From Kaistia terrae (GTDB lineage Bacteria; Pseudomonadota; Alphaproteobacteria; Rhizobiales; Kaistiaceae), in contig NZ_JAPKNH010000006.1 of NCBI RefSeq assembly GCF_026344005.1, positions 1-64,000 of the forward strand: a stretch of DNA of 64,000 nucleotides, written 5' to 3'. Below the pieces are notes generated by a model, which did not search any database, was not told the origin of the DNA, and saw only the letters and a list, made by a program, of their open reading frames with translations. Shown here in pieces: positions 1 through 64,000 of the stretch; position 1 is the first letter of the stretch, and each line of letters begins with the position of its first letter. The translations under genes and the position numbers were made by a program.

Positions 1-396
1 GAGGGGGAGGCGGGGGACTCTGCGGAGCCAATGTCGGCGCCGAACTCGACAGCCGCAGCACAAGACGCAGTCGCAGCAAGCAAGGCCCTCACCCAACCCT
101 CTCCCAAAGGGAGAGGGGGAGAAAGAGTGATAGTGGGGCGCGTAGTTGCCCTTACCGTCGAACTCTGTCGACGTTGCCGAGGCGCGAGATCAAACGACTT
201 GTGTTGCTGACTTGGCACGAGCTTGGCATGAACGATGACGTAACGGCGTGCGCGCGTTGACAGTTCTGTAATCTAGGTACACTAATTTCCCCTGATCATC
301 GAGGAAGCAAACCCGCGTGGGGCGTTTCCGCGATCTTTGTTTTTTGCCATGCGTCGCCCGTCTCCCACGGGCCTGGCGCTCACTGGATTGCCAATC
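1..396. other. Left-edge intergenic region
   Basis: I see no convincing gene before the RND adaptor start at 397; the long minus-strand frame here only mirrors the adaptor gene. The stretch holds one short family-A palindrome (85-121). A possible promoter for the efflux pair lies at 257-285: TTGACA at 257-262 followed after 17 bases by CACTAA at 280-285, or after 15 by TACACT. No divergent regulator gene is visible, so any TetR-type repressor for the pump would lie to the left of the window. Confidence 0.5.
85..121. repeat. Family-A REP-like palindrome
   Basis: CCCTCACCC is followed by CCTCTCCC, a 3-base loop and GGGAGAGG. The same sequence family recurs between genes through the whole window (for example 14634-14749, 34577-34785 and 58904-58954). 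Confidence 0.7.
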
Positions 397-1593
397 ATGA
401 AGCGGTTTATCCTTGCAACGATCCTGCTCGTCGTCGTCGTGGCGATCTGCGGCGGCTTGATTTGGTTCAATTTTTTCCGCGACAAGATGATTGAGCAGTT
501 CTTCGCCGGCATGAAGGCGCCCGTCGTCACCATTTCGGCGATCACGGTCGAGCCTCAGCAGTGGACGCCCGGCGTCGAGGCCGTGGGAACCGCGGTCGCC
601 GCCGAGGGCGTTGACGTTTCTGTGCAGGTCGGCGGTATCGTCGAGAAGATTCTGTTCAAGGCTAACGACAAGGTCGAGCAGGGACAGTTGCTCGTCCAGA
701 TCGATGACGCCGTCGAGCGCGCGGGTCTGGTCAGCGCCAATACTGCCGTCGCCGTAAGCCAGGACGCGCTGAGCCGCGCCCAGGCGCTGTTGCAGCGCAA
801 TGTCAGCACGGTTGCTTCGCTGCAGGATGCGCAGAACAACCTCGACAAGGCCAAGGGCGCCCTTACGCAGCTCGAAGCCACCCTCGACCAGAAGGCCATC
901 AAGGCCCCGTTCTCCGGCACCATCGGCATTCCGAAGATCGATGTTGGCCAGTACGTGCAGCCGGCAACGATCGTTGCGACGCTGCAGAATCTTGAGCAGA
1001 TGAAGGTCAACTTCAGCGTTCCCGAGCAGGAGCTTGCCTCTCTCAAGATTGGGCAGCCGGTTCGCTTTGGACTCAAGGAAGACGATCTGAACTTCACGGG
1101 CAAGATCACCGGCATCGACCCGAAGATCGACGCGGCGTCGCGGCTGGTTACCGTTCAGGCTCTGCTGGACAATCCGAACGAGACGTTGCGCCCTGGCCAG
1201 TTCATCCGGGTTCGCGTGGATCTGCCTGTCGAAGACAATGTCGTCGCGCTTCCGCAGACGGCGGTGACGATCAGCCTTTACGGTGCCTATGTCTATGCCG
1301 TTCAGCCAGCTCCGGCCGATCCGGCTGCGGCAAAGGCGGCGGATGCCAAGGCTCCTCAACCGGCTGACAGCAAGGCAGGGGATGCCGCGCCGGACCTCAT
1401 TGCGAAGCAGATATTCGTCAAGGTCGGCCGCCGCTCGGGCGATCTGATCGAGATCGTCGAGGGGGTCGAGCCGGGAATGAACATCGTCACTGCCGGACAG
1501 AACAAGCTTTCGAGCGGTAGCTCTGTCGCCATCGACAATTCCGTCCAGCCGATCAAGGGTGCCACCGTGAATCCGGAGGCTTCCAAGTCATGA
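397..1593 (+). CDS. RND efflux periplasmic adaptor subunit (MFP)
   Basis: Periplasmic adaptor linking an inner-membrane RND pump to an outer-membrane channel. The 398-aa product starts with a membrane anchor (about residues 4-26). It then has the biotinyl-lipoyl barrel-sandwich halves (near 75-100 and 185-200, the latter with KAPFSGTIG), a helical hairpin between them and beta-barrel domains after. An Ala/Asp/Pro-rich insert near residues 305-335 interrupts the membrane-proximal domain. I chose ATG 397, which precedes the anchor, over the upstream in-frame ATG 337. The stop overlaps the permease start by four bases, so the two are co-translated. Substrate is unknown. Confidence 0.9.
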   Translation: MKRFILATILLVVVVAICGGLIWFNFFRDKMIEQFFAGMKAPVVTISAITVEPQQWTPGVEAVGTAVAAEGVDVSVQVGGIVEKILFKANDKVEQGQLLVQIDDAVERAGLVSANTAVAVSQDALSRAQALLQRNVSTVASLQDAQNNLDKAKGALTQLEATLDQKAIKAPFSGTIGIPKIDVGQYVQPATIVATLQNLEQMKVNFSVPEQELASLKIGQPVRFGLKEDDLNFTGKITGIDPKIDAASRLVTVQALLDNPNETLRPGQFIRVRVDLPVEDNVVALPQTAVTISLYGAYVYAVQPAPADPAAAKAADAKAPQPADSKAGDAAPDLIAKQIFVKVGRRSGDLIEIVEGVEPGMNIVTAGQNKLSSGSSVAIDNSVQPIKGATVNPEASKS

Positions 1594-4500
1594 GCTTCTC
1601 CGAACTCTTTATCCGGCGGCCTGTCCTTGCGACGGTCGTCAGCCTGCTGATGCTGCTGCTGGGTGCGCAGGGCATCCTGTCGATGTCGATCCGCCAGTAT
1701 CCCAAGGTGGACGAGACGGTGGTGACCGTCACGACCGTCTATCCGGGCGCCAGCGCCGACGTGATCCAGGGGTTCATTACCTCCGCGATCGCGAAGTCGG
1801 TATCCTCCGCCGAAGGCGTTGACTACGTCACTTCGAAGAGCTCGCTCGGCGTGTCGACGGTCTCCGTCTTCATGCGACTGAACACCAACCCGGACAAGGC
1901 ACTGACCGAAGTCATCGCCAAGGTCCAGCAGGTGCGCGGCCAGTTGCCGGACGAGGCCGAGGATCCGGTGATCCAGAAGGGCACCGGTTTCCAGTTCGCG
2001 CTCATGTATCTCGCTGCCCGCAGCGAGACGATGAACGCACAGCAACTGACCGACTATCTGATCCGCGTGATCCAGCCGCGCTTCGCGACGGTCGACGGTG
2101 TCGCCAATGCCGAGATCCTCGGCGCGCAGGAATTCGCCATGCGCGTCTGGATCGATCCGGTCGCGCTCGCCTCGCGCAACATTACCGCGACCGAGGTGCT
2201 GACAGCGATTAAGGGATCGAACTTCCTGTCGGCTCCCGGCAAGACGAAGAACGAGTTCTACGCCTATTCGATCGAGGCGAAGACGACACTGCAGGACCCG
2301 GAAACGTTCGGTTCGCTGCCGATACGGGCGAACGGAGCCGATATCGTTCGTCTGCGCGACGTCGCAACCATCGAGCTTGCGGCCGCCTCGACCGACAGCG
2401 AAGTCCGGTTCAACGGCAAGGAAGGCGTGTTCCTCGGCATTTTCCAGACCCCGTCCGCCAACCCGCTGGACGTTGCTGCCGGTGTTCGCAAAGAGCTGCC
2501 GTTGATTGCCAACTCGCTTCCCGAAGGGATGCATATCGAGCTGGTCTATGACTCGACGGAGGCGATCAGTGCCTCGATCGAGGAGGTTATCCGGACGATT
2601 CTGGAGGCATCGGCCATCGTTGTGGTCGTGATCTTCCTGTTCCTGGGTTCGTTCCGCTCGGTCATCATTCCGATTGTCACGATCCCGCTTTCGCTGATCG
2701 GCGTGTGTTTCATTCTGTGGGCGCTTGGCTATTCGCTCAACACGCTGACCCTGCTCGCGATGGTGTTGGCCATCGGCCTCGTCGTCGATGACGCGATCGT
2801 GGTGGTGGAGAACATCCATCGTCACATCGAGGAGGGGCTGAAACCGATGCGTGCCGCGATCGTCGGCATGCAGGAGATCACCGGCGCGGTCATCACGATG
2901 ACGATCACGCTGGCGGCTGTGTATGCGCCGATGGCCTTTACACAGGGTGTCACGGGCGCGCTGTTCCGCGAGTTCTCGCTGACGCTCGCCGGTGCGGTGA
3001 TCCTGTCGGGCTTTGTGGCTTTGACGGTTTCGCCCATGATGTCCGCCCGCATTCTGAAGCCGGGTGGCGGGCGCATTCAGCATTTCATCGACAGCGTCTT
3101 CGAGCGTTTCAGCAACTGGTATGCGCGGCGGCTCGTGGGCTCGCTCAAGGTCCGCTCCATCACGTTGCTGATGGTGGCGGCTATCCTTGGCACCATGGTG
3201 TTCCTCTTCCTCAATACGGCTACCGAACTGGCGCCGGAGGAAGACGAAGGCGCGATGTTCTCGCTGATCACGGCGCCGCAATACGCGACGATCGACTACA
3301 CGCAGCTCTATGTCGACGAAATCGCCGAAAAGACCGCCGACATTCCGGAACGACAGGCGTTGTTCTCGATTGCCGGCTCAGGCTCGGCCAATTCGGCCTT
3401 CTCCGGCCTGGTACTGAAGCCCTGGGCGGAGCGTACGCGCTCGCAGGCCGAGGTTCAGGCGGAGGTGCAGGGCCGTCTCGACAAGGTTGCCGGCGTGCAG
3501 GCCTTCGTGTTTGCCGTGCCGTCGCTGCCGGGAACGGGCGGCGGGCTGCCGATCCAGTTCGTCGTGCAGTCGACGGAACCGGCAGACCGCGTCTATGCGG
3601 TGGCCGAGGAGATCAAGAACCGCGCCATGGCGTCGGGCAAGTTCATCGTGGTGCAGAACTCGCTCTCCTTCGATACGCCGAAGGTGAACGTGGTCATCGA
3701 CCGCAATCGCGCTGCCGCCCTGGGCATCTCGGTCGCCGAGATCGGCAACACGCTGACCTTGCTGGTCGGCGAAAACGGCATCTCGAAGTTCGATCGGGAG
3801 GCCCGCGCCTACGACATCATCACCCAGGTTCCGGAGAAGTACCGGCTCAATCCGGAAAGCCTCCAGACCTTCTTCGTTCGGTCGCAGGCGGGTGACATGG
3901 TGCCGTTGTCGGCGGTTGTCTCGATCAATACGGAAGGGTCCGCGCCGGCTATCGAGCAGTTCAACCAGCTGAATTCTGCGACGCTGGCCGCTCTGCCGAG
4001 ACCGACGGTGACATCGGGCGACGGCCTCGCAGAACTTCAGAAGATTGCCAGCGCGTCGCTGCCACCGGGCTATTTCATTGAATATGCCGGTCAGTCGCGC
4101 ACGGAACTCGAGACGGGCAATTCGCTGCTGATCGTCTTCGGCCTCGCCATCGTCGTCATCTATCTGGTGCTGGCGGCGCAGTTCGAGAGCTTCCGCGATC
4201 CGCTGATCATCATGATGTCGGTGCCGCTTTCGATCTTCGGCGCACTCATCCCGCTCAATCTGGGCTTGGCGTCGCTGAACATCTATTCGCAGGTGGGCCT
4301 GATTACGCTTGTCGGATTGATCACGAAGCACGGCATTCTGATGGTGGAGTTCGCCAACCAGCAGCGTGAAGAGCGCGGTCTCAACCGACATGATGCGATC
4401 GTCGAGGCGGCGCGCGTGCGTCTCCGCCCGATCCTGATGACGACGGCCGCCATGGTCTTTGGCGTGGTGCCGCTGCTGTTCGCGGAAGGCGCCGGCGCCA

Positions 4501-4676
4501 AGGCCCGTTTCTCGATGGGACTTGTCATTGCGACCGGCATGTCGATTGGAACGGTGTTCACGCTGTTCGTTGTGCCGATGTTCTACACCTACCTGTCCAG
4601 CGCTCATGCCAAGCGCGAGGATGACGATGAGGCGCCGGCCGTCTCGGGGACAACAGCACCCGCGCCGGCCCATTAG
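1590..4676 (+). CDS. RND efflux permease (HAE1/AcrB-like)
   Basis: Proton-driven inner-membrane drug or metabolite exporter of 1028 aa, the usual AcrB-family length, with twelve membrane segments and two large periplasmic loops. The proton-relay residues are recognisable: the Asp pair in VVDDAIVVVENI of TM4 and the Lys in ITKHGILMVEF of TM10. The start overlaps the adaptor stop (ATGA), so this is a two-gene operon. No outer-membrane factor follows, so a TolC-like partner must be encoded elsewhere. A short acidic, Ala/Pro-rich C-terminal tail ends the protein. Confidence 0.95.
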   Translation: MSFSELFIRRPVLATVVSLLMLLLGAQGILSMSIRQYPKVDETVVTVTTVYPGASADVIQGFITSAIAKSVSSAEGVDYVTSKSSLGVSTVSVFMRLNTNPDKALTEVIAKVQQVRGQLPDEAEDPVIQKGTGFQFALMYLAARSETMNAQQLTDYLIRVIQPRFATVDGVANAEILGAQEFAMRVWIDPVALASRNITATEVLTAIKGSNFLSAPGKTKNEFYAYSIEAKTTLQDPETFGSLPIRANGADIVRLRDVATIELAAASTDSEVRFNGKEGVFLGIFQTPSANPLDVAAGVRKELPLIANSLPEGMHIELVYDSTEAISASIEEVIRTILEASAIVVVVIFLFLGSFRSVIIPIVTIPLSLIGVCFILWALGYSLNTLTLLAMVLAIGLVVDDAIVVVENIHRHIEEGLKPMRAAIVGMQEITGAVITMTITLAAVYAPMAFTQGVTGALFREFSLTLAGAVILSGFVALTVSPMMSARILKPGGGRIQHFIDSVFERFSNWYARRLVGSLKVRSITLLMVAAILGTMVFLFLNTATELAPEEDEGAMFSLITAPQYATIDYTQLYVDEIAEKTADIPERQALFSIAGSGSANSAFSGLVLKPWAERTRSQAEVQAEVQGRLDKVAGVQAFVFAVPSLPGTGGGLPIQFVVQSTEPADRVYAVAEEIKNRAMASGKFIVVQNSLSFDTPKVNVVIDRNRAAALGISVAEIGNTLTLLVGENGISKFDREARAYDIITQVPEKYRLNPESLQTFFVRSQAGDMVPLSAVVSINTEGSAPAIEQFNQLNSATLAALPRPTVTSGDGLAELQKIASASLPPGYFIEYAGQSRTELETGNSLLIVFGLAIVVIYLVLAAQFESFRDPLIIMMSVPLSIFGALIPLNLGLASLNIYSQVGLITLVGLITKHGILMVEFANQQREERGLNRHDAIVEAARVRLRPILMTTAAMVFGVVPLLFAEGAGAKARFSMGLVIATGMSIGTVFTLFVVPMFYTYLSSAHAKREDDDEAPAVSGTTAPAPAH

Positions 4677-4701
4677 GGCCGGTCACAATAATCTTGGAGA
4701 G

Positions 4702-4725
4702 CGGCGCCTGCGGGCGCCGTTTTCT
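4702..4725 (+). terminator. Intrinsic terminator after the RND operon
   Basis: A 7-bp stem CGGCGCC/GGCGCCG with loop TGCG is followed by TTTTCTT, 25 bases after the permease stop and 36 bases before the chromate transporter gene. Confidence 0.8.
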
Positions 4726-4760
4726 TGAGGCTGTCATGAAAGGCGGTACAGGCTATCGCC

Positions 4761-5990
4761 ATGAATGAACCGTTGCCAACCACGCGCCCGATTGGCGCTC
4801 CACCAGCCGACAGCGCCGTACCGGCCGGGCGTGTCTTCCGCGAATTCCTGCGCCTCGGCCTGACGTCGTTTGGCGGCCCCGTGGCGCATATCGGCTATTT
4901 TCGCCATCGCTTTGTCGATCGCTTGAAGTGGGTCGACGAGGCATCCTTTGCCGATCTGGTGGCGCTTTGCCAGTTTCTTCCGGGACCGGCCTCAAGCCAG
5001 GTCGGCATGGCCATCGGGCTGGAAAAGGCCGGTCTTGCTGGCGCGCTCGCGGCGTTCGTCGGGTTTACGCTGCCTTCGGCCGTCATCATGGCGCTTCTCG
5101 CGCTCGGGCTCAGTTCCACCGGTGGACTGATGGATGCCGGCGTCTTGTCGGGGCTCGCCATCGTCGCCGTCGCGGTCGTCGCGGAGGCGGTGCGCGGCAT
5201 GGCGCTGTCCCTCGCCACGGGGCGGCTGCTGGGCAGCATAGCGCTTGCGGCTATGGCATTAGCGCTACTCTTGCCTGGAAGCCTCGCTCAGATTGCAATC
5301 CTGCTGGGCGGCGGCCTCGTTGGATATCAGTTCGCCCGGCCGCCCGCTCGTTCCGCCGATTTCGCGTCCGGCGAGGATCTATCGAGACGCGTGGGCGTCG
5401 TGGCGCTCGCGCTGTTCGTCGTGCTGCTCATTGGCCTGCCAATCCTTGCTGCCGCGACGCATTCAGAAAGCGTCTCTCTGGCAAGCGGGCTGTACCGCGC
5501 CGGCGCGCTCGTCTTCGGCGGCGGACATGTCGTGCTGCCGTTGCTGGAGGATTCCGTGGTGGCGTCGGGGCTGGTTTCGCAGCAGGCTTTCGTCGCCGGC
5601 TATGGCGCTGCGCAGGCGATGCCGGGTCCCCTGTTCAGCCTGTCGGCCTATCTGGGCGTCGCGGCTGCCGTGCCGACGCCGATGATCGGCGGAGCGCTTG
5701 CGGTGCTTGCCTTGTTTGCGCCGGCCTTCCTGTTGGTCGTCGGCGTCCTGCCATTCTGGCGGCAGTTGCAGCGGGTCGAGGCAGTTCGCCGCGCTCTCGT
5801 CGGCGTTAACGCGGCGGTTGTGGGGCTGCTGGCGGCGGCGCTCTACGATCCGGTATTCACCACCGCAATCCATGGCGGGCGCGATCTCGCCTTCGCGGTC
5901 CTCTGCTATGCGCTGCTCGTGTTCGCGCGGATACCGGCCTGGTCGGTCGTGCTAATGGCGGCCGGCACCGGCTGGGTCATCGGCGGCTGA
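4761..5990 (+). CDS. chrA: Chromate efflux transporter, ChrA family
   Basis: Inner-membrane CHR-family transporter that extrudes chromate. The 409-aa protein is the long two-domain form, made of two homologous halves. The first begins with LRLGLTSFGGP near residue 30 and the second with a related FGGGHVVLPLLED segment near residue 255, each followed by hydrophobic helices. It stands alone, with no chrB or other chromate regulator nearby, and is separated from the RND pair by a terminator. It converges on the emrB-like gene with a 44-bp gap. Chromate as substrate is inferred from the family; sulfate-related anions are possible. Confidence 0.88.
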   Translation: MNEPLPTTRPIGAPPADSAVPAGRVFREFLRLGLTSFGGPVAHIGYFRHRFVDRLKWVDEASFADLVALCQFLPGPASSQVGMAIGLEKAGLAGALAAFVGFTLPSAVIMALLALGLSSTGGLMDAGVLSGLAIVAVAVVAEAVRGMALSLATGRLLGSIALAAMALALLLPGSLAQIAILLGGGLVGYQFARPPARSADFASGEDLSRRVGVVALALFVVLLIGLPILAAATHSESVSLASGLYRAGALVFGGGHVVLPLLEDSVVASGLVSQQAFVAGYGAAQAMPGPLFSLSAYLGVAAAVPTPMIGGALAVLALFAPAFLLVVGVLPFWRQLQRVEAVRRALVGVNAAVVGLLAAALYDPVFTTAIHGGRDLAFAVLCYALLVFARIPAWSVVLMAAGTGWVIGG

Positions 5991-6034
5991 GGCACTTGCC
6001 GGCAATATTGCTGCCGTGCCGGCGCGCTCCTTCC

Positions 6035-7552
6035 TCAGTCGAGGGCGACGTGCTCCGCCGGGCCCTTTTGCGGTTTGTAGCGCATGAAGGCGAGCAGCGG
6101 GATCGTCGCCAGCGTGATGAACATCATCAGCTTGAAATCGTCGATATAGGCGATAAAGGTCGCGTCGCGGGTGATGACCGCGTTCAACTGTGCCAGGGCC
6201 TCGAGATTTCCCGCCGCTGCGTCGGCCGGCAGCGCCGGATTGAACGGCGTCACGTGGCCGGCCAGGACTTCGTGGTTCACCTGGGTGTTTTGCGCAAGCA
6301 GCGTCGCGACCAGCGACACGCCAATCGACGAACCCAGATTGCGGACGAGGCTGAACAGGCTGGCCGCATCCGTCCGCCAGTGTGGCGGCAAGGTCGCAAA
6401 GGCGATCGTCGACAGCGGTACAAAGACGAAGCCGAGGCCGAAACCCTGAACGACGCCGGTCAGCATGAACGGCCAGGAATCCATGACCTGCGCCCAGGTC
6501 GTCATCTCATAGAGCGACCATGTCGTCGCCCCGAGCCCGACAAGGATCAAGATACGCGGGTCGACCTTGCCCATCAATCGGCCGACGACGATCATCGCTA
6601 TCATGGTGCCAACGCCGCGCGGCGCCAGGATCATGCCGGTGGTGACGACGGGGTAGCCGTAGAGGTTCTGCAGCATGGGCGGCAACAGCGCCATCGTTGC
6701 CAGCAGGATGATGCCGATGATGAAGATGAAGATCAGGCCGGTGACGAAGTTGCGGTCTTTGAAAATGTGCGGGTCGATGAAGGTATTCTTGGCCGTCGCC
6801 ATGTGAATGGTGAAGACCCAGAAGCCGATCGCCATCAGCGCCACCTCGATCAGGATCTCGGGCGAGGCGAACCAGTCGAGCTGCTCGCCACGGTCGAGCA
6901 TCATCTGCAAGGCGCCGATGCCGAGGCTCAGGAACGCGAAGCCGAAGAAATCGAACTTGCGAATACGCAGCGGTCCCTCCGGCATGAAAGCGCCGATGCC
7001 GAGAAAGGCGATGATGCCGACGGGCAGGTTGATGAAGAACACCCAGCGCCAGTTAAAGGCGTCGGTCAGCCAGCCGCCGAGGGTCGGTCCGATGATCGGG
7101 CCCACCATGATACCGGCGCCCCACATCGCCATCGCCTGGCCGTGCTTCTCCTTTGGATTGATATTCAAGAGTACGGATTGTGACAGCGGTACAAGCGCCG
7201 CGCCAAACAGGCCCTGCAGGATCCGGAAGCCGACCATCTGCGTCAGACTGCCGGACAGGCCGCACAGCATCGAGGCGAGGGTGAAGCCGGCCACGCAGGT
7301 CATGAACAGGCGCTTGATGCCGATCTGGTCGGCCAGCCAGCCGGTGATCGGCGTCGCGATGGCGGCGGCGACGATGTAGGAGGTCAGGACCCAGGTAATG
7401 GTGTCCTGCGCCGCGCCGAGCGAGCCCTGCATCGAGGGCAGGGCGACATTGGCGATCGTCGTGTCGAGAACCTGCATGATCGTGGCGAGCATGATCGACA
7501 CGGTGATCAAGCCACGATTGTGGACCGTTGGCGGCGAAGTGGACGCGCTCAT
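6035..7552 (-). CDS. DHA2-family MFS multidrug efflux permease (EmrB-like)
   Basis: Drug/proton antiporter with about 14 membrane segments; 505 aa matches the DHA2/EmrB family. The family motif LDTTIANVALP is present near residue 29, followed by WLADQIGIKRLF at the loop 2-3 position. It is the last gene of a minus-strand operon (MarR regulator, EmrA-like adaptor, permease), 27 bp behind the adaptor. With the adaptor it should form an EmrAB-type pump across the envelope. Substrates cannot be told from sequence. Confidence 0.92.
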   Translation of the reverse strand: MSASTSPPTVHNRGLITVSIMLATIMQVLDTTIANVALPSMQGSLGAAQDTITWVLTSYIVAAAIATPITGWLADQIGIKRLFMTCVAGFTLASMLCGLSGSLTQMVGFRILQGLFGAALVPLSQSVLLNINPKEKHGQAMAMWGAGIMVGPIIGPTLGGWLTDAFNWRWVFFINLPVGIIAFLGIGAFMPEGPLRIRKFDFFGFAFLSLGIGALQMMLDRGEQLDWFASPEILIEVALMAIGFWVFTIHMATAKNTFIDPHIFKDRNFVTGLIFIFIIGIILLATMALLPPMLQNLYGYPVVTTGMILAPRGVGTMIAMIVVGRLMGKVDPRILILVGLGATTWSLYEMTTWAQVMDSWPFMLTGVVQGFGLGFVFVPLSTIAFATLPPHWRTDAASLFSLVRNLGSSIGVSLVATLLAQNTQVNHEVLAGHVTPFNPALPADAAAGNLEALAQLNAVITRDATFIAYIDDFKLMMFITLATIPLLAFMRYKPQKGPAEHVALD

Positions 7553-7579
7553 TCTGGCGACTTTCCGGGTCCCGGCGTC

Positions 7580-8764
7580 TTAGTTGGTCGCCGGGGTTCC
7601 CGCTGGAGCACTGGCGTCGGCGGCGATGGCGTGGCCGAAGCCAGGCAACGTCCGCTTGTATTCGGTATCGACTTCCACCGAGGCGCTGAGGCCCGTGCGA
7701 AGCGTCGAGAAGTCGACGGCGCCCTCAAGGCGCAGTCGGACCGGCACGCGCTGCACGACCTTGACCCAGTTGCCGGTGGCGTTCTGCGCCGGCAGCAGGG
7801 AGAAGGCGGAGCCGGTGCCGGCGTTGATCGATTCAACGCGCGCCGTGAACGGGCGGCCGGGATAGGTGTCGAAGGTTACGGTCGCCGTCTGCCCCACCTT
7901 CATGTGCGTCAGGTCGGTTTCCTTGAAATTCGCTTCGACATAGGTCGTGGCCGTCTCGACGAGGCTCAACAGCCCCATCGGCGCCATCGACGGATTGGTC
8001 ACATACTGACCGACGCGGAGGCGATCCGTCTGCGACACGACACCGTCGCTGGGGGCGAAAACAGACGTTTCCTTCAGAGCCAGCGCCGCTGTCTCCTGCG
8101 CAGCGGTCGCCTGCATCACTGTCGGATGTTCATCGGTCTTGATGTCGGGATTGCCGACGAGCGCGGTCAATGCGCCGGCCACTCGCTCCCGCGATTGGGC
8201 GAGGGTTTGCTCGGCGGTGCGCAGGGTGTTCTGGGCGGTGTCAAAATCGGCGTTCGAGGCTACGCCACGCGCCAGAAGATCCTTCTGCCGCTGGAAGGCC
8301 TTTTGTTGATAGGCCAGGGTATCCTGGCTCGACGTCTGTTCGGCGAGCGCCTGCTGGTAGCTTGAACGCAACTGCTCGACCTGCAGCCTGGCGACGGCGA
8401 CAGCCGCGTCTGCTTGGCGGAGCGCCAGCTTGTAGGGTTCGGAATCGATGCGGAAGAGCAGGTCGCCCTTCTTGACATGGTCGTTCTCGTGGACAGCCAC
8501 TTCGACGATCCGGCCCGGCTGGTCGGCCGTGATGGTCACGCGATTCTGTTCGAGATAGGCGTTGTCGGTCGAGGCGTAGCGTCCGCCGGTAAGCCAGAGA
8601 TAGCCGCCGCCCACCGCCAGGATGATCGGCAAAGCCAGCATCAGGATAACGCGTGAGCTACCGCGTTTCTTGGCCGGCGCGCTTTCAATGACGGCTAGTT
8701 GCGGGATGCGGGACGTGTCCTTGTTGGACCCCGGCGTTTCGCGCGCGTCTGCCTCGGCAGTCAT
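7580..8764 (-). CDS. HlyD/EmrA-family membrane fusion protein
   Basis: Periplasmic adaptor of the DHA2 pump, 394 aa. A cytoplasmic N-terminus of about 35 residues precedes a single membrane helix (about 36-57). Then comes the split lipoyl domain (ITADQPGRIVEVAVHENDHV near 82) with a long coiled-coil hairpin between its halves, and a beta-barrel. This is the EmrA layout, distinct from the RND adaptor at the left edge. It begins 2 bp after the regulator's stop, so the two are translationally coupled. Confidence 0.9.
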   Translation of the reverse strand: MTAEADARETPGSNKDTSRIPQLAVIESAPAKKRGSSRVILMLALPIILAVGGGYLWLTGGRYASTDNAYLEQNRVTITADQPGRIVEVAVHENDHVKKGDLLFRIDSEPYKLALRQADAAVAVARLQVEQLRSSYQQALAEQTSSQDTLAYQQKAFQRQKDLLARGVASNADFDTAQNTLRTAEQTLAQSRERVAGALTALVGNPDIKTDEHPTVMQATAAQETAALALKETSVFAPSDGVVSQTDRLRVGQYVTNPSMAPMGLLSLVETATTYVEANFKETDLTHMKVGQTATVTFDTYPGRPFTARVESINAGTGSAFSLLPAQNATGNWVKVVQRVPVRLRLEGAVDFSTLRTGLSASVEVDTEYKRTLPGFGHAIAADASAPAGTPATN

Positions 8765-8766
8765 AT

Positions 8767-9339
8767 CTAGGCTTTCTGAGGGATCTTCGTAGCGAAGTTC
8801 TTCGTTGTCAGCTTCTTGGCTGCCGGATCCTTGGCTGCCAGATCCTTGGTAGCCGGATTGGGGCGTTCGCCATCGCAGATCGGGTCGATGACAATCGCGT
8901 CAACGCCCCGGCTTGCCATGTTGCAGCGCATCTTGCTGAGCAAGCGGATCAGCACCTCGGCTTCGTCCGGCGAAATTCCCTCAAGCGCCGTGTCGATCAC
9001 CTGATTGCCGATGACCTTCATCTGGTCCAGGAGAGGGCTCACGCTTTCCGTCAGATGCAGGCGACGGGCCCGGCGGTCGGCCGGATCGGGAACGCGCGCG
9101 ACATAGCCCATCGCTTCCAGCCGGTCGATATGGCGGGAAAGCGTGATCGGCTCGACGTCCAGCGCTTCGGCGACCGAGGCCTGGTTCGATCCCTGATTGT
9201 GAAAGAGATACGCTAAGACCTGCCACTGCGCCCGCGTCAGGCCGCAAGTCTGCCCCCGGTGATCGAACGCACGACGGACCAGCCGAGCGACGTCGTTGAC
9301 CAGGAATCCGAGATGCTTTTCTGAGGGCGGAGTATTCAT
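8767..9339 (-). CDS. MarR-family transcriptional regulator of the efflux operon
   Basis: Winged-helix dimer, probably autorepressing this three-gene operon and released by pump substrates. The 190-aa product has the MarR DNA-binding core (LTRAQWQVLAYLF near 40, then VEPITLSRHIDRLEAMG, then the wing DPADRRARRL). I prefer ATG 9339 over 9375 because a plausible promoter (TTGCGT, 17-bp spacer, TATAGA at 9347-9352) ends next to it, which would make the mRNA nearly leaderless. The C-terminal 30 residues are an unusual Lys/Ala/Thr repeat (ATKDLAAKDPAAKKLTTK and so on), not part of the MarR fold. Confidence 0.88.
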   Translation of the reverse strand: MNTPPSEKHLGFLVNDVARLVRRAFDHRGQTCGLTRAQWQVLAYLFHNQGSNQASVAEALDVEPITLSRHIDRLEAMGYVARVPDPADRRARRLHLTESVSPLLDQMKVIGNQVIDTALEGISPDEAEVLIRLLSKMRCNMASRGVDAIVIDPICDGERPNPATKDLAAKDPAAKKLTTKNFATKIPQKA

Positions 9340-9346
9340 GCATCTA

Positions 9347-9375
9347 TCTATAATAAGCTCCCTCATATTACGCAA
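9347..9375 (-). promoter_or_regulatory. Candidate promoter of the marR-emrAB operon
   Basis: On the minus strand TTGCGT (9375-9370) and TATAGA (9352-9347) are separated by 17 bases in an AT-rich patch that stands out from the G+C-rich surroundings. Predicted initiation falls at or next to ATG 9339. The same patch contains TATAAT on the plus strand (9349-9354), without a good -35. Confidence 0.35.
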
Positions 9376-9484
9376 TGTGAGTCTGTTGTGGCGCGAGGTT
9401 GCCGAACCGCAGATAGGCTGGATTTCGTCAGCTGAGCAGGCTAAATCGTTTCAACCCGCCTTGCTCCCCATCCATCGGCCGTCC

Positions 9485-10246
9485 ATGTTCACAGAATTCG
9501 CATTCTACGCCGCCGCGATCCCGGCCGTGGCCGTCGCGGGCTTGTCCAAGGGCGGCTTTGGCGGGGCCATGGGCATGCTGGCAGTTCCCATACTCGCCCT
9601 GGTGATTTCACCCGTCCAGGCGGCCGGCATCATGCTGCCGATCCTGCTGGTCATGGACGGGATCAGCCTCGTCTTCTACCGGCGCATTTTCGACCGGCCG
9701 ACACTCGCCGTCATGCTGCCAGCCTCGATCCTTGGCATAACGGTCGGATGGCTCACGGCCGCCTATGTGAAGGAGGATTTCGTCCGCCTGCTCGTTGGCG
9801 TCATCTCGATCGTGTTTGCCGTAAACTACTGGTTCGGCGACCGACTGCGCGCGAAGCCCGCTGCGCCGAACGGCGCGAAGGGCTCGTTCTGGGGGCTCCT
9901 GGCCGGCTTTACGTCCTTTGTGAGCCACGCTGGCGCACCTCCGTTCCAGATGTATGCCCTGCCGCTACGGCTCGACAAACAGGTCTTCGTCGGAACGTCG
10001 GTGATCTTTTTTGCCGTAACCAACGCCGTGAAACTGGTCCCTTACTTTTTCCTGGGGCAGTTCGACGCCGCCAACCTGGAAACGGCGGCTGTGCTGTTTC
10101 CGTTCGCCGCGCTGACGACGATCGCCGGCATCTGGCTTGTCCGAGTGATCGACCAGACCGTATTCTACGGCCTCTCTTATTTGTTCGTCCTGATCATCGG
10201 CCTAAAATTGACCTGGGACGGCGCTTTGTCGGTTCTCGCACATTGA
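9485..10246 (+). CDS. TauE/SafE-family sulfite/organosulfonate exporter
   Basis: Polytopic inner-membrane permease of the TauE/SafE/TSUP family; the 253-aa length is typical. It is almost entirely hydrophobic. Two related halves each contain a Gly-rich helix start: LSKGGFGGAMGMLAVPIL near residue 20, and FVSHAGAPPFQMYALPL near 140, the latter a TSUP signature. I chose ATG 9485 over the longer frame from 9296, which would run back into the marR coding and promoter region. No sulfur-metabolism neighbour is present, so the substrate is open. Confidence 0.85.
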   Translation: MFTEFAFYAAAIPAVAVAGLSKGGFGGAMGMLAVPILALVISPVQAAGIMLPILLVMDGISLVFYRRIFDRPTLAVMLPASILGITVGWLTAAYVKEDFVRLLVGVISIVFAVNYWFGDRLRAKPAAPNGAKGSFWGLLAGFTSFVSHAGAPPFQMYALPLRLDKQVFVGTSVIFFAVTNAVKLVPYFFLGQFDAANLETAAVLFPFAALTTIAGIWLVRVIDQTVFYGLSYLFVLIIGLKLTWDGALSVLAH

Positions 10247-10332
10247 TGAGCGGCTGGCGCCGCCGCATGCTTGCCTTGTTCGCTGGCTAGGCCGGCCCGG
10301 AATTTTGCAGTTCACATAAGCTGGGGTCTCGG

Positions 10333-11535
10333 GTGCATCGAACCTTGTCTACTTCCATGGCGCGTGATTATCGGATCGACTTTTTCCGAGGGCTCGCGCT
10401 CATCTCGATTTTCGTCAATCACATCCCCGGAAATCTCTATTCGAATTTCACCCACCGCAATTTCGGCTTGTCGGACGCGGCCGAGATCTTTGTGCTGCTC
10501 GCCGGAATCTCGGCGGCTCTCGCTTATTATCCGCGCTTCATATCCGGTCAGGCGGGGCAATCGGTCGGGCGGATCGGCAAGCGCATCGGCACGCTCTATG
10601 TCGCGCACCTGGCCTCGATCGCCTGCGGTTTCGCCATTTATGCCGGCGCCTCGCTCTGGCTCGATCAGCCTGGCCTGATGCTTCCGGACGAACGGCACTG
10701 GATCGTCGAGCAGCCCGTCCGCGCCCTGGCGGGCATGGGAATGCTCAGCTACCAGACCGGCAATTTCAACATCCTGCCGATGTACATGGTCATGATGGCG
10801 ATGTTGCCGATCATCATGCTGCTGGCTCGCGTCCGACTCTCGCTGGTGCTCGCCGCCAGCCTGGCGCTCTGGGCGATCGCGAATGCCTGGCGCATCACGT
10901 TGCCCAGCTTTCCGGGCGAGGGGGGCTGGTATTTCAACCCGTTCACATGGCAGGTGCTGTTCGTGATCGGCTTTGTCGGCGGCATCCTTTTGCGCCGGGG
11001 CGACCGGATCCCGGTATCGCGGCCGCTCTATGGGCTGGCCGTCGCCTATCTGCTGGCCGCGGCGGCATTGGTCTTCGCGCATCTGTGGGATTATTTCCCG
11101 ACGCTGCCGGAGTGGGTCTGGATTTCCGGCTTCAACAAGAGCTGGGTCGGCTTCTTCCGCCTGCTGCATGTCCTGGCCATGGCATATGTCGTGCTCTACA
11201 GCCCGTTGCCGGCCCTGCTGAAGCGTTGGCTCGACGAGGGAAACTGGATCGTCCGGCTGGGTCGCCACACGCTTCCGGTGTTCTGGACCGGCACGATCCT
11301 TAGCGTCACCGGCCACATCATCCGGGAGAGCGTCTTCGGCCTGCCGAACGATCCAACCTTTACGCCGTTCGGCATGCTGCTCGACACGGTGCTGATCGGC
11401 GTCGGGCTGAGCCTCTTGTTCGCGCTCGCCTGGTATCTCGACTGGACGCGCCCGTCGGCGCCCCGGTCGCGCCCGGCAGCCGACACGCAGGATGGTGCGT
11501 CGAAGGCCGCTCCCGGCATGGTCGCCGCGGAGTAG
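10333..11535 (+). CDS. OpgC-domain membrane acyltransferase-like protein
   Basis: Multi-pass membrane protein of the OpgC family. Characterised members succinylate osmoregulated periplasmic glucans at the inner membrane. The N-terminal signature RDYRIDFFRGLALISIFVNH (about residues 10-29) and FGLSDAAEIFVLLAGISA are clear, followed by around nine more hydrophobic helices; 400 aa. GTG 10333 has a GGGG upstream; ATG 10357 is an alternative start. No opgG, opgH or ndvB neighbours are present, so glucan modification is an inference from family only. Another acceptor for the acyl group is possible. Confidence 0.8.
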   Translation: MHRTLSTSMARDYRIDFFRGLALISIFVNHIPGNLYSNFTHRNFGLSDAAEIFVLLAGISAALAYYPRFISGQAGQSVGRIGKRIGTLYVAHLASIACGFAIYAGASLWLDQPGLMLPDERHWIVEQPVRALAGMGMLSYQTGNFNILPMYMVMMAMLPIIMLLARVRLSLVLAASLALWAIANAWRITLPSFPGEGGWYFNPFTWQVLFVIGFVGGILLRRGDRIPVSRPLYGLAVAYLLAAAALVFAHLWDYFPTLPEWVWISGFNKSWVGFFRLLHVLAMAYVVLYSPLPALLKRWLDEGNWIVRLGRHTLPVFWTGTILSVTGHIIRESVFGLPNDPTFTPFGMLLDTVLIGVGLSLLFALAWYLDWTRPSAPRSRPAADTQDGASKAAPGMVAAE

Positions 11536-11551
11536 GGCGCCCACAAAGCAA

Positions 11552-11575
11552 AAGCGCCGCGATGACGCGGCGCTT
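11552..11575. terminator. Bidirectional hairpin between opgC-like and ydcH-like genes
   Basis: Nine-bp perfect stem AAGCGCCGC/GCGGCGCTT with a six-base loop lies between two convergent genes. It is flanked by A residues on the left and has only TT at the right, so it may end transcripts from both sides. Function is inferred from position. Confidence 0.6.
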
Positions 11576-11597
11576 CGCCTGACTATTTCCTCATCAA

Positions 11598-11777
11598 TCA
11601 GTGAATGGTGTTTTCGACTTTCAGTCGGGCGATCTCGTCCTTGAGCTGCAGCTTGCGTCTTTTCAGGGCCACCAGTTCGAGAGTATCGGCACTGGGACTA
11701 TTCGTGGCCTGGTCTATTTGCTTGGAGAGAGCCTCGTGGCGGCGCTCCAGCTCGGCAAGATGCGATTCGATGGACAT
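11598..11777 (-). CDS. YdcH/DUF465-family small coiled-coil protein (first copy)
   Basis: Fifty-nine-residue protein of the DUF465 family, whose function is unknown. It is one continuous charged helical pair with the family core LKRRKLQLKDEIARL near residues 39-53. The start ATG (11777-11775) follows GGAGG. It is divergent to a second DUF465 gene 260 bp away, an arrangement common in alphaproteobacteria. The proteins are probably paralogues, as both carry KRRKLxLKD-type cores. Confidence 0.85.
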   Translation of the reverse strand: MSIESHLAELERRHEALSKQIDQATNSPSADTLELVALKRRKLQLKDEIARLKVENTIH

Positions 11778-12038
11778 TAATACTGCCTCCCTTCGTTGAT
11801 CGATGACGGCACGCGGATCGTGCCATAGACGGGGGTTGCTGTGAACCGACTTCTGTCACAGAACGGTCATCCAAAGGCGATCGTCCTGTAACCCGGCTCA
11901 GTTTTGATCTGTGCCTTGCGGACGCCCGGTTCAAGGGGGGAAGGTGAGATAGAGTTCTCGCGCCCGCCGGGCCGAGCATGTATCGTCGCGTCTTCGGCGC
12001 CTTCAGGGGCCGGGCGGAACTCGGCAAGGTTGGGGCGT

Positions 12039-12245
12039 ATGACCGAGGAAGAAGAGCGGGAAATCCGGTTTGAACTGGCGCGATTGCGGCAAGAGCACAG
12101 CGATCTGGACGCTGCCATCTCCGTCATGTCGGAAACCGGAAAGATTGATCCCTTACGGATCCAGCGGCTGAAAAAGCGCAAGCTGGCGCTGAAGGATCGT
12201 ATTGTCGCGCTGGAGGATCAGCTCTTGCCGGACATCATCGCCTGA
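12039..12245 (+). CDS. YdcH/DUF465-family small coiled-coil protein (second copy)
   Basis: Sixty-eight-residue DUF465 protein, highly charged and helical, with core LKKRKLALKDRIVALEDQL near residues 46-64. ATG 12039 was chosen because the upstream part of the frame has no family similarity and AAGG lies about ten bases before it. Its last 28 bases overlap the end of the convergent GGDEF gene. Function unknown; a cytoplasmic oligomer is likely. Confidence 0.8.
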   Translation: MTEEEEREIRFELARLRQEHSDLDAAISVMSETGKIDPLRIQRLKKRKLALKDRIVALEDQLLPDIIA

Positions 12246-12919
12246 CCGCAGGCGACGCCTTCGAGCAACAATGTGTCGGCAGTGGTGATCACTTGCTCGG
12301 CAATTGTGCCGGGTTCGATCATCACGACCGACGAGCGTGTTCCAAGGCCGCCCTTGGGCGCGGACGGAAGATCCAGCCCGGCGATGGCGCGTTGCAGTCC
12401 GAGGACGCGGTGACTGCAGTCGGCTGGGGTCGAATTCCACAAAGCTACGGCGAATTGCTCGTTGCCGGTTCGCGCCGTGAAGTCGCAGGAACGGATTCCA
12501 GCGCGAAGCGTCTCGCCAATGCTGCGCAACGCCCGATTCAGGCCACTCTGCCCCTGCGTATCCCGAATGGCGTCCATGCCGTCGATGTCGATCAGCGCGA
12601 TGCCGCAGGTCATCGGATAGCGCGTCTGGAAGGCAATCGCCCGCTCGACTTCCCGCAAGAAGGCGCGACGGTTGAACAGCCCGGAGATCGGGTCTTCGGC
12701 GGCTTCGACTTCGAGGGCCGCGATGCGATGTTGGCTGGCATCGAGCGCCCGGCGCAGGGCCGCCACCTCTTCCGAAAGCCGCATCACCAGCGAACGCTGC
12801 TCGACCGGCAGGTCCGGCGAAAGACCGCCATCCTCTGTTTCGCGGCGACGCGCGATTGCCCTCGGATCGGCTCCGGTGACGCCAAGGTGTTGCGGCTTGA
12901 GGATGGGTGCGCTGGACAT
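12218..12919 (-). CDS. Degenerate GGDEF-domain protein
   Basis: A 233-aa protein with a short coiled coil (about 46-72) and one GGDEF-like domain (about 75-225). The fold markers remain: DPISGLFNRRAFLREVE near 76, and IDIDGMDAI where the substrate loop should be. The active-site motif reads TGNEQF (151-156) instead of GGDEF/GGEEF. The Gly pair and the metal-binding Asp are therefore changed and cyclic-di-GMP synthesis is unlikely. A structural, GTP-binding or regulatory role is an inference. It has no signal peptide or membrane segment. Convergent with the YdcH-like gene, overlapping it by 28 bp. Confidence 0.82.
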   Translation of the reverse strand: MSSAPILKPQHLGVTGADPRAIARRRETEDGGLSPDLPVEQRSLVMRLSEEVAALRRALDASQHRIAALEVEAAEDPISGLFNRRAFLREVERAIAFQTRYPMTCGIALIDIDGMDAIRDTQGQSGLNRALRSIGETLRAGIRSCDFTARTGNEQFAVALWNSTPADCSHRVLGLQRAIAGLDLPSAPKGGLGTRSSVVMIEPGTIAEQVITTADTLLLEGVACGQAMMSGKS

Positions 12920-13042
12920 GGCGTGATTTTGCCCGCGCTTGGTTCAATTCTGGTTAACGGCGGGTAAGGCTGTTTCCGCGCCTTGCGGCGAGGACATCCC
13001 TCTCTATAATCCGCGCCTTCCCGCAATGTCGGAGACGAGAGC

Positions 13043-13540
13043 TTGGCAGAGACTACGGCGCCAATCGCCATCATCATGGGCAGCCAATCCGATTGGCAGA
13101 CGATGCGGCACGCCGCCGAGACGCTGGATGCGCTTGGTGTCGCGCATGACGACCGGATCATCTCGGCGCATCGCACCCCCGACCGGCTGGTCGAATTCTC
13201 GAAGACCGCTCGCGACAGTGGCTTCAAGGTGGTGATTGCCGGCGCCGGTGGCGCAGCGCATCTTCCCGGCATGTGCGCGGCGATGACGTCGCTGCCGGTT
13301 CTTGGCGTGCCGGTCGAATCCAAGGCGCTTTCGGGGCAGGACAGCCTGCTCTCCATCGTCCAGATGCCGGGCGGCATTCCCGTCGGCACGCTGGCGATCG
13401 GCAAGGCCGGCGCGATCAACGCGGCGCTTCTGGCGGTCGCCATCCTCGCCCTCAACGATGCCGCGCTGGCGGATCGTCTCGATGCCTGGCGCGCCGCCCA
13501 GACGGCGCGGGTTGCGGAAAGCCCCTCTGATGACGTCTAG
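13043..13540 (+). CDS. purE: N5-carboxyaminoimidazole ribonucleotide mutase PurE
   Basis: Class I PurE, which converts N5-CAIR to CAIR in purine synthesis; 165 aa, the usual length. Visible are GSQSDWQTM (13-21), where CO2 and substrate bind, the catalytic-His segment SAHRTP (41-46), and the Gly-rich [12 protein letters not shown] loop. Translation starts at TTG 13043 behind GGAGACGAG; no ATG in frame fits the family N-terminus. It overlaps purK by 11 bp, a standard purEK operon. Confidence 0.95.
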
Positions 13541-14624
13541 CAAAATGCTGCCGCCCGGTTCGACCATCGGCATTCTCGGTGGGGGACAGTTGGGCCGGAT
13601 GCTGGCAACGGCCGCCGCGGAGCTCGGCTTCCGCTGCCACGTCTATTGTCCCGATGGCGAAAGCCCGGCGTTCGATGTCGTCGCGGCGCGGACCACGGCG
13701 GCCTATGAGAACCAGTCGGCGCTCGCCGCCTTTGCAGGCTCGGTCGACGTCGTCACCTATGAGTTCGAGAATGTGCCGGCGGACACCGCCGCCTTCCTCG
13801 GCGAGCAGGTCGACGTGCTGCCGAACCCGCATGCGCTCGCCGTGTCGCAGGATCGTCTTTCCGAAAAGGAATTGATGCAGAGCCTCGGCATTCCGGTCGC
13901 GCCCTTCGCGCAGGTCGACGACGTGGCCTCGCTGGAAGCGGCGCTTGAGACTCTTGGCCGGCCGTCGATCCTGAAGACCCGCCGTTTCGGCTATGATGGC
14001 AAGGGCCAGGTGGCGATCCGTGCCGGTGAAGACGCCTCGACAGCCTGGGAGGCAATCGCCGGCCGACCGGCGGTCCTGGAAGGTTTTGTCACCTTCGCCC
14101 GTGAGGTCTCGGCGCTGGTCGTGCGCGGCCGAAATGGCGAGACCGCCGTTTACGACATCGTCGAGAACGTTCATCGCAATCATATCCTTGCAACCTCAAC
14201 CGTGCCCGCGCAGCTTTCGGCGGCGACCTCCGATGCCGCCCGTGAGATCGCGGCCAGGGTGGCAAGCGCGCTCGATTATGTCGGTCTGTTGGCGGTCGAG
14301 ATGTTCGTCGTCGAGGAGAACGGCGCTGAGCGGCTGATCGTCAACGAGATCGCGCCCCGCGTGCACAATTCGGGTCACTGGACGCAGGATGGCTGCATCG
14401 TCTCGCAGTTCGAGAACCATATCCGCGCGATTGCCGGCTGGCCGCTCGGCTCGACCGAGCGTCATTCGAACGCGGTGATGACCAACCTGATCGGTGCCGA
14501 GGCGGACGACTGGGCGGCGCTCGCCGCCGAGCCCGGCGCGAGGCTGCATCTCTACGGCAAGGCCGAAAGCCGGCCGGGCCGCAAGATGGGCCATGTCAAC
14601 CGGATCTCTCCGAAGGTCGGTTAG
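13530..14624 (+). CDS. purK: 5-(carboxyamino)imidazole ribonucleotide synthase PurK
   Basis: ATP-grasp enzyme that makes N5-CAIR from AIR, ATP and bicarbonate, feeding PurE. The 364-aa product begins with the nucleotide-fold segment [13 protein letters not shown]. The ATP-grasp region follows ([10 protein letters not shown] near 150), then the metal-binding end [14 protein letters not shown] near 270. ATG 13530, inside the end of purE, gives the family N-terminus; ATG 13545 is a second possibility. A composite family-A repeat follows the gene. Confidence 0.95.
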
Positions 14625-14633
14625 ATCGAGAGA

Positions 14634-14749
14634 CCCTCACCTAGCCCTCTCCCGCAAGCGGGAGAGGGGACGCCAGCCTGATGCAGACGTCGAGACCAAT
14701 ATCGGCGGAATAGCCGTCACCCGCTTGCGGGAGAGGGTGGGGTGAGGGG
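14634..14749. repeat. Composite family-A REP-like element
   Basis: CCCTCACC plus a CTCTCCCGC/GCGGGAGAG hairpin lies at the left. About 60 bases on, a mirror copy ends in GGGTGGGGTGAGGGG. The two halves face each other across a unique core, so the entire 116-bp element is an imperfect palindrome. Confidence 0.75.
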
Positions 14750-14919
14750 CTTCCTTGCCTTCCGGAAGACCGGCCATACCGGCCCCTTACAACCTCGCCA
14801 ATCGCCTCCCATATCAGCGCTATCCCCCAGGGGTGGCGCGCTTGCCGCAAAGGCGCTATCGAAGGCGCCAATTTCCTTCCAGGAATTTTGTCAGTTCCGC
14901 CAAAGTAAAGACATCCGCC

Positions 14920-17900
14920 ATGACCGAGCCGAAGACCGTCTATCCCGCCGCCGAGCCGTCGCCGTCGTTCCCCAAGATTGAGGAAGCGATCGGCGCCTGG
15001 TGGAAGGAGAACGAGATCTTCGAGAAGTCGATCGCGCAGCGCCGCGATGCCGGCGCGCCGGAATTCGTCTTCTATGACGGCCCGCCCTTCGCCAATGGCC
15101 TGCCGCATTACGGCCATCTCGTCACCGGCTTCGTGAAAGACCTGGTGCCGCGCTATCAGACGATGCGCGGCAAGGTCGTCGATCGTCGTTTCGGCTGGGA
15201 TTGCCATGGCCTCCCGGCTGAGCTGCAGTCGGAAAAGGAACTCGGTGTCTCGGGACGGATCGAGATCCTGAAATACGGCATGGCGCGCTTCAACGAGCAT
15301 TGCCGCACCTCGGTGCAGCAGTTCACGTCGGACTGGGAATATTACGTCACCCGTTCGGCGCGCTGGGTCGATTTCAAGAACGATTACAAGACGATGGATC
15401 TCTCCTTCATGGAGAGCACCATGTGGGCGTTCAAGCAGCTGCACGACAAGGGCCTGATCTATGAAGGCTACCGTGTCGTGCCCTATAGCTGGGCCGCGCA
15501 GACACCGCTGTCGAACTTCGAGACCCGCCTCGACAACTCCTACCGCATGCGCCAGGACCCGGCGCTGACGGTCGGCTTCCTGCTCGATCCGGTCGCCGGC
15601 GAGACGGTGCCGACGCGTCTGCTTGCCTGGACGACGACGCCCTGGACCTTGCCGTCCAACATGGCGCTGGCGATCAAGGCCGACGCCGACTACGCCGTGC
15701 TCCAGAAGGGCAATGAGCGCGTCATCCTCGGCGCGCCGCTGGTGGCGAACTACGCGCACGAACTGGCCGATTACACCGAGGTCGGAACCGTCTCCGGCGC
15801 CGACCTCGTCGGCCGCACCTATCAGCCGCTGTTCCCCTTCTTCGCCGACAAGCGCGAAGAGGGCGCCTTCCGCGTGCATGCGGCTGCCTTCATCGAGATG
15901 ACCGACGGCACCGGTGTCGTCCACATCGCCCCCGCCTTCGGCGAGGACGACATGGCGCTTGGCCAGTCGAACGGCATCCCGGTCGTCGACCCCGTCGATT
16001 TCGCCGGCAATTTCACCGAGCTGACGCCGCCCTATAAGGGCGTCAACGTCTTCGAGGCGAACAAGGACATCATCCGCGACCTCAAGGCTCAGGGCGCCGT
16101 GCTGCGTCATGAGACCTATGATCATAACTATCCGCATTGCTGGCGCACCGACCAGCCGCTGATCTACAAGGCGCTGCGCTCCTGGTATGTGAAGGTCACC
16201 GCCTTCAAGGATCGCATGGTCGAGTTGAACCAGGGCATCGACTGGGTGCCCGGCCATATCAAGGACGGCCTTTTCGGCAAGTGGCTGGAGAATGCGCGCG
16301 ACTGGAACATCGGCCGCAACCGCTTCTGGGGTTCGCCGATCCCGGTCTGGAAGTCGGACGATCCGAATTATCCGCGTATGGACGTCTATGGTTCGATCGA
16401 CGAGATCGAGCGCGATTTTGGCGTGCGTCCGCATGATCTGCACCGGCCCTATATCGACGACCTGACCCGCCCGAACCCTGACGATCCGACTGGCAAGTCG
16501 GTGATGCGGCGCGTCGAGGACGTGCTGGATTGCTGGTTTGAATCCGGCTCGATGCCGTTCGCCCAGGTGCATTACCCGTTCGAGAACAAGGACTGGTTCG
16601 AGAGCCATTTCCCGGGCGATTTCATCGTGGAATATGTCGCGCAGACGCGCGGCTGGTTCTACACGCTGATGGTCATGTCGACGGCCCTGTTCGACAAGGC
16701 GCCGTTCCGCTCGGTGATCTGCCATGGCGTCGTGCTCGACGAGAACAAGCAGAAGCTGTCGAAGCGGCTGAAGAACTATCCGGACCCGATCGAGGTGTTC
16801 AACACCTTCGGCGCCGACGCGCTGCGTTGGTATCTGGTGTCGTCGCCGCTGCTTTCCGGCGGCGATCTCGCCATGCCGAAGGACGGCCGCACGATCGCCG
16901 AGACCGTGCGCCAGGTCATGCTGCCGATCTGGAACGCCTACTCGTTCTTCACGCTCTACGCCAATATCGATGGCATCAAGGGCCGTATGGTCACGACCGC
17001 CGAGGCCGAGCTCGACCGCTATATCCTTGCCAAGACCGGCGATCTGATCCGCGGCATCGACGCGGCGATGGAGAAGCTCGATCTCGCCGGCGCTACCGGC
17101 GCGTTCCCGCCCTTCATCGAAGCGCTGAACAACTGGTTCATCCGCCGGTCGCGTGAGCGCTTCTGGAAGGGTGACAAGGACGCCGACAAGCAGGCGGCTT
17201 ATGACACGCTCTACACCGTGCTCGTCACGATGACGCGTGCGCTGGCGCCGTTCCTGCCGTTCCTGACCGAGCACATCCACCGCGCGCTGGTGAATGGCGA
17301 GAGCGTGCATCTGGCCGATTGGCCGGACGCTTCGGCGCTGGTCGATGACAAGGCGCTGGTCGAGCGCATGGATCTGGCCCGCACGGTTGCTTCGGCAGCG
17401 GCTTCGATCCGGACCGTCAAGAACCTGCGCACGCGTTTGCCGCTCCGCACGCTGACGATCGCCCATCCGGGCTTCGAGAAGCTGGCGCTGCTGAAGGACG
17501 TCATCGCCGACGAGGTCAACGTCAAGGAAGTCGTGCTGGCGGTCGATCCGTCCGCGTTCGGCCAGGTCGTGCTCGCCGTCGATCCGAAGATCGGCAAGCG
17601 GCTCGGCAAGGGTTTGAAGGACGTGCTGAACGCGGCGCGCGCCGGCGAGTGGGAAGACCTTGGCGGCGGTCGCTATGCGGTGGCCGGCCAGACGATCGAG
17701 CCGGGCGAATACGAACTGCGCTTCAAGGCCAATGAAGGCCTCGACGCGGTCGCCTTCGACGGCGCCGTCGGCGTGGTCGTGCTCGATACGCATGTCGACG
17801 AAGCGCTCGAGCGCGAAGGTGTTGCGCGCGATTTCATCCGCCTCGTGCAGGTGGCGCGCAAGGATGCCGGCCTCAACGTTTCGGACCGCATCCATATCGA

Positions 17901-18072
17901 GGTGAAGATCGCCAACGGCCTCGGCGAAGTGCTCGTCGATCATGCCGAGACGATCCGCGCCGAGACGCTGGCCGAAACCCTGCGCCCGACCGACGACCAG
18001 CCGGAAGGCTTTGTCTCGGAGACCAGCCTGCTCGACGAACCGATTGCGATCGGCGTTCGCGTCGCGCGCTAA
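14920..18072 (+). CDS. ileS: Isoleucyl-tRNA synthetase, type 2 (eukaryote-like)
   Basis: Class I synthetase that charges tRNA-Ile; 1050 aa against roughly 940-970 for the common bacterial form. The HIGH motif is HYGH (63-66) in DGPPFANGLPHYGH. GWDCHGLPAE follows (92-101), with Cys rather than the Thr usual in type 1 enzymes. The second signature is KLSKRLKNYPDP (from 612), and the CP1 editing region with TTPWTLPSN is complete. These are type 2 hallmarks, the class known to include naturally mupirocin-resistant enzymes. ATG 14920 was chosen; the frame upstream runs through repeat-derived DNA. A strong terminator follows. Confidence 0.95.
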   Translation: MTEPKTVYPAAEPSPSFPKIEEAIGAWWKENEIFEKSIAQRRDAGAPEFVFYDGPPFANGLPHYGHLVTGFVKDLVPRYQTMRGKVVDRRFGWDCHGLPAELQSEKELGVSGRIEILKYGMARFNEHCRTSVQQFTSDWEYYVTRSARWVDFKNDYKTMDLSFMESTMWAFKQLHDKGLIYEGYRVVPYSWAAQTPLSNFETRLDNSYRMRQDPALTVGFLLDPVAGETVPTRLLAWTTTPWTLPSNMALAIKADADYAVLQKGNERVILGAPLVANYAHELADYTEVGTVSGADLVGRTYQPLFPFFADKREEGAFRVHAAAFIEMTDGTGVVHIAPAFGEDDMALGQSNGIPVVDPVDFAGNFTELTPPYKGVNVFEANKDIIRDLKAQGAVLRHETYDHNYPHCWRTDQPLIYKALRSWYVKVTAFKDRMVELNQGIDWVPGHIKDGLFGKWLENARDWNIGRNRFWGSPIPVWKSDDPNYPRMDVYGSIDEIERDFGVRPHDLHRPYIDDLTRPNPDDPTGKSVMRRVEDVLDCWFESGSMPFAQVHYPFENKDWFESHFPGDFIVEYVAQTRGWFYTLMVMSTALFDKAPFRSVICHGVVLDENKQKLSKRLKNYPDPIEVFNTFGADALRWYLVSSPLLSGGDLAMPKDGRTIAETVRQVMLPIWNAYSFFTLYANIDGIKGRMVTTAEAELDRYILAKTGDLIRGIDAAMEKLDLAGATGAFPPFIEALNNWFIRRSRERFWKGDKDADKQAAYDTLYTVLVTMTRALAPFLPFLTEHIHRALVNGESVHLADWPDASALVDDKALVERMDLARTVASAAASIRTVKNLRTRLPLRTLTIAHPGFEKLALLKDVIADEVNVKEVVLAVDPSAFGQVVLAVDPKIGKRLGKGLKDVLNAARAGEWEDLGGGRYAVAGQTIEPGEYELRFKANEGLDAVAFDGAVGVVVLDTHVDEALEREGVARDFIRLVQVARKDAGLNVSDRIHIEVKIANGLGEVLVDHAETIRAETLAETLRPTDDQPEGFVSETSLLDEPIAIGVRVAR

Positions 18073-18095
18073 GGTGCTGATATAACGAATGTTAT

Positions 18096-18128
18096 CGCCC
18101 GGCCGACCTCGGCCGGGCGAAGTTTTTT
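18096..18128 (+). terminator. Strong intrinsic terminator after ileS
   Basis: An 11-bp perfect stem (18096-18106 with 18109-18119) with a minimal loop is followed by AAG and a run of six T, 24 bases after the ileS stop. Confidence 0.9.
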
Positions 18129-18158
18129 CCGGCCTTTGCCGCATGATTGGGGATTGCC

Positions 18159-19151
18159 ATGACGCCCTTGTCCATTCTCGAACTCGTGCGCGTGACGGAA
18201 GAGACGGATGCGAGGGGTGCGCTCGACAATGCCCGCGATCTCGCCGGCCATGCCGAGGGCTGGGGCTATAACCGCATCTGGGTGGCCGAGCATCACAACA
18301 TGGCCGGCATCGCCAGCGCCGCGACCTCGATCGTGCTGGCCCATATCGCGGCCGGCACCAACACGATCCGGGTCGGCGCGGGCGGCATCATGCTGCCGAA
18401 CCACGCGCCCTACATCATCGCCGAGCAGTTCGGCACGCTGGCGCGGCTGTTTCCGGGTCGCATCGATCTTGGCCTCGGCCGCGCGCCCGGCACCGATCAG
18501 ATAACGGTTCGGGCATTGCGTCGTCCGCCGGGCAATTCCGACAATTTTCCGCAGGACGTATTGGAATTGCAGGCGTTTCTGGCGCCGGCCGGACCGGATC
18601 AGCGCATCGTGGCTGTTCCGGCTGCGGGCACGGAAGTGCCGCTCTGGATCCTTGGATCGAGCCAGTTCGGCGCGATGCTGGCGGCGGAACTCGGCCTTCC
18701 CTATGCCTTCGCCTCGCATTTCGCACCGGATCTGCTTTTGCCGGCGCTGGAGATCTATCGCAGTCGCTTCAAGCCGTCGGAGCAGCTCGACCGGCCCTAT
18801 GCCATGGTCGGCGTCAACGTGATCACGGCGGACACGGACGCCGAGGCGACCCGCCTGGCGACGACACAGCAGATGTCGTTTACCGACATGTTCCGGGGCG
18901 CGCGCGGGCTTTCCAAGCCGCCGATCGACGATATCGAGACCTATTGGTCGCCGATGGAGAAGGCGCAGGCGATGGGCATGCTGGCTCGTTCGATTGTCGG
19001 CTCGCCGAAGACGGTCCGTGCCGGCCTGGAGGCGCTGGTCGAGGAGACAGGCGCCGACGAGTTGATCCTCGTCACCGACATTTACGAGCATTCGGCGCGG
19101 CTGCGCTCGGTCGAATTGACCGCCGCGCTGTGGGGGATCGGCGCCGGTTAA
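18159..19151 (+). CDS. LLM-class flavin-dependent oxidoreductase (luciferase-like)
   Basis: Member of the bacterial luciferase-like monooxygenase superfamily, probably FMN-dependent. The 330-aa product has the TIM-barrel hallmarks of the MsnO8-type group. [12 protein letters not shown] lies near residue 40, then [15 protein letters not shown], then [14 protein letters not shown] near 100. I preferred ATG 18159, with GGGGA six bases upstream, over the in-frame TTG at 18147. It stands alone after the ileS terminator and converges on bioY. Substrate cannot be inferred. Confidence 0.88.
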
Positions 19152-19187
19152 CAGCGCCAATCCTGGTAGCGATCCGGTAGCGCTTCG

Positions 19188-19748
19188 TTAGCGCGCCGTC
19201 TGCATCAGCGGATAGGAGCGCCGCACCGTCTCGGCGATGACGGCGGCGACCGCCGCCTTGATCAGATCGCCCGGCACGAAGATCATCGAACCCTTGGTCG
19301 CGTCCCAGAGCGACAGCTTGGCGACCATGGCGAGCCAGGGGATGCCGATCAGGTAGACGATGCCGATGCCGCCAATGGCGGAGAACACGAAGAACCAGAC
19401 CGTGTTCATCCGGCGCCAGTTCAATTCGGTCAGCCAGCCGGTGACGAAGGCGCCGATCGGCCAGGCGATGATGAAGCCAGCGGTCGGTCCGAAGAAGACG
19501 GAGAGGCCGCCATGGCCGCCGGCGAGCAGCGGCAGGCCGAGCGCGACCAGCAGCACGAAGAGCAGGATGGCGAGGGCGCCGCGCTTGGCGCCGATCAGCG
19601 AGCCTGCCAGCATCACGCCGAGCGTCTGCGCGGTGATCGGCACCGGCAGGAAGCCGATCTGGATGGCCGGCACCAGATTGATCGCCGCCATCAGGGCCGC
19701 GAACAGCGCGATATAGACGATGTCGCGGGTCGATACGTCCTTGGTCAT
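19188..19748 (-). CDS. bioY: Biotin transporter substrate-binding component BioY
   Basis: S component of the energy-coupling-factor biotin transporter; 186 aa with six hydrophobic segments. The family features FLPVPITAQTLGVMLAG (near 33) and the GHGGLSVFFGPTAGFIIAWPIGAF loop-helix are present. It is the last gene of bioMNY, 34 bp behind bioN. With BioM and BioN it imports biotin across the inner membrane. Confidence 0.93.
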   Translation of the reverse strand: MTKDVSTRDIVYIALFAALMAAINLVPAIQIGFLPVPITAQTLGVMLAGSLIGAKRGALAILLFVLLVALGLPLLAGGHGGLSVFFGPTAGFIIAWPIGAFVTGWLTELNWRRMNTVWFFVFSAIGGIGIVYLIGIPWLAMVAKLSLWDATKGSMIFVPGDLIKAAVAAVIAETVRRSYPLMQTAR

Positions 19749-19782
19749 CGGATGGGTCCCCTATCCCGATTTGGATGTCAGT

Positions 19783-20382
19783 TTAGCGCTCATAGCCGCG
19801 CGCCTCGATGGCGTCGGCGAGTTCATCGGCGGATTTCAGCGTGCGGATGACGAGCGGCACGATCAGCGCCAGCGGATTGGCGGCGAGCCCGCGCGCCGCT
19901 TGCGCCTCGCGGATATGGCGGAATTCCTCCGCGATCAGCGGCACGAAGCGAATGGCGAGCGCGATGGCGAGCCCAACCTTCTCCGGATTGACGCCAAGCG
20001 GCCGTAACGGCCGGAGGAGCCATTCGACCAGTTCCGCCATTTCCGAGATCGGCGTCGACAGCGTCACGGCGCTGGCGAGCAGGATCAGCGTCGCGAAGCG
20101 GGCGACCGCGAGTATGCCTTCGTCGATTGAGCCGAACAGCAGGTGGAAGACGAAGATGAGGCCAAGCAGGATCGCCGGCCCGCGCAGTTGCGCCATCAGT
20201 TGCCGAAACGGTGCGCCGGTAGAGAGATAGATCGCGAAGGCGACCGGCACGCTCAAGAACACGACCAGCGTCGACGGAACCAGGAAAAGCACGAGCGAGA
20301 TGGCGACCAGCGCCAAAACCTTGGCGCCGGCGGAGGCGCGGTGCAGCGGCGAGTGACCGGGGTGATAGAGCCCGATCGTCAT
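19783..20382 (-). CDS. bioN: ECF transporter T component BioN
   Basis: Transmembrane coupling protein of the biotin ECF transporter, 199 aa. Four to five hydrophobic helices are followed by the conserved coupling segment containing REAQAARGLAANPL, which matches the A-R-G motifs of EcfT proteins that contact the ATPase. The start overlaps the bioM stop by four bases (ATGA). The gene order A-T-S is the alphaproteobacterial bioMNY order. Confidence 0.92.
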   Translation of the reverse strand: MTIGLYHPGHSPLHRASAGAKVLALVAISLVLFLVPSTLVVFLSVPVAFAIYLSTGAPFRQLMAQLRGPAILLGLIFVFHLLFGSIDEGILAVARFATLILLASAVTLSTPISEMAELVEWLLRPLRPLGVNPEKVGLAIALAIRFVPLIAEEFRHIREAQAARGLAANPLALIVPLVIRTLKSADELADAIEARGYER

Positions 20383-21053
20383 TGCATCCGCTCGCGATAG
20401 AAGGGCAGCACCTCGTCCGGCAGGCCATCGGCGGCGACGCGGCCATCCTCGATCATCAGCACGCGCTCGAAGCCGGCGATCAAATCGAGATCATGGCTGA
20501 CCACGAGGGTCGGATGCGGCAGCGCCTCGATGGCTTCGGCGACGCGGTTGCGGTTGCGGAGGTCGAGCAGGGTGGTCGGCTCGTCGAAGACGACGATCTC
20601 GGGATCGGTGACCAGCACGGCGGAGAGCGCCACAAGCTGCTTCTCGCCGCCGGAAAGAAGATGGACCGGCCGTTCGCGCAGATGGCCGAGATTGTAGCGG
20701 GCCAAGGCGGCGTCGATGCGGCTGTCGATCTCGCCCTTGGGGATCTTGCGCGCCTTGAGGCCGAAGGCCAGGTCCTCGCCGACGATCGGCATGACGATCT
20801 GGTGGTCGGGGTTCTGGAACACGAAGCCGACCTTGCGGCGGATCGCCTTGACGTCCTTCCTCGTATCGGTGCCGTCGACCAGCACGCGGCCGGTCTTCGG
20901 CAGGACGAGGCCGTTCAGCAGGCGCGCAAACGTGCTCTTGCCGGAGCCATTGGCGCCGACAATGCCGATGCGCCGCTCGGGCAGCGCGAGGTCGATCTCG
21001 ACCAGGACAGGCCGGCCATCGAAATCATGGCTGACGGCTTCCAGAACGATCAT
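20379..21053 (-). CDS. bioM: ECF transporter ATPase BioM
   Basis: ABC-type ATPase energising biotin uptake, 224 aa. Walker A GANGSGKSTFARLL (near 33), the Q-loop region VFQNPDHQIVMP, the signature LLSGGEKQLVAL and Walker B EIVVFDEPTTLLD are all intact. ATG 21053 follows AGGAGCG and is preferred over the upstream ATG 21095, which lies in the predicted transcript start region. First gene of bioMNY, with a well-formed promoter 43 bp upstream. Confidence 0.95.
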   Translation of the reverse strand: MIVLEAVSHDFDGRPVLVEIDLALPERRIGIVGANGSGKSTFARLLNGLVLPKTGRVLVDGTDTRKDVKAIRRKVGFVFQNPDHQIVMPIVGEDLAFGLKARKIPKGEIDSRIDAALARYNLGHLRERPVHLLSGGEKQLVALSAVLVTDPEIVVFDEPTTLLDLRNRNRVAEAIEALPHPTLVVSHDLDLIAGFERVLMIEDGRVAADGLPDEVLPFYRERMQ

Positions 21054-21095
21054 GGAACGTCGGCGCTCCTGCTTGCGGATTGTGCGCTGCCGCAT

Positions 21096-21124
21096 GCGAT
21101 AGAGGCTGCCTCGCGCCGGGTCAA
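21096..21124 (-). promoter_or_regulatory. Promoter of bioMNY
   Basis: On the minus strand TTGACC (21124-21119) and TATCGC (21101-21096) are exactly 17 bases apart, about 43 bases before the bioM start. The block from 21094 to 21125 recurs almost unchanged at 21786-21817 upstream of the exonuclease gene. Confidence 0.6.
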
Positions 21125-21143
21125 TCAGGCCCGTCCGGCATTG

Positions 21144-21739
21144 CTAGGTTGCGACTCTGTACGGAACGTGGGTCGGCGTGATGCCCTCGGCGCGCAGCAC
21201 CACCTCGGCGGCGGCGCGCGCGTCTTCGCCGGCATCGTGGTGATGGAATTCCAGCCCGAGATGAAGCTTGAGGTGGGCCAGCCCATGCCCGCCATTGCCC
21301 TTCAGTTCGGGCCAGGCGATCCGGGCGACCTGGACGCTGTTGCGCCACGACCAGCTTGGCGCGATGCACCCCGCATTCGAGCAGGCGGCGGCAATGGCGC
21401 TGCGGTCGAAGCCGGAGTGCTGGTAGATGATTGCGCCGTTCAGCGCCGTTTCCAGCACGGGCAGAATCTCCATGAAGGTCGGAGCCCCGCGCACCTTGCC
21501 GGCCGTGATCCCGTGCAGGCCGCTCCAGAGCCAGAAGTCTGTCTCCGGATCGACGAAGGTCACCCATGTCTCGATCGAATGATCATGGCGCACGCAGGCG
21601 ACACCGATCTGGCAGATGCTGCCGCGATCGTTGTTGGCCGTCTCGACATCGAGCGCGAAGAAGCGGAACGGTCCCTTCGGGAGGGCGTTACGGTAGAAAC
21701 GGCGACGGCCGCGAACAGGCTTTCTTCGGTCAGGGACAA
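21144..21739 (-). pseudogene. DEDDh-type 3'-5' exonuclease gene, probably frameshifted near its start
   Basis: The frame ending at 21144 encodes a DnaQ-like exonuclease core. ALDVETAN carries the first two catalytic acids, QHSGFDRSA the third Asp, and HHDAGEDARAA the last His/Asp. This frame has no ATG, GTG or TTG upstream of ALDVET; its first start codon (GTG 21593) would delete the catalytic Asp and Glu. A different frame has TTG 21739 behind GGAG and 42 bases after a good promoter, reading LSLTEESLFAAVAVS. Joining the two needs a -1 shift near 21690-21720. So this is a broken gene, a sequencing error or use of a rare start codon. Product would be about 197 aa. Confidence 0.6.
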
Positions 21740-21787
21740 GGAAACGCTCCGGAATCGCGGGGACGGCGGCTTTGCCGGTTGCCGAAT

Positions 21788-21816
21788 GCGATAGAGGCTG
21801 TGCTGCGCCGGGTCAA
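21788..21816 (-). promoter_or_regulatory. Promoter of the exonuclease gene, twin of the bioM promoter
   Basis: Minus-strand TTGACC (21816-21811) and TATCGC (21793-21788), with a 17-base spacer. Aligned to the bioM promoter block, 28 of 32 bases match; the four differences are consecutive and lie in the spacer. Confidence 0.55.
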
Positions 21817-21857
21817 TTTTCACAGGCGGCTCCGCGCGCGGTCGAAAACACCATCCC

Positions 21858-21887
21858 TTTCATTGGAAATAAATATGACCTATATTT
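21858..21887 (+). promoter_or_regulatory. Promoter with overlapping operator of the Xre/RES operon
   Basis: TATATT (21881-21886) is a good -10 with a weak TTTCAT 17 bases upstream. It is overlapped by a perfect inverted repeat AAATAT-N5-ATATTT (21871-21887). The patch is AT-rich against its surroundings. Self-repression by the antitoxin at such a dyad is the usual arrangement for these modules, so the operator assignment is an inference. Confidence 0.45.
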
Positions 21888-21907
21888 TCTATGGAAAGGA
21901 TAGGCAG

Positions 21908-22285
21908 ATGCTGAAACTGCAACCCGCCGCCCGGCCCGAGGCCGGACCGGTCATCACCAAGGCGGTCATCCGCGCTGCCGACCAGCTGCGCCTGACCGCG
22001 CGCGTGCTCGCCGCCACGCTTGGCGTCAGCGAGGCGACGGTGTCGCGAATGCGGCGCGACGAGTTCCGGCTTGAGCCGGGCAGCAAGCCGTTCGAGCTCG
22101 CCGTCCTGTTCGTGCGCTTGTTCCGCTCGCTCGATGCGATCGTCGGCGGCGATGGGGCGGTCGCCAAGGCCTGGCTCGACAATCCCAATCTCGTCCTCGA
22201 CGGCCGGCCGATCGAGAAGCTGCAAACCGTGAGCGGGCTGGTCGATGTCATCGCCTATCTGGACGCGCGTCGCGCTCTCGTCTGA
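21908..22285 (+). CDS. Xre/MbcA/ParS-type antitoxin
   Basis: Antitoxin of a RES/Xre toxin-antitoxin pair, 125 aa. An N-terminal helix-turn-helix-like region (LTARVLAATLGVSEATVSRMRR, about 29-50) is followed by the DUF2384-type toxin-binding domain ending in GGDGAVAKAWLDNPNLVLDGRPIEKL. That NP-LxxGxP segment is the family signature. ATG 21908 is preceded by AAGGA; the earlier ATG 21875 lies within the promoter. It overlaps the toxin gene by 41 bp, so translation is coupled. Confidence 0.9.
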   Translation: MLKLQPAARPEAGPVITKAVIRAADQLRLTARVLAATLGVSEATVSRMRRDEFRLEPGSKPFELAVLFVRLFRSLDAIVGGDGAVAKAWLDNPNLVLDGRPIEKLQTVSGLVDVIAYLDARRALV

Positions 22286-23039
22286 GTTCCGCGGCTTTTC
22301 CGGGCCGTGCTGGCGTCTGGTCGAGGCGCAGCATCGGGTCTCGACGCTGAAGCTCACCGATACGCTGGCCGAGCAGGCGCTGCTGGAAGAGCTGATTGAG
22401 GACGCCAAGCCGGCGATCCCGCCGGATTGCCGCCATCTCGACTTCCTGCTGGCGACGCCGTTCCGCTATGGCGCGCTCTACCCCTATGGCTCGCGCTTCC
22501 GCCGCGCCGGACGGACGCCCGGCGTCTACTACGCGGCCGAGGATCCGAAGACGGCGGTCGCCGAGATGGCGTTCTACCGGCTGCTGTTCTTCGCCGAGTC
22601 TCCCGACACGCCCTGGCCGCGAGATGCGGCCGAATACACGGCCTTTTCCGCTGAGGTCGCGACCGGCCGCCTGCTCGACCTGACAGAGCCGCCACTTGCG
22701 GACGACGCCGGGATCTGGACCGACCGCACCGACTATCAGGGCTGCCAGGCGTTCGCCGATGCCGCGCGGGCGGCCGATGCCGATATGATCCGCTACCCGT
22801 CGGTGCGCGATCCGGCGGGTGGCAACAATCTGGCGATCCTGATGTGCCGCGCCTTTGCCCGCCCGACGCCCGTCGAACGCCAGACCTGGCGGATGCGCCT
22901 GAGCGCCAGCGGCGTGCAGGCGCTCTGCGAGTTCCCGCGCCAGGCGGTTGAGTTTCCGCGCGATGCCTTCATCGCCGATCCCCGTATCGCTGGGGTGATC
23001 TGGGAACGCCCTGGCGTTTCGGGGCGGGTGCGGTCGTGA
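22245..23039 (+). CDS. RES-domain toxin (NAD+ phosphorylase family)
   Basis: Toxin partner of the preceding antitoxin, 264 aa. Characterised RES proteins degrade NAD+ by phosphorolysis and arrest growth. The Arg/Glu/Ser signature residues appear in order: an Arg in the GSRFRRAGRTPGVYYAA segment near 80-95, Glu in KTAVAEMAFYRLL, and Ser in IRYPSVRDPAGGNNLAI near 185-200. The first ~50 residues are helical and may extend the RES core. The domain looks intact. Start ATG 22245 lies inside the antitoxin gene. Repeats of both families follow immediately. Confidence 0.9.
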   Translation: MSSPIWTRVALSSEFRGFSGPCWRLVEAQHRVSTLKLTDTLAEQALLEELIEDAKPAIPPDCRHLDFLLATPFRYGALYPYGSRFRRAGRTPGVYYAAEDPKTAVAEMAFYRLLFFAESPDTPWPRDAAEYTAFSAEVATGRLLDLTEPPLADDAGIWTDRTDYQGCQAFADAARAADADMIRYPSVRDPAGGNNLAILMCRAFARPTPVERQTWRMRLSASGVQALCEFPRQAVEFPRDAFIADPRIAGVIWERPGVSGRVRS

Positions 23040-23083
23040 GCTTGCGGACCACAAGGTCGAGACCCCGCCAATTCCCAAAACTC

Positions 23084-23234
23084 GATCATCATCCTGAGGT
23101 GCCCGGCAAAGCCGGGCCTCGAAGGAGGGTTCAGGGAATTCCCTGTTTCGTCGAATTCGGCCGTAGGGAGGAAGGGGCCTCCTGGAGCCTCCTTCGAGGC
23201 TTCGCTGGCGCGAAGCACCTCAGGATGATGGCGG
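23084..23234. repeat. Family-B (BIME-like) inverted pair
   Basis: A subtype-I element (CATCCTGAGG then GCCCGGC/GCCGGGC stem, then CTCGAAGGAGGG) faces a subtype-II element (CCTCCTTCGAGGCTTCGC, GCGAAGC, then ACCTCAGGATGATGG). About 60 unique bases separate them. Confidence 0.8.
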
Positions 23235-23303
23235 AGGAGGTTGACGGAGCTCGAGGGACTGGATTGTCCGGAGGCTGGTACGGACCTCTAAGCGAAAGAA
23301 AGG

Positions 23304-23432
23304 CCCTCACCCAACCCTCTCCCGCACGCGGGCGAGGGCTTTTGGGCCGTGCCCTGCATGAACGTCCCACGCAGGGGAGAGGCGCAGGCCGGCTCCCTCT
23401 CCCGCGAGCGGGAGAGGGTTGGGGTGAGGGCT
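23304..23432. repeat. Composite family-A REP-like element
   Basis: The left half has CCCTCACCCAACCCTCTCCCGC with a mirror GCGGGCGAGGG. The right half is CCCTCTCCCGC GAGC GGGAGAGGG ending in TTGGGGTGAGGG. It lies directly downstream of the MFS gene's stop on the opposite strand. Confidence 0.75.
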
Positions 23433-24635
23433 TTACGCCGGTTGCACTTGCCGGCTTGGCAGGGGCGGGAAGGTGAGGGCGATGGCGACCGCGCCGAGGC
23501 CGACGATCGACGAACCGATGAACAGCCAAGCATAGTTCTGGAAGGTGTCGAAGATCCAGCCGCCGATCCACGGCCCGAGCGCCATGCCGACGCTCGACAG
23601 CATCGTGGCTGCCCCCAACACCGCGCCGAGGTTCTTCTGGCCGAAATAATCATGCGCTAGCACGGCATAGAGCGGCATCACGCCGCCATAGGCGGCGCCG
23701 AAGATCAGCGCCAGCAGATAGAATTGCTCCAGCTGGGCAATGGCGCTGTAGGCGGCGATGACGATGGCCTGGATCAGCAAGCCCGCCACCAGCACCGGTT
23801 TTACGCTGAGCCGGTCCGCCGCGACGCCGAAAAGCACGCGCCCGCCAAGCCCCGCCAGACCCTCGACGCTGTAGATGCTGACGGCCGCCATCGGCGAGAC
23901 GCCGCAGACGATGGCATAGCTGACCATGTGGAAGATCGGGCCGGAATGCGCCGCGCAGCAGGCAAAGAAGGTCAATCCGAGAATCCAGAACTGTGGCGAA
24001 CGCATCACGTCCCGCATCGACATCCCGGCTTCCGTGGAGCCCGCATTCTCGACGGACATCGCCATCGCCGTCTTGGGAGGGCTTCTCAGCAGCAGCGTCG
24101 CCGGGAGCAGCACCAGCCATGCGCCGATACCGATGACCAGCATGGCGAAGCGCCAGTCATAGGCGGTGATCAGCCAGCGCGCGAAGGGGGAGATCGTCAT
24201 CGGCGCCATGCCCATTCCGGCCGAAACCAGCGAGACGGCGAGGCTGCGGTGCGTCTGGAACCAGCCCGTAACGGTCGCGATGACCGGAGCGAAGAACGCG
24301 CTGGAGGCGAGGCCGACGAGAATCCCAAAGGTCAGCTGGAATGCGAGCAGCGAGGTCGCCCGGCTCGCCAGAACCAGCGCCAGCCCCAACAGCACGGTGC
24401 CGGCCAGTACGACGATGCGTGGCCCGAAGCGGTCGCTGGCCATGCCCCAGCCGATGCCGGCCACGCCCATGACGAGGAAGTTGAGGGTCATGGCGCTCGA
24501 AATGCCGGCCCGCGACCATCCGGTATCGTGCGACATCGGATCGAGGAAAACGGCGAGCGAGAACATCGCGCCGATGGCGACGCATCCCATCAGCCCTCCC
24601 GCGAAGACGATGAGCCAGCGATTGAAATTGGTCAT
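23433..24635 (-). CDS. MFS transporter, monocarboxylate/oxalate-formate-like
   Basis: Twelve-helix major facilitator of 400 aa. The N-terminal half contains FLDPMSHDTGWSRAGIS after TM1, a pattern seen in the MCT/OFA-type MFS group that carries organic anions. The family loop motif GMASDRFGPRIVV is in place near residue 70. ATG 24635 follows GGGAGGT; the longer frame upstream runs through family-B repeat DNA. It is a single gene with repeats on both sides, and its substrate is unknown. Confidence 0.85.
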   Translation of the reverse strand: MTNFNRWLIVFAGGLMGCVAIGAMFSLAVFLDPMSHDTGWSRAGISSAMTLNFLVMGVAGIGWGMASDRFGPRIVVLAGTVLLGLALVLASRATSLLAFQLTFGILVGLASSAFFAPVIATVTGWFQTHRSLAVSLVSAGMGMAPMTISPFARWLITAYDWRFAMLVIGIGAWLVLLPATLLLRSPPKTAMAMSVENAGSTEAGMSMRDVMRSPQFWILGLTFFACCAAHSGPIFHMVSYAIVCGVSPMAAVSIYSVEGLAGLGGRVLFGVAADRLSVKPVLVAGLLIQAIVIAAYSAIAQLEQFYLLALIFGAAYGGVMPLYAVLAHDYFGQKNLGAVLGAATMLSSVGMALGPWIGGWIFDTFQNYAWLFIGSSIVGLGAVAIALTFPPLPSRQVQPA

Positions 24636-25165
24636 GCTACCTCCCGAAAATTGATTGCGGGCGCGGTGCTTCCTGTCCGCCGCCAATGAAGCACGACGAA
24701 CGCATGAACTCGATTTCGACAGGGGGCATGTTTTTTTTGGGGAGGTACAGACATTCTCGCAGGCCGGATTTCCAAGAGCGCCACCATCATCCTGAGGTGC
24801 CTGGCCACAATTCGAAATCGGGGAATGGTGCTTCAGATGGCGGGCGGCGGTCGTCCAAACCTCTGGGGCTTCCAGGCGATCGACCCGTTCCGCCATCATC
24901 CTGAGGTGCTTCGCGCGAGCGAAGCCTCGAAGGAAGATCCAGCGGGCACTCCGGTATGCAGACAAGTCCGGAAGTCCGGCATCCGCCCGCGATCAGGGGG
25001 CGTTCGCTGGACCCTCCTTCGAGGCCCGGCTTTGCCGGGCACCTCAGGATGATGGTCGAGTTAAGATCCCCCGTCGGGGAGATGGCGGCTCTCGGCCCCG
25101 CTTTTCTTCGGCGTCCGATCGAGATCGCTCTTCCGCTCCGCCAACCCATTGGCTAAAAGCAAATC
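24636..25165. other. Intergenic region of repeat-derived DNA
   Basis: This 530-bp stretch between the divergent MFS and aldolase genes holds family-B repeat copies (24781-25054) and a T-run near 24731-24738. I found no credible gene: open frames here are translations of the repeats. The promoter for the aldolase should lie between 25055 and 25150, but I see no clear hexamers. Confidence 0.5.
24781..25054. repeat. Family-B (BIME-like) elements, three copies
   Basis: A truncated copy at 24781-24805 is followed by a complete subtype II in forward orientation (about 24894-24945, with GCTTCGC..GCGAAGC) and a subtype I in reverse (about 25011-25054, with GCCCGGC..GCCGGGC). The opposite-orientation I/II alternation is preserved. 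Confidence 0.75.
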
Positions 25166-25807
25166 ATGACCCAGAACCTCACCGCTCTTCTCCCCATCGT
25201 GAAAGCTGCGCCGGTTGTCCCGGTGCTCATCATCGACGACGTCAAGACCGCCGTCCCGCTCGCCAGGGCGCTGGTCGCCGGTGGTTTGACGGCGCTCGAA
25301 GTGACGCTGCGCACACCCGCCGCCCTCGACTGCATTCGCGCCATCAAGGCCGAAGTCGAAGGCGCCAATGTCGGCGCCGGCACCATCCTCAATCCGAAGC
25401 AGTTCGACGAGGCCGTCGCGGCCGGTTCGAGCTTCCTCGTCAGCCCCGGCGCGAGCCCGAGGCTGATCGCGCATGCCGCCGGTTCGCCGGTGCCGCTGCT
25501 GCCGGGCGTCGCCACGGCCGGCGAGGCGATGTATCTTCTTGAGGAAGGTTATGGCGCCGCGAAGTTTTTCCCGGCTGAACAGGCCGGCGGTGCGCCCTAT
25601 CTGAAGGCGCTTTCGTCGCCGCTGCCGGGCTTGCTGTTCTGCCCGACCGGCGGCGTCAGCCTGAAGAATGCCATGAGCTACCTGTCGCTGCCGAACGTCA
25701 TGTGCGTTGGCGGATCATGGGTGGCACCGGCCAGCGCGATCGCTGCCGGCGACTGGGCGGCGATCACCACCCTGGCGCGTGAAGCGTTCGAGCTTCGCGC
25801 CGCCTGA
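25166..25807 (+). CDS. eda: KDPG/KHG aldolase (2-dehydro-3-deoxy-phosphogluconate aldolase)
   Basis: Class I aldolase that splits KDPG to pyruvate and glyceraldehyde 3-phosphate, the last step of the Entner-Doudoroff route; 213 aa. The catalytic Glu is in LEVTLRT (Glu45) and the Schiff-base Lys in AAKFFPAE (Lys133), the same numbering as the E. coli enzyme. CPTGGVSL near 180 binds phosphate. Neighbours are not edd or zwf, so it may serve sugar-acid catabolism together with the dehydratase at 28.6 kb. An intrinsic terminator follows. Confidence 0.93.
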
Positions 25808-25907
25808 ACAAGACTCGCTTGTTCGCCTCTCCGATTAGCGGGAGGCGACCGGATAGTCTTTGCCGGCAAATATTGCCGGGCCTTGGCAGGCAAGACGACA
25901 GGTTTTG

Positions 25908-25940
25908 GGCCGCTTCTGCATAAGGCAGGGGCGGCCTTTT
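25908..25940 (+). terminator. Intrinsic terminator after eda
   Basis: Outer stem GGCCGC/GCGGCC and inner stem CTGC/GCAG with a 5-base loop, followed by TTTT. It lies about 100 bases after the eda stop. Confidence 0.65.
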
Positions 25941-26066
25941 CATTGCGATATCATCCTGGCCAAATGTTTTTGTTGAACGGGACAGGCATCTTGCCTTGTC
26001 GCGGCAACGGGTGCTCACTACTTCCCCACTGCGTTTCATATGGTTTTTAAAACAGGGATGAGTGAG

Positions 26067-27029
26067 ATGATCGACGGCAAGAGCATTCTCGACCAGCTAC
26101 TCGGTGCAGCAACCGGGGCACGCGGCGGCCAGGGACAGGGCGGCCTCGGTGATCTCAGCCGGATGAGCGGTTCGCTCGGCAGCGGCGGCGGCCAGCCGGC
26201 CTCGGGCGCTGGTGCCGGCGGTCTCGGCGACGTGCTGGGCAACATCCTGGGCGGCGCACGCGGTGGCGCCGGTGGCGCGGCCGGCGGCGGCGGTGGCCTT
26301 GGCGATCTCCTTGGCGGCATGCTGGGTGGCAATGGCGGCGGCTCGGCCGCTTCCGCCGGCAAATCCGGCGGTGGCGGCATCGGCGACGTCGTCGGCAAGG
26401 TGACGGAATACGCCAAGCAGAATCCCGGTCTTTCGATGGCGGGCGCCGGCGGTCTCGCCGCTGTGCTGTTCGGCGGCAACGGCCCCAAGCTCAAGGCCGA
26501 TGCGCTGACGCTGGGCGGTCTCGCCGCCATCGGCACGCTCGCCTACAAGGCCTACCAACAGTACAAGGTCAACAATCCGGACGAGCCGGTCGCCTCGTCG
26601 GCTCCGGTTGGCACGCCGGCAGCGCTTCCCCCGGCGGATTCCGCCTTCCATCCGGCCAATGCGCCGGGCGGCCAGGATGCTGTCGCGCTTTCGATCGTCA
26701 CGGCGATGATCGCGGCCGCCAAGGCGGACGGTACGGTTGACGCGACCGAGCGCCAGAAGATCTTGGGCAAGCTCAGCGAAGGCGGCCTGTCGGCCGAGGA
26801 GCGCGATTATCTCGACCGCGAGCTGAACGGCCCGCTCGACCTCAACAAGGTGGTGGATTCGGCAACCGGGCCTGAGCACGCGATCCAGCTTTATGCCGCC
26901 TCGCTGCTGGCGATCGATCCCGACCATCCGGCCGAGCGCGCCTATCTCGACATGCTCGCCGCCCGTCTCGGCCTTGATGCCGAACTAAAGTCGTCGATCG
27001 AGCAGGCTATCGCTGCCGCCGGTCAGTAG
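26067..27029 (+). CDS. DUF533 / TerB-like protein with glycine-rich N-terminal half
   Basis: Protein of about 320 aa with two parts. Residues 1-130 are extremely rich in Gly, Ala and Ser (runs such as GGLGDVLGNILGGARGG repeated three times). A hydrophobic stretch follows near 135-165, and the C-terminal 135 residues form the DUF533 domain, an all-helical TerB-like fold. There AMIAAAKADGTVDATERQKIL matches the acidic TerB helix. Inner-membrane or envelope association is likely; function is unknown. ATG 26067 has AGGG nine bases upstream; ATG 26058 and 26040 are alternatives. Confidence 0.8.
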   Translation: MIDGKSILDQLLGAATGARGGQGQGGLGDLSRMSGSLGSGGGQPASGAGAGGLGDVLGNILGGARGGAGGAAGGGGGLGDLLGGMLGGNGGGSAASAGKSGGGGIGDVVGKVTEYAKQNPGLSMAGAGGLAAVLFGGNGPKLKADALTLGGLAAIGTLAYKAYQQYKVNNPDEPVASSAPVGTPAALPPADSAFHPANAPGGQDAVALSIVTAMIAAAKADGTVDATERQKILGKLSEGGLSAEERDYLDRELNGPLDLNKVVDSATGPEHAIQLYAASLLAIDPDHPAERAYLDMLAARLGLDAELKSSIEQAIAAAGQ

Positions 27030-27249
27030 ACCCTCAGCGAATCCCTCTCCCGCATGCGAATGCGGGAGAGGCCGTGATGATGGCGGCGCTTGCTTCACCT
27101 CTCCCCGAGGGAGAGGTCGACGCACGCAGTGCGGCGGGTGAGGGTTTACTGCCTCACCTAGTCTGGCACCGCGATGCGATACCCCGATGGTTCCCTAAAC
27201 CCTCACCCGGAGCTTCGCTCCGACCTCTCCCTCAGGGAGAGGTGAAGAG
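27029..27249. repeat. Family-A REP-like cluster, three elements
   Basis: A CCTCTCCCGC/GCGGGAGAGG hairpin lies at 27029-27073. A CACCTCTCCC...GGGTGAGGGTTTA element is at 27094-27149 and a reversed copy, TAAACCCTCACCC...GGGAGAGGTGA, at 27196-27249. They fill the gap between DUF533 and the convergent aminotransferase gene. Confidence 0.75.
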
Positions 27250-27264
27250 AGGTTCCTCTCGCCC

Positions 27265-28449
27265 TTAGGCCGCCTTGATGTTGGCCTGCAAAAACTCGTC
27301 GATGCGGGCGATCGCCTTGCGGATGTTTTCCGTCGAGTTGGCGTAGGACAGGCGAATGTAGCCTTCGCCATAAATGCCGAAATCCGGGCCGCCGATCGTC
27401 GCGACGCCGGCCTGCTCCAGCAGCGCCGAGGCCAGCGGCTTGGCCTTCCAGCCCGTCGCCTTGATGTTCGGGAACGCGTAGAACGCGCCCTTCGGCGTCG
27501 CGCAGGTGATGCCCGACAGCTTGTTCATCTCCTCGACAACGACGGCGCGGCGACGGTCGAATTCGGCGACCATGGCATGCACCGCATCCTGCGGGCCGGT
27601 GAGGGCTGCGAGGCCGGCGAACTGCGCCGGGGCGTTGACGCAGGACCAGCAATTGACCGCCAGCTTGCGCACCTTGTCGACCAGCGCCGTCGGCCAGACC
27701 GAATAGCCCATGCGCCAGCCGGTCATGGCATAGGTCTTCGACCAGCCGTCGAGCAGGATGACGCGGTCGCGGATCTCCGGATAGGACAGCAGCGACGTGT
27801 GCTCCAGCCCGTCATAGATCATCTGTCCGTAGATCTCGTCCGACAGGATCGCGACATTGGGCCACTTGGCGAGGCCGGCGACGAGCTTGTCGATCTCGGC
27901 CTTGGGCGTGACGCCGCCGGTCGGGTTGGCGGGTGAATTCAGGATGATCAGGCGGGTCTGCGGCGTGATCAGCGCCAGCGTTTCCTCGGCCGAGAAGGCG
28001 AAGGCGTTTTCCTCGCGGATCGGCACGGCGATCGGATTGGCGCCGGTGAACTCGATCATCGAGCGATAGATCGGGAAGCCGGGATCGGGATAGAGGATGT
28101 CGGCGCCAGGTTCACCGAACATCAGGATCGCCGCGAACATCGTCACCTTGCCGCCCGGAACCACCACGACATTGTCGGGCGAGATCGGCGCGCCGGTGCG
28201 CTTCGAGACATCGGCGGCGACGGCTTCGCGCAGCGGCAGGATGCCGGTCGCGGGCGTATAGCCGTGCTCGCCGTCGCGCAGCGCCTTCACGGCCGCCTCG
28301 ACGATGTGCTCCGGGGTTTTGAAATCCGGCTGGCCGATGCCGAGATTAATGATGTCGCGCCCCTGACGGGCGAGATCGGTGGCGCGGGCGAGCACCGCGA
28401 ATGCGTTCTCTTCGCCGATGCGGTCGAAGTTGGCGACTGTCTGGAACAT
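27265..28449 (-). CDS. PLP-dependent aminotransferase, class I/II (aspartate aminotransferase family)
   Basis: Fold-type I aminotransferase of 394 aa. The PLP Lys is in GWSKTYAMTGWRMGY (near residue 235). Family residues NSPANPTGG (near 170) and the Asp/Tyr pair in ILSDEIYGQM are present, as is the N-terminal LGIGQPDFKTPEHI. Similar proteins include aspartate, aromatic and branched-chain aminotransferases; substrate is not resolvable here. It is transcribed divergently from the xylonate-dehydratase-like gene with a 136-bp shared region. Confidence 0.9.
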   Translation of the reverse strand: MFQTVANFDRIGEENAFAVLARATDLARQGRDIINLGIGQPDFKTPEHIVEAAVKALRDGEHGYTPATGILPLREAVAADVSKRTGAPISPDNVVVVPGGKVTMFAAILMFGEPGADILYPDPGFPIYRSMIEFTGANPIAVPIREENAFAFSAEETLALITPQTRLIILNSPANPTGGVTPKAEIDKLVAGLAKWPNVAILSDEIYGQMIYDGLEHTSLLSYPEIRDRVILLDGWSKTYAMTGWRMGYSVWPTALVDKVRKLAVNCWSCVNAPAQFAGLAALTGPQDAVHAMVAEFDRRRAVVVEEMNKLSGITCATPKGAFYAFPNIKATGWKAKPLASALLEQAGVATIGGPDFGIYGEGYIRLSYANSTENIRKAIARIDEFLQANIKAA

Positions 28450-28585
28450 ATGTAGCCTCCCTGGGTATGTCCTTGCGGCGGCTGATTTTGTTGCGCGCCG
28501 GGATCAGACGATCCTTGATTTCGTATGATGTTTCAGCGCATCCTCAGGCCAAAATCAAATCCGATTTTCCGGGAGCCCTCTTATC

Positions 28586-30382
28586 ATGTCGTCCAACACG
28601 CCGCTCAAGCTTCGTTCGCAGTCCTGGTTCGATAATCCGGGCAATCCCGGAATGACAGCGCTCTACATGGAGCGCTATCTGAACTATGGCCTGACGCGCA
28701 AGGAACTGCAGTCGGGCAAGCCGATCATCGGCATCGCCCAGACCGGTTCCGACCTGTCGCCGTGCAACCGTCACCACCTGGTGCTGGCCGAGCGCGTTCG
28801 CGAAGGCGTGCGGGAAGCCGGCGGCCTCGTCATGGAATTCCCGGTTCACCCGATCCAGGAAACCGGCAAGCGCCCGGGTGCGGCACTCGACCGCAACCTG
28901 GCCTATCTCGGCCTGGTCGAGCTGCTCTACGGCTACCCGCTCGACGGCGTCGTGCTGACGATCGGCTGCGACAAGACCACGCCGGCCTGCCTGATGGCCG
29001 CCGCCACTGTCAACATCCCGGCGATCGCGCTGTCGGTCGGCCCGATGCTGAACGGCTGGTACAAGGGCGAGCGCACCGGCTCCGGCACCGTCGTCTGGAA
29101 GCAGCGCGAGCGCCTGGCCGCCGGCGAGATCGACTATGAAGAGTTCATGGAGATCGTCGCCTCGTCCGCGCCGTCGACCGGCTATTGCAACACGATGGGC
29201 ACGGCTTCGACGATGAACTCGCTGGCCGAGGCTCTCGGCATGCAGCTGCCCGGTTCGGCAGCCATTCCCGCGCCCTATCGCGAGCGCCAGCAGATCGCCT
29301 ACGAGACCGGCAAGCGCGCCGTCGAGATGGTTTGGGAAGACCTGAAGCCTTCCGACATCATCACCCGCGAAGCGATCGAGAACGCCATCGTCGTCAATTC
29401 GGCGATCGGCGGCTCGACCAATGCGCCGATCCACATCAACGCCATCGCCCGCCACATCGGCGTCGAGGTCTCGGTCGATGATTGGCAGACCGTCGGCCAC
29501 AAGGTGCCGCTGCTGGTCAACCTGCAGCCGGCCGGCAAGTATCTCGGCGAAGACTTCCAGCATGCCGGCGGCGTCCCCGCCGTCGTCTCCGAGCTGATGA
29601 AGCACGGCCTCATCCATGAGAATGCGATGACCGTCAACGGCAAGACGATGGGCGACAACTGCCGCAAGGCCGAGATCGAGCTGCCGGACGTCATCCGCAC
29701 CTTCGATACGGCGCTGGTGCAGGACGCCGGCTTCATCGTGCTGCGCGGCAACCTGTTCGACAGCGCCATCATGAAGACCAGCGTGATCTCGAAGGAATTC
29801 CGCGATCGCTACCTGTCGAACCCCAGCGATCCGGAAGCCTTCGAAGGTCGCGCGATCGTGTTCGAGGGTCCCGAGGACTACCACGACCGCCTCGACGATC
29901 CGTCGCTCGAGATCGACGAGAACTGCATCCTGTTCATCCGCGGCACCGGCCCGATCGGCTATCCGGGTGCGGCCGAAGTCGTGAACATGCAGCCGCCGGC
30001 AGCGCTCATCAAGCGCGGCATCCTCTCGCTGCCCTGCATCGGCGATGGTCGCCAGTCGGGCACGTCGGGTTCGCCGTCGATCCTCAACGCATCGCCGGAA
30101 GCCGCCGCTGGCGGCGGTCTCGCGCTGCTGAAGATGAACGATCGTGTCCGCGTCGACCTGAACAAGGGCTCGGCCAACATCCTGATCTCGGATGAGGATC
30201 TGGCCAAGCGTCGCACCGAGCTCAACGCGACCGGCGGCTTCCCGATCCCGCCGAGCCAGACGCCTTGGCAGGAAATCCAGCGCGCCATGACCGACCAGCT
30301 GGCCGACGGCATGGTCCTGAAGCCCGCGGTCAAGTACCAGAAGGTCCACCAGACCTACGGTATCCCGCGCGACAACCACTAA
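28586..30382 (+). CDS. IlvD/Edd-family sugar-acid dehydratase, D-xylonate dehydratase-like
   Basis: Fe-S dehydratase of 598 aa. From memory of family members it resembles Caulobacter XylD over its whole length, from the [11 protein letters not shown] opening to the PRDNH C-terminus. The three Fe-S cysteines are in SPCN (Cys60), GCDKTTPA (Cys128) and [10 protein letters not shown] (Cys201). It would remove water from an aldonic acid to give a 2-keto-3-deoxy acid, linking with the KDPG-type aldolase upstream. L-arabinonate or another aldonate is also possible. Monocistronic, with a terminator after it. Confidence 0.85.
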
Positions 30383-30390
30383 GGACTTCG

Positions 30391-30422
30391 CCCGGAAGGC
30401 TTCGGCTTTCCGGGAGTTTTCC
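30391..30422 (+). terminator. Intrinsic terminator after the dehydratase gene
   Basis: Ten-bp stem CCCGGAAGGC/GCTTTCCGGG with one G-U pair and a stable TTCG tetraloop, followed by AGTTTTCCCC, nine bases after the stop codon. Confidence 0.88.
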
Positions 30423-30488
30423 CCTCTGCTCATGACCGGCCTCGCGGCCGGTCATGTCGTATCCGGGCGGGCGCCAGAGCGTCTCGCT

Positions 30489-31105
30489 GGATCCTCCTTC
30501 GAGGCTTCGCTTCCGCGAAGCACCTCAGGATGATGGCGGAGGCGGTTGATCGGACGTTGAAGCCTTGCGGGCCGTGCCTCCGAAACTCGACCATCATCCT
30601 GAGGCGCCCGGCACAGCCGGGCCTGGAAGGAGGGGCCAGGGAACTCCACGGGGGCCTGCGAACCAGAGAGCCTCGCTGGGTCCTCCTTCGAGGCTTCGCT
30701 CCCGCGAAGCACCTCAGGATGATGGCGGAGGCGGTTGGTCGGTCGTTGAAGCCTTCCGGATGGTACCTCCGAAACTCGATCCTCATCCTGAGGCGCCCGG
30801 CGAAGTCGGGCCTCGAAGGAGGGTCCAGGGAACTCCACGAGGCCTGCGAACCAGAGCGCCTCGCTGGATCTTCCTTCGAGGCTTCGCTTCCGCGAAGCAC
30901 CCCAGGATGATGGCGGAGGCGGTTGGTCGGTCGTTGAAGCCTTCCGGATGGTACCTCCGAAACTCGATCCTCATCCTGAGGTGCCCGGCGAAGCCGGACC
31001 GCGAAGGAGGGTGCAGGGAACTCCACGGGGGCGCCTGCGAACCAGAGCGCCTTGCCGGATCCTCCCGAGGCTTCGCTTCCGCGAAGCACCTCAGGATGAT
31101 GGTGG
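30489..31105. repeat. Expanded family-B (BIME-like) array, seven elements
   Basis: Four subtype-II elements in reverse orientation (about 30489, 30675, 30865 and 31055) alternate with three subtype-I elements in forward orientation (about 30588, 30775 and 30960). The repeating unit is about 185-190 bp and includes a shared spacer: the segments beginning GGCGGAGGCGGTT and AACTCCACG recur. Repeat copies differ by a few bases each. Open frames across it are repeat translations, not genes. Confidence 0.85.
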
Positions 31106-31229
31106 AGGCGGTTGATCGATCTCGAAGGCTCCGTTTCGCGCGGGGCTTCGCTTCAACAGGTGATGGACGCGATTCCATCGCGCGGGATATTGCCGTAAAT
31201 ACCCCCTTTCCCATTCAACGGAGGTTTCC

Positions 31230-31523
31230 TTGCCCCATCTCAGGATTGCCCTGGAAGGCATTGGCGAGCATTTCTGGCTCGTGCCGGACAACAAGCCGGC
31301 CATTTCGATCGAGCCCGACGATCTGGAGCTTTCCGACGATCTGCTCGACCGGATCGAGGCCTGGAGCGACACGTTCGACGCCATCCTCGACCCCGTCGAT
31401 CCGAAATCGTCGCAGTTTCCGACGCCCGAGGCTGAAATCGTCTGGCGCGCCGAGGGCCACGCCATCGCCGCCGCCATCCGCGCCGAGCTTGGTGATGAGT
31501 GGGAAGTCGAGGCGCGTTTCTGA
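31230..31523 (+). CDS. Hypothetical small acidic protein
   Basis: I do not recognise the family. The 97-aa product is strongly acidic (clusters such as IEPDDLELSDDLLDRIE and DAILDPVDP) with an even hydrophobic spacing, suggesting a compact soluble alpha/beta protein. No signal peptide. The start is TTG 31230, with GGAGG six bases upstream. It lies just after the family-B array and 13 bp before a second small gene, so the two are probably co-transcribed. Confidence 0.7.
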   Translation: MPHLRIALEGIGEHFWLVPDNKPAISIEPDDLELSDDLLDRIEAWSDTFDAILDPVDPKSSQFPTPEAEIVWRAEGHAIAAAIRAELGDEWEVEARF

Positions 31524-31536
31524 CGAGGGAGCGACA

Positions 31537-31716
31537 ATGAGCAAGCTCAACCGTGCCTGGCATGACGCCCATCCGATGCCGGCCAATCCGACGCTGGACC
31601 AGCGCGTCGAGTGGCATCTTGCCCACACCGTCCATTGCGGTTGCCGGCCGATTCCCCGTCTCGTGCTCGAAGAACTCGCGCGACGCGGAATAGAGCCGCC
31701 GTCGCCCGCGAACTGA
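31537..31716 (+). CDS. Hypothetical 59-aa protein with a Cys-Gly-Cys motif
   Basis: Short basic protein starting at ATG 31537 behind GAGGGAG. The central segment WHLAHTVHCGCRPIP holds two Cys and two His close together, compatible with binding one metal ion or a redox role. The remainder is helical. I do not recognise a named family, though the spacing from the preceding gene suggests an operon. Codon use fits the neighbours. Confidence 0.68.
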   Translation: MSKLNRAWHDAHPMPANPTLDQRVEWHLAHTVHCGCRPIPRLVLEELARRGIEPPSPAN

Positions 31717-31781
31717 ACCGCATCCCGTCGACATCGCGTGCCTGATCGCTAAGATCGCTATCGTCGAGGATGAGGGCTGAC

Positions 31782-32615
31782 ATGACATCGCTATCCGAAC
31801 GGCGCGCTGCGTTTCGCCAACTGCATCAAGCCGGCAGCTTCGTCATCCCCAATCCCTGGGACGTCGGCAGCGCGCGGCTTCTGGCGGGGTTGGATTTCAA
31901 GGCCCTGGCGACTACCTCGGGCGGCTTCGCCTTCAGCCGTGGCCTGCCGGACGGCGCCGTGTCGCGCGACGCGATGCTGGCGCATGTCGCCGATATCGTC
32001 GAGGCCACCGAACTTCCCGTGAACGCCGATTTCGCCAACGCCTTTGCCGATGACGCGGAAGGCGTCGCCACCAATGTCAGCCTCTGCGTCGATACAGGGG
32101 TCGCCGGCCTCTCCGTCGAGGACATGGCGTCCGATCGTTCCCTCTATGCGTTCGACCATGCCGTCGACCGCATCCGAGCCGCGCGTGCCGCCATCGACGC
32201 GTCGCGGCAGGACGTGCTGCTGACGGCGCGCAGCGAGGCGCTGCTGGTGGGTCACCCCGATGCGCTGAACGAAGCCTGCCGTCGCATCGCCGCCTTTGCC
32301 GAGGCGGGCGCCGATGTGCTGTTCGTGCCGGGCAAGCTCGATGCCGCCGCCACCGCCGCCGTGCTGGCGGCCGCGGGCGGCAAGCCGATCAACGTCATCG
32401 CGCTCGATCCGGCCCAGCCGATCGCCGAGATCGCAGCCCGGGGCGTGCGCCGCATCTCGCTCGCCACCGCGCTCGCCCGCGCCGCCTATGGCGGTTTCCT
32501 GCGCCTGGCGCGCGAGGTGGCTGGCGCCGGTACGCTGACCGAGCTCGCCCATGCCGAGCCGGGCGCCGAACTGAACCGCGTCTTCGCCCCCTTTGCCAGA
32601 GGCTCCCAATCATGA
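31782..32615 (+). CDS. Isocitrate lyase / PEP mutase family protein (oxaloacetate decarboxylase-like)
   Basis: TIM-barrel enzyme of 277 aa in the isocitrate lyase/PEP mutase superfamily. Family landmarks are NPWDVGSARLL (near 20), TTSGGFAFSRG, the metal-binding Asp in PVNADFANAF, and VAGLSVEDMAS. It lacks the KKCGH-type catalytic loop of true isocitrate lyases, so a phosphonomutase-like or 2-methylisocitrate/oxaloacetate-cleaving role is more likely. ATG 31782 follows GAGGGCTGAC; ATG 31770 is the alternative. It overlaps the next acetyltransferase gene by four bases. Confidence 0.82.
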   Translation: MTSLSERRAAFRQLHQAGSFVIPNPWDVGSARLLAGLDFKALATTSGGFAFSRGLPDGAVSRDAMLAHVADIVEATELPVNADFANAFADDAEGVATNVSLCVDTGVAGLSVEDMASDRSLYAFDHAVDRIRAARAAIDASRQDVLLTARSEALLVGHPDALNEACRRIAAFAEAGADVLFVPGKLDAAATAAVLAAAGGKPINVIALDPAQPIAEIAARGVRRISLATALARAAYGGFLRLAREVAGAGTLTELAHAEPGAELNRVFAPFARGSQS

Positions 32616-33316
32616 CGTCGCCTGAAGCCTATCCCGTCGGCGCGCTTGTCGATCCGACCCCGGCGCCGCGACCCCAGCGCGTGTCCCTCGAGGGACGCCA
32701 TGTCCGGATCGTGCCGTTCGATCTCGCAGCCCATGGCCGGGAGATTTTCGACGCGTCGAGCGGAGCGGAGAATGACGGGCTCTGGGCCTATATGGGGAAC
32801 GGGCCTTTTGCCGATTTCGAGACTTTTTCGGCCTATTACGCGGAAGCCGCGAAGAAGGAAGATCCGCTTCTCTTCGCCATTCTCGACAAGAACAGCGGCC
32901 GCGCGGTCGGCCATGCCACTTATCTGCGGATCGCGCCGCAGGATCGCGCCATCGAGGTCGGCAACATCCTCTATACGCCGTTGATGCAGCGCACGATCGG
33001 CGCGACCGAGGCGATGTATCTGATGGCCCGCCACGCCTTCGAGGATCTCGGCTATCGGCGCTACGAGTGGAAGTGCAACGACCTCAACGCGCCGTCGCGT
33101 CGCGCCGCGCAGCGCTATGGCTTTCACTTCGAGGGCATTTTTCGCCAGCACATGATCATCAAGGGCCGCAATCGCGACACGGCCTGGTTCGCCATGCTCG
33201 ATAGCGACTGGCCGCGCGTGAAAGCGGCATTTGAAGCCTGGCTCGATCCGGCCAATTTCGACGCCCAGGGCAAGCAGAAGTCGCGCCTCGACGGTTCGGT
33301 GGAGATGGCGTCGTGA
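32612..33316 (+). CDS. GNAT-family N-acetyltransferase, RimJ/RimL-like
   Basis: Acetyl-CoA-dependent acetyltransferase of 234 aa. The GNAT fold is seen from the N-terminal strand GRHVRIVPFDL. Next comes the strand-helix EVGNILYTPLMQRTIGATEAMYLM, where CoA binding is expected, and then the RimJ/L-type C-terminal segment ALNAPSRR/AAQRYGFHFEGIFR. Homologues acetylate ribosomal-protein N-termini or small amines. It is the middle gene of three joined by ATGA and GTGA overlaps. Confidence 0.85.
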   Translation: MTSPEAYPVGALVDPTPAPRPQRVSLEGRHVRIVPFDLAAHGREIFDASSGAENDGLWAYMGNGPFADFETFSAYYAEAAKKEDPLLFAILDKNSGRAVGHATYLRIAPQDRAIEVGNILYTPLMQRTIGATEAMYLMARHAFEDLGYRRYEWKCNDLNAPSRRAAQRYGFHFEGIFRQHMIIKGRNRDTAWFAMLDSDWPRVKAAFEAWLDPANFDAQGKQKSRLDGSVEMAS

Positions 33317-33768
33317 GCCAACCGCCGCCGCGTCGCGGTGGCCCGGACGATCGCGCCGTCATCGAAGCGTTGCAGCAGGCCGCGTATGCGCGCAACCGCG
33401 AGCAACTCGGCGTCGAGCCACTGCCGCTTCTGGCCGATTATGCGAGCCTGTTGGCCAGCCATGAATTCTGGTTGCTCGATGGTGCCGCCGCGCCGAGGGG
33501 GCTGCTGGTCCTGGAAAAGCGGCCGAAGGATCTGTTGATCTGGAGCGTCGCCGCCTCGCCGGTGGCGCAGGGGCAGGGCGTCGGTACCCGGCTGCTGGAT
33601 TTCGCCGAGGTGCGCGCCCGGCAGTTGAACCGCTCGACGCTTCGGCTCTATACGGGCGAAAAGCTCATTCGGAACATCGCCTGGTATGAGCGACACGGAT
33701 ACGCAGTCGAAGAGCGGGAGGTGCTCGCCGATCGCGTCCTCATCCACATGGTCAAGACGATCAGCTGA
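33313..33768 (+). CDS. GNAT-family N-acetyltransferase
   Basis: Compact 151-aa GNAT enzyme. VAQGQGVGTRLLDFAE near 92 is the acetyl-CoA pyrophosphate loop (Q/R-x-x-G-x-G/A), and RLYTGEKLIRNIAWYERHGYA is the conserved C-terminal part. The GTG start overlaps the previous gene's stop (GTGA). Substrate unknown. With the two preceding genes it forms a tightly coupled operon of uncertain purpose. Confidence 0.85.
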   Translation: MSQPPPRRGGPDDRAVIEALQQAAYARNREQLGVEPLPLLADYASLLASHEFWLLDGAAAPRGLLVLEKRPKDLLIWSVAASPVAQGQGVGTRLLDFAEVRARQLNRSTLRLYTGEKLIRNIAWYERHGYAVEEREVLADRVLIHMVKTIS

Positions 33769-33792
33769 CAGATAAGTAACGGGAGGAATTTC

Positions 33793-34548
33793 ATGACGGG
33801 ACGTCTTACGGGCAAGCGCGCCTTTCTCACGGCGGCAGGAGCCGGCATCGGCCACGCCACCGCGCTCGCCTTCGCGGCCGAGGGCGCTTATGTCATCGCC
33901 ACGGATCTGAAGCCGGAGCTGATGGCCAATCTGAAGGCTGGCGGCGTTGCCGAGACACATGCGCTCGACGTGCGCTCGACGGCGGCGGTCGATGCTCTCG
34001 CAAGCCAGGTCGGGCCGGTCGACATTCTCTTCAACTGCGCCGGCTTCGTGCATCACGGCACCGTCGGGACGACGTCGGACGAGGACTGGGATCTCTCCTT
34101 CGACATCAACGCCAAGGCGATGCACCGCACGATCCGCGCCTTCCTGCCGGGCATGCTGGCAAAGAGCGACGGCTCGATCATCAACATTTCCTCCGGCGCC
34201 AGCTCGGTGCGCGGTATTCCGAACCGCTATGCCTATGGCGCGTCGAAGGCCGCCGTCGTCGGCCTGACCAAGGCGGTCGCCGCCGATTATATCCGCCAGG
34301 GTATCCGTGCGAATTCGATCGCGCCGGGGACGATCCAGTCGCCGTCGCTTGATGGCCGCATCGAGGAGCAGGCGGAGAAGCAGGGCAAGACGGTGGAAGA
34401 GATCCGCCAACAGTTCATCGACCGCCAGCCGATGGGCCGTCTCGGCACGGCCGAGGAAATCGCCTCGCTGGCGATCTACCTGGCTTCGGATGAATCCCGC
34501 TACACGACGGGTCAGGTTTACCTGTCGGACGGCGGCTTCTCGCTGTAA
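33793..34548 (+). CDS. SDR-family oxidoreductase
   Basis: Classical short-chain dehydrogenase of 251 aa. The cofactor motif is TAAGAGIGHATA (near 13), with Asp in ATDLKPE implying preference for NAD+. NCAG follows near 80, then the catalytic Ser in NISSGASSV and YGASK. The C-terminus SDGGFSL is typical. The sequence resembles the 2-keto-3-deoxy-L-fuconate dehydrogenase / DHRS6 group, so a sugar-acid or hydroxybutyrate substrate is possible. It starts 24 bp after the acetyltransferase gene behind GGGAGGA. Confidence 0.9.
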   Translation: MTGRLTGKRAFLTAAGAGIGHATALAFAAEGAYVIATDLKPELMANLKAGGVAETHALDVRSTAAVDALASQVGPVDILFNCAGFVHHGTVGTTSDEDWDLSFDINAKAMHRTIRAFLPGMLAKSDGSIINISSGASSVRGIPNRYAYGASKAAVVGLTKAVAADYIRQGIRANSIAPGTIQSPSLDGRIEEQAEKQGKTVEEIRQQFIDRQPMGRLGTAEEIASLAIYLASDESRYTTGQVYLSDGGFSL

Positions 34549-34576
34549 TTCTGGTGGTTTGTTGGGTGGGGCAGAA

Positions 34577-34785
34577 GACCCTCACCCCAACCCTCTCCCG
34601 CACGCGGGAGAGGGAGCGGTTGAATCTAGAGTAAGACCCACTGGGTCGATTCCGACTTTTCACCTCTCCCTCAGGGAGAGGTCGGCTCGAAGAGCCGGGT
34701 GAGGGTTTAGGGAACCATCCGGTGAGGCCGTAAACCCTCACCCGCGCCTGCGGCCGTCGACCTCTCCCTCAGGGAGAGGTGAAGA
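34577..34785. repeat. Family-A REP-like cluster, three elements
   Basis: A CCCTCACCCC..CTCTCCCGC/GCGGGAGAG element lies at 34577-34612. CACCTCTCCCTC..GGGTGAGGGTTTA follows at 34661-34710, with its reversed counterpart at 34733-34785. They fill the gap between the SDR gene and convergent kpsF. Confidence 0.75.
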
Positions 34786-34814
34786 AGGATGCTCCAAAGC
34801 AGATTGATCTTGCT

Positions 34815-35813
34815 CTAGACGACGCCGATGCGCAGCAGGTCGTGCATGTGCAGCACGCCGACAGGCTTGCGGCCCTCGACGACGAAGAGAACCGTGATCT
34901 TGGCGCCGTTCAGCCGATCGATCGCCGCGCCGACGAGCATGTCCGGCTGGATGGTCTTGGGCGAGTGGGTCATCACCTCGTCGACCGTGCGCGACAGCAG
35001 CTCCGGCCCGATATGACGGCGAAGATCGCCATCGGTGATCATGCCGATCAGCGCGCCCTCGCCATCGACCACGCCAAGGCAACCGAGTCCCTTCGCCGTC
35101 ATCGTGACGATCGCCTCGGTCATCGGTGCGCCGGAGGCAGCTACCGGCATCGACGCGCCCTTGTGCATGACGTCGCGGACGAAATGCAGGCTGGCGCCCA
35201 GCTTGCCGCCGGGATGGAACATCCGGAAATCCTGCGCCGTGAAGCCGCGCGTCTCCAGCAGCGCGATGGCGAGTGCATCGCCCAGCGCCAGTTGCATCAC
35301 GGCCGAGGTCGTCGGCGCCAGTCCATGCGGACAGGCCTCTTCCGCGCGTGGCAGGAGCAGGACGTGGCTCGCCTGCCGACCAAGCGTGCTTTCGGCGCTG
35401 GAGGTGACGGCGATCAGCGGGGTGCGGAAGCGGCTGGCATATTCGACGACGGCGCGCAGTTCCGCCGTCTCGCCCGACCAGGACAGCGCCAGGATGATGT
35501 CGTCCCGGCCGACCATGCCGAGATCGCCATGGCTCGCTTCGGCGGCATGCACGAAAAAGGCGGGGGTGCCGGTGGACGCGAGCGTCGCGGCGATCTTGAC
35601 GCCGACATGGCCGCTCTTGCCGACGCCGGTGACGACGACGCGGCCGCCATGGGCGCGGATCATGTCCACGACTTCGGCAAAGGGCGCGGCGAGGGGGCCG
35701 GCGAAGGCGGCGGCAAGGGCATCCAGTCCGGCGCGTTCGCTTTCCAGCGTCCGTATCGCCGAGGCTACCGACTGGCTGGCCAGATCCACGCTCGCCTCAT
35801 CCGTAACCGCCAT
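34815..35813 (-). CDS. D-arabinose 5-phosphate isomerase, KpsF/GutQ/KdsD family
   Basis: Isomerase that converts ribulose 5-phosphate to arabinose 5-phosphate for Kdo synthesis in LPS; 332 aa. An N-terminal SIS domain (about 35-170; VVVTGVGKSGHVGVKIAATLASTG carries the sugar-phosphate site) is followed by HPGGKLG near 200. Two CBS domains follow (about 215-265 and 280-330). This is the standard architecture. The gene stands alone, convergent with the SDR gene and divergent from an outer-membrane protein gene. Confidence 0.93.
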   Translation of the reverse strand: MAVTDEASVDLASQSVASAIRTLESERAGLDALAAAFAGPLAAPFAEVVDMIRAHGGRVVVTGVGKSGHVGVKIAATLASTGTPAFFVHAAEASHGDLGMVGRDDIILALSWSGETAELRAVVEYASRFRTPLIAVTSSAESTLGRQASHVLLLPRAEEACPHGLAPTTSAVMQLALGDALAIALLETRGFTAQDFRMFHPGGKLGASLHFVRDVMHKGASMPVAASGAPMTEAIVTMTAKGLGCLGVVDGEGALIGMITDGDLRRHIGPELLSRTVDEVMTHSPKTIQPDMLVGAAIDRLNGAKITVLFVVEGRKPVGVLHMHDLLRIGVV

Positions 35814-36025
35814 TATCCACTCCGCAATCTGTTGATCGGGGGGCTTTTAGCACGCCCCGTCACGACGCGCCGCCTGAAAACGGGAAAGCCGAAAGCGCCT
35901 GAAAAGGAGGAGGCCCGGCCGGGTTCCGAAACCTTCTCTTAACCAAGGGCCTTTACGATTGAGAAACCATGATTGTCGGGAGTTCACCGGCGCGATCTGA
36001 ATTTGAAAGGCCATGGCAGGCGGCA

Positions 36026-37465
36026 ATGCATTTTCCAGTCCGGCTCTTCCTGTCGGCGGCGCTTCTTACGCTCGCTTCGACAACGGCCGTCCGGGCTCAG
36101 GATAGCGCCATTCCGCTCGACCTGCTCGAGGATGCCGACGCCTTCGGCAGCCTGCGCGGCAGCGACAGCCTGGCATCGGTCGATCTGACGCTTCCAACCG
36201 AAACGCCCGGCACGGGCAGCAACGAACTGCCGACGACCGGCCGCGCCGTGCGTTCCGAACGCGTCGCGCCCATCATCGCCGAGGAGGACGAACCCGCCCG
36301 GCCGCGCAACCGCACCGCCGGCGCCCTCGACGCCTCGGCCTATGATCCGCTCGGCATTCGCCTTGGCGGCTTCATCCTGCTGCCTTCGATCGAACTGCGC
36401 GGCGGCTATACCAGCAACGCCGCCGGCGCCTCGACCGGCGGGCCGTCCGGAGTGCTGTCGGTGCTGCCGGACGTGACCCTCAAATCGGAATGGAGCCGGC
36501 ATGAGCTCAACTTCCGCTTTCGCAGCAGCAACGATTTCTACACCGACGGCTCGGTAGCGGAGAAGCCGACCGTCCAGGCCGAGGCGAACGCCCGCATCGA
36601 CCTGCCGCGCGACTGGGCCCTGCGCCTGCGCGCCGGCTATGACTACGAGACGCAGTCGCTTTCCAGCCTCGATTATCCGACGGGCGTCGAAAACCCGCCG
36701 GGCGTCAACACCTACGCCGCCGGCGCGACACTGGATGGCACGCTGGGCCGCGCGGTGCTGCAGCTTCGCAGCAACGTCGTTTCTACCGAATATGAGGATG
36801 GCAAGGCGGGCGACGTCACCATTCCCCAGGGCGACCGCGACAACACATGGGTGAGCGGGGCAGCCCGCATCGGCTATCAGGTGACGCCGGTTCTGACGCC
36901 TTTCGTCGAGGCCGAGATATCGGATCGCAGCTTTCGCCAGAAGATCGATTCAAACGGCTTCAATCGCGCCAGCCAGGGTGTGACGCTGCGCGGCGGCATC
37001 GCCTATTCGGCCGATCCGGTGCTGTCAGGCGAACTTGCCATCGGCTGGCATCACGAGCGCTACGACGACACCGCATTCCAGCCGCTCAACGCGCTGACCA
37101 TCGACGCCAACGTGCTCTGGGCGCCGACCGAGTTGACCAAATTCACCCTGCGCGCGGCAACCTATGTCGAGCCGACCACCGATCCGAACTCGGCAGGCTC
37201 GATCGTCTATGATGTCGGCCTCAAGGCCGAGCACGCTTTGCGGCGCAATGTGACGCTCGAAGCGGACCTCGGCTGGCAGTACCAGCCCTATCAAGGCATC
37301 GACGTCGCCGACACGACTTATGAAGCCGGCTTCGGCGTGACATGGAAGATCAACCGGTCCGCGTGGGTTGTCGGTCGGTTGTCGCAGGAATACTATCAAA
37401 GCGCCCAGCCGGGCGGGAGTTATCCGACGACGACGGCCACCGTCGGGCTGCGTCTGCAACGCTGA
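36026..37465 (+). CDS. Outer-membrane beta-barrel protein (BBP2-like)
   Basis: Exported 479-aa protein with a cleavable signal peptide (MHFPVRLFLSAALL to VRAQ, about 24 residues). A low-complexity acidic linker follows to about residue 110. Then come alternating hydrophobic/polar strands with many aromatic girdle residues, ending in Leu-Gln-Arg. The layout matches the outer_membrane beta-barrel BBP2_2 family of rhizobia, whose role is unknown. The ATG at 36026 precedes the signal peptide directly; the longer frame from 35969 would bury it. Next to kpsF, both serve the outer membrane. Confidence 0.82.
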   Translation: MHFPVRLFLSAALLTLASTTAVRAQDSAIPLDLLEDADAFGSLRGSDSLASVDLTLPTETPGTGSNELPTTGRAVRSERVAPIIAEEDEPARPRNRTAGALDASAYDPLGIRLGGFILLPSIELRGGYTSNAAGASTGGPSGVLSVLPDVTLKSEWSRHELNFRFRSSNDFYTDGSVAEKPTVQAEANARIDLPRDWALRLRAGYDYETQSLSSLDYPTGVENPPGVNTYAAGATLDGTLGRAVLQLRSNVVSTEYEDGKAGDVTIPQGDRDNTWVSGAARIGYQVTPVLTPFVEAEISDRSFRQKIDSNGFNRASQGVTLRGGIAYSADPVLSGELAIGWHHERYDDTAFQPLNALTIDANVLWAPTELTKFTLRAATYVEPTTDPNSAGSIVYDVGLKAEHALRRNVTLEADLGWQYQPYQGIDVADTTYEAGFGVTWKINRSAWVVGRLSQEYYQSAQPGGSYPTTTATVGLRLQR

Positions 37466-37515
37466 ATTCGGCGGGTTTCGTTTGCCGTGTCATCAACCCG
37501 ACATGTAAAGCCGGT

Positions 37516-38067
37516 ATGCAAAGCATCATGGCCTTCAACCATCGCAAAACGATCACTTTCCGCCTCGCCCAGACAGCGCGTGCCGCTCGCGGGCGCTCCG
37601 GCAGCCATTTGACGCGGATCGGGCTCCATCCCGGCCAGGATAGCGTGCTGAAGACGCTGTCCGAGCAGGATGGTCTCTCGATGAGCCAGTTGGCGCAATC
37701 CCTCGCCGTCCAGCCGCCCACCGTCACCAAGATGGTGAGCCGCCTCGCAGCCCAGGGCTATGTCGAGCGCAAGGCTTCGATGGGCGACGGGCGCCAGGCG
37801 CATGTCTACCTGACCCAGCAGGGTCGAGACACCATCCTCGCCATCGACAAGGGCTGGAAGCGTCTCGAGAAGGAAGCGCTCGCCGGTCTCGACGACAAGG
37901 ACGTCAAGCGTCTGCGCAAGATCCTGCGCCAGATCGAGCGAAACCTGTCCGCCATCGCCGAAGATGGCGAGGATGACGTCGTCGACGAGCCGGAAACCGA
38001 CGCCGAAACCGCCTCGAACGCCCCCGCGGCCGAAAATGTGCCCGAGAAGGCCGAACCCGTGGCTTGA
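37516..38067 (+). CDS. MarR-family transcriptional regulator
   Basis: Winged-helix regulator of 183 aa. The core includes LTRIGLHPGQDSVLKTL (near 34), the recognition helix VQPPTVTKMVSRLAAQGYVERK and the wing MGDGRQAHVYLT. A C-terminal tail of about 40 residues is very acidic (EDGEDDVVDEPETDAET), which contrasts with the basic tail of the MarR at 9 kb. ATG 37516 or 37528 may be used. No target is evident. It starts 50 bp after the beta-barrel gene, so co-transcription is possible. Confidence 0.85.
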   Translation: MQSIMAFNHRKTITFRLAQTARAARGRSGSHLTRIGLHPGQDSVLKTLSEQDGLSMSQLAQSLAVQPPTVTKMVSRLAAQGYVERKASMGDGRQAHVYLTQQGRDTILAIDKGWKRLEKEALAGLDDKDVKRLRKILRQIERNLSAIAEDGEDDVVDEPETDAETASNAPAAENVPEKAEPVA

Positions 38068-38199
38068 GCCGGGCGGCGCTATCTGATTGATTGGGTAAGA
38101 CTTGCTGATTGATTGGCAGGGCTTGCCGGGCAAGACCTGATCGTCGATAGCGCTTGCCCCTCTTCGGGCCTTCTCCCCGCCCGAGTTTCCGGAGTTCGG

Positions 38200-39126
38200 A
38201 TGTCTTCCCCGTTGCCGCCCGCCGACGCGGAGGCTGCGCTGCGCCTGCGCGGCATCGCCTTGTATTCCCTCGCCATGCTTCTCTTCGCCGGCACCGATGC
38301 CTGCGCGAAATATGCGGGCCAGTTCGTACCGGTGATGGAAGTCGTCTGGGTCCGTTTCCTCGTGCAGGTCGTGCTGGCCGTGCTGGTGTTCCAGCCCTGG
38401 CGCGCGATCGCGCTCTACAAGACCCGACGGCCGGTGCTGCAATTCATGCGCGGCATGTTCCTGGCCGGGTCGACGATCTTCAACTTCCTCGCCATCCATC
38501 AGTTGCAGCTCGACCAGACGATGTCGATCGGCTTCTCGGCGCCGTTCATCACGGCCGCCCTCGCCGGGCCGTTGCTGGGCGAATGGGCCGGCCCGCGCCG
38601 CTGGGCCGCGATCCTCGTCGGCTTCGCCGGCGTGCTCATCATCACCATGCCCGGCTTCGGCACGCTGAAGCCGGCGATCTTCCTGTCCGTGGCGGCAGCC
38701 TGCTCGAACGCGTTCTACATCCTCTCGACCCGCCTGTTGACCCGCACGGACAGCAGCGCCGGCCTGGTGCTCTATTCGGCGCTGATCCCGATGCTGGTGC
38801 TTGCGCCGATCTCCGTGCCGGCGATGGCCGTGCCGCCGACATGGCTGATCGGGCTCTGCATGTTCCTGACCGGCGCGCTCGCCTTCACCGGCCACTGGTG
38901 TCTGGTCCAGGCCCATCGGCAGACCGCCGTGCCGGTGCTGGCGCCCTTCATGTATACCGGCCTGATCTGGATGATCCTGCTCGGCTATCTCGTCTTCGAC
39001 GATGTGCCGGAGCCGCGCACGCTGGTCGGCGCCAGCATCATCATCGCCAGCGGGCTCTATCTGCTCTATCGCGAGCGGGTCAGGGAGCCGGAGCGCCAGC
39101 AGCCGGTGGACGTGCTGGACGGCTGA
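38200..39126 (+). CDS. DMT-superfamily (EamA) transporter
   Basis: Ten-helix permease of 308 aa made of two EamA repeats (about 18-150 and 165-300). The first repeat carries LYSLAMLLFAGTDACAKYAG and WVRFLVQ, the second FMYTGLIWMILLGYLVFDDVPEPRTLVGA. ATG 38200 gives a normal N-terminus; upstream starts add sequence with no family match. Many such proteins export amino acids or other metabolites; substrate is not known. Confidence 0.88.
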   Translation: MSSPLPPADAEAALRLRGIALYSLAMLLFAGTDACAKYAGQFVPVMEVVWVRFLVQVVLAVLVFQPWRAIALYKTRRPVLQFMRGMFLAGSTIFNFLAIHQLQLDQTMSIGFSAPFITAALAGPLLGEWAGPRRWAAILVGFAGVLIITMPGFGTLKPAIFLSVAAACSNAFYILSTRLLTRTDSSAGLVLYSALIPMLVLAPISVPAMAVPPTWLIGLCMFLTGALAFTGHWCLVQAHRQTAVPVLAPFMYTGLIWMILLGYLVFDDVPEPRTLVGASIIIASGLYLLYRERVREPERQQPVDVLDG

Positions 39127-39259
39127 TATCGCGATCGCAAGCCGGCGCGGCAGAAATGCCGCTGCCCGCGCTGGTGAAATGCTTTAAGAGATCGAGTTGC
39201 ATCGCCCGAATGCGGATTTCGCCGGGCGGCTCCCGAACGTGCCTTCCCCCGGATACCCC

Positions 39260-40459
39260 ATGGCCCTTCCTGCCAATCGCCAGGCGCGCTTTTTCGTCGC
39301 CCTCGCCATCATGGTCGCGCTGCTGAACAGCACCGCCGCATCGCCGCTCTATACGAGCTACCGGATGATGTGGTCGCTCGATGCGTTCACCGTCGCCTTC
39401 ATCTTCGCGATCTACGCCTTCGGCACGCTGTTCGCGCTGGTCGTTCTCGGCCGCCTTTCCGACAAGCTGCGCGATCGCCGGTTGCTGATCATCCTGTCGC
39501 TTGGCGTGGTGATCGCCGGCGCGCTGATCTTCGCCTCGGCCGGCAGCCTCGCGACGCTGCTGATCGGCCGCCTGCTGGCCGGCATCGGCACCGGCGGCCT
39601 GACCGGCATCGCCAACGCCGCCCTGATCGAGCTCGACCCGAAGGCCGATGCCCGCGCCAACGCCGTGCTGGCGACGGCCGTCTTCACCGGCGGCTGCGCG
39701 CTCGGGCCGATGATTTCCTCCGCCGCGCTCCATTTCGACGCGTGGCCGTTGCAACTGCCCTTCATCCTGATTGCCGCGCTGGCGGTGATTGCGATCGTCG
39801 GCCTCGCCACCGCCACCTGGCAGCCTGCCGCCCGCGCCATCGACACGCCCCGGACGCTCACCGCCGCGATCATCCTGCCTACCGGCCGCTACACCGCCTT
39901 CGCGGTCGCAGCCGGTGCGCTGATCATCGCCTGGGCGGTCGGGTCGACCTTCGCCGGCCTTGGCGTCACCTTCGTGCATGAGTTGCTGAAGGTCGACAGC
40001 CAGGCCGCTTCCGGCGTCATCGTCGCCGTCTTCCAGCTCGTCGCCGGCATCAGCCAGCTGGCCAGCCAGCGGCTGGATTCGAACAGGGCGATGGTGATCG
40101 GCACAACGCTGATATCGCTGGCGATTCTTGCCTGCGCCTATTCGATCTGGGCCGCCTCGCCACTGCTGTTCGTCCTCGGCACAATCGGCAGCGGCATCGG
40201 CTATGGCGCGGCCTTTGTCGGCGCGGCCGGCGTCGTCAACCGCATCGCCCCGCCGGACCGGCGCGCGACGTGGGTCTCGACCTTCTACATCACCGGCTAT
40301 CTCGCCAACGCCATCCCGGTCCTGGCGCTGGGCTTCCTCGGCGACAGGCTGGGTCTGTTTGGCGCGTTCCTGTGCCTGACTGTCTTCACGGTGGTCGGCA
40401 CCGTCGTCGTCAACATCGCCGCCAAGCTGATCCTGCCGGCCAAGGGTTTGCGGAAGTAG
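39260..40459 (+). CDS. MFS transporter (sugar-efflux/AraJ-like)
   Basis: Twelve-helix major facilitator of 399 aa. The N-terminal ASPLYTSYRMMWSLDAF and loop motif VVLGRLSDKLRDRRLLI are typical of the DHA1/AraJ-like branch exporting sugars or drugs. LLAGIGTGGLTG near 110 is the TM4 region. ATG 39260 follows a short spacer; the alternative upstream start lacks a ribosome-binding site. A single gene, with family-A repeats after its stop. Confidence 0.85.
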   Translation: MALPANRQARFFVALAIMVALLNSTAASPLYTSYRMMWSLDAFTVAFIFAIYAFGTLFALVVLGRLSDKLRDRRLLIILSLGVVIAGALIFASAGSLATLLIGRLLAGIGTGGLTGIANAALIELDPKADARANAVLATAVFTGGCALGPMISSAALHFDAWPLQLPFILIAALAVIAIVGLATATWQPAARAIDTPRTLTAAIILPTGRYTAFAVAAGALIIAWAVGSTFAGLGVTFVHELLKVDSQAASGVIVAVFQLVAGISQLASQRLDSNRAMVIGTTLISLAILACAYSIWAASPLLFVLGTIGSGIGYGAAFVGAAGVVNRIAPPDRRATWVSTFYITGYLANAIPVLALGFLGDRLGLFGAFLCLTVFTVVGTVVVNIAAKLILPAKGLRK

Positions 40460-40502
40460 GAGTCACATCCAGATCCATCTGATTTGAAGCACAGCGCTTT
40501 CC

Positions 40503-40628
40503 TCACCTCTCCCTGAGGGAGAGGTCGGCGGCCGAAGGGCGGCGGGTGAGGGTTTACGGCCTCACCGGATGGTTTCCTAAACCCTCACCCGGAGCTTCGC
40601 TCCGACCTCTCCCTCAGGGAGAGGTGAG
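40503..40628. repeat. Family-A REP-like inverted pair
   Basis: CACCTCTCCCTGAGGGAGAGGTCG..GGGTGAGGGTTTA is followed by the reversed TAAACCCTCACCC..GGGAGAGGTGAGG, about 25 bp apart. They sit between the MFS gene and the convergent molybdenum-enzyme gene. The rest of the 238-bp gap shows nothing further. Confidence 0.75.
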
Positions 40629-40697
40629 GGGCCGGCTCTACCCATGACGCGCCGCCCTTGTCCAAAAGTGGAGATCCACGCGAAAGGCCGGGTCGTC

Positions 40698-41480
40698 TCA
40701 AATGCCTGCATACCATTCGTAGCCGCGGTCTTCCCAGAAGCCGCCCTTGCCGCCGTCGATATCGGCGTAATCGGCGACCGCCTCGATGCGCATGACGTAT
40801 TTCGCCATCTTGTAGCCGAGCTGACGTTCGACCCGCAGGCGCAGCGGCGCGCCATGGGCGACCGGCAAGGTCTGGCCGTTCATCTCATAGGCGAGGATGG
40901 TCTGCGCATGTTCGGCATCCGGCAGGCCGAGGCTCTCATAGTATTTGGCGCCGCCGGCCAGCGTCTGGTCTAGCGTGTCGGCGCAATAGAACACGATGTA
41001 GCGCGCCTCCGGCTTCAGCCCGACCTGGTCGAGCAGCGTCTTCAGCGGCACGCCCTTCCATTTGCCGATGCAGCTCCAGCCCTCGACGCAATCGTGCCGG
41101 GTGATCTGGGTGCGCGAGGGCAGGGCGCGCAGATCGGCCAGCGACCACTCCATCGGCCGCTCGACCAGCCCACCCACTTTCAGCTTCCAATTCTTGAAGC
41201 TGTCGGCCGAGAGCGCGAGATAGTCCTCGTCCTGAGGATCGATGCTGCCGTTCGGCTTGAAGTCGGGCGAGATGTCCGCCTCGGTATATTCGCGCGCCAT
41301 GTCATTGGGGCCGAGGATGGCGCGTTGCGTCGTGCGGGTCAGGGTCTCGGCCCGGAACAGCATGCGGCGAAACCAGTCGGAGCTCGAAAGCTGGTCGCAA
41401 CCGGCAAGCAGCAGCGTGCCACCGAGCACGAAAACCCGCTTGAGAAAGCCACGGCGGTCAAAACCCTGTTTATCGCGCAT
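40698..41480 (-). CDS. Molybdopterin-dependent oxidoreductase (sulfite-oxidase/YedY fold), predicted Tat lipoprotein
   Basis: Periplasmic molybdenum enzyme of 260 aa. The N-terminus combines a twin-arginine signal (DRRGFLKR, residues 8-15) with a lipobox (LLLAGC, Cys28), which implies export in folded form and lipid anchoring. The molybdenum-ligating Cys is expected in HDCVEGWSCIGKW (Cys131 or Cys137); VEGWSC is the sulfite-oxidase-fold pattern. GAPLRLRVERQLGYKMAKYV near 215 completes the cofactor site. It overlaps the cytochrome b gene by 11 bp, so that protein is its likely electron partner. The substrate may be an oxidised sulfur or nitrogen compound; this is not resolved. Confidence 0.85.
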   Translation of the reverse strand: MRDKQGFDRRGFLKRVFVLGGTLLLAGCDQLSSSDWFRRMLFRAETLTRTTQRAILGPNDMAREYTEADISPDFKPNGSIDPQDEDYLALSADSFKNWKLKVGGLVERPMEWSLADLRALPSRTQITRHDCVEGWSCIGKWKGVPLKTLLDQVGLKPEARYIVFYCADTLDQTLAGGAKYYESLGLPDAEHAQTILAYEMNGQTLPVAHGAPLRLRVERQLGYKMAKYVMRIEAVADYADIDGGKGGFWEDRGYEWYAGI

Positions 41481-42312
41481 CGGGCTTCTCCTTCGGCTCG
41501 ATGGCGTAGTTGCCGGTGATCATCGAGCGCAGATTGTTGAAGACGCCGGAGACCAGCACCATCACGAGGTGGACGAGAATGAACAGCACCACCAGCGTCG
41601 CGCAGATGAAATGGATGGTGCGCGCCGTCTGGCGGCCGCCGAAGAGATCGACAAGCCACGGAAACGCGGCGTCGATGCCGGGCGACATGGTCAGCCCGGC
41701 CAGCACCAGCAGCGGCAGCACGATGATGACGATGCCGAAATAGGCGAGCTTCTGCAGCACGTTGTAATGCCGCGCCTCATCGCCTTTAGGGAAATGGAGC
41801 CGCATATGCTCCCAGATCGACCCGCCGATATGGCGCAGCTGGTCCCGGCTCGGCACCAGTTCGCGCAGATGGCCGGAGGTCAGGCTGTAGGCGAGATAGA
41901 CGAGACCGTTGGCGACGAACAGCCAGGCGAAGAAGAAATGCCAGCGCCGGCCGGTGGCGAGATCCTGATAGCTCGGCAGCGTCGCCCAGCTTGGAAAACC
42001 GCGCTCGACCAACTCGCCATTTTCGCGCGAGACGCCGAGGACGCCGGTGGTGGTGAAGCCATGGCCGAGGATGGTCGTGACGCCGACCGGCTTTTCGTCA
42101 CTTTCCGGCGCCTGGCCCATGGCCAGCACGGGGCTATCGAAATGCGAGCGCTGGCCGAGATAGAGGGCAGGGTGGGCGTTGAAGATCTGCATTCCGCTCA
42201 TCAGCAGAACGGTGATGCACAGCACATTGATCCAGTGCGTGATCCGCACCACCAGCCGGTGGCGATAGATCAGGCGTCGCGTTGGGACGCCTTCTTCCGA
42301 AATCGCAGACAT
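41470..42312 (-). CDS. Cytochrome b561-type membrane subunit
   Basis: Four- to five-helix membrane protein of 280 aa in the Ni,Fe-hydrogenase/formate-dehydrogenase cytochrome b group. Haem-ligating His candidates are in VVRITHWINVLC (TM1), WHFFFAWLFV, and TIHFICATLVVLFILVHLVMV near the C-terminus. ATG 42312 sits behind GGAGG. First gene of a two-gene unit with the molybdenum enzyme, overlapping it by 11 bp. It should pass electrons between the quinone pool and the lipoprotein. Confidence 0.87.
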   Translation of the reverse strand: MSAISEEGVPTRRLIYRHRLVVRITHWINVLCITVLLMSGMQIFNAHPALYLGQRSHFDSPVLAMGQAPESDEKPVGVTTILGHGFTTTGVLGVSRENGELVERGFPSWATLPSYQDLATGRRWHFFFAWLFVANGLVYLAYSLTSGHLRELVPSRDQLRHIGGSIWEHMRLHFPKGDEARHYNVLQKLAYFGIVIIVLPLLVLAGLTMSPGIDAAFPWLVDLFGGRQTARTIHFICATLVVLFILVHLVMVLVSGVFNNLRSMITGNYAIEPKEKPDAR

Positions 42313-42467
42313 GGCCGGCCTCCACCGGCCCGGCATGCGGTCGAAACGGCCGCCCTTTTTCCGGGCCTGACCATTCTACGCCCAGAACGCTCGCGAAGTT
42401 TCGTCGATTAGGCAAAGAGCTCGGGAGCCCCTTCACCTCATCTGGAGAGAGAGTTGATTCCAAAAGC

Positions 42468-42634
42468 TCGACCCTCATCCTGAGGCGCCCGGCGAAGCCG
42501 GGCCTCGAAGGAGGGTCAGTGAACACTTGATCTAGTTCGCGCGGCGGATTTCGCCGGACTTGGTCCGCAAACCCCGGTGCTCCGCTGGCCCCTCCTTCGA
42601 GGCTTCGCTTGCGCGAAGCACCTCAGGATGATGG
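42468..42634. repeat. Family-B (BIME-like) inverted pair
   Basis: Subtype I forward (CATCCTGAGGCGCCCGGC GAA GCCGGGC) and subtype II reverse (CCTTCGAGGCTTCGCTT GCGCGAAGC). The remaining gap between the cytochrome gene and the dehydrogenase gene (42313-42750) shows no credible gene; a GGTGGTGGGC-rich patch near 42700-42740 is unexplained. Confidence 0.78.
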
Positions 42635-42750
42635 CGGAGCAGGTCGATGGGCCTGGGGGCGCAGAGGTTGGCGAATGGCTGCCCACCACATCAATCCAGG
42701 CCGGGGTGGTGGGCTACCTTCCGGCAGCCCACGCTTTCCCGAAGGAAAAG

Positions 42751-43650
42751 TTAGCCCTTCAGCTTGGTGCCGTTTTGCGCGGCGATGAAGTCCGACAGCA
42801 TCGGCACGAACGTCTCACCTTGGCCGGAGGCGGCCATGGCGGCGAAATTGTTCTTCACCGCGTCGCCCAGCGTGTTCACCGCGCCAACCGAATCCGCCAT
42901 CGAGGCGAGATAGCGCAGGTCCTTGTAGGCGTTGGAGATGGTGAAGGGATGGGCGTTCTCGTTGCGGTCGATCACGTAGTTCATGAAGGTATCGTAGAAG
43001 CCGCAGTGCATGCGGCCTTTGCTGATCACCGAATGGAAGGTGTCGGGGGTGATGCCGGACTTCTGGCCGATGGCAAGCGCCTCGGAATAGAGGGCCGCAT
43101 AGCCGAGCGACAGGAAGTTGTTGATCAGCTTCATCTTGTGGCCGGCGCCGACCGGGCCGACATGGACGATCGTCGCCGCCCAGCAGGCGATCAGCGGCTT
43201 CACCGAGGCAAACACCTCGTCGCTGGCGCCGACAAGCGCCTGCAGCGTGCCGGCCGCGGCGCCTGCCGGCGTGCCGCCGAGCGGCGCATCGACCAGCGTC
43301 ACGCCCGCTGCTTCCATCCGTCCCGAAAGACGCAGCGTCGAGGTCGGCTCGGCGGTCGAGCAATCGATGACGATCAGCCCCTTTCGCGCACCCGCCAGAA
43401 TGCCGTCCTTGCCCTCGATCACCGTCTCGACATCGCGCGAGCCGGTCACGCAGAGGAAGATGACGTCGGCGCCGCGCGCCATTTCTGCCGGGGTCTGCAC
43501 TTCGCTGGCGCCCTTGGCGACCAGCCGCTCCACGGCTTCGCGGCGACGATTCGCCATCACGAGCAGCGGATTCCCCTTGGTCAGGAGGTTGGTCGCCATC
43601 CCTTCGCCCATAAATCCGAGCCCGATGAAGCCGACGGTGCGGTTCGACAT
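42751..43650 (-). CDS. NAD(P)-dependent beta-hydroxyacid dehydrogenase (3-hydroxyisobutyrate / tartronate-semialdehyde reductase family)
   Basis: Beta-hydroxyacid dehydrogenase of 299 aa. The cofactor motif is GFIGLGFMGEGMATNL (near 7). The substrate-binding segment DAPLGGTPAGAAAGTLQALVG follows near 122, and the catalytic Lys is in GAGHKMKLINNFLSLGYAALYSE (near 170). Members reduce tartronate semialdehyde or oxidise 3-hydroxyisobutyrate, and sequence alone does not decide. It is divergent from a 2-hydroxyacid dehydrogenase gene 241 bp away, hinting at glyoxylate or glycerate metabolism. Confidence 0.88.
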   Translation of the reverse strand: MSNRTVGFIGLGFMGEGMATNLLTKGNPLLVMANRRREAVERLVAKGASEVQTPAEMARGADVIFLCVTGSRDVETVIEGKDGILAGARKGLIVIDCSTAEPTSTLRLSGRMEAAGVTLVDAPLGGTPAGAAAGTLQALVGASDEVFASVKPLIACWAATIVHVGPVGAGHKMKLINNFLSLGYAALYSEALAIGQKSGITPDTFHSVISKGRMHCGFYDTFMNYVIDRNENAHPFTISNAYKDLRYLASMADSVGAVNTLGDAVKNNFAAMAASGQGETFVPMLSDFIAAQNGTKLKG

Positions 43651-43891
43651 GGCAGCAACCCTCCCTGGGTGTTTGCATTTGATTTCATTCGCAGATTAGA
43701 GTGCGGAACCGGTTCAGGACAAGGCAAACCAGCAGCCGGTCCCAAGTGGATGCCACTCGGAACGCCACTCAATCGGAATGTTGGTTCGCACTTGCCGAAA
43801 CCGACCGCCGAAATCATGTTATCGATCACACGGATCCGACGCCGGCGACACGTCAGCCGGGTTCGCGCACAGCCAGCCTCAAGGAGCTTCC

Positions 43892-44857
43892 ATGTCTCGG
43901 CCAGAACTGCTCATGCCCGGCCGCATGCAACAGAACGTCAACGATGCACTCGACGCCAAGTTCACCGTGCATCGCCTCTATGACGCCAAGGATCCGGCAG
44001 CCCTGCTCGCCGAAGTCGCTCCGCGCATCCAGGCCGTTGCTGTCGGCGGCGCTGTCGATGCGGCGCTGATCGACAAGCTGCCCGCGCTCGAGATTATTGC
44101 CTCGTTCGGTGTCGGCTATGATGCCGTCGACGCCAAGCACGCCTCGACCCGGGGCATCATCGTCACCAACACCCCGGACGTGCTGACCGAGGAAGTCGCC
44201 GACACCGCGCTCGGCCTGCTGCTGATGACGGTTCGCGAGCTTTCCGCTTCCGAGCGCCACCTGCGCGCCGGCAAGTGGCCCGCCGGCAATTTCCCGCTCA
44301 GCGGCTCGCTGCGCGACCGCACGGTCGGCATCGTCGGCCTGGGGCGCATCGGCAAGGCCATCGCCCGCCGCCTGGAGGCATTCGGCGTTCCGGTCGTCTA
44401 TCACAACCGCCGTCCGGCCGAGGACGTCTCCTACAAGTACTACGCCGACCTGACCGAGATGGCTGGGGATGTCGACACGCTCCTGAGCGTCCTGCCCGGC
44501 GGCGCTTCGACCGAGAAGGCGATCAACCGCGCCGTTCTCGACGCGCTCGGGCCCCGTGGCGTGCTGATCAATATCGGTCGCGGCACGGTCGTCGACGAGC
44601 AGGCGCTGATCGAAGCGCTCAAGGAGAAGCGCATCCTGGCCGCCGGTCTCGACGTGTTCGAGAAGGAGCCGCAGGTTCCCGCCGAACTGATCGCGCTCGA
44701 AAACGCCGTCCTGCTGCCGCATGTCGGCTCGGCATCGGTGTATACGCGCGACGCCATGGGCCAGCGCGTCATCGACAATTTGACCGCCTGGCTCGAAAAC
44801 AAGCCGCCGCTCAGCCCCGTCTCCGAGACGCCGTTCTCGGGCTGGAAGGGCAAGTAG
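43892..44857 (+). CDS. D-2-hydroxyacid dehydrogenase (glyoxylate/hydroxypyruvate reductase-like)
   Basis: Enzyme of 321 aa in the D-isomer-specific 2-hydroxyacid dehydrogenase family. The nucleotide motif GIVGLGRIGKAIARRL is near 150. The catalytic set is the Arg in NIGRGTVVDE (near 232), the Glu in DVFEKEPQVP and the His in LLPHVGSASVYT (near 285). SFGVGYDAVDA near 71 binds the carboxylate. ATG 43892 follows AAGGAGCTTCC. The pairing with the divergent dehydrogenase suggests glyoxylate/hydroxypyruvate reduction, but this is inference. Confidence 0.9.
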   Translation: MSRPELLMPGRMQQNVNDALDAKFTVHRLYDAKDPAALLAEVAPRIQAVAVGGAVDAALIDKLPALEIIASFGVGYDAVDAKHASTRGIIVTNTPDVLTEEVADTALGLLLMTVRELSASERHLRAGKWPAGNFPLSGSLRDRTVGIVGLGRIGKAIARRLEAFGVPVVYHNRRPAEDVSYKYYADLTEMAGDVDTLLSVLPGGASTEKAINRAVLDALGPRGVLINIGRGTVVDEQALIEALKEKRILAAGLDVFEKEPQVPAELIALENAVLLPHVGSASVYTRDAMGQRVIDNLTAWLENKPPLSPVSETPFSGWKGK

Positions 44858-44890
44858 GCTTCTCGCTACAGCGTGATCCGGCTCTGTGAA

Positions 44891-44930
44891 ATCCCCTCTC
44901 CCGCACGCGGGGGAGGGGGCAGGGTGACGG
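44891..44930. repeat. Family-A REP-like element, degenerate
   Basis: CCCTCTCCCGC with an imperfect mirror GCGGGGGAGGG, about 35 bp after the dehydrogenase stop. Only the central palindrome of the family is preserved. Confidence 0.55.
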
Positions 44931-45047
44931 GCCTCCTTTGCCCGAAGCATCGCGTTCCCCATCGCAATCGGCGCGGACATCGCCTATATCAGGCGGCAAC
45001 CCATTCCCCCTTTTGCGCGGGCTGATGTTCCGCGCCGGAGACATTTC

Positions 45048-46130
45048 ATGACGGAAACCCTGATCCCGGTCACCGTGCTCACCGGCTATCTCGGCGCCGG
45101 CAAGACGACGCTGCTGAACCGCATCCTGTCGGAAAACCACGGCAAGAAGTACGCGGTCATCGTCAATGAATTCGGCGAGATCGGCATCGACAACGACCTC
45201 ATCGTCGAAAGCGACGAAGAGATCTACGAGATGAACAATGGCTGCGTCTGCTGCACCGTGCGCGGCGACCTGATCCGCGTCGTCGAAGGCCTGATGAAGC
45301 GCCCCGGCGGCTTTGACGGCATCCTGGTCGAGACCACCGGCCTCGCCAATCCGGCCCCCGTCGCGCAGACCTTCTTCATGGATGACGATGTCCGCGCCAA
45401 GTCGCGCCTCGACGCCGTCGTCACCGTTGCCGACGCGATGAACCTCCTGACCCGGCTCGACGACGCGCCCGAGGCTGAAGAGCAGATCGCCTTCGCCGAC
45501 GTCATCCTGCTCAACAAGTCCGATCTCGTCGACGCTGAGAAGCTGGCCGCCGTCGAGCGCCGCATCCGCGAGATCAACCCGCATGCGACGATCCACCGGA
45601 CCGAGCGCTGCGCCATCGACCTCTCCAAGGTTCTGGATCGCGGCGCCTTCGATCTCGAGCGCATCCTGACGCTCGACCCGGAATTCCTCGAGGGCGAAGA
45701 TCATGACCATGATCACGTCCATGACGAGAATTGCGGCCACGATCATCACGACCACGATCACGTCCATGACGAGAACTGCGGTCATGATCATCACGGCCAC
45801 GACCATCATCACCACCATCCGCGCCACGACGAATCCGTGTTCAGCGTTTCGCTGCGCGGCGGCACTCTCGATCCGAACAAGTTCTTCCCCTGGATCCAGG
45901 AGATCACCCAGTCGGAGGGGCCGAACATCCTGCGCCTGAAGGGCATCCTGGCGATGGACAAGGACCCGCAGCGCTATGTGCTGCAGGGCGTCCACATGAT
46001 CGTCGAAGGCACGCATCAGCGCGATTGGGCCGAGGGTGAAAAGCGCGAAAGCCGCCTTGTCTTCATCGGCCGCAAGCTGAACGAAGCCGCGCTGCGCAAG
46101 GCGTTTGAAGACTGCGTCATCGCCGCCTGA
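45048..46130 (+). CDS. COG0523/CobW-family GTPase metallochaperone with His-rich metal-binding loop
   Basis: G3E-family GTPase of 360 aa, likely delivering or storing zinc or cobalt in the cytoplasm. It has Walker [10 protein letters not shown] (13-21), the metal-binding CVCC (66-69), the Walker B-type region VETTGLANP, the base-recognition LNKSD, and a C-terminal CobW_C domain (about 265-355). Between the domains, residues 217-262 form a His/Asp-rich loop in which an [16 protein letters not shown] unit is repeated almost exactly, followed by a run of His. Such loops bind several metal ions. The WD40 gene follows by about 107 bp. Metal identity is inferred only from family. Confidence 0.92.
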
Positions 46131-46153
46131 GCTTTGGCTCTCGCTGCCGCCAT

Positions 46154-46202
46154 TCGGCCTCGTCATCCCGGCTTTCGCGGGGATGACGTTTCGCCGACGA
46201 TG
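46154..46202. repeat. Small palindrome of family C
   Basis: CGTCATCCCGGCTTTCGCGGGGATGACG, a near-perfect inverted repeat, sits between the CobW and WD40 genes. Related sequence (GGATCCCGGCCTTCGCCGGGATGACGG) lies near 48982-49010. It could form an RNA hairpin between two possibly co-transcribed genes. Confidence 0.6.
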
Positions 46203-46237
46203 ACGGCCCATAAAAGCGTCCCTTGGAAGAACTTGTC

Positions 46238-47221
46238 TTGCCCACCATCCAGTCCTTTCCTCTCGACGCCTTTGTCGTCGCCGCCGAGTTTCTGGGGCCT
46301 GAGCCCGTCTTCGCCCTGGGCGACGGCAATGTCGCGCTGGTCGATGGCGCTTCGGCCGAGAAGCACGCCGTCCATTCCGGCGGCCTGCTCGCCGCCGCCC
46401 GGACGCTCGATGGCAACCGGCTGATCACCACGGGCGATGACGGTCGCGTTGTCGCGATCGATGCCGGTGGCAAGATCGACGAAATCGCCCTGCAGCCAAA
46501 GAAGTGGATCGACCAGGTCGCCTGCGGCCCGGATGGCGTCATCGCCTATGCCAGCGGCCGCCAGGTTTTCGTGCGCTTCGCCAATGGCAAGGAGCGCGTG
46601 CTGGAGCATGAGCGCACCGCCGCCGGCCTCGCCTTCGCGCCGAAGGGGCTTCGCCTCGCCGTCGCGCGTTACAATGGCGTGTCGCTCTGGTGGATCGGCA
46701 CCGACGCCAAGCCGACCGAATTCGAATGGAAGGGCTCGCATCTCGGCGCGACCTTCTCGCCCGATGGCAAGAACGTCATCACGACGATGCAGGAGAATTC
46801 GCTGCATGGCTGGCGCGTCGCCGATGGGGGCGGCCACATGCGGATGTCGGGCTATCCGGGCAAGGTGAAGTCGATGTCGTGGTCGGCCAAGGGCCGCTTC
46901 CTCGCGACATCGGGCGCGGAAATGGCCGTGCTGTGGCCGTTCCACTTCAAGGACGGCCCGATGGGCAAGCAGCCGCTGCAACTCGGCACGCGCGACCAGA
47001 TCGTCACCTTCGTCGCCTGCCATCCGACCGAAGAGGTCGTGGCGATCGGCTACAAGGACGGCATGGTGCTCGCCGTGCGCTTCGCCGACAGCGACGAGGC
47101 GATCCTGCGCAAGCCGGGCGAGGGCGGCCCGATCAGCGCGCTCGCCTGGGACAAGAAGGGCATCCGCCTCGCCTTCGGCACCGAGGGCGGCCAGGCCGGC
47201 GTCATCGACCTCGCCAGCTGA
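46238..47221 (+). CDS. WD40-repeat protein
   Basis: Beta-propeller of about 327 aa composed of degenerate WD40 blades, for example GNRLITTGDDGRVVAID near 65, LGATFSPDGKNVITTMQENSLHGW near 170 and ISALAWDKKGIRLAFGTEGGQAGVID at the end. No signal peptide, so cytoplasmic. TTG 46238 has GGAAGA upstream and gives a clean N-terminus; TTG 46223 is possible. From memory this gene often follows a CobW-family gene in alphaproteobacteria, which suggests a shared metal-related function; biochemical role unknown. Confidence 0.83.
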   Translation: MPTIQSFPLDAFVVAAEFLGPEPVFALGDGNVALVDGASAEKHAVHSGGLLAAARTLDGNRLITTGDDGRVVAIDAGGKIDEIALQPKKWIDQVACGPDGVIAYASGRQVFVRFANGKERVLEHERTAAGLAFAPKGLRLAVARYNGVSLWWIGTDAKPTEFEWKGSHLGATFSPDGKNVITTMQENSLHGWRVADGGGHMRMSGYPGKVKSMSWSAKGRFLATSGAEMAVLWPFHFKDGPMGKQPLQLGTRDQIVTFVACHPTEEVVAIGYKDGMVLAVRFADSDEAILRKPGEGGPISALAWDKKGIRLAFGTEGGQAGVIDLAS

Positions 47222-47252
47222 GGCCCGCAGGCTCGCTCCGAGACTGGCGTTC

Positions 47253-47308
47253 TCACCTCTCCCTAAGGGGAGAGGTCGACGGCCGCAGGCCGGCGGGTGA
47301 GGGTTTAT
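47253..47308. repeat. Family-A REP-like element
   Basis: CACCTCTCCCTAAGGGGAGAGGTCG...CGGGTGAGGGTTTA, 32 bp after the WD40 gene stop; same layout as 40503-40555. Confidence 0.7.
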
Positions 47309-47342
47309 GGCCTCACCAAAGTTTTCCCTGAAGGAACGCCTC

Positions 47343-47486
47343 CGCCATCATCCTGAGGTGCTTCGCGTCAGCGAAGCCTCGAAGGAGGCTCCAGCTGGGC
47401 ATTCCGACCTCGCCAGCCAGATCCAATCGTTCCCTGGACCCTCCTTCGAGGCCCGGCTGCGCCGGGCACTTCAGGATGACGGTCGA
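47343..47486. repeat. Family-B (BIME-like) inverted pair
   Basis: Subtype II forward (GGTGCTTCGCG..GCGAAGCCTCGAAGGAGG) and subtype I reverse (CCTTCGAGGCCCGGC..GCCGGGCACTTCAGGATGACGG). Orientation of the pair is the reverse of 23084-23234, but the I/II alternation holds. Confidence 0.78.
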
Positions 47487-47539
47487 GCTTTTCGACTTGC
47501 GAGCGGGCAGCTCCAAGGGATGGCGGAGTGTTGCTCCCT

Positions 47540-47920
47540 TCAGCGCAGGCTGGGTGCCTTGCGGAAGATCGACGCCGCGAACAGCACCATGCCGATCAGC
47601 GTGATCAGCGATCCGAGGATGACGATCGGCTCGCCGGCAGGGGCGCCGCGCAAGGTCAGCACCAGGCCGGGGATCATGATCCAGAGGCCGACCGTCGACA
47701 CCCAGAACTGGATCAGCGCCAACCGGCTGGCAGCCTTGGCGGGATTGGCGTTGTAGTAAAAGCCCATCAGCGCCAGCGATACCCAGCCGATCAGGTTGAG
47801 ATGGGCGTGCGCGGGGGCAAGGGTAAAGTCCTGCTGGGCGCCCATGATGATGCCGCCGATCATGCCGACGATCACGTAGATCACGGCCGTGCCGATGAAC
47901 ATCTGGCTAATTCTTGGCAT
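47540..47920 (-). CDS. Small membrane protein resembling the N-terminal part of haem-copper oxidase subunit I
   Basis: A 126-aa protein with four membrane helices. The first two surround AQQDFTLAPAHAHLNLIGWVSLALMGFYY, which resembles the His-containing TM2 of cbb3-type cytochrome oxidase subunit I, and similar short proteins are often so named. At this length it cannot be an oxidase by itself. It might bind haem or assist oxidase assembly. ATG 47920 was chosen; the longer frame adds a basic segment. No other oxidase genes are nearby. Confidence 0.75.
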   Translation of the reverse strand: MPRISQMFIGTAVIYVIVGMIGGIIMGAQQDFTLAPAHAHLNLIGWVSLALMGFYYNANPAKAASRLALIQFWVSTVGLWIMIPGLVLTLRGAPAGEPIVILGSLITLIGMVLFAASIFRKAPSLR

Positions 47921-48080
47921 GTCGAATCCCCTCCGGAAAAGGGGCCGACTCATCCCGTTCGATTGCCCCCTGCTCGCGGTTACGACGTTACGGAAGGTAA
48001 GTCAAAACCATTCTAAACAAGCGGTTGCAGGCCGGGAATCCGCTGCGGCGGCGAGGGATCTGGGATCGGGCGCAAGGCCC

Positions 48081-48153
48081 AAAAAAAATGACGCCGGCGC
48101 GCGACCGGGAGCCGAAGGGGGAGGCTCAAAACACGGTCGCGTCTGCCGGCGTC
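48081..48153 (-). terminator. Long nested-stem intrinsic terminator downstream of the DUF1127 gene
   Basis: Three stacked helices: GACGCCGGC with GCCGGCGTC (9 bp), CGCGACCG with CGGTCGCG (8 bp) and GAGCC with GGCTC (5 bp), closing a loop whose minus-strand sequence is TCCCCCTTC. On the minus strand the structure is followed by ATTTTTTTT (from 48089 to 48081). It would end a transcript coming from the DUF1127 side. Confidence 0.85.
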
Positions 48154-48196
48154 TGACGCATGGTTTTGGGAGGAAAACCGCATCGCGTCTAAAGAG

Positions 48197-48230
48197 AAAC
48201 GCCCGTCGGGGAGGAGGTCGACGGGCGTTT
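48197..48230 (-). ncRNA. CCUCC-loop hairpin 3
   Basis: Twelve-bp perfect stem (48197-48208 with 48219-48230) presenting the ten-base loop ACCTCCTCCC on the minus strand. On the plus strand the same loop would read as a Shine-Dalgarno-like GGGAGGAGGT, and the stem's AAA/TTT ends make it look like a terminator either way. The anti-SD reading fits its neighbours better. Confidence 0.75.
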
Positions 48231-48236
48231 TAAAGT

Positions 48237-48270
48237 GGCGCGTTGCCGGGGAGGAGGTCAGCGCGGCGCC
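48237..48270 (-). ncRNA. CCUCC-loop hairpin 2
   Basis: Outer 5-bp stem GGCGC/GCGCC, a 3x3 internal loop, inner 4-bp stem GCTG/CGGC with one G-U pair, and loop ACCTCCTCCC, identical over ten bases to hairpin 3 although the stems are unrelated in sequence. Confidence 0.7.
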
Positions 48271-48271
48271 G

Positions 48272-48309
48272 ATCGCAGGGGTCGGGAGGGGGAGGATGAT
48301 CCCTGCGAT
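48272..48309 (-). ncRNA. CCUCC-loop hairpin 1
   Basis: Perfect 9-bp stem ATCGCAGGG with CCCTGCGAT and a 20-base loop containing CCTCCCCCTCCC on the minus strand. It begins 31 bases after the DUF1127 stop codon. Confidence 0.65.
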
Positions 48310-48340
48310 ATTCTTGAAGTCGTATCAGGTGTCGAAGGTA

Positions 48341-48493
48341 TTAGTAACCAACTGCCTGCTTGGCAACGCGCTCGATTTCGCCGCGGTGAATGCCGAGGTC
48401 AGCAAGCTCGCGGCTGCTGAGACGCGAGAGCTCGTTGTAGGTCTCGCGGAACTTGCGCCAATTCTTGTAGGAAGCAACGAGGTTCATAGCCAT
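48341..48493 (-). CDS. DUF1127-family small protein (CcaF1-like)
   Basis: Fifty-residue basic protein with the DUF1127 core: NWRKFRETYNELSRLSSRELADLGIHRGEIERVA, about residues 12-45. ATG 48493 has AAGGA about ten bases upstream; longer frames through this ATG are not coding. Known DUF1127 proteins such as CcaF1 of Rhodobacter are RNA-binding and co-transcribed with small RNAs matured from their 3' UTR, matching the hairpin array that follows. A possible stress-type -10 (CTATAT, 48578-48573) lies about 80 bases upstream without a convincing -35. Confidence 0.88.
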   Translation of the reverse strand: MAMNLVASYKNWRKFRETYNELSRLSSRELADLGIHRGEIERVAKQAVGY

Positions 48494-49059
48494 TTTCGGA
48501 TGTCCTTTAAATTCGGTCTGATTTCTGTCGAACCGGCGCCGGATTTCTCTGTCGCCGTTCTTGTTGACGTTGATATAGGCTCCTGCTGCCCGATTGAGCA
48601 CTATGTAAAATCTCATGCCAGCGATGCGTTTAGCGCAGAGCAGCATTAATATTGCCGTCATATTGCGGTGCAGCATTAAGGGATATGGCTGGATTGCGGC
48701 ACTCTGGTACCGATTGGGGCGGCGGCGGGGCGCCAGAACGGCCGAGGCATGACCGTGACGCATGCCCGAGCTCTTCCGGCCCTGCCTAATTCGCAGGCGT
48801 GCCTTCGTCCGAGCCACGCCTTCCCCTGGCAAGCGCATAAAAAAAGACCGGGCCAAAGCCCGGTCTTGATCGTTCTGCGGTCGTTGGCGCCGCGGATCTC
48901 GTCGCCCCGGCGAAGGTCGGGGCACATAGATGCTAGCTATCGACGCCTTGGCCGAGCCTTCTGGACAAGCTCCAGCACGTATGGATCCCGGCCTTCGCCG
49001 GGATGACGGTGGAGCGCGGGACTCGCTGCAGCAGCTAATCCCGCGCACCCGACAGAAAA
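48494..49059. other. Intergenic region upstream of the DUF1127 gene
   Basis: This 566-bp gap holds, from the left: the DUF1127 leader; a patch with two copies each of GCAGCATTAA and ATATTGC (48639-48680); the hss terminator (48844-48867); and two family-C palindromic fragments (near 48900-48925 and 48982-49010). Open frames here look like read-through of non-coding DNA, and I support no gene. Confidence 0.5.
48844..48867 (-). terminator. Intrinsic terminator of the odc-GNAT-hss operon
   Basis: Ten-bp perfect stem AAGACCGGGC/GCCCGGTCTT with loop CAAA on the plus strand. On the minus strand it is followed by a T-run (48845-48839 are all A on the plus strand), about 190 bases after the hss stop. 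Confidence 0.85.
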
Positions 49060-50499
49060 TCAGCCCAGATTGTGGACCAGAACGTTGCGGAACTGCCAGG
49101 GGTCGCTCTCGTCGATATCTTCCGGGAAGAAGCCCGGGCGATCGGTGAGCGGCGTCCAGTCGGTATAGATGCCCTCGACGGTGCCGAGATAGGGCTTCTG
49201 CACCTTCAGGCAGTGGTGATAGTCCATCTCGTCTGCCTCGACGATGCCGCGGTCCGGATGGGCCAGCGCCCAGGACATGCCGGCCACGACGGCCGAGGTC
49301 ACCTGCATGCCGGTAGCGTTCTGGTAAGGCGCGTTCTCGCGCGCCTCGTCGATGGTCAGGCGCGAGCCATACCAGTAGGCGTTCTTGGCGTGGCCATAGA
49401 GCAGCACGCCCAGTTCGTCGCGACCGGCGAGAATCTCGTCCTCGCTGAGGATGTGGATCTTCGACTGCCGCTTGCCGGCGCGGCCGAACATCTCGTGCAG
49501 CGACAGCATGGCGTCGTTCGACGGATGATAGGCGTAGTGGCAGGTCGGCCGGTAGATCACTTCGCCGTTCTCGCGCATCGTGAAGTGATCGGCGATCGAG
49601 ATCGCCTCATTATGCGTCACGAGGAAACCGAGCTGCGGGCCGGGCGTCGGGCACCAGGAACGCACGCGCGTATCGGCGCCCGGTCCGAGCAGGAAGATCG
49701 CCGCGCCGCTGCCCGTATCGTGGGTGCGGGCGTGGGCCGGAATCCACCGCTCATGCGTGCCCCAGCCAAGCTCGGCCGGCTGCAGCGCCTCGGAAACGAA
49801 GCCCTCGACCGACCAGGTGTTGACGAAGGTGTCGAGCTGCTTGGCAACGCGGGCGCGCTGCGTGTCGCGCTCGGCGATATGGATGCCCTTGACGCCCGTT
49901 GCGTGCATCAGCGCCGCCCATTCGCGCCGCGACGTCGGCTCGTCATGTTCGATGTTGAGATCGCGGGCGATGTCGAGCAGGGCCTGCTTGACGAACCACG
50001 ACACCATGCCCGGATTGGCGCCCGAACAGGAAACGGCAGTCGGACCGCCGGGGTTGGCGCGCTTCTCGGCCAGAAGCTCTTCGCGCAGCGCATAATTGGA
50101 GCGCGAGGCGGGATCTGCCTTGTGGTCGTAGTAGAAGCCGGGCCAGGGCTCGATGACGGTATCGATGTAGAGGCTGCCCATCTCGCGGGCGAGCTTCATG
50201 ATATCGAGGGACGAGGTATCGACGGAGAGGTTGACCAGGAAGCCCTGGCCGGTTTCGCTCGTCAGGAGCGGAGTCAGGACGTCGCGGTAGTTCTCGCGCG
50301 TCAGCGCCACTTTCACGTGCTTGACGCCAAAAGTGGCCATCAGGCCAGCGTTTTCGTCGCTCGGCTCGATGATCGTGATCTGGGGTCTATCCAGGGCGAA
50401 ATGGCGCTTCAGCAGCGGGAGAAATCCGCGTCCGATCGAACCGAAGCCGATAATGACCACAGGGCCATTGATGCGACCATAAACAGGCCAGTTCGTCAT
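49060..50499 (-). CDS. hss: Homospermidine synthase
   Basis: NAD+-dependent enzyme that condenses two putrescines, or putrescine with spermidine, to sym-homospermidine; 479 aa, close to the 477 aa of the characterised Blastochloris enzyme. The nucleotide motif GFGSIGRGFLPLL is near residue 18, and conserved blocks such as DTVIEPWPGFYYD and SCSGANPGMVSWFVK match the family. ATG 50499 with GGAG upstream is preferred to the long upstream frame. It lies downstream of a decarboxylase and a GNAT gene on the same strand; ODC supplies putrescine. Confidence 0.93.
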   Translation of the reverse strand: MTNWPVYGRINGPVVIIGFGSIGRGFLPLLKRHFALDRPQITIIEPSDENAGLMATFGVKHVKVALTRENYRDVLTPLLTSETGQGFLVNLSVDTSSLDIMKLAREMGSLYIDTVIEPWPGFYYDHKADPASRSNYALREELLAEKRANPGGPTAVSCSGANPGMVSWFVKQALLDIARDLNIEHDEPTSRREWAALMHATGVKGIHIAERDTQRARVAKQLDTFVNTWSVEGFVSEALQPAELGWGTHERWIPAHARTHDTGSGAAIFLLGPGADTRVRSWCPTPGPQLGFLVTHNEAISIADHFTMRENGEVIYRPTCHYAYHPSNDAMLSLHEMFGRAGKRQSKIHILSEDEILAGRDELGVLLYGHAKNAYWYGSRLTIDEARENAPYQNATGMQVTSAVVAGMSWALAHPDRGIVEADEMDYHHCLKVQKPYLGTVEGIYTDWTPLTDRPGFFPEDIDESDPWQFRNVLVHNLG

Positions 50500-50624
50500 C
50501 GCGAGACACTCCTCAAAGTCGAAATCAACAAGTGGGGTACCGTACCCTTCCTTCGTGACAAACAAAAAGTCGTGGATGGACGGGGGAATCCCTTCCATTC
50601 CACGACCTGTTTGAAGCGTTAAGC

Positions 50625-51197
50625 CTAGCGGGTTGCGTCGACGAGGTCGAGCCCGGACGGATTTGCCGTCCGGGGGAAGTCCGGCGTCGAGAGCGGCGGG
50701 ACCGACCAGTCGCCGGTCGCGACCAGCTTTCCGGCGGCGCCGTCGAGCGCGCCTTCCTTGAGTTCCAGCGCCAGGAAGCGCTTGCGCTCCACCGGCCCCG
50801 GCATCATCAGGCTCTGCGTTGCCGCGGCCGAAAAACCGAAGCGTGCATAGTAATCGGCATCGCCGACCAGGATCACGGCGCCATGGCCGAACATGGCGGC
50901 GCGGTTCAGCGCGGCGCGCATCAGCTTGCCGCCGAGACCTTCGCTCTGCCGTTCCGGCGCAATCGCCAGCGGCCCGAGCAGCAGCGCGTCGCGGCCGCCG
51001 GCCGAGACGTTCCAGAGGCGGACGGTGCCGATGATCTCGTCACCGTCGCGCGCCACCAGCGCCAGGCCGGAAGCCGGCAGGCGGTTTTCGCGCAGGCGCT
51101 CGGACGTCTTCAGGTGACGATCCGGACCCATCGCGCGGTCAAGCAGCATTTCCCGGGCGCCGGCTTCGCCGGGCGCCTCCACATCAATATGCGTCAT
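50625..51197 (-). CDS. GNAT-family N-acetyltransferase in the homospermidine operon
   Basis: Acetyltransferase of 190 aa. The CoA loop is in LAIAPERQSEGLGGKLMRAAL (near 75-95), followed by ILVGDADYYARFGFSAA, the YjaB/YhbS-like branch. It sits 13 bp after odc and 125 bp before hss, all on the minus strand. Polyamine acetylation is an attractive role given the position, but sequence does not prove it; protein or small-amine acetylation remains possible. Confidence 0.83.
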   Translation of the reverse strand: MTHIDVEAPGEAGAREMLLDRAMGPDRHLKTSERLRENRLPASGLALVARDGDEIIGTVRLWNVSAGGRDALLLGPLAIAPERQSEGLGGKLMRAALNRAAMFGHGAVILVGDADYYARFGFSAAATQSLMMPGPVERKRFLALELKEGALDGAAGKLVATGDWSVPPLSTPDFPRTANPSGLDLVDATR

Positions 51198-51210
51198 GAA
51201 ATGGCGACCT

Positions 51211-52344
51211 TCAGATCACGAAGGATTCGAGCGGCTTGAAGCCGTTGAAGGCAACGGCCGAATAGGTCGTCGTGTAGGCGCCCGTGCCTTCGATCAGCAC
51301 GTCGTCGCCGATCGAGAGCGAGACCGGCAGGTGATACGGCGTCTTCTCATAGAGAACGTCGGCCGAATCGCAGGTCGGGCCGGCCAGGATGCAAGCCGTC
51401 TTCTCGTCGTGATCATGCGCCGTGCGGATCGGGTAGCGGATCGACTCGTCCATCGTCTCGGCGAGACCGCCGAACTTGCCGATGTCGAGATAGACCCAGC
51501 GCAGGTCGTCCGCCGCGTCGCTCTTCTTCGAGATGAGCACGACTTCCGTCTTGATGATGCCGGCATTGCCGACCATGCCGCGACCCGGCTCGATGATCGT
51601 CTCGGGGATCTGATTGCCAAAATGGCGCTTCAGGGCCTGGTCGATCGACGAGGCATAGTTCTCCACGCCCGGAATCTCCTTGAGATAACGGGTCGGGAAG
51701 CCGCCGCCGAGATTGACCATCGACAGCTGGATGCCGCGCTCTGCGAGCGTGTGGAAGATGCCGGCGGCCGAGGCGAGCGCGCCGTCCCAGGCTTCGGTGT
51801 TCGCCTGCTGCGAACCGACATGGAACGAAACGCCATAGGCGCGCAGGCCCGAACGATGGGCATGCTCAAGCACGCCGACAGCCATCTGGGGCTCGCAGCC
51901 GAATTTGCGCGAAAGCGGCCATTCGGCGCCGGCGCCGTCGCAGAGAATGCGGCAGAACACGCGGGTGCCGGGAGCGGCACGGGCGACCTTGTCGACCTCG
52001 GCTTCGCAATCGACCGCATAGAGGTTGATGCCACGAGCAAAGGCAGCGGCGACGTCGCGCTCTTTCTTGATCGTGTTGCCGAAGGAGATGCGGTCCGGGG
52101 TCGCGCCGGCGGCCAGCGCCATGTCGATCTCGGCGACCGACGCGCAGTCGAAATTCGAGCCGAGCGAGGCGAGCAGCGCCAGCACTTCCGGAGCCGGGTT
52201 TGCCTTCACCGCGTAGAAGACGCGGGTATCCGGCAACGCATGCGCGAAGGTGAGATAATTCTCCCGGATAACATCAAGATCGACAACGAGGCACGGGCCG
52301 TCGGGACGTCGGGTGTTGAGGAAGTCGATGATGCGAGCGGTCAT
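51211..52344 (-). CDS. odc: Ornithine decarboxylase, fold-type III PLP enzyme
   Basis: Decarboxylates ornithine, possibly also lysine, to putrescine; 377 aa, the eukaryote-like short form. The PLP Lys is in FYAVKANP (Lys47). HVGSQ (174-178), the phosphate loop LGGGFPTRY (211-219) and EPGRG (251-255) are present, and the catalytic Cys-Asp pair is in GPTCDSADVLYE (Cys324/Asp325). All active-site residues look intact. It heads the odc-GNAT-hss operon, preceded by a leader of about 490 nt that probably controls expression by polyamine level. Confidence 0.93.
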   Translation of the reverse strand: MTARIIDFLNTRRPDGPCLVVDLDVIRENYLTFAHALPDTRVFYAVKANPAPEVLALLASLGSNFDCASVAEIDMALAAGATPDRISFGNTIKKERDVAAAFARGINLYAVDCEAEVDKVARAAPGTRVFCRILCDGAGAEWPLSRKFGCEPQMAVGVLEHAHRSGLRAYGVSFHVGSQQANTEAWDGALASAAGIFHTLAERGIQLSMVNLGGGFPTRYLKEIPGVENYASSIDQALKRHFGNQIPETIIEPGRGMVGNAGIIKTEVVLISKKSDAADDLRWVYLDIGKFGGLAETMDESIRYPIRTAHDHDEKTACILAGPTCDSADVLYEKTPYHLPVSLSIGDDVLIEGTGAYTTTYSAVAFNGFKPLESFVI

Positions 52345-52833
52345 GGAGAATCTCCCCGTTGGCCTGCCAAGGCCAAATAAGCGTTACGAGCGAAGACGAA
52401 ACCGGAACGAAATCGCCGCGCAAATCGCTATGGACGCGATCGGAACGTTGAAGACGAGCCGTTTTTGCCGGGGTTAGCCGGCTGTTTTCGCGGGTAGCAG
52501 TCGCAGCGATAAACGAGCGTTTATCGTGAGCGCTGCCTTCGCTTGGAACGGGGGAACCCGATCCGCACGCCCGGCAAGGATGTAGTGCCTCTTCAGTGAC
52601 AACGGCCGATGGAGAGCCGTCCGAGACCAAAAAAGCCCGCTACGTCGTTGCTTCAAGTCGCGTCCTCCGCGGAGACGGAGTTCACCGGTTTCGCTTTCCG
52701 GCTGCCGACCTTCTCGGGATCTCTCCCGAACTCCTGGGACCCTCCTTACGGAAGATCTTGGGCGTCGCTTCGGCCTCTTGTCCGAAGCCCCACCGGTCGG
52801 CACGCAACCACAGGCACGTGCGATAATTGGGCA
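52345..52833 (-). promoter_or_regulatory. Long structured 5' leader of odc, speF-motif candidate
   Basis: Alphaproteobacterial ornithine decarboxylase genes are known to carry the conserved speF RNA motif in their leaders. Here a non-coding stretch of about 490 nt precedes odc. Visible minus-strand structures are hairpins at 52767-52788 (7-bp stem), 52714-52729 (6-bp stem, 4-base loop) and 52665-52674 (CTCCGCGGAG), plus a 20-bp palindrome at 52507-52526. GCGGGCTTTTTT at 52640-52629 could be an attenuator end. No model search was possible, so identity with the speF motif is inferred from position and length. Confidence 0.55.
52507..52526. promoter_or_regulatory. Perfect 20-bp palindrome in the odc leader
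   Basis: CGATAAACG-AG-CGTTTATCG. The symmetric AT-bearing arms stand out in the G+C-rich leader. It could be an RNA hairpin or a protein operator. Confidence 0.5.
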
Positions 52834-52839
52834 AGGAGG

Positions 52840-52868
52840 TAGGTAGGCTGAACGCGGTTAATATTCAA
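52840..52868 (-). promoter_or_regulatory. Candidate odc promoter
   Basis: Minus-strand TTGAAT (52868-52863), 17-base spacer and TACCTA (52845-52840). Initiation near 52833 would give a leader of about 490 nt before odc. Confidence 0.4.
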
Positions 52869-53094
52869 GCGGATTTTGTACCGAAAGCTCAAAATCCACG
52901 CATCGACCACCCCCAGCGGCCGAACATGAAGGAATCGCGACATTTTTGTGTCGGCTCAGGGGCTTGCGAGGCCCCTTTTCGGGCCAAAAACGGCCTACAC
53001 AGCAAGCTTAACACGGCCGGTCCGGCCCCCATGATTCGCGCTTCCGGCATCGGGTGCTTTCGCCTATGCAGGAAGAGCAACAGGAGAGCAGCGC
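52869..53094. other. Intergenic region between odc leader and the GGT-like gene
   Basis: Two short hairpins are seen: CGACA/TGTCG near 52938-52953 and a terminator-like GGGGC/GCCCC stem followed by TTTT at 52958-52979. No plus-strand gene ends upstream of the latter, so what it would terminate is unclear. I see no gene. Confidence 0.4.
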
Positions 53095-54684
53095 GTGAAC
53101 GAAACGGTCGTCGGCGAAAAGGGCATGGTTGTGGCCCCCCACAGGGCTGCCGCGGAAGCGGGCGCCGAGATCCTGCGCTCCGGCGGCAACGCCATCGAGG
53201 CGGTGATCGCCGCCGCCGCCACCATCGCCGTGGTCTATCCGCACATGAACGGCATCGGCGGCGACGGCTTCTGGCTGATCCGCGAGCCCGGCAAGGAGCC
53301 GCGCTATCTCGAAGCCTGCGGCGCCGCCGGCTCGTTGGCGACCATCAAGGCCTATCGCGCCAAGGGCTATGACACCGTTCCGACACGCGGCCCCGATGCG
53401 GCGCTCACCGTCGCCGGCGCGATTTCCGGCTGGAACACCGCGTTTGAATTGTCGCAAAGTCTTGGCGGTCGGCTTGATCGCAACACGCTGGTCGCCAATG
53501 CCGTCGAGCATGCCAAGTCCGGCATCTCGGTGACGCGTTCGCAGGCCCGGCTTACGGCACAGCATCGGGGCGACCTGGCCGCCGCGCCGGGCTTCAAGGA
53601 TGTGTTCCTGATCGACGGCAAGGCGCCCGAGATCGGCGCGACCATCCGGCAGGAACGTCTCGCCGACACGCTGGAGCATCTCGGCCGCGCCGGATTCTCC
53701 GATTTCTACAAGGGCGACGTCGCCAACGAGATCGCTGGCGATCTGGAACGCTTCCAGTGCCCGGTGACGCGGGAGGATCTCGCGGCCCACGAGGCGCGGT
53801 TGCGTGCTCCCCTCTCTGTCCGGCTGCAGGACGTGACCGTCTATAATGCGCCGCCGCCGACGCAGGGCGTCGCCTCGCTGTTGATCCTCGGGATTTTCGA
53901 ACGCCTCGGCGTCAAGCGCGGCGAAAGCTTCGAGCATGTCCACGGCCTGATCGAGGCGACCAAGCGCGCCTTCCTCATCCGCGACAAGCACGTCACCGAC
54001 CCGGTTTTCGCCGGCGATCTCTCCATGCATCTGTCGCCGCGTGTGCTCGCCCGCGAGGTCGCCGCGATCGACATGCAGCGCGCGGCTCCCTGGCCGCAGG
54101 TGGCAAAAAAGGGCGACACCGTCTGGCTTGGCGCCATCGACGAAAGCGGGCTCTCCGTCTCTTATATACAGTCGATCTTCTGGGAGTTCGGCTCCGGCGT
54201 CGTGCTGCCGGCAACCGGCATCACCTGGCAGAACCGCGGCGCCAGCTTCTCGCTCGATCCGCGCGCGCTCAATCCGCTGGAGCCCGGCCGCCGCCCGTTC
54301 CACACGCTGAACCCGGCGCTGGCGCGCTTCGACGATGGCCGCATCATGAGCTACGGCACCATGGGCGGCGAGGGCCAGCCGCAGACGCAGGGCGCGATCT
54401 TCACGCGCCATGCGCTGTTCGGCATGGAGCTTGGCGAGGCCATCGATGCGCCACGCTGGCTGCTCGGCAAGACCTGGGGTTCCGACCACGTCAATCTCCG
54501 CGTCGAGAACCGCTTCGACCCGGATCTGCTGATCGCGCTCGAACGGGCCGGTCATGAGGTGTCGGTGCTGGACGAAACCTATTCCGACACTATGGGCCAT
54601 GCCGGCGCGCTCGTCCGCCGCAAGGACGGCCGGATTTTTGGCGCAAGCGATCCGCGTTCAGACGGGGCTGCGGTCGCTGCCTGA
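53095..54684 (+). CDS. Gamma-glutamyltransferase-family Ntn hydrolase
   Basis: GGT-like protein of 529 aa. It should be made as a precursor that cleaves itself before a catalytic Thr; the site is KKGDTVWLGAIDESG with Thr342. The N-terminal block AAAEAGAEILRSGGNAIEA and the C-terminal MGGEGQPQTQGAIF are family-conserved. There is no signal peptide, so it is probably cytoplasmic, as in the oxamate amidohydrolase / cephalosporin acylase-like branch rather than the periplasmic GGT. GTG 53095 has AGGAG eight bases upstream. The amidase gene next to it suggests a shared amide-degrading pathway. Confidence 0.85.
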   Translation: MNETVVGEKGMVVAPHRAAAEAGAEILRSGGNAIEAVIAAAATIAVVYPHMNGIGGDGFWLIREPGKEPRYLEACGAAGSLATIKAYRAKGYDTVPTRGPDAALTVAGAISGWNTAFELSQSLGGRLDRNTLVANAVEHAKSGISVTRSQARLTAQHRGDLAAAPGFKDVFLIDGKAPEIGATIRQERLADTLEHLGRAGFSDFYKGDVANEIAGDLERFQCPVTREDLAAHEARLRAPLSVRLQDVTVYNAPPPTQGVASLLILGIFERLGVKRGESFEHVHGLIEATKRAFLIRDKHVTDPVFAGDLSMHLSPRVLAREVAAIDMQRAAPWPQVAKKGDTVWLGAIDESGLSVSYIQSIFWEFGSGVVLPATGITWQNRGASFSLDPRALNPLEPGRRPFHTLNPALARFDDGRIMSYGTMGGEGQPQTQGAIFTRHALFGMELGEAIDAPRWLLGKTWGSDHVNLRVENRFDPDLLIALERAGHEVSVLDETYSDTMGHAGALVRRKDGRIFGASDPRSDGAAVAA

Positions 54685-54798
54685 GCCGAACGGCCGCCGC
54701 CTTCTTTGGCAAAGAGCCAAGAAGGCGGTATGAATTCAACAGCCATCGACGCCGCGCCGGTGTCGCCCCGATGACCCCACAGGAAATCGATACAACCC

Positions 54799-55983
54799 AT
54801 GCTGCTCGCCAATGATCCGGTCCATGCCTTCGTCGACTATCCCGCCGTCGAAGTGCCTTCGGCTCCTACCGGGCCGCTCGCCGGCCTGACCATGGCGATC
54901 AAGGACCTTTATGACGTCGCGGGCTACCCGACCGGCGTCGGCCATCCGCTGAAGCGCGCCGAAAGCGGCGACAAGACGGAGACTGCGCCCGCCGTGCAGC
55001 TCCTGCTCGACGCCGGCGCTCGCTTCATGGGCAAGGTTCATACGGACGAGTTCGCCTATTCGATGAATGGCGAGAATTTCCACTATGGCACGCCGATCAA
55101 TGTCCGCGCCCCGGGCCGCATTCCGGGCGGGTCTTCGTCCGGCTCGGCAACGGCCGTTTCAGGCGGCCTGGTCGATTTCGCGCTTGGCAGCGATACCGGC
55201 GGATCCGTACGCGCGCCGGCTTCCTATAACGGTCTCATCGGCATGCGCCCGACGCAGGACCGCATCGACATGTCGCGCGTCGCCCCGTTGGCGGAGAGCT
55301 TTGACACGGTCGGCTGGTTCGCCCGCGACATCGACACCTTTTCCCGCGTCGGCGCCGTGCTGCTCGGCGAGGACGAGACCGATACCCCGCTGACGCGGTT
55401 CCTCGTCGGCGACGATATCCACGCCCTGCTGCTGGGCGAACTGGAAGAGGCCGCCGTCCGCTCGGCAACGCCCCGTATCGCCGCGCATCTCCAGCCCGCC
55501 GGCGCCGTCATCGTCGCCCCCGATGGCCTCGCCGCCTGGCGCATGATCTTCCGCACCATGCAGGCCTATGAAGCCTGGGAGGCGAACGGCGAATGGATCG
55601 AGAGCCGCCAGCCGAGCTTCGGCCCCGGCGTGCGCGAGCGCTTCGAATGGGCGAGCCACGTCACCCGCGAGGAATATGACGCCGCCGCCATCCGTCGCGC
55701 CCAGGTGCGGGCGCATGTCCGTGGCCTGCTCGGCGACAACACCGTGCTCGCCATCCCCACAACGCCCGGCGTCGCGCCGCGCATCGGCCTGGGTGGCGAA
55801 GAGCTTGAATCCTACCGCAACCGCGCGCTCTCCATGCTGTGCACCGCCGGTCTCGCCGGCCTGCCGCAGATCAGCCTGCCCTTGGCCGAGCACGATGGTT
55901 GCCCGCTCGGCGTCTCGCTGATTGCGCCTGCCGGTCGCGACCGCGCGCTGATCGAGCTGGCCGCCAAGATCATGGCCGGCTGA
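54799..55983 (+). CDS. Amidase-signature family amidase
   Basis: Amidase of 394 aa with the Ser-cisSer-Lys triad: Lys34 in MAIKDLYD, cis-Ser in GRIPGGSSSGSA (near 115) and nucleophile Ser in GSDTGGSVRAPASYNG (near 135). Shorter than typical GatA (about 480), it resembles the plant AMI1-like / AtzE-type small amidases. It follows the GGT-like gene by 114 bp and is five bases ahead of a LysR gene on the same strand. The natural substrate is unknown. Confidence 0.88.
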   Translation: MLLANDPVHAFVDYPAVEVPSAPTGPLAGLTMAIKDLYDVAGYPTGVGHPLKRAESGDKTETAPAVQLLLDAGARFMGKVHTDEFAYSMNGENFHYGTPINVRAPGRIPGGSSSGSATAVSGGLVDFALGSDTGGSVRAPASYNGLIGMRPTQDRIDMSRVAPLAESFDTVGWFARDIDTFSRVGAVLLGEDETDTPLTRFLVGDDIHALLLGELEEAAVRSATPRIAAHLQPAGAVIVAPDGLAAWRMIFRTMQAYEAWEANGEWIESRQPSFGPGVRERFEWASHVTREEYDAAAIRRAQVRAHVRGLLGDNTVLAIPTTPGVAPRIGLGGEELESYRNRALSMLCTAGLAGLPQISLPLAEHDGCPLGVSLIAPAGRDRALIELAAKIMAG

Positions 55984-55988
55984 CGATC

Positions 55989-56897
55989 ATGGACACGCTC
56001 ACCCGGATGAAGACCTTCATCGAGGTCGTCGAGGCAGGCAGCTTCTCCGCTGCCGCGCGAAAAATGGGCCGCTCCAAGGCGCTCATTTCCAAATATGTGC
56101 GCGAGCTGGAGGACGAGCTCGGCGCGCGCCTTTTGAACCGCACGACGCGGACCCTGTCCCTGACCGAAGTCGGCCAGGGCTATGTCCGCGACGCCTCTGA
56201 CATCTTGCAGCGGATCGACGACCTGCAATCTTCGGTCGGCGATGCCCATGCCGCGCCGCGCGGCCGGCTGAAGGTCAGCGCCCCGCGCACCTTCGGCGAT
56301 GGCGAGCTTGGTCGCGCCATCATGGAATTCGTCGTCAGCGAGCCTGAAATCGCGCTCGAACTCCATCTCGAAGACCGCTTCGTCGATCTGGTCGATGAGG
56401 GTTTCGACGTCGCGATCCGCATCTCGACCCTGACCGATTCAAGCCTGATCGCCCGTCGGCTGGCCTCGTTCCGCATCGCCATTGTCGCCAGCCCGGACGT
56501 GCTGGAGCGCTGGGGCAAGCCGGATCGACCGCACGATCTGGCGAACAAGCCCTGCATCATCGATTCGAATGTCGCCTACCGCACCAATTGGCCGTTTCTG
56601 ATCGAAGGCGAGCGTGTCTCCGTGACGGTCAAGGGCCGTGTCGAGGTCGACAGCCCCAATGCGGCGCGTCTGGCGGCGATCGCCGGGCTCGGCTTCGCCG
56701 TCGTGCCCTATCTGGTGGTGAAGGACGATATCGAGGCGGGCCGACTGATCGTCGTGCTCGAACCCTATGAACCGGCCAGCGCCGCCGTTCACGCCGTCTA
56801 TCCGCATCGGCGCCATCTTTCCGGCAAGGTGCGCAGCTTCATCGATTTCCTGGTGACGTGGTTCGACAAGAACGGCCCCAACGGCAACAACTGCTAG
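55989..56897 (+). CDS. LysR-family transcriptional regulator
   Basis: 302-aa regulator. The N-terminal winged helix (MKTFIEVVEAGSFSAAARKMGRSKALISKYVRELE, about 7-41) is followed by the substrate-binding-like effector domain (about 92-290). It belongs to the CrgA/AaeR-like subgroup, judged by LNRTTRTLSLTEVGQGY. It sits six bases after the amidase gene on the same strand, unlike the usual divergent layout, and probably regulates the GGT-amidase group. Confidence 0.9.
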   Translation: MDTLTRMKTFIEVVEAGSFSAAARKMGRSKALISKYVRELEDELGARLLNRTTRTLSLTEVGQGYVRDASDILQRIDDLQSSVGDAHAAPRGRLKVSAPRTFGDGELGRAIMEFVVSEPEIALELHLEDRFVDLVDEGFDVAIRISTLTDSSLIARRLASFRIAIVASPDVLERWGKPDRPHDLANKPCIIDSNVAYRTNWPFLIEGERVSVTVKGRVEVDSPNAARLAAIAGLGFAVVPYLVVKDDIEAGRLIVVLEPYEPASAAVHAVYPHRRHLSGKVRSFIDFLVTWFDKNGPNGNNC

Positions 56898-57065
56898 GGG
56901 CATGCCGCCACGCGCGAAACGCCGTGCGTCCGGCCACGGCCGGCCTCAAGAAACTGTGATGGGCGGACCGTTGCCGAAACGGATCCGCCTTTCCCGTCGA
57001 CACGATCTGGCCGTACTTGTCTGGCCCCTTTCCCACCGCTCGCCCTCCGCAGAGACCCATTGCTC

Positions 57066-57710
57066 ATGCTTCGATCCCTGATCGCCTTCGCCTTTGCCGC
57101 GCTCTTCGCGACCGCAGCCCAGGCGCATCCGCATGTCTTCGTCGATGCGAAGGAAGAGCTCGTCTTCAACGCGGACGGCAAGATCTCGGCGATCCGCCAT
57201 ATCTGGCAGTTCGACCAGGCCTTTACCGCCTTTGCTATCCAGGGCCTCGACGCCAATGGCGACGGCAAACTGTCGGACGACGAACTGCAGCCGCTCGCCA
57301 AGGTCAACGTCGATTCGCTGAAGGACTTTCACTATTTCACCAGGCTGAAGGTCAACGGCCAACGTGCGCCGGTCGAGGCGCCTTCGGAATACTGGCTCGA
57401 TTTCCACGACAGCCGCCTGACGCTTTTCTACACGCTGCCCCTGCGGACGCCGACTGCCGTTGGCGCCAACACTGTTCTGGAAGTGTTCGACCCGGAATAT
57501 TTCGTCGCCTTCAACTTCGTGAAGCACCACGCCATCACGCTCAACGGCGCGCCGGCCAACTGCAAGGCGCATTACGCGCCGCCGCATGAACTCGACGACA
57601 AGATCATGGCGCAGCTCGCCGCGATTCCCGCCGACCAGCGCGACCTGCCCGACGAGCTCGCCGACGCGGCTTCGAGCCTCGCGGCCCAGATCACGATCGC
57701 CTGTTCATGA
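57066..57710 (+). CDS. DUF1007-family periplasmic protein
   Basis: Exported 214-aa protein of the DUF1007 family. The signal peptide (MLRSLIAFAFAALFATAAQA) is followed by HPHVFVDAKEELVF, whose His-x-His at the new N-terminus is a likely metal ligand. The stop overlaps the start of the NicO-type permease by four bases. DUF1007 proteins regularly accompany Ni/Co permeases and are thought to help metal movement in the periplasm. ATG 57066 is preferred to TTG 57060. Confidence 0.87.
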   Translation: MLRSLIAFAFAALFATAAQAHPHVFVDAKEELVFNADGKISAIRHIWQFDQAFTAFAIQGLDANGDGKLSDDELQPLAKVNVDSLKDFHYFTRLKVNGQRAPVEAPSEYWLDFHDSRLTLFYTLPLRTPTAVGANTVLEVFDPEYFVAFNFVKHHAITLNGAPANCKAHYAPPHELDDKIMAQLAAIPADQRDLPDELADAASSLAAQITIACS

Positions 57711-58885
57711 ATTCAGAAGCGTTTTCGAGCGAAGTGGACACCGGTTCGCGTGAAGAAAACGCGACCAGGCACGGGGTTAGAGCCTTGCGCCATTTCGGAG
57801 ACATGGTGAAAGGCTCCAGCCGTGTCTGCCGCTGGATCGGCGCTGGCGTCGCCGGGCTGACACCGACGCTTGCCCTCGCCGCACCGAGCCCGTTTGGCAT
57901 CGCGACGCCCGATGGCGGCGGCGTCGTCGGTTGGGCAGGGCCGCTTGCCCCCTTCTTCCAGTGGATCGCGCGGCAGCAGTCGATCTTCTATCGCGACCTG
58001 ACCGACGCGCTCGCCAACCTTTCGCATAGCGGTCATGCGGCGGCGTTGCTGATCTCGCTCTCCTTCGCCTATGGCGTCTTCCACGCCGTCGGCCCCGGCC
58101 ATGGCAAGGCGGTGATCGCTTCCTATCTGCTCGCCACCGGCGACCGGCTGAAGCGCGGCATCGTCATTTCCTTTGCCTCCGCCCTCGTGCAGGCACTGAC
58201 GGCGATCCTCGTCGTCTCGGTCGGCACGCTCATCCTGAACGTTACCGCGATGACGATGACGCGGGCCACCGACGCGCTGGAAATTGCCAGCTACGCGCTG
58301 ATCACGCTGTGCGGCGTCTGGCTGCTCTGGATGCGATTCTCGTCACGCGGCGCCCTTGAAGCCCAGTCAGGCAATCCTGCCGCGTCCGTTCAGGCCATTC
58401 AGGGCTTCGCCGGGCACGATCCCGCCACCTGCAATCACCCGCAGCACAGGCTCGGTCGAAGTTCCGCGTTGGGGCTCAACACGGCCGCCCCATCCATGGC
58501 GATGAGCTGTGATACCTGCGGTCATTCGCATGCGCCCGATCCGGCTCAACTCGACCGCCCGCTGACGGTTGGGCGAGCCTGGACCGCGATCCTGGCCGTC
58601 GGCGTGCGTCCGTGCTCCGGCGCCATCATCGTGCTGGTGTTCGCCATATCGCAAAAGCTCTACTGGGCCGGCATTCTCTCGGTGCTGATGATGGCGCTGG
58701 GGACGGGGATCACCGTCTCGGCGCTGGCAACGCTGGCGGTGAAGGCCAAGGATATCGCGCTGCGCTTTTCCGGCGGCGAGACCCGGACCCAGCTTCGCGT
58801 GGTCAACGGCCTGCAGATTGTCGCCGCGAGCGGCATTCTGGTCTTCGGTCTGCTGATGCTGGGCGGCGCGCTGGCAGCGATCTAG
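57707..58885 (+). CDS. NicO-family nickel/cobalt exporter (RcnA-like)
   Basis: Inner-membrane permease of 392 aa. The NicO signature SFAYGVFHAVGPGHGKAVIASY lies near 120-145. There are about six helices, and a central soluble loop (about 225-285) rich in His and Cys (GHDPATCNHPQH, CDTCGHSHAPD) that should bind metal. VGVRPCSGAIIVLVFAI near 300 is the second conserved helix. The coupled DUF1007 gene supports a Ni2+/Co2+ export role. ATG 57707 overlaps the previous stop; a start at a later Met near 57804 would give a more normal N-terminus. Confidence 0.88.
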   Translation: MNSEAFSSEVDTGSREENATRHGVRALRHFGDMVKGSSRVCRWIGAGVAGLTPTLALAAPSPFGIATPDGGGVVGWAGPLAPFFQWIARQQSIFYRDLTDALANLSHSGHAAALLISLSFAYGVFHAVGPGHGKAVIASYLLATGDRLKRGIVISFASALVQALTAILVVSVGTLILNVTAMTMTRATDALEIASYALITLCGVWLLWMRFSSRGALEAQSGNPAASVQAIQGFAGHDPATCNHPQHRLGRSSALGLNTAAPSMAMSCDTCGHSHAPDPAQLDRPLTVGRAWTAILAVGVRPCSGAIIVLVFAISQKLYWAGILSVLMMALGTGITVSALATLAVKAKDIALRFSGGETRTQLRVVNGLQIVAASGILVFGLLMLGGALAAI

Positions 58886-58903
58886 GCCGGCGTCGGCTTG
58901 AAA

Positions 58904-58954
58904 GACCCTCACCCAACCCTCTCCCGCTTGCGGGAGAGGGTTGGGTGAGGGTCT
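58904..58954. repeat. Perfect family-A palindrome, likely acting as terminator
   Basis: AGACCCTCACCC AACCCTCTCCCGC mirrored exactly by GCGGGAGAGGGTTGGGTGAGGGTCT around a four-base TTGC loop: 23 bp per arm. It lies between convergent genes, 19 bases after the NicO stop. Confidence 0.85.
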
Positions 58955-58966
58955 TGCTAGAAGTCC

Positions 58967-59749
58967 CTATTCGGCCGCGAGCAAATTCCGCGACGCGGCA
59001 CGCGCCCGCATGGCCTCGCCGAATGCGTGGAACAGGCGGCCGGACGGCGCGTCCGTCGTCACCCAATATTCCGGATGCCATTGCACGCCGACGGCGAAGC
59101 CCGGTGCATCGCGGACGCTGACCGCCTCGATCGTGCCATCGGCCGCGACTGCCTCGACGACCAGCCCCTCGGCCAATTGACCGATCGCCTGCCTGTGCAG
59201 CGAATTCACCTCGATCGTGTCGCGCTCGACGATGCGGGCGAAGCAGCCGCCCGGCACGATCTCGACCGGATGACGGATGGCGAAGCGTTCGTCCGCCACG
59301 TCGGACACCGGCGAACGGTGGTCATGGCGTCCCGGCAGGTCCTGCACTTCGGAGATCAGCGTCCCGCCCAGCGCGACGTTGAGTTCCTGCTGGCCGCGAC
59401 AGATGGCGAGCAGCGGCACGCCCTTGGCGATCGCCGCCCGGATCAGCGGCAGGCTGGTCGCGTCGCGCGCCGGGTCATAGGGTTCCGTGCGCGGGTCCGG
59501 CGTTTCGCCATAGAGCGTGGGGTGGACATTCGAACGGCTGCCGGTGACCAGCACGCCATCGACCCGTTCGAGCAGCGCGTCGATATCGATCGCGGCGCCC
59601 AGCGACGGCACGATGAGCGGAATGCCGCCGGCCCCGTCCACCACCGCCTTCACATAGGACTCGGGAGCGGCGTGCCACTGATAGCCGCCGAACTCGCGGA
59701 CATCGGCCGTCACGGCGACGAGGGGCGTAAAATTCTTCAAATCCGTCAT
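58967..59749 (-). CDS. Gamma-glutamyl-gamma-aminobutyrate hydrolase family (class I amidotransferase, PuuD-like)
   Basis: Peptidase C26-type hydrolase of 260 aa. The nucleophile Cys is in PLLAICRGQQELN (Cys117), and the His-Glu of the triad are in GVQWHPEYW near 222. VTGSRSNVHPTLY near 68 matches the PuuD group, which releases GABA from gamma-glutamyl-GABA in putrescine breakdown. No puuA-C genes are present here, so the exact substrate is uncertain. The gene is isolated and convergent with the NicO gene. Confidence 0.88.
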   Translation of the reverse strand: MTDLKNFTPLVAVTADVREFGGYQWHAAPESYVKAVVDGAGGIPLIVPSLGAAIDIDALLERVDGVLVTGSRSNVHPTLYGETPDPRTEPYDPARDATSLPLIRAAIAKGVPLLAICRGQQELNVALGGTLISEVQDLPGRHDHRSPVSDVADERFAIRHPVEIVPGGCFARIVERDTIEVNSLHRQAIGQLAEGLVVEAVAADGTIEAVSVRDAPGFAVGVQWHPEYWVTTDAPSGRLFHAFGEAMRARAASRNLLAAE

Positions 59750-59964
59750 GATCCAGATCGTTTGCTGTGAAGCATGGCCCCTCTTTTACACCGGACCGTG
59801 GCAAAAAGCCGTCTTTTCGCCAATTCTGGTCCCTAGATCAAAGGCTCGGGAGACCTTTCTCCATATAGGCATCGCGGCGGGTGCCGGCAGCCCCGGCTTG
59901 CCCCGCCCGCCCGAAACGCTGATGTCGGCACCTGACAGCGCCGCCCGAAAACCAGGAGCTTGTC

Positions 59965-61092
59965 ATGGGTGTGAAATACCTGGACAGACGCACGATCCTC
60001 AAAGCGGCAACGATCGGTCCCGGTATCGCCGCGACGAGCGGCGCCGGGAGCGCGCTGGCGGCGCCGGCGGTAGTCACCACCCCTCCCGAGGTGCACTGGC
60101 GGCTGCAATCGAGCTTCCCCGCGCAGATCGACACCATCCGGGGCGGCACCGAGGCAATCGTCCGCACCGTCGGCGTGCTGACCGGGGGACGTTTCCAGAT
60201 CGAAATCGGCGAGCCGGGCGATTTCGTGCCGGCGGAGGAGACGTTCGACGCCGTGCAGGCGGGAAAGCTCCAGGCGCAGCAAACCTGCTCCTATTATTAC
60301 ATCGACCGGGATCCGGCCTTCGCTTTCGGCAGCTCCATGCCCTTCGGCCTGAACGCGCGCATGCAGAACGCCTGGATCGGCGAGGGCGGTGGCCAGCACC
60401 TGCTCGACAGCTTCTATGACCATTACGACATGGTCTCGTTCGTGGCGGGAAACACCGGCGTCCAGATGGGCGGCTGGTTCCGCAAGGAGATCCGCAGCCT
60501 GCCGGAGATCGCCGGGCTGAAGATGCGGATTGCCGGCCTCGGCGGCACCGTGCTGGAAAGGCTGGGCGTCCAGACGCAGGCAATGCGGATCGAGACAACC
60601 TATGCCGCCCTCGAACGCGGCACGATCGACGCGGCCGAATGGGGCGGTCCGTCCGAGGACGAGAAGCTCGGCTTCTATCGGGTCGCGCCCTATTACTATT
60701 ATCCTGGCTGGTGGGATGGCGGCCCGGCGATCCATCTGCTCGTCAACAAGACCGCTTTCGAAGCCCTGCCGGAGAGCTTCAAGCTGGCCCTGAAGGCAAG
60801 CGCCGCGCAGAGTTCGCAGACGATGCTTGCCCGCTATGACGTGCGCAACAACCAGGCCATCCGCAGCCTGCTCGACAAGGGCGTTCAACTCCGCCCATTT
60901 CCCACCGATCTGATGCAGGCCGCCTACAAGGCGTCGTTCGAGCTGTATGACGAGCTCGCAGCCAGCCATCCCCATTTCAAGACGATCTACGGCCCGTGGA
61001 AGGCCTTTCGCGACCAGATCTATCAGTCGTTCCGGGTCGCCGAATATGCGTTCGACAGCTTCGGCTTCGCCCAGCAGGCCAAGGGGCTCTAG
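59965..61092 (+). CDS. TRAP transporter solute-binding protein (DctP/TakP family)
   Basis: Periplasmic binding protein of 375 aa. The N-terminus has a Tat-type signal (DRRTILKAATIG, then a hydrophobic stretch to ALAAPA). TRAP-family features follow: WRLQSSFPAQ at the mature start, LKMRIAGLGGTVLERLGVQ near 190 with the carboxylate-binding Arg, and GTIDAAEWGGPSED near 223. YYYYPGWWDGGP suggests the TakP-like group for alpha-keto acids. No DctQ or DctM membrane subunits are adjacent, so it must work with a transporter encoded elsewhere. ATG 59965 has GGAG upstream. Confidence 0.87.
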   Translation: MGVKYLDRRTILKAATIGPGIAATSGAGSALAAPAVVTTPPEVHWRLQSSFPAQIDTIRGGTEAIVRTVGVLTGGRFQIEIGEPGDFVPAEETFDAVQAGKLQAQQTCSYYYIDRDPAFAFGSSMPFGLNARMQNAWIGEGGGQHLLDSFYDHYDMVSFVAGNTGVQMGGWFRKEIRSLPEIAGLKMRIAGLGGTVLERLGVQTQAMRIETTYAALERGTIDAAEWGGPSEDEKLGFYRVAPYYYYPGWWDGGPAIHLLVNKTAFEALPESFKLALKASAAQSSQTMLARYDVRNNQAIRSLLDKGVQLRPFPTDLMQAAYKASFELYDELAASHPHFKTIYGPWKAFRDQIYQSFRVAEYAFDSFGFAQQAKGL

Positions 61093-61095
61093 GCC

Positions 61096-62598
61096 CTAGC
61101 GGAAGATGATCCTGCCCTCGGGCTTCGGCGCGATCGTCTTCTGCGCGGTGACCATGTCGATGACGTCGCTGGCGATCAGCTTCGCGTCGACGGCGCTGAC
61201 CAGCCGCGCCGCGTCCTTCAAGACGACATAGCCGTCGCCGCCGGCCGCCATATAGTCGTTGGTGGCGAGGGTATATTTGCGTTCGGGGTCGAGGGGCGCA
61301 CCGTTCACCGTGACGCTCCTCACCCGCATTCCCGGCAATTGCTTCAGATCGACCTCGACGACGAGGCCGGAAACCTGCGGGAAGCGGCCGGCCGCCGCTT
61401 CGGTCAGGCTGAAGCCGGTTTCGAGCGCTGCCTGCAGCACCTTGCCGGTGACGGCGAGCTTCACCGTCTTGTTGCCGAACGGCATCTCGCTGAACATGTC
61501 GGCGCGCGTCAGTTTGGACCCGGCCGGATATTCGCGGTCGCCGCGGATGCTGCCGCCATTGACCAGCGCGATCTCCGAACCGACGGAAGCGCGCATGGCG
61601 TCGGCGATCAGATTGCCGATCGCCGCCTCCTCGCCGCGCACCGTGGCGCGGCGGCTGTCGAGCAGCGTCTCGGTCGTGCCGATCTCGACCTTCAGTTCGG
61701 CATCGAGCTTGTCCTGGTAGGATTTCACGACGGCCGCGATCTTCGGATCCGCCGTCACGGTGGCGCTGTCGATGATCTCGAAATGCGGCTGCCAGGCGAC
61801 GCTGGTCTTGCCGTCCTTCTCGGTCTTGTCGATCGTCACCCGCGTTACGACGATATCTTCGGCCTGCGCGCCGGATTCCGTCAGCGCCGTCTTGCCGTCG
61901 AAGAAGGCGAGCAGGTGTTCGTCATGGCCGGAGAGCACCAGATCGGCAGCGCGGTTGCGCACCAGCGCCATGTCGATGGAAAGCGGCGTGTGGACGACGG
62001 CAACGACGAAATCGGCGCCGGCGTCGCGCAACGACTTGCCCTTGGCCTTGCCCGTCTCGATCGAGGATTGGAAGACCGTATCGCCCGCCGTCGCGACCAC
62101 CGGCGTGTCTTCCGTGGTCAGGCCGTAGAAGCCGATCTTGAGGCCCTCGATCTCGACGATCTTCTCGTCGACCGTGTTTTTCGGCTGGCTGCCGTCCTTC
62201 TCGCGGATGTTGGAGGTCACGACCGGGAAGGTCGCCTCGCCAATCCGCGCGTGAAAAACGTCCGGGCCGAAATCGAACTCGTGATTGCCGGGAGTCATCA
62301 CATCGACCTTCATCTGGTTGAGGATGTCGATGATGTGGACGCCCTTGTCGATGCCGGAGAGCAGCGACGGCGAGATGGTGTCGCCGGAATGGACGAACAG
62401 GGTCGGCCCCTTGGCGCGCTCGGCCTCGACCACGGCCGCGAGCTTGGCGAAACCGCCTCGTCCGTCCAGCTCCTCCATCCGGTCGATGTCGTTGGTCTGC
62501 ACGAAGGTGATCGTCACCGGCGCGGCGAATGCCGGACCCGCAACGAGGGCCGCGAAGGCAACAAGGCCGATCCGAAGACTGCGCTGGCGTCCGAACAT
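61096..62598 (-). CDS. Periplasmic 5'-nucleotidase / metallophosphatase (UshA-like)
   Basis: Exported 500-aa enzyme with a signal peptide to about residue 25 (AGPAFA) and two domains. The first is a calcineurin-like metallophosphatase (about 27-300; TFVQTNDIDRM, SGDTISPSLLSG, GNHEFDFG). The second is a 5'-nucleotidase C-terminal domain (about 310-480; ALVNGGSIRGDREY, TNDYMAAGGDGYVVL). In the first metal motif the usual Asp-x-His reads Asp-x-Asp (NDID), so one metal ligand differs from UshA. It stops 3 bp from the end of the convergent TRAP gene. ATG 62598 begins the signal peptide. Confidence 0.87.
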   Translation of the reverse strand: MFGRQRSLRIGLVAFAALVAGPAFAAPVTITFVQTNDIDRMEELDGRGGFAKLAAVVEAERAKGPTLFVHSGDTISPSLLSGIDKGVHIIDILNQMKVDVMTPGNHEFDFGPDVFHARIGEATFPVVTSNIREKDGSQPKNTVDEKIVEIEGLKIGFYGLTTEDTPVVATAGDTVFQSSIETGKAKGKSLRDAGADFVVAVVHTPLSIDMALVRNRAADLVLSGHDEHLLAFFDGKTALTESGAQAEDIVVTRVTIDKTEKDGKTSVAWQPHFEIIDSATVTADPKIAAVVKSYQDKLDAELKVEIGTTETLLDSRRATVRGEEAAIGNLIADAMRASVGSEIALVNGGSIRGDREYPAGSKLTRADMFSEMPFGNKTVKLAVTGKVLQAALETGFSLTEAAAGRFPQVSGLVVEVDLKQLPGMRVRSVTVNGAPLDPERKYTLATNDYMAAGGDGYVVLKDAARLVSAVDAKLIASDVIDMVTAQKTIAPKPEGRIIFR

Positions 62599-62815
62599 GG
62601 GGGATCTCCGATGCGAATGAGGCGAAGGCAATGGGTACCAGAATGCCAGCCTATTGTTGCAATGGCATAGCGGGAACCGGCAAGGTCGTCATTAGCAAGG
62701 GACGAAACGGCAGCAACGCGAAAGCGCCTTTCCCGCCCATGCGACAACGCGCAACGGACGAAAATGCACCCGGCCCCTTCGCGTCGGCGCGCAGGACGGC
62801 TAAGTTCCGGCCACA

Positions 62816-63868
62816 ATGACCAGCCAAACCGCCGATATCGCCGTCCCCGCGACCCAGCCCGCCGACCACCCGTCGATTTCGATCGGCCGGGTTGGCGTGC
62901 TCCTCGTCAATCTCGGAACCCCCGATGCGACCGACTATTGGTCGATGCGGCGTTATCTGAAGGAATTCCTGTCCGATCCGCGCGTCATCGAAGTGCCGAA
63001 GCTGATCTGGTGGCCGCTGCTCAACGGCGTCATCCTGACGACGCGACCGCAAAAATCCGGCAAGAACTACGAATCGATCTGGAACAAGGAGCGCAATGAA
63101 TCGCCGCTCCGCACGATCACGCGCGCGCAGTCAGACAAGCTCTCGACCGCGCTCTCCGGCAACCCCAGGATCGTCGTCGAATGGGCGATGCGCTATGGCA
63201 CGCCGACGATTGCCGAGAAGATCGACGGCCTGAAGCGGGCCGGCTGCGACAGGATCCTGATCGCGCCGCTCTATCCGCAATATTCGGCGACGACGACCGC
63301 GACGGTCAACGACAAGGCCTTCGACAAGCTGCGCACCATGCGCTGGCAACCCGCCGTGCGCACCCTGCCGGCCTATCATGACGACCCGGTCTATATCGCA
63401 GCACTCGCCACCTCGGTCGAACGCTCGATCGCGGCGCTCGATTTTGAGCCGGAGATCGTGCTGGCCTCGTTCCATGGCCTGCCGAAGCGCAATCTCGAAC
63501 TCGGCGACCCCTATCACTGCCATTGCGTGAAAACGGCCCGCCTGCTGCGCGAACAACTCGGCTGGCCGATGGAAAAGCTGCGCGCCACCTTCCAGTCGCG
63601 CTTCGGCAAGGCGGAGTGGTTGCAGCCCTACACGGACAAGACCGTCGAGGCGCTGGCCAAAGCGGGCGTCAAGCGCATCGCCGTGGTGACGCCGGGCTTC
63701 GCCGCCGATTGCGTCGAGACGCTGGAGGAAATCGCCGGCGAGAACGCCGAGATCTTCCGCCACAATGGCGGCGAGCATTTTGCGGCGCTTCCCTGCCTCA
63801 ACGACAGCCCGGAAGGCATGGCGTTGCTGGAGCACCTGGTTCGCCGCGAACTGCTCGGCTGGGTGTGA
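62816..63868 (+). CDS. hemH: Ferrochelatase
   Basis: Inserts Fe2+ into protoporphyrin IX, the last haem synthesis step; 350 aa. VGVLLVNLGTPDATD opens the domain near 25. The catalytic His is in LASFHGLPKR (His220), the metal-site Glu region is ETLEEIAGEN near 303, and PLYPQYSATTTATVND is the substrate loop. GDPYHCHCVKTARLL matches alphaproteobacterial forms. The first ~20 residues are a variable extension. Divergent from the nucleotidase gene with a 217-bp gap. Confidence 0.95.
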   Translation: MTSQTADIAVPATQPADHPSISIGRVGVLLVNLGTPDATDYWSMRRYLKEFLSDPRVIEVPKLIWWPLLNGVILTTRPQKSGKNYESIWNKERNESPLRTITRAQSDKLSTALSGNPRIVVEWAMRYGTPTIAEKIDGLKRAGCDRILIAPLYPQYSATTTATVNDKAFDKLRTMRWQPAVRTLPAYHDDPVYIAALATSVERSIAALDFEPEIVLASFHGLPKRNLELGDPYHCHCVKTARLLREQLGWPMEKLRATFQSRFGKAEWLQPYTDKTVEALAKAGVKRIAVVTPGFAADCVETLEEIAGENAEIFRHNGGEHFAALPCLNDSPEGMALLEHLVRRELLGWV

Positions 63869-63945
63869 TCTCAGCCAATTGCGTGAGCCGAACGAAGTCC
63901 CTACACCTCCCCTGACATAATGGATTGCGACAGGGGAGAATGACG

Positions 63946-64000
63946 ATGGGATTTTTCGGCTTCGACATCACGGTTCTGGTGATCGTCGTTCTCGTCATTC
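63946..64000 (+). CDS. SPFH/stomatin-like membrane protein, 5' part only
   Basis: The window ends 55 bases into this frame, whose start is preceded by GGGGAGAATGACG. Eighteen residues are visible: GFFGFDITVLVIVVLVI after Met. This N-terminal membrane anchor resembles that of QmcA/stomatin-type proteins (FGFD then a Val/Ile-rich helix). The assignment rests only on this short similarity. Confidence 0.5.
   Translation, partial: MGFFGFDITVLVIVVLVI

Follow-up and report, generated by a model that had tools for sequence, protein, structure and literature searches.

The locus examined here raises the question of what kind of element follows a small DUF1127 gene in Kaistia terrae, where a row of hairpins with CCUCC loops occupies the minus strand of the window, by which we mean the whole 64,000-nucleotide stretch that was analysed. 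The gene (48341..48493, minus strand) encodes a protein of 50 aa that matches PF06568 with 57.2 bits against a cut-off of 23.3, and the initial annotation had taken the whole for a cuckoo or CcsR-type small-RNA locus. CCUCC hairpin loops resemble the mRNA-docking sequence of the ribosome at the 16S 3' end, and each is an anti-Shine-Dalgarno (anti-SD) loop. For a comparison of the loops with the 16S 3' end we used a 16-base tail, which had no match in three Kaistia genomes; its 11-base core had 17 matches, and none of the six inspected was 16S.

Covariance models were used to decide on the family. The ar14 model (RF02344), which describes a three-hairpin small RNA (sRNA), matches 121 nt at 48193..48313 (minus strand) with 65.5 bits against a gathering score of 58.8 (E 1.4e-9 over the whole 64-kb window), aligns from end to end (model positions 1-123) and starts 27 nt past the DUF1127 stop. 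The ar7 model reaches 21.4 bits against a cut-off of 60, and membership of CcsR1 (RF02791) was rejected at 19.9 bits, far below its cut-off of 65.3. Because CcsR1 scores so low, we assign the family as ar14/NfeR1, and by score and predicted fold the minus-strand array is a member of the alpha-r14 / ar14 (cuckoo, NfeR1/SmelA075 type) small-RNA family. The first classification is right in the main: a cuckoo-type RNA, here ar14 above its cut-off, lies behind a DUF1127 gene, while the CcsR part falls. The three CCUCC (anti-SD) loops of ar14 are all found in the predicted folds. An identical CCUCCUCCC is expected in each, and the second and third hairpins (H2 and H3) have it exactly, but the first (H1) reads CCUCCCCCUCCC, a departure that the curated model tolerates; the H1 loop does contain CCUCCUCCC in 3/7 orthologs. 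The arrangement of CIN1 loci, with DUF1127 directly upstream on the same strand, is also found (48493-48341, then ar14 from 48313). A search of the same genome for ar15 (AbcR) gave no match, and neither did its control.

The array shares with the ar14/NfeR1 type (SmelA075, RF02344) three consecutive CCUCC-loop hairpins, a U-rich end after H3 and similar promoter elements (a TGCA-N6-GCAT-like box and CTATAT). It differs from that type in standing behind a DUF1127 gene, in an enlarged H1 loop that is not exactly CCUCCUCCC, and in having an extra hairpin, H4, and a long one, H5, downstream. As in the CIN1 locus CcaF1-CcsR1-4 of Rhodobacter sphaeroides, a row of CCUCC-loop hairpins and a terminator come after a DUF1127 gene on the same strand. 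In Kaistia, however, there is a single ar14 unit of three hairpins in place of four CcsR RNAs (CcsR1 is modelled with two hairpins), and by the look of the conserved elements the promoter does not resemble the reported RpoHI/RpoHII one. SmelA099 (PMC3927594) also has four anti-SD-loop hairpins in a row, whereas in Kaistia the fourth, with a loop of six bases, occurs in 3/7 orthologs and is placed beyond the terminator-like H3.

All five hairpins lie on the minus strand. In the predicted folds H1 (48272..48309) has the enlarged loop AUCCUCCCCCUCCC with two CCUCC registers, and H2 (48237..48270) and H3 (48197..48230) both have the loop ACCUCCUCCC; H3 has a U-rich tail and is also placed by the ar14 alignment. 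Coordinates and letters confirm the earlier claims of three hairpins within 145 nt of the DUF1127 stop codon, H3 ending 144 nt past it, and of one loop shared by two of them. H4 (48155..48189) holds GGUUUU-CCUCCC-AAAACC within an outer stem, its loop being the six bases CCUCCC. H5 (48090..48153) is a long nested hairpin, followed by eight T that can be read directly from the letters (48081..48088). The nested terminator described at first is present with its T8 tail, at 24 pairs in the predicted fold and not 22 bp. The description of the array as three hairpins plus a C-rich terminator loop needs correction, as it missed H4: there are four CCUCC-loop hairpins, and conservation is lacking in the loop of the terminator. 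For the 266-nt stretch the predicted folding energy is -107.9 kcal/mol, whereas its shuffles average -71.5 (z -7.39), and 0/200 shuffles were as good. Since H3 is the last hairpin of the ar14 model and has the U-rich tail, it is likely the first terminator of the sRNA, and H5 is the probable second one.

How widespread this arrangement is becomes apparent in a sample of 14 Kaistia genomes, the window's own included, in which ar14 is over the cut-off in 14/14. The window's own genome has five DUF1127 genes, three with ar14 behind them and two without, and each of its three ar14 matches exceeds the cut-off and neighbours a DUF1127 gene. A query with the window protein gives 44 DUF1127 genes in the 14 genomes. 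The statement that nearly all Kaistia DUF1127 genes have the array (43/44 by this query) is too strong, as the Pfam model gives 67 genes, with the hairpin array directly behind 43/67 and absent from 24. Because these 24 genes do without it, the DUF1127 family does not need the array. Three CCUCC-loop hairpins are found in 38 of the 43 array units, four in three units and two in the remaining two, namely L119, where a contig end cuts the array, and L120, where a C-to-T change turns the H2 loop into ACCUCUUCCC. The one array-less gene among the 44 window-protein matches, L121, is a divergent DUF1127 with no CCUCC-loop hairpin within 300 nt downstream. In the same downstream distance the other 23 array-less genes (L166-L188) have CCTCCTCCC in none and a single CCUCC-containing hairpin loop in one; 14/23 have longer frames (95-272 aa from the furthest ATG) and nine are short (48-54 aa). 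This suggests that L121 and L166-L188 are a separate class or classes of DUF1127.

Seen from the RNA, the Kaistia genomes hold 47 ar14 matches, 40 of them over the cut-off; their coordinates link 43 of the 47 to DUF1127 and leave four unlinked. Three of the unlinked matches are weak (32-36 bits) and one is strong (76.7 bits; L105, on G130:C3). Across the order, ar14 has a match in 63/199 genomes and is over the cut-off in 29/199. Sixty non-Kaistia genomes have a match, and among 27 non-Kaistia ar14 loci 21 are preceded on their own strand, within 400 nt, by a DUF1127 frame (two of the 21 score weakly) and six are standalone. Of the named relatives, those closest to the DUF1127 protein (96-69% identity) come from Kaistia granuli, K. 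defluvii, K. adipata, K. hirudinis and K. soli, and from a Hyphomicrobiales MAG and a genome labelled Mesorhizobium.

The Kaistia units can also be used to ask what is being conserved. The predicted loop is ACCUCCUCCC in 30/43 H1, 39/43 H2 and 31/42 H3. The inner stem of H1 occurs as 21 distinct arm pairs with 92.3% of positions paired, against 67.1% when the arms are re-dealt (maximum 79.8%), and that of H2 as 26 distinct arm pairs with 72.1% paired against 53.4% (maximum 61.1%), in 1000 rounds of re-dealing that ignore the relatedness of the sequences. The 42 copies of H3 share just 3 distinct arm pairs in the inner stem, which is simply conserved, lends no covariation support and could be kept purely as a terminator. 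As far as predicted folds can tell, the loops of H1-H3 are kept throughout the Kaistia arrays while the stems of H1 and H2 covary. This supports the selection on anti-SD loops proposed in the initial annotation, whose other claim, of unrelated stems, holds within the locus but not across relatives, where the H3 stem is nearly fixed. With ar14 over its cut-off in the covariance search and the loops conserved in relatives, the result named beforehand as counting against a small-RNA locus, no hit together with unconserved loops, did not appear.

The window's own branch comprises seven orthologs, namely the window (L063), L064, L065, L066, L068, L069 and L122. All seven have the H5 hairpin and an H1 loop, enlarged to 13-17 nt, that offers more than one CCUCC-like register, and the H2 loop is identical in 7/7. 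H4 is present in the window, L065 (K. defluvii) and L066; at the same site L064 and L122 have a short hairpin without the 22 nt. This 22-nt indel lies between copies of a GATGCG/CATGCG repeat. The three H4-bearing loci cluster together in a nine-locus tree (support 0.806), and one gain of H4 would be the simplest reading, with moderate support. Between the window and L065 one pair of the H4 stem is altered on both sides and the loop is unchanged. H5, with its 24 pairs, has largely identical arms in 7/7 orthologs and a variable apical loop. CCUCC occurs in that loop in only 2/7 (the window and L066), and we rejected the C-rich terminator loop as a further functional loop on this ground. The run of eight T near H5 is found in the window only, the other six orthologs having 3-5 T. 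The retention of H5 in 7/7 despite a variable T-run and loop may not be explained by termination alone. The idea that H4 and H5 are a dispersed repeat was likewise rejected, as the window's genome has no second full copy and matches them only in part, at three places over 21-28 nt.

Upstream of the DUF1127 gene, again on the minus strand, lies a putative LysR-type (LsrB/VtlR-like) half-site cluster TGCG..CGCA-N6-GCAT (48615..48637), which is kept in the seven orthologs and varied in Kaistia paralogs; its 14-mer 48628-48615 is one base off TGCA-N6-GCAT. The block conserved in the seven orthologs also contains, by eye, the -35-like element GTGCTC (48596..48601) and ends, 17 nt past it, in the -10-like element CTATAT (48573..48578), invariant in 7/7. 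A strict sigma-70 scan upstream of DUF1127 found no promoter. For Kaistia as a whole a descriptive consensus reads TGCATCA..CGCA..GC.GCCATG, TTTTTC, TGCTCA, ~17 nt and CTA.AT; it comes from 38 rows, some misregistered, of an anchored scan whose pattern was drawn by eye from the same rows, with 32/43 in the expected frame and 11 anchored elsewhere. The best match to TGCA-N6-GCAT within 300 nt upstream is exact in 9/43 array-linked units and has at most one mismatch in 41/43, although 12 of these 41 best matches sit away from the promoter; 4000 control windows gave 1.75% and 16.3%, and the array-less DUF1127 genes gave 0/23 and 8/23. On this evidence the upstream elements look LysR-type (LsrB/VtlR-like) plus sigma-70-like.

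Such a pairing has precedents in the literature. LsrB activates NfeR1 from a TGCA-N6-GCAT site that precedes a sigma-70 promoter containing CTATAT (PMC10746234), and three DUF1127 genes of Brucella melitensis are under positive regulation by VtlR, for which a 15-base motif and a gene position right after trxB are reported (PMC12595884). The 15-base motif scores at least 11/15 in 33/43 units against 12% of 3000 control windows; this enrichment is mild and the window's best match lies off the promoter, and the motif was set aside as support. In the window's own genome a LysR-type gene (L127, 526-2424, minus strand) stands directly after trxB, the layout reported for vtlR. It is a candidate for the regulator of the DUF1127-ar14 loci.

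The strong match without a DUF1127 neighbour (positions 1280-1640 of L105, in G130) retains the box, the -35-like and -10-like elements and the three-hairpin array, and the DUF1127 frame is absent from between them. Its upstream gene is common to L115, L083 and L085 (91.5, 78.8 and 77.4% identity over about 1.1-1.3 kb), which carry the frame at this locus. Its downstream flank matches L115 (81.7% over 1085 nt), and no match to it was found at L083 and L085. Loss of the frame would be simpler than its gain, given that L115, to which L105 is closest, carries it. With the frame absent and the RNA kept, the RNA gene survives without the protein there, in this one case. G130 retains further DUF1127 genes, three with an array and three without, from which the protein may yet act in trans. 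L105 offers a natural case for asking whether the small protein is needed by its neighbouring RNA, and it indicates that one locus can exist in either a CIN1-type or an NfeR1-type layout. A broader proposal is that the Kaistia DUF1127-ar14 loci are one LsrB/VtlR-type regulon, that the two layouts interconvert by loss or gain of the DUF1127 frame, and that indels at short repeats, the 22-nt one of H4 among them, adjust the number of loops. We regard this as tentative, with chances somewhat below even; if it is true, the RNA and not the protein is the conserved core of the locus.

Our main reading, to which we give a probability of roughly 85%, is that a probably LysR-regulated promoter makes one DUF1127 and ar14 transcript whose 3' untranslated region yields an anti-SD regulator acting in trans. 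A single transcript would probably carry both the 50-aa protein and, as its 3' untranslated region, the ar14 RNA. That RNA would probably be freed by RNase processing, as for Rhodobacter CcsR1-4, or would end at H3, with some read-through into H4 and H5. CcsR1-4 arise from the ccaF1 3'UTR, and both RNase E and CcaF1 are involved in their maturation (PMC8625941, PMC10253847); the Kaistia protein may likewise have a role on its own RNA. The stems would keep the CCUCC-rich loops open, each loop would pair with the purine-rich Shine-Dalgarno sequence of target mRNAs and block ribosome loading, and several loops per RNA would give redundancy. By analogy with these RNAs and with NfeR1, whose loop motifs silence ntrB in trans at its translation start while loop mutants do not (PMC10746234), the RNA of the window should be a 3'UTR-derived multi-loop anti-SD regulator.

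The hairpins could also do no more than terminate the DUF1127 mRNA in tandem or stabilise its 3' end, with no action in trans. The U-rich tail of H3, the terminator-like H5 and the preservation of the H3 and H5 stems, in H5 without its loop, would all agree with this. But CCUCC loops are unnecessary for termination, the loops of H1-H3 are kept while the stems of H1 and H2 covary, and L105 retains three hairpins and promoter elements without any DUF1127, which makes this explanation very improbable. Only slightly better is the prospect that the loops act in cis, as autoregulation, on the SD of their own transcript or of the next gene (47953-47540). A GGAGGGG does precede an ATG of that gene and AAAGGA lies ahead of the DUF1127 ATG; against cis action stand the array kept at L105 and the trans activity of NfeR1 (PMC10746234).

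It is also unlikely, if a little less so, that the locus is a true CcsR orthologue that depends on RpoH for its transcription and on its own DUF1127 protein for maturation, exactly as its Rhodobacter counterpart does. The two share gene order and loop motif, with DUF1127 upstream, but the CcsR1 score lies far below its cut-off and the upstream elements look LysR/sigma-70-type. As to the protein, and counting against a role on RNA, DUF1127 proteins may instead work through contacts with other proteins (PhoR; PMC12501420), and an upstream-ORF attenuator is described for a different DUF1127 gene (PMC12218461).

The thought that the copy number might be undescribed is weak, because anti-SD families of three or four hairpins whose stems vary have been on record since 2011 (PMC3927594, section 2.7), and the link of DUF1127 to such sRNAs is already in print (PMC10253847). 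A search of one open-access library by title and start of abstract found no report of a Kaistia sRNA. So far as that library shows, what is new is the inventory for Kaistia, hairpin H4 with its indel, the LysR-type pattern shared by the promoters and the locus without DUF1127. These results extend the anti-SD sRNA family to Kaistia, where one DUF1127 class regularly precedes the RNA and others do not. They also suggest that one LysR-type regulator, of the LsrB/VtlR kind, controls both gene products; this would connect the separate reports on NfeR1 and on DUF1127 genes.

Two further features lie upstream in the window, both on the minus strand. A 512-aa protein (49060-50598) with saccharopine dehydrogenase domains and no NCBIfam match, which we take to be homospermidine synthase-like, precedes the DUF1127 gene. 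Further up, a speF leader (RF00518, 58.8 bits) and an ar45 sRNA (RF02347, 48.2 bits) lie back to back at 52486-52832, upstream of a gene (51211-52344) resembling PLP decarboxylases, its best NCBIfam matches being below cut-off.
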